DNA of 26,840 bases from positions 1-26,840 of IMG/VR virus record IMGVR_UViG_3300007819_000003. One strand, 5' to 3'. Positions 1 through 26,840 of this stretch are shown here, in pieces. Origin of the DNA: a virus. Made by a program: the position numbers and the translations under genes. The notes beneath the pieces were generated by a model. The model worked only from the letters and a program-made list of their open reading frames with translations. It had not been told where the DNA came from and did no database searches. Each line of letters starts with the position of its first letter. Position 1 is the first letter of the stretch.

Positions 1-5
1 TGCTG

Positions 6-218
6 CTAGTCTCGCTCGAAGGGGTCTCTTTCGCGCACGACAGCAGGATCATCCCGCATACGCTGATCGAAAGCATTCTCGGCATTCTTCGCAATTTCAA
101 CATCATTGAGCTCCTGCTGGGCTGGGGTTATAGGCGGAGGGGAAGTGCTGGGGCCTGCAATGCGCCCCAGAACCCATTTGAAGATCGCGCCAAGCGCGGC
201 GAGAATCGCAGACCACAT
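6..218 (-). CDS. small single-pass membrane protein, possible spanin-like lysis protein
   Basis: The product is 70 aa. Residues 2-20 form one hydrophobic membrane segment (MWSAILAALGAIFKWVLGRI), followed by a Pro/Ser-rich linker at about 22-31 and a charged, probably helical tail. This N-terminal-anchor-plus-charged-tail layout is that of inner-membrane spanins (Rz-like) and other small phage lysis proteins, but no family was recognised. The start is the ATG that shares one base (TAATG) with the stop of the preceding gene, which implies translational coupling. A longer open frame continues upstream to 326, but it would overlap the neighbour's whole coding region and is not preferred. The gene is last in this window; an endolysin could follow beyond position 1. 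The coding call is fairly sure, the function is a guess from layout and position. Confidence 0.6.
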   Translation of the reverse strand: MWSAILAALGAIFKWVLGRIAGPSTSPPPITPAQQELNDVEIAKNAENAFDQRMRDDPAVVRERDPFERD

Positions 219-430
219 TACTGTGAGACCTTCTGCATGATCCAGCTCGCCACAACGATGCAGATCGCAGTGATGCCCTGCGAGACGCTTGCCGGAGGAG
301 CCAGGTTCGACACCTGCAGTGCCCACACCGCGACGGAGCTCAGACCATCACCTAGCATCGCTGCAGTGACAACATGACCGACCACGTTGTCGCCAGAGGC
401 GACGTTGTTGACTGCCGATGGGGCCGGCAT
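218..430 (-). CDS. candidate holin (two membrane segments)
   Basis: This 70-aa protein has two hydrophobic stretches, about residues 17-40 (VVGHVVTAAMLGDGLSSVAV and beyond) and 50-66 (SQGITAICIVVASWIMQ), separated by a short Pro-containing turn. Two membrane segments in a protein of this size, next to another small membrane protein at the late end of a phage structural operon, fit a class II holin that would permeabilise the inner membrane at lysis. Its ATG shares one base with the upstream stop (TGATG), and its own stop shares one base with the next start, so the three small genes look translationally coupled. The Shine-Dalgarno sequence is weak. No sequence-level holin family was recognised; it could be any small membrane protein. 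Confidence 0.6.
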   Translation of the reverse strand: MPAPSAVNNVASGDNVVGHVVTAAMLGDGLSSVAVWALQVSNLAPPASVSQGITAICIVVASWIMQKVSQ

Positions 431-810
431 CAGGAGCCGCCTTTCGACGCCGCAGCAATGTTCTGGGCCGTCAGATACGCCTGCTGGACGGCCATCTGTG
501 CGGTGGTCTGAAAGATTGTCTTGCCCCCAGCTTCGACTGTCTGGACGACGTTATCGACAGCGTTGCCGAATTTCTCCTCTCCAGAGATCAATTTCGGCGC
601 TTCTGCGAGGACTGATTGGAATACCAGCCCTGCGATGTCTTCGAGTGCGACCTCGACATCTTGGACAACTGTCTCGAGGCCCTGTTCGATTTCAGGGAGG
701 AATTTACCGGCAAGCGCAACGACAGCAGCTTTCTCTTTCTCTGCGAAAGCCTCGAGCTTCTGCCCAAATGTCAGGACCGGATTTGTCGTATCAGTCATTT
801 CATTCTCCAT
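430..810 (-). CDS. hypothetical phage protein ahead of the putative holin
   Basis: The 126-aa product is rich in Ala, Val and Glu and predicted mainly helical, with amphipathic stretches at about residues 15-75 and 85-122 but no convincing membrane segment. I do not recognise the family. It is the first of three small coupled genes after the tail fibre, which suggests a lysis-associated role or a short virion accessory, but this is only position. Two starts are possible. The first ATG at 810 has a GAGAGG about 9 nt upstream. An ATG four codons later, at 798, has a GGAG 6 nt upstream. The longer form is given. The gene lies 47 nt after the tail-fibre stop. Confidence 0.6.
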   Translation of the reverse strand: MENEMTDTTNPVLTFGQKLEAFAEKEKAAVVALAGKFLPEIEQGLETVVQDVEVALEDIAGLVFQSVLAEAPKLISGEEKFGNAVDNVVQTVEAGGKTIFQTTAQMAVQQAYLTAQNIAAASKGGS

Positions 811-857
811 CTTTTCGACCCTCTCACACGGCGCGGATGCGCCTCTTGCTCAGTAGG

Positions 858-2450
858 TCAGACCTGAACAAGCAACTCGATAATAACACATCCCCCAGCA
901 GCATCGCCGCCCTTTGAGCCAATCAGCCCCCCGCCACCAGCCGCGCCATAGCCCAGGCCGTTAGCCCCACCAAGACCCGTTCCACCGCTCGCGAAAGTCC
1001 TTCCTGAGCCGCCAGTCCCCCGTGGAGTCGAGCCACCAGCTCCGCTGACATTCACATCACTTCCTGCGTATTCGCCAGCGACTCCAGCATCGCTGCGTTC
1101 CTGAATTGTTGCCTCTAGATTGAGGCCTGTGAAGTCAGTGGTCACGACGCCTCCGAGCCCAAATCCCGCGCCCGTGCCGGAGTTCTTCTGTCCGCCCAAT
1201 CCGAGTCCAGCAACTATGAAATCAACTGAGTTGAAGGTTAGCTTGCTTGCAGCATTTCCGTCGTTGCCTTTCGCTCCAGCCACGCCCGTGCCGCCATTCG
1301 CGCCGACGTGGCCAGTGATATTCATGGAGTTATCAAAGCCATAAACAACGCCCTCGTAATAGCCGCCTGCGCCACCACCTTGCCCCCCTCCGACATTGCC
1401 TCCGTCAGAGCTGCCTCCGCCGCCTCCGGGACCAATGACAGTGAATTTAATCCGTGTCGAGGGCTTCACTGCATCTGGGATGTTGAAGGTGAAATCTCCG
1501 TCATCAGTAAATACAAACACTCGCTGAAGCGGTGCATTGACAACAGCCGCGACGCCAGAGGCTGGAGAATAGCTCCTGCATCGCCAATCGGTCGAGCCGA
1601 GGAATTCGAATTCCGCGCAGTCCCCTGCTGCGGTGGTGATGTTTTTTCCCCCAGGGAGAATCAACGCCGTGTCGTCGTTCGTGAGCTGCAGCACATCATC
1701 GAACTCGACTCGGAATATAGGCATCGTGAGCGATGCCGCGCCGCCGAAGCTATTGATTGTAGTCGTGCCCGTGATGAGCGCATTGTGCGTCTGAATCGTC
1801 CCCAGATCCACCAGAGACCCCGAGGCAATCGAGACCTGCGTGTTGACGCCATAGCCGGCAGCTGGGAACCACGCAATGACTTTCCAATTCCCCGCGCCTT
1901 CATATTCAACAAGCACACCATCCCCGTGGCTCATGTCGATGTTCTGCCCGCCAGGGAGAATCATCCCAACAGCATCATACACAAGCACCGCTGTCGAGTC
2001 GAATTCGACGTAGTATATAGGCTCGCTTGTGTCTGCAGAGTGTCCGAAAGACTGGATTGAGGCGGTGCCAGTTACAAGAGCGTTGTGAGTTGTGATTGTT
2101 CCGAGGTCCACATGCACCGCCGAGGCAATCGCGGTCTGCAGGCCAAAGCCTCCGGTAATTCCGTCATTAGGCACGAGACCATATGTCAGAGCATCCCAGA
2201 TCGTCGTCCCGGCGGAGTCCTTGACAATCTGGCGATATTGGCCGAAGCCATATATGAGCGCCGTCCCAGCCATGTCCAGCGGCACTGGATTCGCATTCGG
2301 CGTTGCTCCGAGAGGGTCCTGATATGTCGGGCGAGGCGTCAGCGTCGCCGGCTCATACATGCCAACGCTTCCGCCGGCAAGCGGGTTGCCGTTCGCGTCG
2401 AGAAAACACTGGCGTCCATTTGGCAGCAGCACCTGCGTGATCGTGGTCAT
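858..2450 (-). CDS. tail fibre / receptor-binding protein with duplicated domain and Gly-rich tip
   Basis: This is a 530-aa protein. Residues 1-100 (LPNGRQCFLDANGNPLAGG, then VKDSAGTTIWDA) match the N-terminal virion-attachment layout common in phage tail fibres and spikes. Residues about 105-200 and 205-300 are two copies of one domain, spaced exactly 100 residues apart. Both share the pattern VDLGTI-THNAL-TGT, SFG, PI--VEFD, ILPGG-NI and -GD. Residues about 337-530 form a Gly-rich domain opening with VIGPGGGGGSSDGG and ending in a hydrophobic strand, as in phage adhesin tips. The start is the ATG in an ATGA overlap with the ejection-protein stop; the open frame extends further upstream only inside that gene. 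It has four cysteines. It is most likely the host-recognition fibre of the virion. Confidence 0.85.
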   Translation of the reverse strand: MTTITQVLLPNGRQCFLDANGNPLAGGSVGMYEPATLTPRPTYQDPLGATPNANPVPLDMAGTALIYGFGQYRQIVKDSAGTTIWDALTYGLVPNDGITGGFGLQTAIASAVHVDLGTITTHNALVTGTASIQSFGHSADTSEPIYYVEFDSTAVLVYDAVGMILPGGQNIDMSHGDGVLVEYEGAGNWKVIAWFPAAGYGVNTQVSIASGSLVDLGTIQTHNALITGTTTINSFGGAASLTMPIFRVEFDDVLQLTNDDTALILPGGKNITTAAGDCAEFEFLGSTDWRCRSYSPASGVAAVVNAPLQRVFVFTDDGDFTFNIPDAVKPSTRIKFTVIGPGGGGGSSDGGNVGGGQGGGAGGYYEGVVYGFDNSMNITGHVGANGGTGVAGAKGNDGNAASKLTFNSVDFIVAGLGLGGQKNSGTGAGFGLGGVVTTDFTGLNLEATIQERSDAGVAGEYAGSDVNVSGAGGSTPRGTGGSGRTFASGGTGLGGANGLGYGAAGGGGLIGSKGGDAAGGCVIIELLVQV

Positions 2451-4867
2451 TGAGAAAGCCTCTTCCAATCTGTCTCGCCAGGGTCGAGATATTCGACGTT
2501 GGGTCCGTTCGAGCGGAACTTGCGGTGTTCGCGATTTTCCAGATTCACCGTCGGAACCGTGAGGCCCCGAATGATCGCCTCGGGAGAGTCTCCCTCGCCG
2601 GTGAGCGCCCTGGCGAGAATCGCGGAGGTCTTCGAGGACGAATTCGCGAACGCATTCGCCCCTTTGCCCATTCCATACGCAAGTCCTGCTGCCGGGAGCC
2701 CCATAAGCATGGGCTTCCAATTTGCCTCCAGGGCCGGTCCGAATTCGTGCGCAGCGGCAAGCCCACCCAACATCACCCCACCATGGCCGAGCGATCCGAT
2801 GTTTTGCCACTGCCTCGCAAGCCAGCTCTTCCTGCCCTCGTCCGGGATCATATCTCCCGCCGCGCCAAGCGCATGAAGATCCGTCGTAGGCTGCTGCACA
2901 TTCGCCCGCGAAGAGGGACGTTTCAGCGCCGAGGCGACTTTTGCACTCAGGGCCGAGGGCTTGATTTGGCCACTTACGTCGTCCACAATCGGATCAAGGG
3001 TCTTAAGATTCTTCCACTGCGAACGCAGCATCTGCAGCGTCTGGACGAGGCCTTGAGCTTCGGGGTTGTATTCCCACTCCATTCCAGGCCCCGGAGGAGG
3101 CATGGGTGGATGTGCAGCAGCATTAGAGAATGCTCGTGCGGCAAGAGCCTGCGTCGGGTTATATGGCCCTGCAAGTCTGGACATTCCAGGCGATGTTGCC
3201 GAGGCTGAGGGAACCCATTTTCCCAGCCCTCCGCTGACTTGACGCTCCAGCGAATCATCCAGCGCATCACGGATATTGATGGCGTGTTCTCCGACTTCTG
3301 GATCACGCATGAGCCGATCCAGCGGCGATCCGCGCTTTGTAAGTTGAAGATAATCCGCGCCGCTAATGGAGGGCCTATTCCCGATGATCTTAGAGACAGT
3401 AACAAGATCCTTATATGCAGCCTTCGAGCTGGGCTCACTAGCAGCTTGCCCGACAATGCTGCCAATGTCATGCTGCAGCACAGGATCATTCAAATTCGCA
3501 TCTTTGGCTGTATTGGCAAAGTTCTCAAAACCACTTCGCAGTCTCGTCTCTGCTTGATTCATGACATCTCGCGTCAGCACCGGCGAGTCCGAGCCAATTG
3601 TTTGAGCTGCGGCTTTCGTGAGATCCGTCCGCGCCTGTGCTCCGCCATCCCCGAAGGTCGTATTCAGCGCCCGCAGTATGGGACTCGCCCCCGGAACCTG
3701 CCCCGCACGCACATCCACGCCCAGATTCCGCATCGCATTTGCTGCCCGCGCCACGAAGGGCGAGATGTGATTCAGCAGCGGCTCGATCCCAGTGGCTATG
3801 GCGGGATTAAGCACCCCTCCGGTGAGTGCTCCAGTCTCGAGCTGTGAGACCAGGGGCTTGTCCGACATGTTGGACTGAATCCCCGCAGCCGCTGCTCCCG
3901 CTGCCGAGCCCGAAAGGGCCTGCGAAGCCCGCCGCAGGAGCCAATTCCGCGCCCCAGGGGACTTCTCGATGTCTCCCATGAGGAACTTCCCCGCCGCACC
4001 CAGCCTCGCCGCCATCGGCGCTGCGACTTCGCTCTGGCCCGTCATAAGCATCGGAATCGTCGAGGCCGTAGCCCCGGCGAGCCCCGAGGCCAGATCCGTC
4101 AGCGGCGAGCCGCGAGCATAGAGCTTCTGATTTAGCTCCTCGTTGTCGCGGAAGGCTTCGTATTGCGGGCCAAATTGAGCGGAGGCCTTGGAGAGCCCCT
4201 CCGTCGCTACGTCGTGCGCGAAGCTGAGCCCTGCTGCAAGTGCTCCATGCACCTGTGGGCCGAAGCCCAGCAGCACGCCATTCGCGAAGCTATGAGGGGC
4301 TCCATATTGCGAGCCCTCGGCTCCAGTCGGCGCAATCGCGGGCTCTTTCGGCTGGGTGGCTGCAGCAGGCGCTTGCGGGGCTTGTTCATCATCCCAGGCC
4401 CCATCCAGGATGTTCTCATTCGCGCCGCTCGCAGGGGGCTTGTATGCAATATCCTGACCCTGGGGGAAATTCTTCAGCACATTATCCGCATATGCGAGCG
4501 TATGCGGTCCCCAGGCCTTCGAGTTCGGCCCGCCTGTGTACTCCGTCAGCGCGGCCCTCACATCCCCGTTGTGCTTGTCCAGCAGGCTCCGCAGATGCAA
4601 CGCTTGCGCGGTGATTGCTTGCTCTGGATTTGTCGGGTCAGTGACGCCGTATTTCGCGCGGATTGCAGGGCCGAGTTGACCGTAGCCAATATGATCGGCG
4701 TCGCCCGCAGTCGTCGAGTTCCCGTGCGGGCCGACCTCGTAGGCGTTTTGGGCCTTGAGCAGCTCCGGGTTCAGCCCAGCCTTCTTCGCTGCAGCTTCAT
4801 AGATCGAGTCAAGCTCCTCCTTCGAGGGCTCCCAGACTTGATCCAGAATGTTCGCAGCTGCAGCCAT
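2447..4867 (-). CDS. ejection / internal virion protein with N-terminal lytic transglycosylase domain
   Basis: This 806-aa protein probably enters the cell with the DNA and opens the peptidoglycan. Residues about 17-135 resemble a soluble lytic transglycosylase (SLT) fold: a candidate catalytic Glu44 in AQNAYEVG, the GYGQLGP segment at 61-67 standing for the usual G-x-M/Q box, and ALTEYTGG at 106-113 for the A-x-x-Y-N-x-G box. Glu44 is followed by Val rather than the common Ser. The remainder is long, Ala-rich and mostly helical, with a Gly/Ala-rich hydrophobic patch near the C terminus (GGVMLGGLAA and LMGLPAAGLA). The SLT-at-the-front layout is known from T7 gp16-type ejection proteins, and the position corresponds to P22 gp16. 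The ATG directly follows the previous stop (TAGATG). Confidence 0.8.
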   Translation of the reverse strand: MAAAANILDQVWEPSKEELDSIYEAAAKKAGLNPELLKAQNAYEVGPHGNSTTAGDADHIGYGQLGPAIRAKYGVTDPTNPEQAITAQALHLRSLLDKHNGDVRAALTEYTGGPNSKAWGPHTLAYADNVLKNFPQGQDIAYKPPASGANENILDGAWDDEQAPQAPAAATQPKEPAIAPTGAEGSQYGAPHSFANGVLLGFGPQVHGALAAGLSFAHDVATEGLSKASAQFGPQYEAFRDNEELNQKLYARGSPLTDLASGLAGATASTIPMLMTGQSEVAAPMAARLGAAGKFLMGDIEKSPGARNWLLRRASQALSGSAAGAAAAGIQSNMSDKPLVSQLETGALTGGVLNPAIATGIEPLLNHISPFVARAANAMRNLGVDVRAGQVPGASPILRALNTTFGDGGAQARTDLTKAAAQTIGSDSPVLTRDVMNQAETRLRSGFENFANTAKDANLNDPVLQHDIGSIVGQAASEPSSKAAYKDLVTVSKIIGNRPSISGADYLQLTKRGSPLDRLMRDPEVGEHAINIRDALDDSLERQVSGGLGKWVPSASATSPGMSRLAGPYNPTQALAARAFSNAAAHPPMPPPGPGMEWEYNPEAQGLVQTLQMLRSQWKNLKTLDPIVDDVSGQIKPSALSAKVASALKRPSSRANVQQPTTDLHALGAAGDMIPDEGRKSWLARQWQNIGSLGHGGVMLGGLAAAHEFGPALEANWKPMLMGLPAAGLAYGMGKGANAFANSSSKTSAILARALTGEGDSPEAIIRGLTVPTVNLENREHRKFRSNGPNVEYLDPGETDWKRLSQ

Positions 4868-6427
4868 CTACTTTTCCACTCCCTTCGGATATGGCGTGTA
4901 GGAGTCAGTTGCTTTGATATCTGGAATCCCCAGAAATTGCGGACCTTTCCTGATAACTTGCTGAGTCCAGGCTTTAGGGAAATCTACGGGGTCATTTCCG
5001 GCCTTCGTCCAGATGCCGTAGGCTTTCTGCTCGCGCTGCTTAAGCTTCATCATGCCAATCTGGAAATCGAGGATTTTCTTGAATGCATCTGGCCCGGTCT
5101 CGAGATTCGGATTCGCACGTTTGAAAGCCCCAAATTCCATATTAGTCACGCGGGACTGAGTTCCCATTGCATCGCGCAGAACATTCATTGCAGCAGGTGC
5201 AGCAAATTTCTGGATCATCTGTGAGCCTGCAAGAGAGCCATTCGCGACTTCATCGTAACCGGGAATTCCCAGCGCCTGCATCACCTGCCCCACCTCAGTT
5301 CGCCCCTCCGCACCCCAGCCAGTGTGGACTTGATTCGCAAGACTCCGCATTTTCATCAGATTCAGAATGCTCGAATTAAGTTGCTCGACTTGGTTGTTGA
5401 GATTTTTCTGGTAATCGCCCATGTTCTTGAGCTGATCCCCGCGAAGAGGGCTTATCTTCGCCGTGTTATCGCCGAAGGCAGCAGGATTTGCAGATGGTCC
5501 CTGAATACCAGGAACAGCCGTCACCGGAGCACCAGAAGTCTGTGCCGGTGGAGTTGCTCCATCTGATTGGGGCTGCTGTGGTCCCTGCGGCTGCGATCCA
5601 GGAAACGAATTCGGCATTTGCACCATGGGGTTATTTGAAAACGTCCCAGGAGCTTCTGGCCCAGCCATATATCTCGGAACGTAGTAAGTTTTTCCATCTT
5701 TGTCCTGCATTTGTATGAGATCGTTCTGCGGTCCAGGGGCCATGTGGTTCTGTACAGAGCCGACATATTTGACGCTGTGATCGTTTGGATTTGTCCAGAA
5801 GAAATGTGTTGCATCTCCAGAACTCTGCGACTGGAACCCGCTCATGGTGCGGTCGAGAGCATCCTTAGCCTGCGCCGCGACTTGAGCTTGTTGCGTCACG
5901 AACTGTCTGAGTTGTGGCCCACCCGCCGGGGCCTTCGCCAGCAACTGAATGAGATTGTCCTGAATCTGCGGATCAGCCACGCCATTCTCGTGGAGCGCCG
6001 TATACAGATTCGAGATCGCCCCGGTGAAATCCTCCCGCGTCATGGAGTCGCCCTTGGAGAGAATACTCCCCGCGGCGTTGCCCGTGAGCTCGAGAATCTT
6101 CTGGGTGTTGTTTAGCTTCTTCATGGTATTATCCAGCGAAACCCCTTGCATTGCTTGGGCCTTGGCCATGTAGTCCGGGGCCAGAAACGCCGTCGCCGGG
6201 TCCTGCGCCATCAACACAGAGGCCTTCTGGAAGTCCGGCTGCCCCGTCGCCGGATCGATGCTGCGCTGCATAATCCCGCCCATGGCCTTCCGCGCGGCGA
6301 ATTCCTGCTGGAATTGCGCATTCGCATTGCTCGCGGCGCGGAATTGTGCGAATTTGTCCAGCTGACCAAGCGGGTCCGGCGCAGCAAGCTGCGAATAAAT
6401 CGAGGAGTCAACTTGTGTTCCAGCCAT
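4868..6427 (-). CDS. probable internal virion / ejection protein
   Basis: This 519-aa protein is rich in Gln, Ala and Asn. An N-terminal helical part (about 1-200) is followed by a small mixed region with THFFWTNPNDHSVKYVG and TYYVPRYMAGPE, a Pro/Gln-rich linker at roughly 265-320 (QPQGPQQPQSDGATPPAQ), and a second helical domain. It contains no cysteine. I do not recognise a named family, but size, composition and position between two other ejection-type proteins match the P22 gp7/gp20/gp16 block. The start is the ATG at 6427, which has a strong GAGGAG just upstream; sixteen further in-frame codons upstream would run into the preceding gene. Its stop TAG abuts the next ATG. Confidence 0.7.
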   Translation of the reverse strand: MAGTQVDSSIYSQLAAPDPLGQLDKFAQFRAASNANAQFQQEFAARKAMGGIMQRSIDPATGQPDFQKASVLMAQDPATAFLAPDYMAKAQAMQGVSLDNTMKKLNNTQKILELTGNAAGSILSKGDSMTREDFTGAISNLYTALHENGVADPQIQDNLIQLLAKAPAGGPQLRQFVTQQAQVAAQAKDALDRTMSGFQSQSSGDATHFFWTNPNDHSVKYVGSVQNHMAPGPQNDLIQMQDKDGKTYYVPRYMAGPEAPGTFSNNPMVQMPNSFPGSQPQGPQQPQSDGATPPAQTSGAPVTAVPGIQGPSANPAAFGDNTAKISPLRGDQLKNMGDYQKNLNNQVEQLNSSILNLMKMRSLANQVHTGWGAEGRTEVGQVMQALGIPGYDEVANGSLAGSQMIQKFAAPAAMNVLRDAMGTQSRVTNMEFGAFKRANPNLETGPDAFKKILDFQIGMMKLKQREQKAYGIWTKAGNDPVDFPKAWTQQVIRKGPQFLGIPDIKATDSYTPYPKGVEK

Positions 6428-6437
6428 GCGAATCTCC

Positions 6438-7127
6438 TCACCAAACCGTCGGGGCACCGCCCCAAGGCATTCCACCAGGAGGCGGCGATCCGGCCCCGCC
6501 TCCGTTGATTAGCTGATTCATCAGCCAGAAATTCATCGGGGCACCGCTGAGTTGCCCCGCCGCACCAACAGCCCCACCAGCATAGGCATTCCCCGCGCCG
6601 ATGAGATTCGAGCCGATCTGCGAGCCGGTCTGAATTGCCCCCGCGCCCGATTGCGCCGCCGCCGACTCTCCGAGCTGTGCCGGACCCATCAGCATCTGAT
6701 ACGCATTCTGGTTGTTCTTCCAATAGTCCTCGAATTGCTGCTGGTACGTGTTCGAGGCCAAGCCCGTGGCAAAGCTCGCAATGCCCTTCGCGCCGGGGCC
6801 GCTGTCCCCCCAGCCCATTGTCGAGTTCGTATTATTGATTGCCTTCTCCCCTTGCGAGCGGATGAATTTGTATCCAGGGGTGCTCTCGAGATTCTTCTGC
6901 GTCATCGCAAATGGCGCGGTCAGGCCAGACATCCGGCCCATGAGCATATCAAGCGACTGCCCTCCAGCCTTCATATATGGCGCGAGCTCCCTTTGCATAG
7001 TCTGCCACATTTCGAGCTCGGCCTGGGTGGCATTGTTCGCAGCTCCGGCTTGCATCGAGGCCCCATAGAGCGACGAGCCGGCCCCGATGAGCGCGCTTCC
7101 GCCGGCGATTGCAGCTGCTATTCCCAT
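6438..7127 (-). CDS. probable DNA ejection / transfer protein, small Gly-rich type
   Basis: This 229-aa protein has a Gly/Ala-rich hydrophobic N terminus (IAAAIAGGSALIGAGSSLYG, a glycine-zipper-like stretch at residues 3-22). A helical middle with ELEMWQTMQRELAPYMKAGG follows, then a conserved-looking PGYKF-----GEKAINN region and a Gln/Asn-rich segment YQQQFEDYWKNNQNAY. The C-terminal tail is Gly/Pro-rich. Small proteins of this kind occur directly before larger ejection proteins in P22-like and related podoviruses and are thought to insert in the host envelope. The chosen ATG lies one base after the previous stop (TGAGATG) with GGAGG upstream. No cysteine is present. The family assignment is by layout and position, not by a catalytic motif. 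Confidence 0.7.
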   Translation of the reverse strand: MGIAAAIAGGSALIGAGSSLYGASMQAGAANNATQAELEMWQTMQRELAPYMKAGGQSLDMLMGRMSGLTAPFAMTQKNLESTPGYKFIRSQGEKAINNTNSTMGWGDSGPGAKGIASFATGLASNTYQQQFEDYWKNNQNAYQMLMGPAQLGESAAAQSGAGAIQTGSQIGSNLIGAGNAYAGGAVGAAGQLSGAPMNFWLMNQLINGGGAGSPPPGGMPWGGAPTVW

Positions 7128-7128
7128 C

Positions 7129-7605
7129 TCAAGCCTCCGCTCCAATCCATTTCGAGAATACCTCATCGCTATGCGAGAAGCCCATTCTCGAGAACATCTT
7201 GCTCAGATCATGATGGGTCTTCGTCATGAAGAAGACCTCCTGAACCCCGCGCTTGCGCAGATGAAAGAGGGTCTTGACGATGAGCCTCATTCCCACACTC
7301 CCTCCAAGCGACCCCGCTGCCGTGCGCTCGGACTTGCGGACGAAGTAGGAGTCCTCAAATCCGCAAAGCGTCTCGTAATGCGTATGCCGCCGCACAAGCA
7401 CCAGGCAATATCCCACCATAACCCCTGCCTTCCGCGCTGTCAAGATCTGCAACATGCCCTTCTGGTCAACAAATTGGAAAAACGGCACATCCGGGCTCAT
7501 GGGCTTGAGATGCTTCCGCAGAGCGATCTCGTCATAATGTTCGCGCCATAGGTCCTGACATCCCGCATGATAATCGCTCCAGCTCTCGAGCTCGAATGTA
7601 ATCAT
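7129..7605 (-). CDS. GNAT-like N-acetyltransferase
   Basis: This 158-aa protein would transfer an acetyl group from acetyl-CoA to an unknown acceptor. The GNAT layout is visible. Strands LQILTARKAGVMVGYCLVLV (52-71) form the central sheet. A His-containing segment and an acidic loop follow (HYETLCGFEDSYFVR, 76-90). The likely acyl-CoA pyrophosphate loop is at 93-108 (ERTAAGSLGGSVGMRL), with helix RLIVKTLFHLRKRG after it. EVFFMTKTHHDLSKMFSRMGF (123-143) is the usual strand-helix ending in the GF motif. The Arg/Gly loop is atypical, so GNAT is likely but not certain. The ATG forms an ATGA overlap with the oxygenase stop and has GGAG 8 nt upstream. The two genes therefore are probably co-translated and may act on the same target. 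Confidence 0.75.
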   Translation of the reverse strand: MITFELESWSDYHAGCQDLWREHYDEIALRKHLKPMSPDVPFFQFVDQKGMLQILTARKAGVMVGYCLVLVRRHTHYETLCGFEDSYFVRKSERTAAGSLGGSVGMRLIVKTLFHLRKRGVQEVFFMTKTHHDLSKMFSRMGFSHSDEVFSKWIGAEA

Positions 7606-8237
7606 GCCGCAGGCTCCGGCTTGATCGCAAGCGGCGGCCAATACACACCCTGCGAGGAGTGAATATCCACCACCAGGGAGATCCTATCCTCGGCGGAGTT
7701 GTTCACGACCTCATGCAGCAGCTCATTCCGGAAGAACCAGACCTCTCCGGGTTTCATCGAGACCTGCTCGCCATCACATACGAACACACAGCCTGGTGCC
7801 GACGCGAGCAGCACATGATAGCGGTTGTAATACAGCGCCGGAGGCATACGCATGGGAAATTGCTCCTCCGCCGGAGCGATGCGGTCTGTATGCGGCGGAA
7901 TCACGACTCCTGGGGCCATCCGCGAGATGAACACCCGCCCCAGATGTAGTCCACTCACGCGGAATATCAGAGATTTAATAAGCTCCTGGGCTTCTGGAAG
8001 CTCATTCCACGGGGGATAATTCACAACCTCGATACGGGAGCACACAGCCTCTACGAAGTCATCATGCTCCGCGTCGAAGGTGTTGTATCGCAGCACAATA
8101 TCATCGACGACTCTGTGTACGCTCTGCGGATGCCACGTTCTTACGGAGTAGGCGTTCCAAAGCTCATACCTACGTTGTACCGCTGCAAGCAGCGGCCCAA
8201 TGTCAATCCCCTGAGCTAGAAGCTGAAAATTCCTCAT
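7602..8237 (-). CDS. Fe(II)/2-oxoglutarate oxygenase, aspartyl/asparaginyl beta-hydroxylase-like
   Basis: This 211-aa protein is predicted to be a non-haem iron dioxygenase hydroxylating a protein or small-molecule substrate. The double-stranded beta-helix signature is clear: His116 and Asp118 in VIPPHTDR as two iron ligands, the strand pair RYHVLLASAPG/VFVCDGEQVSMKPGEVWFF, His175 in ELLHEVVNN as the third ligand, and Arg185 in EDRISLVVDIH as the likely 2-oxoglutarate anchor. The order HxD, GEVWxF, H and R matches the Asp/Arg-hydroxylase family. The length is that of the catalytic domain alone. It starts at an ATG 3 nt after the 86-aa gene, with GGAGG upstream, and overlaps the acetyltransferase by ATGA. 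The substrate is unknown; a virion or host protein is possible. Confidence 0.88.
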   Translation of the reverse strand: MRNFQLLAQGIDIGPLLAAVQRRYELWNAYSVRTWHPQSVHRVVDDIVLRYNTFDAEHDDFVEAVCSRIEVVNYPPWNELPEAQELIKSLIFRVSGLHLGRVFISRMAPGVVIPPHTDRIAPAEEQFPMRMPPALYYNRYHVLLASAPGCVFVCDGEQVSMKPGEVWFFRNELLHEVVNNSAEDRISLVVDIHSSQGVYWPPLAIKPEPAA

Positions 8238-8240
8238 CGC

Positions 8241-8501
8241 TTAAGCCCCTCCCTGGGCGAGAACGGTGACTGTGCCATTCGAAGAGATGGATTTGAGATG
8301 CCCATCCACAGCATCGCAGTAGATAACGAATCCGCTCGTCGGGGCTTGCGGCGCATCCAGCGGCGGATATTTCTGCGGAAAATTCCCCGCGAACTGCTGC
8401 GAGAAATACCTATGCCAGACCACAGAGATCTTCCTTCCGGTCTCATCAATGAGCGGAGCAGTCGGTGCTGGAAGCGCCGAGAGATTCGCAGCAGCTGGCA
8501 T
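8241..8501 (-). CDS. small phage protein after the gp10-like gene
   Basis: The product is 86 aa. The N-terminal part holds PLIDETGRKISVVWHRYFSQ, a pattern often seen in small proteins and fibre N termini of podovirus-type phages (a Pro/Asp/Gly turn, then W-x-R-Y/F-F). The rest is short strands with Gly and Thr (GFVIYCDAVDGHLKSISSNG). It follows the gp10-like gene by one base (TGAGATG), the place where P22 carries its tail-needle gene gp26, but it is far shorter than gp26 (233 aa) and shows no long coiled coil, so I do not call it a needle. A competing frame at 8234-8506 overlaps it and lacks phage-like content. The coding call is good, the function unknown. Confidence 0.7.
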   Translation of the reverse strand: MPAAANLSALPAPTAPLIDETGRKISVVWHRYFSQQFAGNFPQKYPPLDAPQAPTSGFVIYCDAVDGHLKSISSNGTVTVLAQGGA

Positions 8502-8502
8502 C

Positions 8503-9927
8503 TCATCCGTCCGTCATCTGGAAATCAACATACGCGCCATTCAGCGCAGCCTGGGCATTGAAGCTCCATTCCAGCTCGAACACGACATCTCGCGCGAGGC
8601 CCAACTGGCGCCACTGAGGCACACGCAGATAATCGCCGAGGGCACCGAGGCTCATAAGCATCGGTTGACCCCAGCTCCGCCCACGGGTCTGCGAGACTCG
8701 AAGGGAGACCTGGGCTTCCTCTGGCAAGTCCTGGCCGACCTCGAATTCCGCCTGGAATTGCTTGTACTCCGCGGCCCGTCCCCCGGAGACAGAGTGCGGA
8801 AACCCGCGAACTCGAATGACATCATTATCATCATCGAGATAAGTCTGCGAATCCAGCTCATACAGCGTTCCATTCTGCCAGTCTCCGACGTAGTTGAGCC
8901 CATACGCAAAAGCCCCACAAATAGCTCTATGCCGATGGCTCACTCCCTGATTGCTGGCCCAGCTCCACTGATGGATCATGGGAGGCGTATGAGCCATGTC
9001 GAAGACCCAGGTCACATCCGCGCTCGGAAACGTCACCACATAGAACACTCGGCCGAGCATGGAGTAGACCATACCAATGGCGTCGCTTATGGTCGCATAT
9101 GTGGCCATCTCGGCCTCAAGCGCCGGAGTGGAGATCTTTTGCACGCTATATCCGGAGGTTCTGGCGATGGAGCCCTTGCCATTGGCGTTCTGCTCGACGA
9201 AGAAGATGCTATTGTCGTGCGTGGCTACGCTGTCGGGGGCGGCGAGGCCATGTTGGACAAACGCCCCAGGAACCTCCTGGAATGGGAAATTCGGAGCCCC
9301 AGCATTTGCCCAGACCTCCGAGCTCGCCGTGCCCATGAGCCATGCAAGCCGCTCGACGCAGACGACTTTGACGAGGGCATCCGGCGCGGCAGATTTCTGA
9401 GCGATATAGGTCGGGTCGATCTTCTGCGTATTAAGCAGGCTCGAATAGAAGAATCGACTCTTGGGTTTGTTGAAGAGGAAGAAGCCATCCAGGTAATCCA
9501 CCCGATCCGCGCCGAGGAAGCCAGCTTGCGCATATGGTGTCATCAGGCGAGTCTTGAGATCGACCTTGAAGCCCTCACTCGTGCCATCGACGATGATAAG
9601 CACAAGCCCATCATCCTTCATCGAGACCATCCCCGCCGAGGTCCGCAGATTCCCCAGCGCAAGGGCGTTGTAATTTGCGCTGATGTAGTAGACAGTCGCC
9701 CCAGCCACATAGTAGAGATCACCATTTGAGGCCGTATATGCGCCGCGAGCAGGGGCCGGAGTCGCCGGACTCCAGCGGGCAATGAGCCCCGGAGTCGGAT
9801 AGAACGTAAACGGGAAGGGCGAATCTTCGGGGTTCCTATCGCCGTAGAGATTCACACAGCGCTGGGCGCTTGCGATAACCGACCGGCTCATGTAGGAGCC
9901 CTGCGTGAGGGGGATCATCTGTGGCAT
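8503..9927 (-). CDS. P22 gp10-like tail accessory / packaged-DNA stabilisation protein
   Basis: This 474-aa protein is predicted to sit between the portal/gp4-like ring and the tail tip and to help close the head after packaging. Its length is almost that of P22 gp10 (472 aa). The start region QRCVNLYGDRNPEDSPFPF, then FYPTPGL, is typical of the family. Later segments such as DGYF-like YLDGFFLFNK, SSEVWANAGAPNFPFQ and the H-rich HQWSWASNQGVSHR fit its repeated beta-blade structure. It starts with ATG with a strong GGGAGG 9 nt upstream and ends one base before the 86-aa gene. It follows the gp4-like gene by 21 nt, the same order as in P22. Confidence 0.85.
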   Translation of the reverse strand: MPQMIPLTQGSYMSRSVIASAQRCVNLYGDRNPEDSPFPFTFYPTPGLIARWSPATPAPARGAYTASNGDLYYVAGATVYYISANYNALALGNLRTSAGMVSMKDDGLVLIIVDGTSEGFKVDLKTRLMTPYAQAGFLGADRVDYLDGFFLFNKPKSRFFYSSLLNTQKIDPTYIAQKSAAPDALVKVVCVERLAWLMGTASSEVWANAGAPNFPFQEVPGAFVQHGLAAPDSVATHDNSIFFVEQNANGKGSIARTSGYSVQKISTPALEAEMATYATISDAIGMVYSMLGRVFYVVTFPSADVTWVFDMAHTPPMIHQWSWASNQGVSHRHRAICGAFAYGLNYVGDWQNGTLYELDSQTYLDDDNDVIRVRGFPHSVSGGRAAEYKQFQAEFEVGQDLPEEAQVSLRVSQTRGRSWGQPMLMSLGALGDYLRVPQWRQLGLARDVVFELEWSFNAQAALNGAYVDFQMTDG

Positions 9928-9948
9928 CGGCGAGATCCTCCCTTCTTG

Positions 9949-10677
9949 CTAGTTGTTGTCGGAATAGATGTTGTATTTGTAACGCCCGGCGCGGACTGCG
10001 CGAGGGAAGCTCATCGACGAGATCTGCGAATTCGCTCCGCGGAGCACATCGAGAGAGTCCTTCGCTAACACAGCATGAGCCGGGTTGGTCTGGAGACGAT
10101 AATTCGCGCCGAGCCTGACCACGAGATTGTAATATATGGCCATCTCGTATTCTTGCGGGAGATTCAGCAAATCCGCCGGAGTGCTATATTGCTGGAGAAT
10201 TTGCTTGGTGATTATGTGAAGCTCGAAGCCTCCCTGCATCACGGGCCAGGGGTACAGCTTCCCCTGCGGGAACCCAGGATCAAAGAACACAAACTGTGTC
10301 CATGTCTGGAGATGCTTGAGCGAAATCTGTGAGTAGTTCTCATAGGTGTCCAGAATCCGCAGGCGATAATCCACAGGGGTATTCGGCGAGGCATTCAACT
10401 GGCGCATATACGCCGCTTCGAGCTTGTCCGGACGTGGGTCGAGCACAATGTCCCCACCGGGGCCGATAGTGTAAAAGAACGCTCCATTCGCCGTGTGAGC
10501 CGTATCAACGAGCTGATATATCAAATACCGCTTGCGATTCCATTGACTGAGCATATACCCAAGCAGACGAAACGCCTTATTAACTGCGTCCTTCGGAGGA
10601 GGCATACCCACTCCGAAGGCTCCGCAGTCAACAAGGGCGTCTGTGAGCAGATCCTGGACAGTTACTGGCTGTGCCAA
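9949..10677 (-). CDS. P22 gp4-like head-tail adaptor / tail accessory protein
   Basis: This 242-aa protein is predicted to bind below the portal ring. The N-terminal helical part (VQDLLTDALVDCGAFGVG, then AFRLLGYMLSQWNRKRYLIY) is characteristic of the P22 gp4-like family. The C-terminal half has LPQEYEMAIYYNLVVRLGAN and an Arg-rich tail. It is longer than P22 gp4 (166 aa), as seen in many relatives. The start codon is TTG. This start is chosen because AGGAG lies 8 nt upstream and the frame begins MAQPVTVQDLL; the next in-frame Met is about 24 residues on, inside the conserved region. The preceding stop TAG touches this ribosome site, so expression may be coupled to the 155-aa gene. Confidence 0.8.
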   Translation of the reverse strand: MAQPVTVQDLLTDALVDCGAFGVGMPPPKDAVNKAFRLLGYMLSQWNRKRYLIYQLVDTAHTANGAFFYTIGPGGDIVLDPRPDKLEAAYMRQLNASPNTPVDYRLRILDTYENYSQISLKHLQTWTQFVFFDPGFPQGKLYPWPVMQGGFELHIITKQILQQYSTPADLLNLPQEYEMAIYYNLVVRLGANYRLQTNPAHAVLAKDSLDVLRGANSQISSMSFPRAVRAGRYKYNIYSDNN

Positions 10678-10685
10678 GATTCAGG

Positions 10686-10690
10686 CTCCT
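10686..10690 (-). promoter_or_regulatory. ribosome binding site deciding a TTG start
   Basis: On the minus strand this reads AGGAG, 8 nt before the TTG start of the gp4-like gene. It overlaps the stop codon of the 155-aa gene by two bases. Without it the rare TTG would not be a credible start. Confidence 0.7.
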
Positions 10691-11156
10691 ACGTCAGGGA
10701 GTTTCTGTCACCACCACCGACGAGTCCCGCTGGAGGCGGAGGAGGATGCTTCGCTCCCGCAAGCGTCACCGGTGGCGTCCCAGGTACCATGGGTGCGCCA
10801 GCCACCGAAGTCGGAATCATTCCTTCAAGAGCCTTCTTTGCATCTGCAAGCTGGCGCTTGACCTCGACGAGTTCCGCTTCCGCATCCTCGAGGTCCTTCT
10901 TGGTCTCGGCGTTGGCGTTCTTGAGATTCTCGACCTCTGCGATTGTGACATTCGCCGGAGGGCCGACCTTCGGGGCGATATAGCCGTCGGCAACAGCCGT
11001 AGCTTCCTCATTCTCGTCCTCGACGATTCGCGTTCCACCTTGCTTGTTGCTCATCATCAGTGGATAGTGCTGATATTGATACTCTCCGAAGTCCATTCCC
11101 TCGAAGACGCCAGCGTAGTTCTGCTGGACTTTCATTGCGCGATTGACAGGGGGCAT
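10689..11156 (-). CDS. hypothetical coiled-coil protein following the coat gene
   Basis: The product is 155 aa. Residues 1-60 contain an aromatic stretch (FGEYQYQHYPLMM) and an acidic segment (VEDENEEATAVADGY). Residues about 71-112 form a strong heptad-like coiled coil (EVENLKNANAETKKDLEDAE). The tail is Pro/Gly-rich with a run of five prolines at 138-142. No family was recognised. A small gene between coat and gp4-like genes could encode a decoration, head-completion or assembly factor, but that is positional inference only. The ATG start has GGAG 7 nt upstream, and the gene follows the coat stop by 46 nt. Confidence 0.65.
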   Translation of the reverse strand: MPPVNRAMKVQQNYAGVFEGMDFGEYQYQHYPLMMSNKQGGTRIVEDENEEATAVADGYIAPKVGPPANVTIAEVENLKNANAETKKDLEDAEAELVEVKRQLADAKKALEGMIPTSVAGAPMVPGTPPVTLAGAKHPPPPPAGLVGGGDRNSLT

Positions 11157-11202
11157 CTTGATTCTCCGTTCTTGGTTTCTTGTCTAGACGAAAGCGTCGC
11201 CT

Positions 11203-12426
11203 TTACGGCACGCTGTCCGCAACCACAACCGCCCACTCCGGCCGAACCCAGAGCCATCCGAACAGTACATCCAACCTCGAGACGAACTGGTCTGTGAGGG
11301 TGATGTAGTCCGAGAGGAATCTCATGGAGATTCCGTCGTAGACTTCGCGATCGACCTCATGAACGCCCTTGGGCATCGGCAAGTCCGCCGTGACCATCGT
11401 GACCGCCTCGGGAGCGAACGCCAAGTTCTTGCGGTAGTTCTCACCGCTCTTGGAGACCGGAGTTACCGCAGCTCCGTTCGCCGGAGAGGCCGTGACAGTC
11501 TGGTATTGCACAGCATTGCCGGCCACAGGCGGCACAATCGCAGGGTAGATCGCCAGCGCAGTCGAGCCTGTTGGAGCAGCTGCAGTGAGCACAAACTGCG
11601 CAAGGGCGCCATTGTCCATGTCCGTCACGCGATTGACGCTATTCACGCCAGCAATCGTGACAATACCACCCTGGACTAGCGGCCCCGCCGTGGCGTTCAC
11701 AACAAGCGAAAGCCCCGTCTGATTCGCACCATTCACCGTAGGTGCCGTGACCCAAGCTCCCGTGAGATGCTTGATGACGGTCTGATCCATCTTCCAGTCG
11801 AACCCAAGGGTGTCCTTGGAGATCATTCCGGTCTCGTATTGCTCGCCGATTTTCACCTGCGGATTGAACAGGCCCTTGAGCGAGTCGACAGTCTTCGCCT
11901 GGGTGAACTGATCCATGATGATCTGCCTGCGGGCTTTCGGAGCGGACTGCGCGTCGAGATACGCCCCCGCGAGCAGCCACGTGAGCGCCACGGGCGGAAT
12001 CACTGCACCCGTGTTGTCCGTGTTCGAGACGTAATTGCTGACGCCACCCTCAGAGCCATTCATGATTGTCTGGGCGACGTTGCCGGCGAGCTTGTTCACC
12101 ATGGGCTCAAGCACGCGCTCGGAAAAGTCATCGAGCTTGAGCTTGCGTTGAGCACTGGTGAAGCCCACGTCCACATGCCGCTGTGTGGCGATGCTTATCG
12201 CAGTGTTGGTTTCGTTGGTGTCCTGGACGCTCAGCCCCGGTCCGTCCGTGACTGTATAGTCATTGGGCAGACGGATCTTGAGCGTGTCGCCAATCTTCGC
12301 ACCATCAACTCCGAACTCGGAGTCATACTGCCTGTCCAGGCTCATGATGAAAGCATTCGTGTTTCGAAACAGCATCACAGCTTCTCGCGTGATCTGAATC
12401 GTGGTCAGAAGCTGATTGCCAGCCAT
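11203..12426 (-). CDS. major coat protein, P22 gp5-like
   Basis: This 407-aa protein forms the icosahedral shell. The N-terminal MAGNQLLTTIQITREAVMLF, the DTLKIRLP strand, the QRHVDVGFTSAQRKLKLDDF region and the later LLAGAYLDAQSAPKA-RR-I segment are characteristic of P22-type coats. The length is near P22 gp5 (430 aa). A Thr/Ala/Val-rich block around 225-310 (NATAGPLVQGGIVTIAGVNS) is in the place of the inserted domain of that family. There is no cysteine. The ATG has GAGG about 10 nt upstream. The gene is preceded by the largest non-coding gap in the window (174 nt), which holds a hairpin, and follows the scaffold gene as in P22. Confidence 0.9.
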   Translation of the reverse strand: MAGNQLLTTIQITREAVMLFRNTNAFIMSLDRQYDSEFGVDGAKIGDTLKIRLPNDYTVTDGPGLSVQDTNETNTAISIATQRHVDVGFTSAQRKLKLDDFSERVLEPMVNKLAGNVAQTIMNGSEGGVSNYVSNTDNTGAVIPPVALTWLLAGAYLDAQSAPKARRQIIMDQFTQAKTVDSLKGLFNPQVKIGEQYETGMISKDTLGFDWKMDQTVIKHLTGAWVTAPTVNGANQTGLSLVVNATAGPLVQGGIVTIAGVNSVNRVTDMDNGALAQFVLTAAAPTGSTALAIYPAIVPPVAGNAVQYQTVTASPANGAAVTPVSKSGENYRKNLAFAPEAVTMVTADLPMPKGVHEVDREVYDGISMRFLSDYITLTDQFVSRLDVLFGWLWVRPEWAVVVADSVP

Positions 12427-12600
12427 CGAAGGAAGTCCTCTTTTGAGTTGCCCACGAGGACAATTCCTCTGGGCTCATTCTCGCAAGAGGGAAAGACCTG
12501 TTGCAGTCCCTCTTATCTTTGAGATTGGCTAGATCTCGGACTTCCGCCCTTTGCAGCAGCTTCGAGGCCAAGCCCCAGGTGCTGCAGAACCCTTCGAGCT
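12427..12600 (-). other. 174-nt leader between scaffold and coat genes
   Basis: This is the largest gap between genes in the window. It contains the hairpin described at 12485-12514 and the coat ribosome site, and no convincing sigma-70 promoter. A short open frame crosses it and runs into the coat gene but looks like a shadow. The gap may carry a control element that raises coat expression above the neighbouring genes. Confidence 0.4.
12485..12514 (-). repeat. perfect 8-bp inverted repeat upstream of the coat gene
   Basis: AAGAGGGA at 12485-12492 and its exact complement TCCCTCTT at 12507-12514 flank a 14-nt loop. On the transcribed (minus) strand no T-run follows the stem, so it is not a canonical intrinsic terminator. 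It could be an mRNA-processing or stability hairpin for the coat transcript. Confidence 0.4.
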
Positions 12601-13374
12601 CTAGGCGCGTCTTTTTGCCCTCTCCGCATTACGTTTACGGAACCACTCGTCTGGAGAGTCCTCGTCCTTCAAGCCGACGTTGGGGGCACTACCGCCCACG
12701 CCCTCCGGAATCGGCTCCGGAGCTCCAGAGATTTTCGCCGGGGCGCTTGCCCCAAGCTTCATGGCAAACTTCGCCAGCGCTGCGCCCTTCTGGGCCGGAG
12801 GCAACGCGGCAATCCGCACAGCCTCATTCATATCCTTGCCCAGCGCGTAGATGATCTCATGCCCATTGCCGAGCTCATGCGCGATTGATATCATGTCTGG
12901 GGATAGGGCCTGCACACGATCGAGATTCTGAATCGTGGCGACCCAGTCATTCGGATGGGCCTTTGCACCCTCATTGGCGATATTCGCGACTTGACTCTGG
13001 ATTCTCTCCTGCTCGACGCGCTCATTCGCAAGCTGCTGCGCTCGACGGTCAATCTCCCCTGCGTCGAATACAGGGGCGACAGGGACAGGAGCTATCGCCG
13101 CTGTCAGGGGAGGGACCTGCCCAGCAGGAGTCCCTCCTGTCCCTGCCTTTGCCTTGAGCTCCTCAATCTCACGAAGAGCCGCTTTCTTGTCTGCTGTGAG
13201 GCGATCAATGCGCTCAAGCGCCCATTTGGGCGGGGTGTCCCCAACAGGAGCAACTGCAGGAGCTACAGCTGCCGGCTCGACTGCTGCAGGAACAACTGCA
13301 GGATCTGACACTACAGCCGGAACGACTGCAGCAACAGCAGGAACTACTTCAGCAACTTCGCCTGGGCCACTCAT
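12601..13374 (-). CDS. scaffolding protein
   Basis: This 257-aa protein is predicted to direct coat assembly and then leave the procapsid. It lies between portal-side genes and the coat gene, as P22 gp8 (303 aa) does. Residues 1-45 are a low-complexity Ala/Val/Pro region built on VVPA-like units. Residues about 50-75 (WALERIDRLTADKKAALREI) and 105-130 (DRRAQQLANERVEQERIQSQ) look like coiled coil. The last residues EWFRKRNAERAKRRA are strongly basic and helical, resembling the basic C-terminal coat-binding helix-turn-helix of P22-type scaffolds. It has no cysteine and is otherwise charged and helical. The ATG has GGGAG about 10 nt upstream. The assignment rests on position and composition. Confidence 0.75.
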   Translation of the reverse strand: MSGPGEVAEVVPAVAAVVPAVVSDPAVVPAAVEPAAVAPAVAPVGDTPPKWALERIDRLTADKKAALREIEELKAKAGTGGTPAGQVPPLTAAIAPVPVAPVFDAGEIDRRAQQLANERVEQERIQSQVANIANEGAKAHPNDWVATIQNLDRVQALSPDMISIAHELGNGHEIIYALGKDMNEAVRIAALPPAQKGAALAKFAMKLGASAPAKISGAPEPIPEGVGGSAPNVGLKDEDSPDEWFRKRNAERAKRRA

Positions 13375-13391
13375 ATGCTATTCTCTCCCTC

Positions 13392-13811
13392 TCATAGCCG
13401 AAACAACGGACTCAAGGTCTTGTCTTTCGCCCGCAATTGACCGTCCAGAATCAATGCACTATATATGATGTCTTTCAAGCTCTGTGCGCAGTCTCCGGCG
13501 AGCATCTTGGCTAAAGTGGCCCGAGCATCATCGAGCATACGAGGCCACATTTGCTTCACGAATTCTTCCTGCATCTTCTCGAGCGGCAAGTCCGGACACA
13601 TCCGCTTCCACATCTCGTAGTTCTGATTATCCCGCATCCCATCCTCATAGATCGCCGCTGCGAGCTCCTTCGCCGTAGATCTCACAAGCTCATGACAATA
13701 TTGGACGTTCTTGTGAGGCTTCCCATTTAGCATCATCAAACCCGCCGAGGCCCGCGAGGCCATTGCAGAAGCCTTGAGCGCGGAGCGCAGTCTCGGATCA
13801 ATCTCCGGCAT
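13392..13811 (-). CDS. hypothetical protein between portal and scaffold genes
   Basis: This 139-aa protein is mostly helical, with MPEIDPRLRSALKASAMASR at the start, a Met/Trp-rich middle (MWKRMCPDLPLEKMQEEFVK) and a final helix. I do not recognise the family. A gene in this place in P22-like phages may assist procapsid assembly, but nothing in the sequence proves it. Two starts are possible: a TTG overlapping the portal stop and an ATG two codons later. The ATG is chosen because AGGAGG lies 8 nt before it, while the TTG would be only 2 nt from that site. Confidence 0.65.
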   Translation of the reverse strand: MPEIDPRLRSALKASAMASRASAGLMMLNGKPHKNVQYCHELVRSTAKELAAAIYEDGMRDNQNYEMWKRMCPDLPLEKMQEEFVKQMWPRMLDDARATLAKMLAGDCAQSLKDIIYSALILDGQLRAKDKTLSPLFRL

Positions 13812-13813
13812 TT

Positions 13814-16033
13814 TCAAACCCTCCTGTAATTCGACATTGCAGCGAAATCTCGCCCGTACGCCTGCCCATCAGCGCCGAATTTCACCCCCTGCTGCTTTGG
13901 AGGCTGTTGGAACTCAAGCGGAAGCCGTGCCTGCCCCATCGAGCTGAGTGCCGGCTCGCTCGCATCTGCTGCGGGAGTCACGTCGATTCCGAGAGCTTCT
14001 CGAAGCGTATCCTGCACAAGGGCTTTCAACTCTCCTGCGTCCATGGCCTGGTCTCCGATGACTTTGAGCCGCGCAGTGACGGCATTAAACGCATCAATGA
14101 GCTTCGCCTGATCCTTACCCTTGAGCTCCAGATCAAGCTTGGATTTGTCCTGCAGCAACGTGACAATGCTTTCCTGCAGAGCACTGATGCGCTGCTGCAT
14201 GGCTTGCTCCTGCGGGGTCGGACCCTCGCCTTTCGCCTGCGGCGGCAGCATTCGATACAGCCTCTCCGCGGCGATCTCGCTCATCGGGAAGTCCCCCGAG
14301 CGCAGCAGCAAATCCCCCAAAATCGGAATCATCTGTGGGGCTTGCCCCAGCAGCTGCGACAGCGCCGTGAATGCCTCTTGGCGCTTCGTTCCCCAATCAG
14401 GCCCAACATCTGCAATGACCTCATAATCCCCTACAGAGGGATTGAAAATCCGCTGGAGCGCCTCTGAGTTCTCCTGCTGGACTTCCTGGTAAGCTTTCTG
14501 GGCTCCGGGGTCGATTTGAACCTCGATGGTCTTGCCATCCTCCTGGATTATCTGGAGAATCCGCGGGGTGTCATAGATATGCGGCGCGAGGTCCTTGATG
14601 ATTTTCGCCGTGTAGCGCACCCCTATGGCGAGGGCATCCACAAAATGATACGTCGAGGTATCGGCTTGTCTCTGACGCTCCCCAATGGCCTTCGCAGAGC
14701 GCTCGTTCCCTGGCGCTCCCATCGTCGCGGCATATTGCCCACTGGCGACAGTAATCTCATCCGAGGCAATTCGCATTCCCTCGATGCACAAAGGTGCCGC
14801 AATCGGCGGCTGATTCCGCACCGGCGCCGCAATAGGCTTCCCATCTTCCGAGAGCGAATTATACAGCAACACGGACTTGTTCTGAATATTGCTCTCGTTC
14901 CAGTCCTTCTCATGATCCTCGATCGCCTCGGCCGGGGCAAGCCAGGGGGTTTTTGTCTGCAGCGCGCCGTATTCGACAGCCGAGCTCGAGAAATAATTAT
15001 ACATCCTCTGGGGGTCCTTCAGATTCCTCACGTGCCCTCTGCGATCGAAGACATTATCGATGATTGTCTCCTCTCCCGAGATCTGCACAATTGGAATGTA
15101 TTTCCCAGGATAATCGCGCTTCTCAACAAGCTTATCCCCGACGATGAAATACCACTTCACATTCGCCCGCAGCACATCCCGCTTGCGCGTCTTCCCATCG
15201 GCCTCAACCCTTTCGAGAATTTCCTTGGGCATTTCGCTCTTATAGACCATCATGGGCTCGGGAGAGTTCTCCATGAAATACGCATACAGCGTATCAGGAG
15301 TCATCTCCTGCCTGTAGAATTCACAGACTCTGATATGGTCCTTCGTGACCCATTCAGTCCCGCCCTCCAAGGAGAGCTCACTCGGAAGCTCCTTGAATTT
15401 CGGATACTTCTTTGCGAAGAGCTCCTGCGGTACGTCCTCCGTAATGAAGCCGAATTTGGCGTCGCTGCGGTCCGGCTCCTTCGCGTCCATGTCCAGGAGT
15501 ACGGACCAGGGGTTTTTCACCTGCCGGATGTAGATTTCCTGATCGAAGCTCGCAGCGCTGACATATTCGCATTTGACGATCCAGAACCCGAAGCCCATCT
15601 GAACCATGAAGCTCGTCGCATTGTCGTAGCACGCCTGAGCGAGGCTTTGCGCCTCAATATGCCTGGAGATGCCGTTCCAGATCTGCGCGCTCTGCGCCGT
15701 GGCTCCATTCCCCACAGGCCGGAATTTCATCGAGGGCTTGTTTTTCTTCGCGTCATTTGTGATTTGCAGACAATTCTGCCGGACCTTATTGATTGTCAGA
15801 ATCGGCTTATCCGACTCCGGTCCACCCATCGCCGTCAGCACATCCCCCGGCCACTGATAGTTGTTCTCCGAATCGCCATTGGCGAACTTGTAGTCCTCAA
15901 GCGCCACCTGCCGCGAAGCCTGCTCCCAGTCATAACATCTCTGCCATTTCTCCTGGGCGTCTCGCACCACAGATTCCTCGAAGGTCTCGTCTTCTTCGAG
16001 CTCGTCAGCGACGCCGAGCATTTTCTTGCCCAT
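13814..16033 (-). CDS. portal protein, P22 gp1-like
   Basis: This 739-aa protein would form the dodecameric DNA gate at the capsid vertex; the P22 portal has 725 aa. Family-typical segments are visible: the early DYKFANGDSENNYQWPGDVL, then KPILTINKVRQNCLQITNDA, a region with KNKPSMKFRPVGNGAT, and NPWSVLLDMDAKEPDRSDAK. The segment ASGQYAATMGAPGNERSAKA is followed by GERQRQADTSTYHFVDALAI. The C-terminal quarter is Gln-rich and helical (EQAMQQRISALQESIVTLLQ), probably the wing/barrel part. The ATG lies 3 nt after the terminase stop with GGGGAG 7 nt upstream. TerL-portal-scaffold-coat is the standard P22 order. Confidence 0.93.
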   Translation of the reverse strand: MGKKMLGVADELEEDETFEESVVRDAQEKWQRCYDWEQASRQVALEDYKFANGDSENNYQWPGDVLTAMGGPESDKPILTINKVRQNCLQITNDAKKNKPSMKFRPVGNGATAQSAQIWNGISRHIEAQSLAQACYDNATSFMVQMGFGFWIVKCEYVSAASFDQEIYIRQVKNPWSVLLDMDAKEPDRSDAKFGFITEDVPQELFAKKYPKFKELPSELSLEGGTEWVTKDHIRVCEFYRQEMTPDTLYAYFMENSPEPMMVYKSEMPKEILERVEADGKTRKRDVLRANVKWYFIVGDKLVEKRDYPGKYIPIVQISGEETIIDNVFDRRGHVRNLKDPQRMYNYFSSSAVEYGALQTKTPWLAPAEAIEDHEKDWNESNIQNKSVLLYNSLSEDGKPIAAPVRNQPPIAAPLCIEGMRIASDEITVASGQYAATMGAPGNERSAKAIGERQRQADTSTYHFVDALAIGVRYTAKIIKDLAPHIYDTPRILQIIQEDGKTIEVQIDPGAQKAYQEVQQENSEALQRIFNPSVGDYEVIADVGPDWGTKRQEAFTALSQLLGQAPQMIPILGDLLLRSGDFPMSEIAAERLYRMLPPQAKGEGPTPQEQAMQQRISALQESIVTLLQDKSKLDLELKGKDQAKLIDAFNAVTARLKVIGDQAMDAGELKALVQDTLREALGIDVTPAADASEPALSSMGQARLPLEFQQPPKQQGVKFGADGQAYGRDFAAMSNYRRV

Positions 16034-16036
16034 CTT

Positions 16037-17461
16037 CTATCTCCCCATCCATCTAAATTGCCCACCTGAGCGTCGCCCGCCACCGTGCTCATACATCTCT
16101 CCATTCATCACGGCTTCTTCGAGATCTCCCTGCATCCTCGCGCGGATCATCTCGACAGAGGGCTTCGGCAAGCGCCTGCCAATGCCAACATAGCGGAACG
16201 AATCCGCGCCATGAGAATATTCGTCGTGTACGGGCACCCGCGAGAGAGTCCCCTTGTCATTATCCACAATCTCGTAGCGATAATGCGAGAGAGCCTGCAC
16301 ACCATCGCTGCAGCGGTCTTTGTCAAAGTAGCAATTCGGGAACATCGTTCGCGCGGCATTGATCCCATCAGAGAGACTCAATCTCGGCAAGACGCGGACA
16401 TTTTTGCGCCCATACACCGCGACCAGCTGCTCCTCGACCGAGAGCTTCGTGCCGAGCTGCTTTGCCTTGGCATCGTGCGGGAGATTGCACATGCCATAGA
16501 CGTATCGCTGTCCCTTGCCATTTGCGGATTTGTCATCATGCCCAGCTCGTGAGCGCCGGGCCTGGAGCCACTCTAGATAATGATCCAGGGACTTCTGAGA
16601 GTTCTCATAGTAGTCGATGAATCTGAGCTCGAATCCAACCTGCTGGGTAAGCCAAATCGCGGTCTTGTCAGCATGGCCAAGATCCCAGGTTGTATCGACG
16701 GGCCTCACCGGCTCATAGGGCACATATCCAATTCTCCCCGAGGCTCGCGCCGCGCGGAGCTCCTCAGCATATACCGCTCCCGCGAGGATGAGTTTGGGCT
16801 CGCCTTCCCAAATATTCAAATAAGCATCGAAATCTTTCACTCTCATAGTTTCCATCTGTTTTCTATTCACAGCTGTAAACCACGGATTATCTCGCCAGAG
16901 AACCTTCCGAACAATCGCGTCATCGGGAGTGTTATTCACAAACAAATCATAGATATAGTCCGTTTCAAGCTCTGGATTGAAGCTAATCCAGATCTCACTC
17001 CCATCCATTCGCAGCGTCGGATCGAGCTTCTCGAACGAATCCTTCAGCACACTGTGACCTTCTTCGATCCAGCAGCGTTTAATCCGCGCGTAGGACTTGA
17101 TCTTGTCGATGTTCCCGTGCAACCCCTCGAAGAAAAACACCGTATCATGTTCACGATGACGAATCTCAGCTTGCTGGACATCATACAGATAATTCATCTT
17201 GAGCTCTGTAATCTCATCTGCAAGCGTCTTGTGAACAGATTGCTTAATCGAAACCTGATATTCACGAGTACACATTGTACGTTCAGGGCTTGCTGCACCA
17301 AGCATCAATAACGCCCGCGCAAAATTCACAGTCTTCCCAGCGCCGCGCCCCCCATACGCGACTTTGTAGCGCACAGGAATGCCTGTCTCTGGCATCTTGT
17401 TCTCAAACAAGAACCGGAATGATGCAGGCCACTGTCCTCCGACTACGTTGGGCTCATTCAC
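16037..17461 (-). CDS. terL: terminase large subunit (packaging ATPase/nuclease)
   Basis: This 474-aa motor protein pumps and cuts DNA during packaging. The N-terminal ATPase has a Walker A GGRGAGKT at 37-44 and a Walker B-like IKRCWIEEGH at 127-136 with the catalytic Glu pair. SEIWISFNPELETD at 155-168 fits the coupling motif. The C-terminal RNase H-type nuclease has candidate acidic residues in TTWDLGHADKTAIW (Asp260, Asp265), in NLPHDAKAK (Asp330) and in EYSHGADSFRY (Asp420). The length is close to P22 gp2 (499 aa). The start is GTG, in a GTGA overlap with the upstream gene, with GGAG 9 nt before it; the nearby ATG is out of frame and quickly stopped. No small subunit is directly upstream. 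Confidence 0.95.
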   Translation of the reverse strand: MNEPNVVGGQWPASFRFLFENKMPETGIPVRYKVAYGGRGAGKTVNFARALLMLGAASPERTMCTREYQVSIKQSVHKTLADEITELKMNYLYDVQQAEIRHREHDTVFFFEGLHGNIDKIKSYARIKRCWIEEGHSVLKDSFEKLDPTLRMDGSEIWISFNPELETDYIYDLFVNNTPDDAIVRKVLWRDNPWFTAVNRKQMETMRVKDFDAYLNIWEGEPKLILAGAVYAEELRAARASGRIGYVPYEPVRPVDTTWDLGHADKTAIWLTQQVGFELRFIDYYENSQKSLDHYLEWLQARRSRAGHDDKSANGKGQRYVYGMCNLPHDAKAKQLGTKLSVEEQLVAVYGRKNVRVLPRLSLSDGINAARTMFPNCYFDKDRCSDGVQALSHYRYEIVDNDKGTLSRVPVHDEYSHGADSFRYVGIGRRLPKPSVEMIRARMQGDLEEAVMNGEMYEHGGGRRSGGQFRWMGR

Positions 17462-17805
17462 GCATTTGGACTCCGCTTATTCCCCGGATACGGATACGAA
17501 TTCACCGGGAGGGGCTCCAGCGCACCCGAGCCAAATTGCGCCGTCGCCAGCGAACTCGTCAGCAAAAACCCCTCCTCTGCAAAATACGGAAACGCCACGC
17601 TGTCCAAATACCCACCATACCCTCCGGGAGCCGACGCCGCCCCAAGCACAATACTTGTGATGTTTCCTTGACCCTGGCCTAAAAACGTCACTGTCAAATC
17701 CGCCGCGTCTTGGCATTGAACAAACCAGAACCCCACCTTCGCCGGAAGCGTACATACAAGCCTCCCCACTGCCAAATTCGTCGCCGTGCCGAGCCCTACA
17801 GTCAT
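17458..17805 (-). CDS. small hypothetical phage protein upstream of terL
   Basis: The product is 115 aa. The first half looks like beta strands (RLVCTLPAKVGFWFVQCQDA, then DLTVTFLGQGQGNITSIVLG). The second half contains Gly/Tyr-rich and Pro-rich parts (APGGYGGYLDSVAFPYFAEE, ending in NSYPYPGNKRSPNA). It does not resemble a small terminase: there is no helix-turn-helix and no coiled coil. It more likely belongs to the fibre or decoration genes before it. The ATG start has AGGAG 7 nt upstream. It overlaps terL by GTGA, so terL translation is probably coupled to it. I do not recognise the family. Confidence 0.65.
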   Translation of the reverse strand: MTVGLGTATNLAVGRLVCTLPAKVGFWFVQCQDAADLTVTFLGQGQGNITSIVLGAASAPGGYGGYLDSVAFPYFAEEGFLLTSSLATAQFGSGALEPLPVNSYPYPGNKRSPNA

Positions 17806-17815
17806 CTCATATCTC

Positions 17816-18139
17816 CTATGTCACCAGCAAACTAGCCCCGAGGCTAGTCAACGAATTCGAATCGCCACGTGCAAGCAGCCGCGCGACTTGTGCAATGCCA
17901 TCGCTAATGCCGATCTGATTTGCCGAAGCATCAACCTTCACAGCAATAATGTCCCTGTAGCCAGGAACAATGCTCGCTGGATTCATCGTCATAGTGAAGC
18001 CACCGCCAGAGGCATCCAACAGCAGTATGCCATCCGCGGATGTGATTGACTTGCTCCCCGTCCCATGCGTGACTGTTCGAATCGGGAGCACAACTCCCCC
18101 TCCGCCGCCTCCAGGCTGTGTCGGCTGTCTCAGGGTCAT
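17816..18139 (-). CDS. small fibre- or decoration-like beta protein
   Basis: This 107-aa protein begins with a short Pro tail and a run of six glycines at 10-15. A compact beta domain at about 20-80 follows (KSITSADGILLLDASGGGFT, TMNPASIVPGYRDIIAVKVD, ASANQIGISDG). This S-x-DG--L-LDA-GG-FT-T-NP----G--D---VKVDASAN pattern is common in short domains of phage tail fibres and decoration proteins. It has no signal peptide and no cysteine, unlike the four genes upstream of it. The ATG has GAGG 7 nt upstream and sits 9 nt after the stop of the large beta-helix gene. A role as a small virion or fibre accessory is inferred. Confidence 0.65.
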   Translation of the reverse strand: MTLRQPTQPGGGGGGVVLPIRTVTHGTGSKSITSADGILLLDASGGGFTMTMNPASIVPGYRDIIAVKVDASANQIGISDGIAQVARLLARGDSNSLTSLGASLLVT

Positions 18140-18148
18140 CTCTCTACC

Positions 18149-21100
18149 TCAGTGTTGAACGCACATGTAATTGACATGCTGACCAGTTTGTGCAGTTTCT
18201 GTAATTGTGATAGCTGTGGTCGAGATTGCATAGACGAATGAGGCGACAGAAGTCTGCGGGCTGACTACACAGAACGGCGCATTTGTCTTGCCGACGTTGA
18301 AGGTTATGATGATTGAGGTGGCTGACGTTCCACCCGTCACCTCGCCAGCGTTATCCGTCGAGCCCAAGGCTATAGTGGGTGAGCCGGTTCCCGTGACGGC
18401 AGGAGCCGAACCGTAGAACTTGAGCGCCTCCAACTGGCTGAATAGCGAGTTGAACCGACTGCATTCTTGGGCCGTGCCGGACGAGCCGATTGGGGTGCAG
18501 CCGAGAGTCTCGTCATGCCCGTGGTTTGTCGCGGACTGATTCTCCGCCGCCACGCCTCTGATGTATGCCTCGCTATTTGCGGGGACGGATACGCCATCGT
18601 AAGACCAGGAAGAGACCGAATTGACCGTCTCGCCAGATTGAACAGCGGTCGGGGATGCGTTGGTGCCGTCCCGACGAACGCCTTTGAAAGCCATTGCGGC
18701 GGCGTAGGCATCGCCCTCAATCGTCGCCCCATTTCCTGCATCGTTGCTGACGGTCTGAATTCCGGCGCTCGCGCTAGGCGCTGGGGCGGCGCCCGTGTTC
18801 AAGTTCACAGTTTGCAGGGCGCTGTAGACGCAAGGCCGACTGACCGGACAAAGAACATTCGTCCCGCTGGTGCCAATCACGGTCGCCAGCACCGCGCCTG
18901 CCACTACGGATGAATACCGAACCGTCGTTCCGGGCGCTTGCGGGACGCCCGTGGCTGAGGTAATCGCGTTGATCGTATCTGCGGTGTCGATGCTCCCGTA
19001 CACCTGCATGGTGTTCGTAGATGCATTGGTGAGCGTCTGGTCAAACCCTGCTGCGCCGGGCCGCAACATTATGCCAGCGCCATCGGAGGCGACGCTGTTC
19101 ACGCGGACGTAATTGGCCGTGACTCTCGTGGCCGCTGCCTGTCCGCCGCCAACGGTCGCTGCGATGGAGTTCTGCGTCGTCCCCTTCGGGCTGATCGGCA
19201 TTGAACCGGCGATGAAATTATTTCCCGAGCCGGAAAGGAGAGCGTATGTCGAAGACGACTGCCCGAGCAGATAAGACGACGGGAAGTCATTGGCCAAGAA
19301 TTGCGCGCTGCGCAGATCGTCAGGGATAAAGAACAGCCCGTTCACGATACCGGAGTTGCCAATGAGCGTGATGCTGTTCTTCTTAGCACCTCCAGGGCTT
19401 GCCACATCCAACATCGTCTTTTGCAGGCCCGCACCCTTGGGACCGACAATCGTATTGTGGCAGATGACGTTGCTGCTCGTGCTGGAACTCGATTGCGAGA
19501 GATCGAGAATGCCGCCGAAGTAGTAGAGCCCACCGCTGCAGAATTTGTTCTGGCCCACAGTGCCGTTAGAAGCATCGGAGCCGTTGAATACGATGCTGTG
19601 ATGCGTCTGGTCCTGGAGCGCGTTCTGGTCGTGGCAGGCGACGCCTTCGATATCGACATCGTTCGAGCCCTTATCCAGCTCCGCGCAAATCTCGCTGCTG
19701 AGAACATTCAGGTTCGAGATGCGGACGGCGTTGACGTTTTGTAGCTGGAGCGCTGCGCCCGTGCGATTGTTCGCATAGAGCGCAACTGCCCCCGTGCAAG
19801 CAAAGTGGAACGTCGCGCCCGTGGCCGCAGGCGTCGTCAGGTCGGTAACGCCCGAACCGTCAGGCGGGCAGACGGTGTAGCTGCCTCCATCCGCGATATC
19901 CGCGGTGACGACTCCAGTGCTTCCGTCAATCGCGCTAACAACGAGGTCTGCATCATCGTCCGTGACAACCGTTCCGTCAGTCGGCCGGAGATGATCGCCC
20001 AGGACGTAACCGGAACCAGCAGCGGCTACCGCATCCGCCGTGATGCTCGTCACGCCCGTAGCCTGATCCGTGATCGTGATGGTTTCGGTCGGAGCCGAGC
20101 TGCATGTCGCATTCAGAGGATTTCCGCTCGCATTCATCATCCAGACGATGCCGTAATAGGACTCGCGGAACATGATCTGCGCAGCGGCGGGGATGCACGC
20201 GCCTGCGATAAGTTGCGTCGGCTGGACCTGATTTATCGAGGTGAGGGACAGGCCTGTGATTTCATTCGACCCCGCTGTGACGGTCACGCCCGTAAAGGCT
20301 TTGCCCGCGAGGAAGCCGGAGTCCGAGCCCTGAAGATCGTAATCTGATGTATCGACAACCGTCGCGACCCACCCCCCTTGTGCAGACTGGTAGGGCGTCG
20401 TGTTGATCAGCCAGATTTTTTCGCCGGTCAGAGCACAATTAGCTGTGTTGCATGGCGTAGGAAGGTGAATACGAAGAGCGCCAGCACCATTGTCCGCTGC
20501 TGTGGCAAAGGGGATGTTGATCTGGTTGACAGGCCCGCCCGTGCCAGCGCGCGTCCCGAAGGGCGCCTGTACGCCTCCGGCGTCGAAAATCATCCCTCCA
20601 GCATTTGTCTTGAGAAGCTTGTCGCGCTGGTTGCAATCTGTCTGCGCAGGCTGAATCCAAAATGTGCGGCCAGCCCCTTGCAAAAAACACGTCGCAAAGC
20701 CAACGACCATGCTTGAACTGACGCCGGAACCGTCCCCATTGAAGGTGACGGCGGTTCCTGTATAGGCGGCGGCGCGGGCATAGTTGCCTTGAGACGTAGT
20801 GGGCGGCGCAACCTGAATTGTGCTGCGGATGAGCGGGCAATCCACCCAGGAATTTGCGCTGAGGGTAAGCCCGCCATTGCTGGTGAGCGAGATCGAGTTC
20901 GGAAAATTCCGGTAGTCATTGTTCGTCGGCTGCGTCGCCGGAGGGCCAGGGCACCAAAGCTTAATCCCCGAGGGGACAGTATGCGTTCCAATGGCGTAGC
21001 AGCTTCCCTCAGCCGTGCCATCAAGACGGATAACATGCACACCTTGCGCAAGTGCTGCAGTCTCCGCATTCGTCAATGCAGTCGTCGCATTCGTTGTACA

Positions 21101-23893
21101 ATCCGGCACGGCTCCAAAATCCAGAATCGAGAGCGACCTGTCGCCGAAATTCGCCAACGTAGTCGGAGTGCTCGCCCCTGTTGGCGTAAACGCCCCGGCA
21201 ATAGTCCCGTCCACCGAGCACTGCCATTTCATCGAGCCCAGCTGACTCAGCGTCGGTGGAGTTCCGGCCTGATTTGTCCCGGCGAAATAATTCCCACATC
21301 CGCTGAGTGCATAAATCGCATTCTGGTTCTCATAGAGCACGTCTGTGACCTGGGCATTGAACCCATTCCAGGACATCTGCCCTGCATTCCCAGAGACATA
21401 GGCAAAGCGATTCACCCCCTTGTTCTGCACGTCCGTAAGCGCCGGAGCTCCGTGCAGCACTTCGACGACATTCTCGCTCACGTCGGTCGTATTCGCCGTG
21501 ATTGACGTGAATGAGGCACTCGCATTCGCGGAGGTCACATTCGTTGGAATGATCTGCGCGCCATTCACATACGCCTGACACGACGAGAAGAACTGCCCAC
21601 ATGCAAGAACCTTCGCCGAATTCGCCCCCGTAAGCTCCAGCGTGATATATTGCAAATCGAGCTGATTTCTGCAATCTGTGTCTGTTCCAAGGGTCTGGCA
21701 CATTGCGACTGTGAGCTTGCCAGTAACCGTCCCCGTTCCGCCGTCTGTGGCCCAGCCAGCGGTCGAGCCCACAATCGAAATGCTACTCTCGACAGCTGCC
21801 GACACTGTCCCGCTCGTGGTCATTGCATTTGGAGAGCTCTCATTCAAATTCCACTGGTCATTGATGATTGTCTCTGAGCCCTTCGTATAGCCATTGCCCT
21901 TGACGCTGACGTAGTCCGAGGAGCCGAAGTTATACGTCCCGACTACATCGTGGCGGTCAGTCTCGCCATTTCCATCATTATGCGCATCGGTCGTGAGAGC
22001 ATTGTTCGAATTCCCAAAAATCCACCAATAGCCGTGGGAGTAACAGAACGCATTAAGCTGCCTCCACCCCGCGACTCCATTCGAGAAATAGCACGCTGCA
22101 GCATGTGCCCCACGCGACGGCGGCAGAGCCTGGACGAGTTTCCCCACATACGAGTCGCCTGTGACAATGCGCTCGTCGCTGTTGAAAAACGCGCATGTAA
22201 GTTGCGTATGCCCGTCGCAGGTGCCCTCGGAGGTGAAAGTCCCTCCGTCGAATTTGACCGTCCCATCAGTCGCCGCAATCGTCGGCGGGAGCGAGACAAA
22301 GACCTCGCCAATGTACCCGTCGAATCTGTCGGGGCCTTTCGCATTCGGCACAATCGCGACGACTGTAGTTCCCGCCTGAATTCCGCTCGATCCATTATCC
22401 GACACAATCATCCCAGGACGCAAATTGGAGATGTTCCCAGATACGATCTTCAGCAGCCCGCAGCCCGCAGCACATTGCGTTGTCGAGACTCCGGCGACGC
22501 TCGGCCCCGCTGCCCACGTCGCAACCATCTGCATCTGCGTTCCGCCCGTCGAATATGACGAGCCCTTAATCGTAAACGTCGCCGAAGTCGAGCTCGATGC
22601 CGTCACCACAATCGGCTTATTCGATGCATCGCAACCCAAAGCATTCGCGTGGCCCCCGGCGACTATGGGATTGAAATTTGCCATGAACACTGCATAACTC
22701 GCCGCATCTCCATTAGGCAAAGTCGTCGAGCTGTGCAACAGCGTCCCAGGCCACCCTGTTGTCTTATGCGCGCCGCTGTTCCAATTCGCCAGCCCGACCG
22801 TCACCGAGCATTCAACCTCCCCAAACGAATTCGTCGTCCCCGCCGCGGCCATGCCAGTAACGCTATAGTAGATCTCATTACAAATCCCCGCCGAATTATC
22901 CCCAGAGAAGCTCGTCGGCGCGCATGTCGCCCCAAACGCATTCGGCTGCTTATTGAGAAATGGTTCGCAGTCAATATGATCCGAGTCCGATTGCCCGCCG
23001 CCGTTCTCCCCATACATGCAAACATCCCCGTCCCCCCAGAAGTAGCTCAAATTCATATGGTCGGACTGGACGAAGCTGTAGCAAACATCGAAGCCAAAGC
23101 AGCCAATATGGTCAATCTGTGCCCCTTTGACCTGGGTGAGTTTGAGCGCCGTATCGCCGGCGAGGGGCATATTCGCGCGCATGGCTTCGCCATCAGCATA
23201 CGTCAACGGAGGAGAGGCAAAACTCATGCCGCTGAATTGGCTCACCTTGGAGGAGTCTGCATACCACTGCGAGTCAAACACGCACCAGTGCAGCCCAATT
23301 CCGTCGTGATCATTCGTGGGGGCATACGATGCTCCATGCGCCAGATAAACCGTCCCCGGCAACCCCACATAATATCCACTTGAGGTCTGACTCACCGAGG
23401 TCGCTCCGCACGAGAGACTCGTATTCGCCGGGGGCACGAAAGAGCTTGCCCAGAAGACGCTCACCCCATCAGTTGTGAAATTGACAATTCCTTGCGCCAG
23501 CCCCGCTGCCATTGCCGATCGCAGCACCCCGACCGAGTCAGTCATGCTTGTGATATGTGCGCTCGCATCATAGATCGAGCCACTTGTGATGCCATATTGC
23601 TCTATGTGGCCGTTGAAATTCGTTCGGATGTATGTATTCCCTGCCCCGTCCGCGAGACACGAGCCGCCATCGGGCACGCAGGGCGTATCCGTCAGCACAA
23701 ACGTTCCCTCGCCCCCGTCCTGCTTCGTGTAATATCCCGAGAGCTGGACTTGGGGAGAGAGCGACCAGTCCGTCCCGGCGGCGGTGAATGCCTGGACGTT
23801 CTTGATTTGGATCACGGCGATTGGATTGCTCGCCGCCATTGCTGAGCTCGCCGAAATCACCGCGAGCGCCAGAGAGAGGAGGAATTTTCTCAT
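18149..23893 (-). CDS. exported 1914-aa double beta-helix tailspike-like protein
   Basis: It starts with a Sec leader (MRKFLLSLALAVISASSAMA, cleavage near residue 20). Module 1 opens with LSGYYTKQDGGEGTFVL, the entry of a pectate-lyase-3-like fold, and runs to about 900. Module 2 starts near 915 with LSILDFGAVPDCTTNA, a second entry, and continues as right-handed beta-helix repeats (VRISNLNVLSSEICAELDKG). The C terminus has a fibre-type domain (about 1750-1830, FKGVRRDGTNASPTAVQSGE) and a final STDNAGEVTGG domain ending in YMCVQH, both common in phage fibres. Hand count gives 46 cysteines. The ATG at 23893 is chosen over one seven codons earlier because GGAG lies 8 nt upstream and the leader then begins MRK. 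It may bind or cut polysaccharide; no active site was identified. Confidence 0.85.
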   Translation of the reverse strand: MRKFLLSLALAVISASSAMAASNPIAVIQIKNVQAFTAAGTDWSLSPQVQLSGYYTKQDGGEGTFVLTDTPCVPDGGSCLADGAGNTYIRTNFNGHIEQYGITSGSIYDASAHITSMTDSVGVLRSAMAAGLAQGIVNFTTDGVSVFWASSFVPPANTSLSCGATSVSQTSSGYYVGLPGTVYLAHGASYAPTNDHDGIGLHWCVFDSQWYADSSKVSQFSGMSFASPPLTYADGEAMRANMPLAGDTALKLTQVKGAQIDHIGCFGFDVCYSFVQSDHMNLSYFWGDGDVCMYGENGGGQSDSDHIDCEPFLNKQPNAFGATCAPTSFSGDNSAGICNEIYYSVTGMAAAGTTNSFGEVECSVTVGLANWNSGAHKTTGWPGTLLHSSTTLPNGDAASYAVFMANFNPIVAGGHANALGCDASNKPIVVTASSSTSATFTIKGSSYSTGGTQMQMVATWAAGPSVAGVSTTQCAAGCGLLKIVSGNISNLRPGMIVSDNGSSGIQAGTTVVAIVPNAKGPDRFDGYIGEVFVSLPPTIAATDGTVKFDGGTFTSEGTCDGHTQLTCAFFNSDERIVTGDSYVGKLVQALPPSRGAHAAACYFSNGVAGWRQLNAFCYSHGYWWIFGNSNNALTTDAHNDGNGETDRHDVVGTYNFGSSDYVSVKGNGYTKGSETIINDQWNLNESSPNAMTTSGTVSAAVESSISIVGSTAGWATDGGTGTVTGKLTVAMCQTLGTDTDCRNQLDLQYITLELTGANSAKVLACGQFFSSCQAYVNGAQIIPTNVTSANASASFTSITANTTDVSENVVEVLHGAPALTDVQNKGVNRFAYVSGNAGQMSWNGFNAQVTDVLYENQNAIYALSGCGNYFAGTNQAGTPPTLSQLGSMKWQCSVDGTIAGAFTPTGASTPTTLANFGDRSLSILDFGAVPDCTTNATTALTNAETAALAQGVHVIRLDGTAEGSCYAIGTHTVPSGIKLWCPGPPATQPTNNDYRNFPNSISLTSNGGLTLSANSWVDCPLIRSTIQVAPPTTSQGNYARAAAYTGTAVTFNGDGSGVSSSMVVGFATCFLQGAGRTFWIQPAQTDCNQRDKLLKTNAGGMIFDAGGVQAPFGTRAGTGGPVNQINIPFATAADNGAGALRIHLPTPCNTANCALTGEKIWLINTTPYQSAQGGWVATVVDTSDYDLQGSDSGFLAGKAFTGVTVTAGSNEITGLSLTSINQVQPTQLIAGACIPAAAQIMFRESYYGIVWMMNASGNPLNATCSSAPTETITITDQATGVTSITADAVAAAGSGYVLGDHLRPTDGTVVTDDDADLVVSAIDGSTGVVTADIADGGSYTVCPPDGSGVTDLTTPAATGATFHFACTGAVALYANNRTGAALQLQNVNAVRISNLNVLSSEICAELDKGSNDVDIEGVACHDQNALQDQTHHSIVFNGSDASNGTVGQNKFCSGGLYYFGGILDLSQSSSSTSSNVICHNTIVGPKGAGLQKTMLDVASPGGAKKNSITLIGNSGIVNGLFFIPDDLRSAQFLANDFPSSYLLGQSSSTYALLSGSGNNFIAGSMPISPKGTTQNSIAATVGGGQAAATRVTANYVRVNSVASDGAGIMLRPGAAGFDQTLTNASTNTMQVYGSIDTADTINAITSATGVPQAPGTTVRYSSVVAGAVLATVIGTSGTNVLCPVSRPCVYSALQTVNLNTGAAPAPSASAGIQTVSNDAGNGATIEGDAYAAAMAFKGVRRDGTNASPTAVQSGETVNSVSSWSYDGVSVPANSEAYIRGVAAENQSATNHGHDETLGCTPIGSSGTAQECSRFNSLFSQLEALKFYGSAPAVTGTGSPTIALGSTDNAGEVTGGTSATSIIITFNVGKTNAPFCVVSPQTSVASFVYAISTTAITITETAQTGQHVNYMCVQH

Positions 23894-23901
23894 TCGAGAG
23901 G

Positions 23902-23905
23902 CTCC
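23902..23905 (-). promoter_or_regulatory. ribosome binding site deciding the start of the large spike gene
   Basis: On the minus strand this reads GGAG, 8 nt before the ATG at 23893. The alternative ATG at 23914 directly follows the previous stop and has no good site, so the leader most likely starts at MRKF. Confidence 0.55.
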
Positions 23906-23914
23906 ATTATTCAT

Positions 23915-25027
23915 CTACTGAAATCCAAAAGCTGCACCTGTCGCGGCATTCCATTGAGCCGAGCACGGCACTACGCCATCCGCGAACACCAGAACCCCGG
24001 AGAGCCCCGCACTCGCGGCGAGGCCATTCACAGTGCTCAGCTGTCCCGGCGGAATCAGCGCGTCGAATTGCCAATACAACTTCCCCCTCGGCACATCTGG
24101 CACAAGCGCAAGCTCCGCATTGAACTGCACAGCTGCGTCACCATTCGTCGAGGCCGTGTAGATGCCACATTGATCCACGATCTGACATGCGGTATTCGGG
24201 TCGAGGCCGTTCTTGAAAAACGCCCCTCCATTAAGCGGATTATTGTAGAGCCCGACTTTGAAATTGTAGGGCTGGCCATTTGGATCGAGCTTTTGATGGA
24301 CATTCGCAACGAGCCACGCCAAATCCGCATTGGCATTCGCGGGAGAGCAGACAATTCCGCTGAATCCGCAGCCATGCGGTTCCCAATCGGCCAAAATCCC
24401 GAGCTTCGGAATCGTCAAATCGACAAGCCGCACATCCGGCAGCGGGACTACGTCCCACATAAACTTCCAACCCGACCCCGCGTCGGTGTTGCTGCACAGC
24501 GTCGCCGCGTTCGTGAGAATCTGCGCGTGTGTCATGACCTGCAGGACATGCCCTGGGTCGAAATAATTGATCGGGTCCATCCAGCCATTGTGAAATGGCG
24601 TCCCGTGCGGCATATTCGGCCCGCGCCCTATTGTGTATGCTGCATATGCCAGAAACGCCGCCCGTTCAAACCCCGGCGTGCTATATTTCACGCCGCAGTC
24701 CACACCACCGACCTGAATATGTGGCTCAAACGGATTCGGCTTGAGCGTGTTCGTCGTATCGACGCGGGGCACCCAGATTTCATGCTCCGCTGCAACCTGC
24801 GTCTCGACCGAGGTGACACTGCCATCGAGATAGAAAGCCGCTGCGATAGTCTCGGGGAAGTATTGAAACCCCATCTCGCCGTTAACAAGTGGGGCGCGCC
24901 CTGGCATGGTGACACTCCATCCCGAAGGCGTCACCCGCGAGAGATCACCCTGCGTCCAGCACGTCTGCGCATGGCCAAGAGACGTGCTACAGACAAGGGC
25001 GAGGAGGATTCGAAGAAAAAGTTTCAC
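23915..25027 (-). CDS. exported protein of unknown function, eight mature cysteines
   Basis: This 370-aa protein has a clear Sec leader (MKLFLRILLALVCSTSLGHA, cleavage after residue 20). The mature part has eight cysteines (23, 111, 178, 220, 227, 281, 287, 355), an even number that suggests disulfides. Alternating strands such as KLGILADWEPHGC (208-220), FKVGLYNNPLNGG (256-268), KLYWQFDAL (316-324) and LSGVLVFADG (342-351) could form a TIM-barrel-like hydrolase, with Glu216 in DWEP as a possible catalytic acid. I did not recognise the family, so this is speculation. The start is GTG in a GTGA overlap with the fibre gene, with GGAG 8 nt upstream. It stands between two exported fibre-like proteins and may act on the same surface polymer. 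Confidence 0.8.
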   Translation of the reverse strand: MKLFLRILLALVCSTSLGHAQTCWTQGDLSRVTPSGWSVTMPGRAPLVNGEMGFQYFPETIAAAFYLDGSVTSVETQVAAEHEIWVPRVDTTNTLKPNPFEPHIQVGGVDCGVKYSTPGFERAAFLAYAAYTIGRGPNMPHGTPFHNGWMDPINYFDPGHVLQVMTHAQILTNAATLCSNTDAGSGWKFMWDVVPLPDVRLVDLTIPKLGILADWEPHGCGFSGIVCSPANANADLAWLVANVHQKLDPNGQPYNFKVGLYNNPLNGGAFFKNGLDPNTACQIVDQCGIYTASTNGDAAVQFNAELALVPDVPRGKLYWQFDALIPPGQLSTVNGLAASAGLSGVLVFADGVVPCSAQWNAATGAAFGFQ

Positions 25028-26370
25028 TTGTGCCGCTCCAATCTGGAGACGCGCTGTAGTAAATTATCGTTCGCAGCTTTTAGCGTAATGATCTCCTGCT
25101 GTAGTCCCTTGATTGCCGCAACATTCAGGCTCGTCACCGAGTCCGCATAGCGCACGCCCTGAAGTTTGCCCTTCGGATCATACCCGACAAGGCGTTTATC
25201 GACACTCTCGACCTGATGCGCGCCAAGGCCCGCGTGAACGGCATGATCAGTCTGATGGCTTCCCGGCTTGTAGCTGAACCAGAACGGCTTGAGCTTCATC
25301 TCCTCGGCTATGGCCTGCATCGGGTCGATGTTGCCCTGGATGTTCTTGGTCTCTTCAAGCGAGAGTAGACATGTCGTCGTCGTATCGACGGTGAGATTGC
25401 CTGTGCCAGTCGTCCAGCAGACTGTGCCGGTTTGAGCGGCGCTGGAGGACGCGATTGTCGGCATCGCAACAGTTGTGCCAGTAACACGCACCATTTCAGT
25501 TGAATTGGCAATGATCGAAACATCGTTGGATGTGTCTGCGCCGATTCCCGCAGTGGTGCTTTGCTTGGTTGGGAGAAGTGTAGGAACGGTGCCAGATGCA
25601 GCAACATTACGCAGTTCGTAGCTAGCGCTCGCCCCCAGCCCTAGGCTGCTTCCGGTAGACAAAATGTCTACGCCGCTAGTCCCGCCAAATTGCGCGCTAT
25701 CTGCCCCTAAGGCTCTATTATTTGTGCAAGTGACATTTGTGCTGCAAATTGGAACCTTGAAATAACTCCCAAAATTGTTTGTGATCGTCGTCGAGCCGGT
25801 GGCCGTGAGTGTGCTCCCTCCCCAAAGGTCCGCGTAGTTCGTCGCAATTGTCCCGCTCGATGTCGTGTCATTCAAGGTCGCAGCGACATTCTTATAGCGA
25901 ATGCCGTTCGTGCCGAAGATGCCAGAGGCGGAGATGTTGCCGGAGAGGCCAAATGACGTGCTGGAGACGACAAGCGGCCCTGTGAACGTAGCACCCGAGA
26001 GAAGGGCGTAGAGCGAAATGGTCGCAGAGCACCCCGTGCCAGAATCCGTAAGTGCCGCGCAATTGTGCGTTACATAAGTTCCATCCCCGCGAAAATATGT
26101 CGTGGTGTTGTTCGGCCATGCCGGAAGTGCACCAGAGAGCGAGGCTGTCGCCACGTTGATGTCTGCGGTGAGTTGCGTATTCGTCAGGCCACCGAATGCA
26201 CCAGAGTTGTTGTATTGGACTTGTCCACTGGAACCTCCGGGAGTGCCCCCACCGCCTCCAACAGAGCCCATCTGCCCATAGACTTGAATCGGAAACTCAC
26301 CCAGCTGCTGCGCATTTGTCGAGTTCGCCCACAGTCCTGCCAACAGCAATGCTGCCGCTGCGCGCCTCAT
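25024..26370 (-). CDS. exported fibre-like protein with S74-type intramolecular chaperone
   Basis: This 448-aa protein has a leader (MRRAAAALLLAGLWANSTNA, cleavage after 20), a Gly-rich hinge at 35-50, and phage fibre repeats (GQVQYNNSGAFGGLTNTQLT, then YFRGDGTYV). Ser/Thr-rich beta segments lead to a C-terminal domain (about 335-448) of the S74 intramolecular chaperone type: SLEETKNIQGNI, KLKPFWFSYKPG, GLGAHQVESVDKRLVGYD and VRYADSVTSLNVAAIKGLQQ, ending in a coiled coil. Ser337 is the candidate self-cleavage residue. Such domains trimerise fibres and are then released. Six cysteines lie in close pairs (104/114, 209/215, 318/334). The ATG at 26370 overlaps the previous stop (ATGA); a start nine codons upstream would push the leader inward and is less likely. 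Confidence 0.82.
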   Translation of the reverse strand: MRRAAAALLLAGLWANSTNAQQLGEFPIQVYGQMGSVGGGGGTPGGSSGQVQYNNSGAFGGLTNTQLTADINVATASLSGALPAWPNNTTTYFRGDGTYVTHNCAALTDSGTGCSATISLYALLSGATFTGPLVVSSTSFGLSGNISASGIFGTNGIRYKNVAATLNDTTSSGTIATNYADLWGGSTLTATGSTTITNNFGSYFKVPICSTNVTCTNNRALGADSAQFGGTSGVDILSTGSSLGLGASASYELRNVAASGTVPTLLPTKQSTTAGIGADTSNDVSIIANSTEMVRVTGTTVAMPTIASSSAAQTGTVCWTTGTGNLTVDTTTTCLLSLEETKNIQGNIDPMQAIAEEMKLKPFWFSYKPGSHQTDHAVHAGLGAHQVESVDKRLVGYDPKGKLQGVRYADSVTSLNVAAIKGLQQEIITLKAANDNLLQRVSRLERHK

Positions 26371-26798
26371 TTGTAATACGAGATTGTTGCTGTACATGTC
26401 GCACCACTCGCTGATATGAGTTGAATCGGAAGCTGTTGCACCGCATACGCGATGATTGAATTCGCAGAGAGCGCGTTCCCCGCAGCATTTGTCGGGGCTG
26501 TGCCATCATCCTGCCAGAAGAGACACACCCCAGAGGTGTTGTTCGTGCCCTGGGCCTGAATGAGAGCAAATTTCGCCCCTGTCGGAATCGTCAGCGCCGT
26601 TGCCGAGGCAATGCTGAGTCCGCGCTGTGTTCCAGCTATGGCCGTCAAAAGTGGCCTGATGCAATTCGCCGGAGCCTGTGGATCACACGCCGAGACGCTC
26701 GAATCTACTGTATAGGGATAATTCGCACTCGCTGGACACGCCCACAATCCGGCCCCGAGCCCCAGAATCATGGCCGATGCAAAAAGCAGCTTTTTCAT
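26367..26798 (-). CDS. exported small phage surface-type protein
   Basis: This 143-aa protein begins with a strong Sec leader (MKKLLFASAMILGLGAGLWA then CPASA, likely cleavage after residue 25). The mature part has four cysteines (38, 46, 92, 135). Its body TALTIPTGAKFALIQAQG, then LFWQDDGTAPTNAAGNAL and the ending TATISYYK resemble small beta proteins often found in phage structural regions, where A-x-IQ-x-G, W--DGT-PT and a final YY recur. Those relatives usually have no leader. A Cys at residue 21 after LWA is a weak lipobox-like feature; Trp at that place makes lipidation unlikely. The ATG has GGAG 5 nt upstream. It is the first gene of the exported block and overlaps the next by ATGA. 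Confidence 0.8.
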   Translation of the reverse strand: MKKLLFASAMILGLGAGLWACPASANYPYTVDSSVSACDPQAPANCIRPLLTAIAGTQRGLSIASATALTIPTGAKFALIQAQGTNNTSGVCLFWQDDGTAPTNAAGNALSANSIIAYAVQQLPIQLISASGATCTATISYYK

Positions 26799-26817
26799 AT
26801 GATCTCCGGACCTTGAA

Positions 26818-26839
26818 GGGCTCTCATAAAAAAGAGCCC
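26818..26839. repeat. 7-bp inverted repeat at the window edge
   Basis: GGGCTCT at 26818-26824 and AGAGCCC at 26833-26839 flank an 8-nt A-rich loop. It lies 20 nt upstream of the 143-aa gene start. On the minus strand the T-run is inside the loop and not after the stem, so a terminator is not supported on that strand. The plus-strand flank is cut off by the window end. Confidence 0.4.
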
Positions 26840-26840
26840 C

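Follow-up and report, generated by a model that had tools for sequence, protein, structure and literature searches.

Leader-bearing spike- and fiber-like proteins in P22-like podophages and a possible two-compartment route of morphogenesis

Introduction

The assembly of tailed phages is held to be entirely cytoplasmic. The tailspike of phage P22 is reportedly produced and assembled without export. Signal peptides have nevertheless been described on some tailed-phage proteins: exported endolysins (Lys44 of phage fOg44 is one) carry a cleaved Sec signal peptide (PMC6116005), and a putative signal peptide has been reported for the pneumococcal protein PblB (PMC4508584). Regarding virion attachment, the N-terminal part of the tailspike of Xanthomonas phage PBR31 is an apparent virion-binding domain according to its authors (PMC10975493). 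In the open-access literature, we found no description of runs of leader-bearing spikes or fibers, or of an exported head-binding tailspike. Here, we analyze a stretch of viral DNA (26,840 nucleotides, hereafter the window) in which a sequence-only reading had noted four consecutive fiber-like genes with Sec leaders.

Results

Judged by its gene content, this 26.8-kb virus record derives from part of a P22-like podophage genome, since a P22-type portal and coat and the homologues of gp4 and gp10 are found in order. Its late gene set comprises terL, the P22-type portal, a scaffold, the coat, a gp4-like adaptor, a gp10-like head closure protein, ejection proteins, and a transglycosylase. All window genes are on the - strand, including the four genes, P1 to P4, which are present where they had been placed:

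26367..26798, - strand: P1, 143 aa, putative leader and ~93-aa beta-sandwich domain
25024..26370, - strand: P2, 448 aa, predicted leader, Gly-rich fiber-like body, weak S74-like C-terminus
23915..25027, - strand: P3, 370 aa, predicted leader and body without recognized fold
18149..23893, - strand: P4, 1914 aa, predicted leader, large spike-like protein with a ~110-aa phage domain near the C-terminus
17816..18139, - strand: 107-aa leaderless protein, 10 bp after P4 (leader score -2.2; no family match)
17458..17805, - strand: 115-aa leaderless protein overlapping the terL start (leader score -3.6; no family match)
16037..17461, - strand: terminase large subunit, terL (PF04466, E 3e-36)
13814..16033, - strand: P22-like portal protein (PF16510, E 7e-142)
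11203..12426, - strand: major coat protein, phage type marker (phrog_283, E 1e-57)
858..2450, - strand: leaderless tailspike/fiber with N-terminal head-binding domain at 2178-2435 (profile A8, E 1.7e-40)

Contrary to the earlier description, the block does not immediately precede terL, being separated from it by two short genes without leaders (17816-18139 and 17458-17805). The P1 stop overlaps the P2 ATG by 4 nt (ATGA), the P2 stop overlaps the P3 GTG by 4 nt (GTGA), and a Shine-Dalgarno GGAG precedes both the P1 start and the inner P4 ATG, so that the start codons are supported by the overlaps (P1/P2, P2/P3) and by the Shine-Dalgarno sequences (P1, P4). P4 and the gene after it are spaced by about 10 bp or less. 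With these overlaps and this tight spacing, the P1-P4 block appears to be transcribed with the late genes rather than as a separate lysogenic-conversion gene. The last gene listed provides a contrast absent from the sequence-only reading: the window itself holds a leaderless head-binding tailspike (858-2450). Its start is most likely at 2450 (N-terminus MTTITQVLLPNG...) and not at 2810, the longest-ORF call (858-2810) being overextended.

Leaders were evaluated by a home-made scorer of the von Heijne type, with 46 signal peptides of E. coli as its training set; leave-one-out calibration on these gives a median of 20.8 and a lowest value of 7.7. The scores are 7.4 for P1, 22.1 for P2, 14.6 for P3, and about 22 (22.6) for P4, and none of the remaining 18 window genes exceeds 6.7, alternative starts included. 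Shuffled N-termini reach the real score in 0/5000 cases for P2, 8/5000 for P3, and 3/5000 for P4. The P1 leader, with 418/5000, is by itself not significant in this test. Hence, the claim of Sec leaders on all four proteins stands for P2, P3, and P4 (14.6-22.6), whose N-termini display the basic n-region, hydrophobic core, and A-x-A-type cut of a clear predicted Sec/SPI leader, and is only borderline for P1. The predicted leaders are as follows:

26724-26798: P1 leader, aa 1-25, predicted cut ASA/NYPY
26311-26370: P2 leader, aa 1-20, predicted cut TNA/QQLG
24968-25027: P3 leader, aa 1-20, predicted cut GHA/QTCW
23834-23893: P4 leader, aa 1-20, predicted cut AMA/ASNP

No lipobox (L-[ASI]-[GA]-C) is found in P1-P4, P1 reading LWAC with a Trp at -2 and P2-P4 having no Cys at the cut. 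The mature parts all contain an even number of Cys residues (4 in P1, 6 in P2, 8 in P3, and 46 in P4).

Concerning the bodies, the P1 beta-sandwich domain (26370-26648, ~93 aa) belongs to a widespread family of small phage proteins. Its AF2 model, built with 33 sequences, shows blocks of residues 51-143 mostly with pLDDT >90; BFVD returns uncharacterized Caudoviricetes proteins and Foldseek returns no significant fold in the PDB. The closest P1 homologues, in L188 and L217 (38% identity), score high for a leader (20.9 and 16.5), whereas in the rest of the family (roughly 80 members) the protein mostly opens with the domain and lacks a leader. Repeated leader scores on an N-terminus beginning MGLKSTTVCL within this family were rejected as scorer artefacts. 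As an observation in its own right, this P1-type ~90-aa beta-sandwich protein (WRDDGTAPTASVG...LNVSYY; window 26370-26648, L211-L290) is very common in phages, with no Pfam or PHROG match among the members tested and no PDB relative. P2 had been read as an S74-chaperoned fiber: a weak positional match to S74 covers its C-terminus (about 25027-25365; E 0.013 in a one-sequence test), and the Pfam search reports no Peptidase_S74 match. The assignment of P3 as a beta-helix spike is not borne out, as it has no recognizable homologue by tblastn in phages or viral contigs, in the PDB, or by six-frame phmmer of the related loci, and single-sequence AF2 yields no usable fold. Small phage proteins encoded in L185, L008, and L013 resemble P4 residues 1559-1682 (about 18869-19240; E 1e-7 to 3e-4). 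P1, P2, and P4 have no match in named phages. The head-binding domain is absent from P1-P4, its sole copy in the window record being in the leaderless 858-2450 gene.

Three unrelated families of phage N-terminal domains contain leader-bearing and leaderless members side by side, and the site at which a leader is predicted to be cut corresponds to the start of the leaderless proteins. In the A5 family (GIYTNGLP...LPLTGNExIPADT), a leader occurs in 37/43 loci (36 by the scorer and L194 by eye), and the six leaderless loci start at M(S)G[IY], precisely the predicted cut position of the others. Within one clade of A5 fibers, dN/dS is 0.27 for the leader and a similar 0.18 for the adjacent domain, values which point to purifying selection on the leader. 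A second domain (xFxxGxRLxDGxxLN) displays the same pattern by eye, with a leader in L196 and L209 and none in L170, L177, and L182. The leader thus appears to be an add-on to virion-type domains.

The third family, of ~85 residues (LPNGxQQFxDxNGxPLAGG...), forms the N-terminus of the tailspikes of phage PBR31 and other named phages, and its profile A8 matches PDB 7eeq, "Tailspike head-binding domain" (E 3e-10). Exactly one copy is present in 14 of the 15 records searched, a count that rests mostly on fragment records, in which an additional spike without a leader could escape notice. In seven records (G002, with a leader score of only 8.8, G016, G017, G018, G022, G023, and G027), a leader directly precedes this single copy; the copy is leaderless in the window (858-2450) and in G024 (L190). 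This weakens the premise of the sequence-only reading that virion fibers normally have no leader and that leader-bearing ones are hence non-virion adhesins, decoys, or coats, since in these seven related records the only head-binding tailspike bears a leader. Exported proteins of the head-binding class, as predicted, therefore seem to keep their virion-docking domain. Two extra Cys residues that most leaderless forms lack occur in the head-binding domains of G002, G022, and G023. In the leader-bearing domains of L310, L311, and L314, two extra Cys (PAC/PTC...YCQ) missing in most leaderless forms suggest a disulfide inside the docking domain. A leader-bearing head-binding protein, L198:4410-5807, weakly resembles domain 2 of the Mtd tropism protein of a Bordetella phage (E 0.0034, below cut-off); a diversity-generating retroelement near L198/L201, a candidate prompted by this match, was rejected as no reverse transcriptase motif occurs in a long frame.

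Cysteine parity was compared on families clustered by similarity, replacing a raw comparison without deduplication. Among Cys-containing fiber-like proteins, the mature Cys count is even in 33/35 leader-bearing families vs 44/101 leaderless ones (Fisher p 3e-8), and the Cys content is 1.42% vs 0.75%. Because this test had not been planned beforehand, it was repeated within the head-binding family alone, in a data set partly overlapping the first (L189, L198, and relatives): the count is even in 14/15 leader-bearing vs 45/103 leaderless groups (p 4.6e-4), or 13/14 leader-bearing groups without the doubtful L423/L429, which are probably leaderless, the scorer having been misled. This head-binding set includes 43 proteins scored as leader-bearing. 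When the leader itself has an odd Cys count, the mature part is still even in 7 of 8 families, as it is in P1 and P3. The even Cys numbers and the doubled Cys content suggest, as evidence independent of the leaders, folding in an oxidizing compartment outside the cytoplasm.

For recurrence, relatives were gathered with a portal alignment (80 viral loci and 80 loci from bacterial genomes); loci were sampled through the domains of interest, and the records are mostly fragments. A search for the closest relative by the portal alone found none. The suggestion that similar leaders may exist in other phage contigs holds: leader-bearing fiber-like genes lie upstream of terL in many of them, in runs of three to six (L185, L198, L201, L199, and L209), with six genes in L185 and three in L198 and L201. 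In eight Acetobacteraceae P22-like phages or prophages, leader-bearing genes lie instead between gp4 and gp10, and in three of these eight a leader-bearing GH66-type enzyme is located beside a leader-bearing fiber. These glucanases of the late operon are at L004:26403-28328, L091:16893-18851, and L099:16420-18345; the L004 gene is assigned to PF13199 (GH66, E 3e-84) and the other two are its homologues. Blocks of spikes and fibers predicted to be exported thus appear to be a recurrent strategy of P22-like podophages. L217 comprises a run of at least five leader-bearing genes in a record that holds no P22-type portal, so that leaders of this kind also occur beyond the P22-like phages. Two loci of a Bathyarchaeota MAG (palsa_989; L131 and L155) contain P22-like phage genes along with tandem paralogous leader-bearing 151-aa proteins, and are probably mis-binned phage. 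MW202520 (L003) is titled "Myoviridae sp.", yet encodes a P22-like portal, coat, and tailspike.

Discussion

We consider it fairly probable that P1-P4 are Sec-exported, SPI-cleaved, and disulfide-bonded spikes or fibers, and that the wider group follows a two-compartment morphogenesis with docking at lysis. P1-P4 would be late spike/fiber-type proteins made as Sec preproteins; signal peptidase I would cleave their leaders, and they would fold with disulfide bonds outside the cytoplasm. Heads and short tails would be assembled in the cytoplasm, exported spikes would mature in the periplasm, and finished heads and exported spikes would meet and dock at lysis. Across the wider group, the sole head-binding tailspike of a phage would often be among its exported proteins. 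The leaders, the cleavage register, the late-operon context, the Cys pairing, and the retention of the head-binding domain are read from the DNA and its translations. From these we infer actual export, disulfides, and docking at lysis, Sec export and disulfide formation being the best-supported steps. A phage program exporting fiber-like proteins, as the sequence-only reading had proposed, agrees with the alignment of cuts with leaderless starts, the dN/dS of the leader (0.27), and the Cys parity.

If the sole head-binding spike of a phage is exported, it must reach the virion from outside the cytoplasm, or the virion must leave without a spike. P22 spikes are said to be the last addition to the particle and to bind finished particles in vitro, which makes docking at lysis plausible. 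Two-compartment morphogenesis would be the most economical mechanism, and docking at lysis is its preferred step. For a large group of P22-like phages, we put forward tentatively, at somewhat short of an even chance, that the spikes are Sec-exported, oxidized in the periplasm, and attached via their head-binding domains only at lysis, the virions being completed outside the cytoplasm. Since the head-binding spike of the window is leaderless, P1-P4 of this phage may serve as accessory appendages or else be secreted as effectors, namely enzymes or adhesins acting on the envelope or matrix.

Taken further, the latter idea would make P1-P4 exported proteins that never enter virions and serve as depolymerases, decoys, or surface adhesins in late infection or in lysogens. 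The leaderless head-binding spike of the window, the lack of a known docking domain in P1-P4, and the GH66 glucanase adjoining a leader-bearing fiber in Acetobacteraceae prophages all speak for such a role, which we nonetheless hold to be rather unlikely: genuine head-binding tailspikes bear leaders in several related phages, and the P1-P4 genes are translationally coupled and packed into an operon running into terL. That the hydrophobic N-termini are instead uncleaved anchors or oligomerization segments, inside the virion or at the membrane, would suit the borderline P1 score and the relative L263, whose N-terminus is signal-anchor-like with no clear cut site; it is very improbable given that the cut motifs lie exactly at the start of leaderless homologues and that Cys parity is even after leader removal, not before. 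Chance, mis-called starts, or a bacterial or chimeric insert are less credible still: signal-like N-termini do arise randomly, and a score of at least 12 is reached by 9/451 core virion genes in the related loci (the hydrophobic ejection protein accounting for several), but two starts are fixed by stop/start overlaps, four such genes stand in a row, many independent contigs have the same arrangement, and the mature parts contain phage domains.

Should the spikes of these phages be exported and disulfide-bonded, as the preferred two-compartment scheme predicts, phage assembly would be split between compartments, and before lysis the envelope or matrix of the producing cell could itself become a target of the spikes. 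Annotation and recombinant production should then treat such spikes as secreted proteins. Leader-bearing relatives are present in named Acetobacteraceae genomes, and the prediction is cheap to test.

Comparison with Known Systems

Among the described systems, Lys44-type endolysins resemble what is proposed for P1-P4 in that they are late products kept outside the cytoplasm until the time of lysis; they differ in being lysis enzymes, not spikes or fibers, and in having no virion-docking domain. The streptococcal prophage adhesins PblA and PblB are phage tail-type proteins active at the bacterial surface. In their case, however, the host is Gram-positive, the leader concerns a single protein and by prediction only, and neither a leader-bearing run nor a head-binding domain is described (PMC4508584). 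Acetobacter phage phiAX1 (LC644973; PMC8566455) is a P22-like relative with leader-bearing late genes (BCZ75904 and BCZ75905) between its gp4 and gp10 genes. Passages of PMC8566455 on phiAX1 do not mention leaders. The position of the phiAX1 block differs from that in the window, and it encodes a different fiber family together with a GH66 enzyme. Lastly, P22/Sf6-type phages have the late-gene set, portal, and coat type of the window phage, and the P22/Sf6-type and PBR31 tailspikes (PMC10975493; PDB 7eeq) share their head-binding domain with both the leader-bearing relatives and the leaderless spike of the window. Unlike the leader-bearing relatives, these tailspikes start at the head-binding domain, without a leader.
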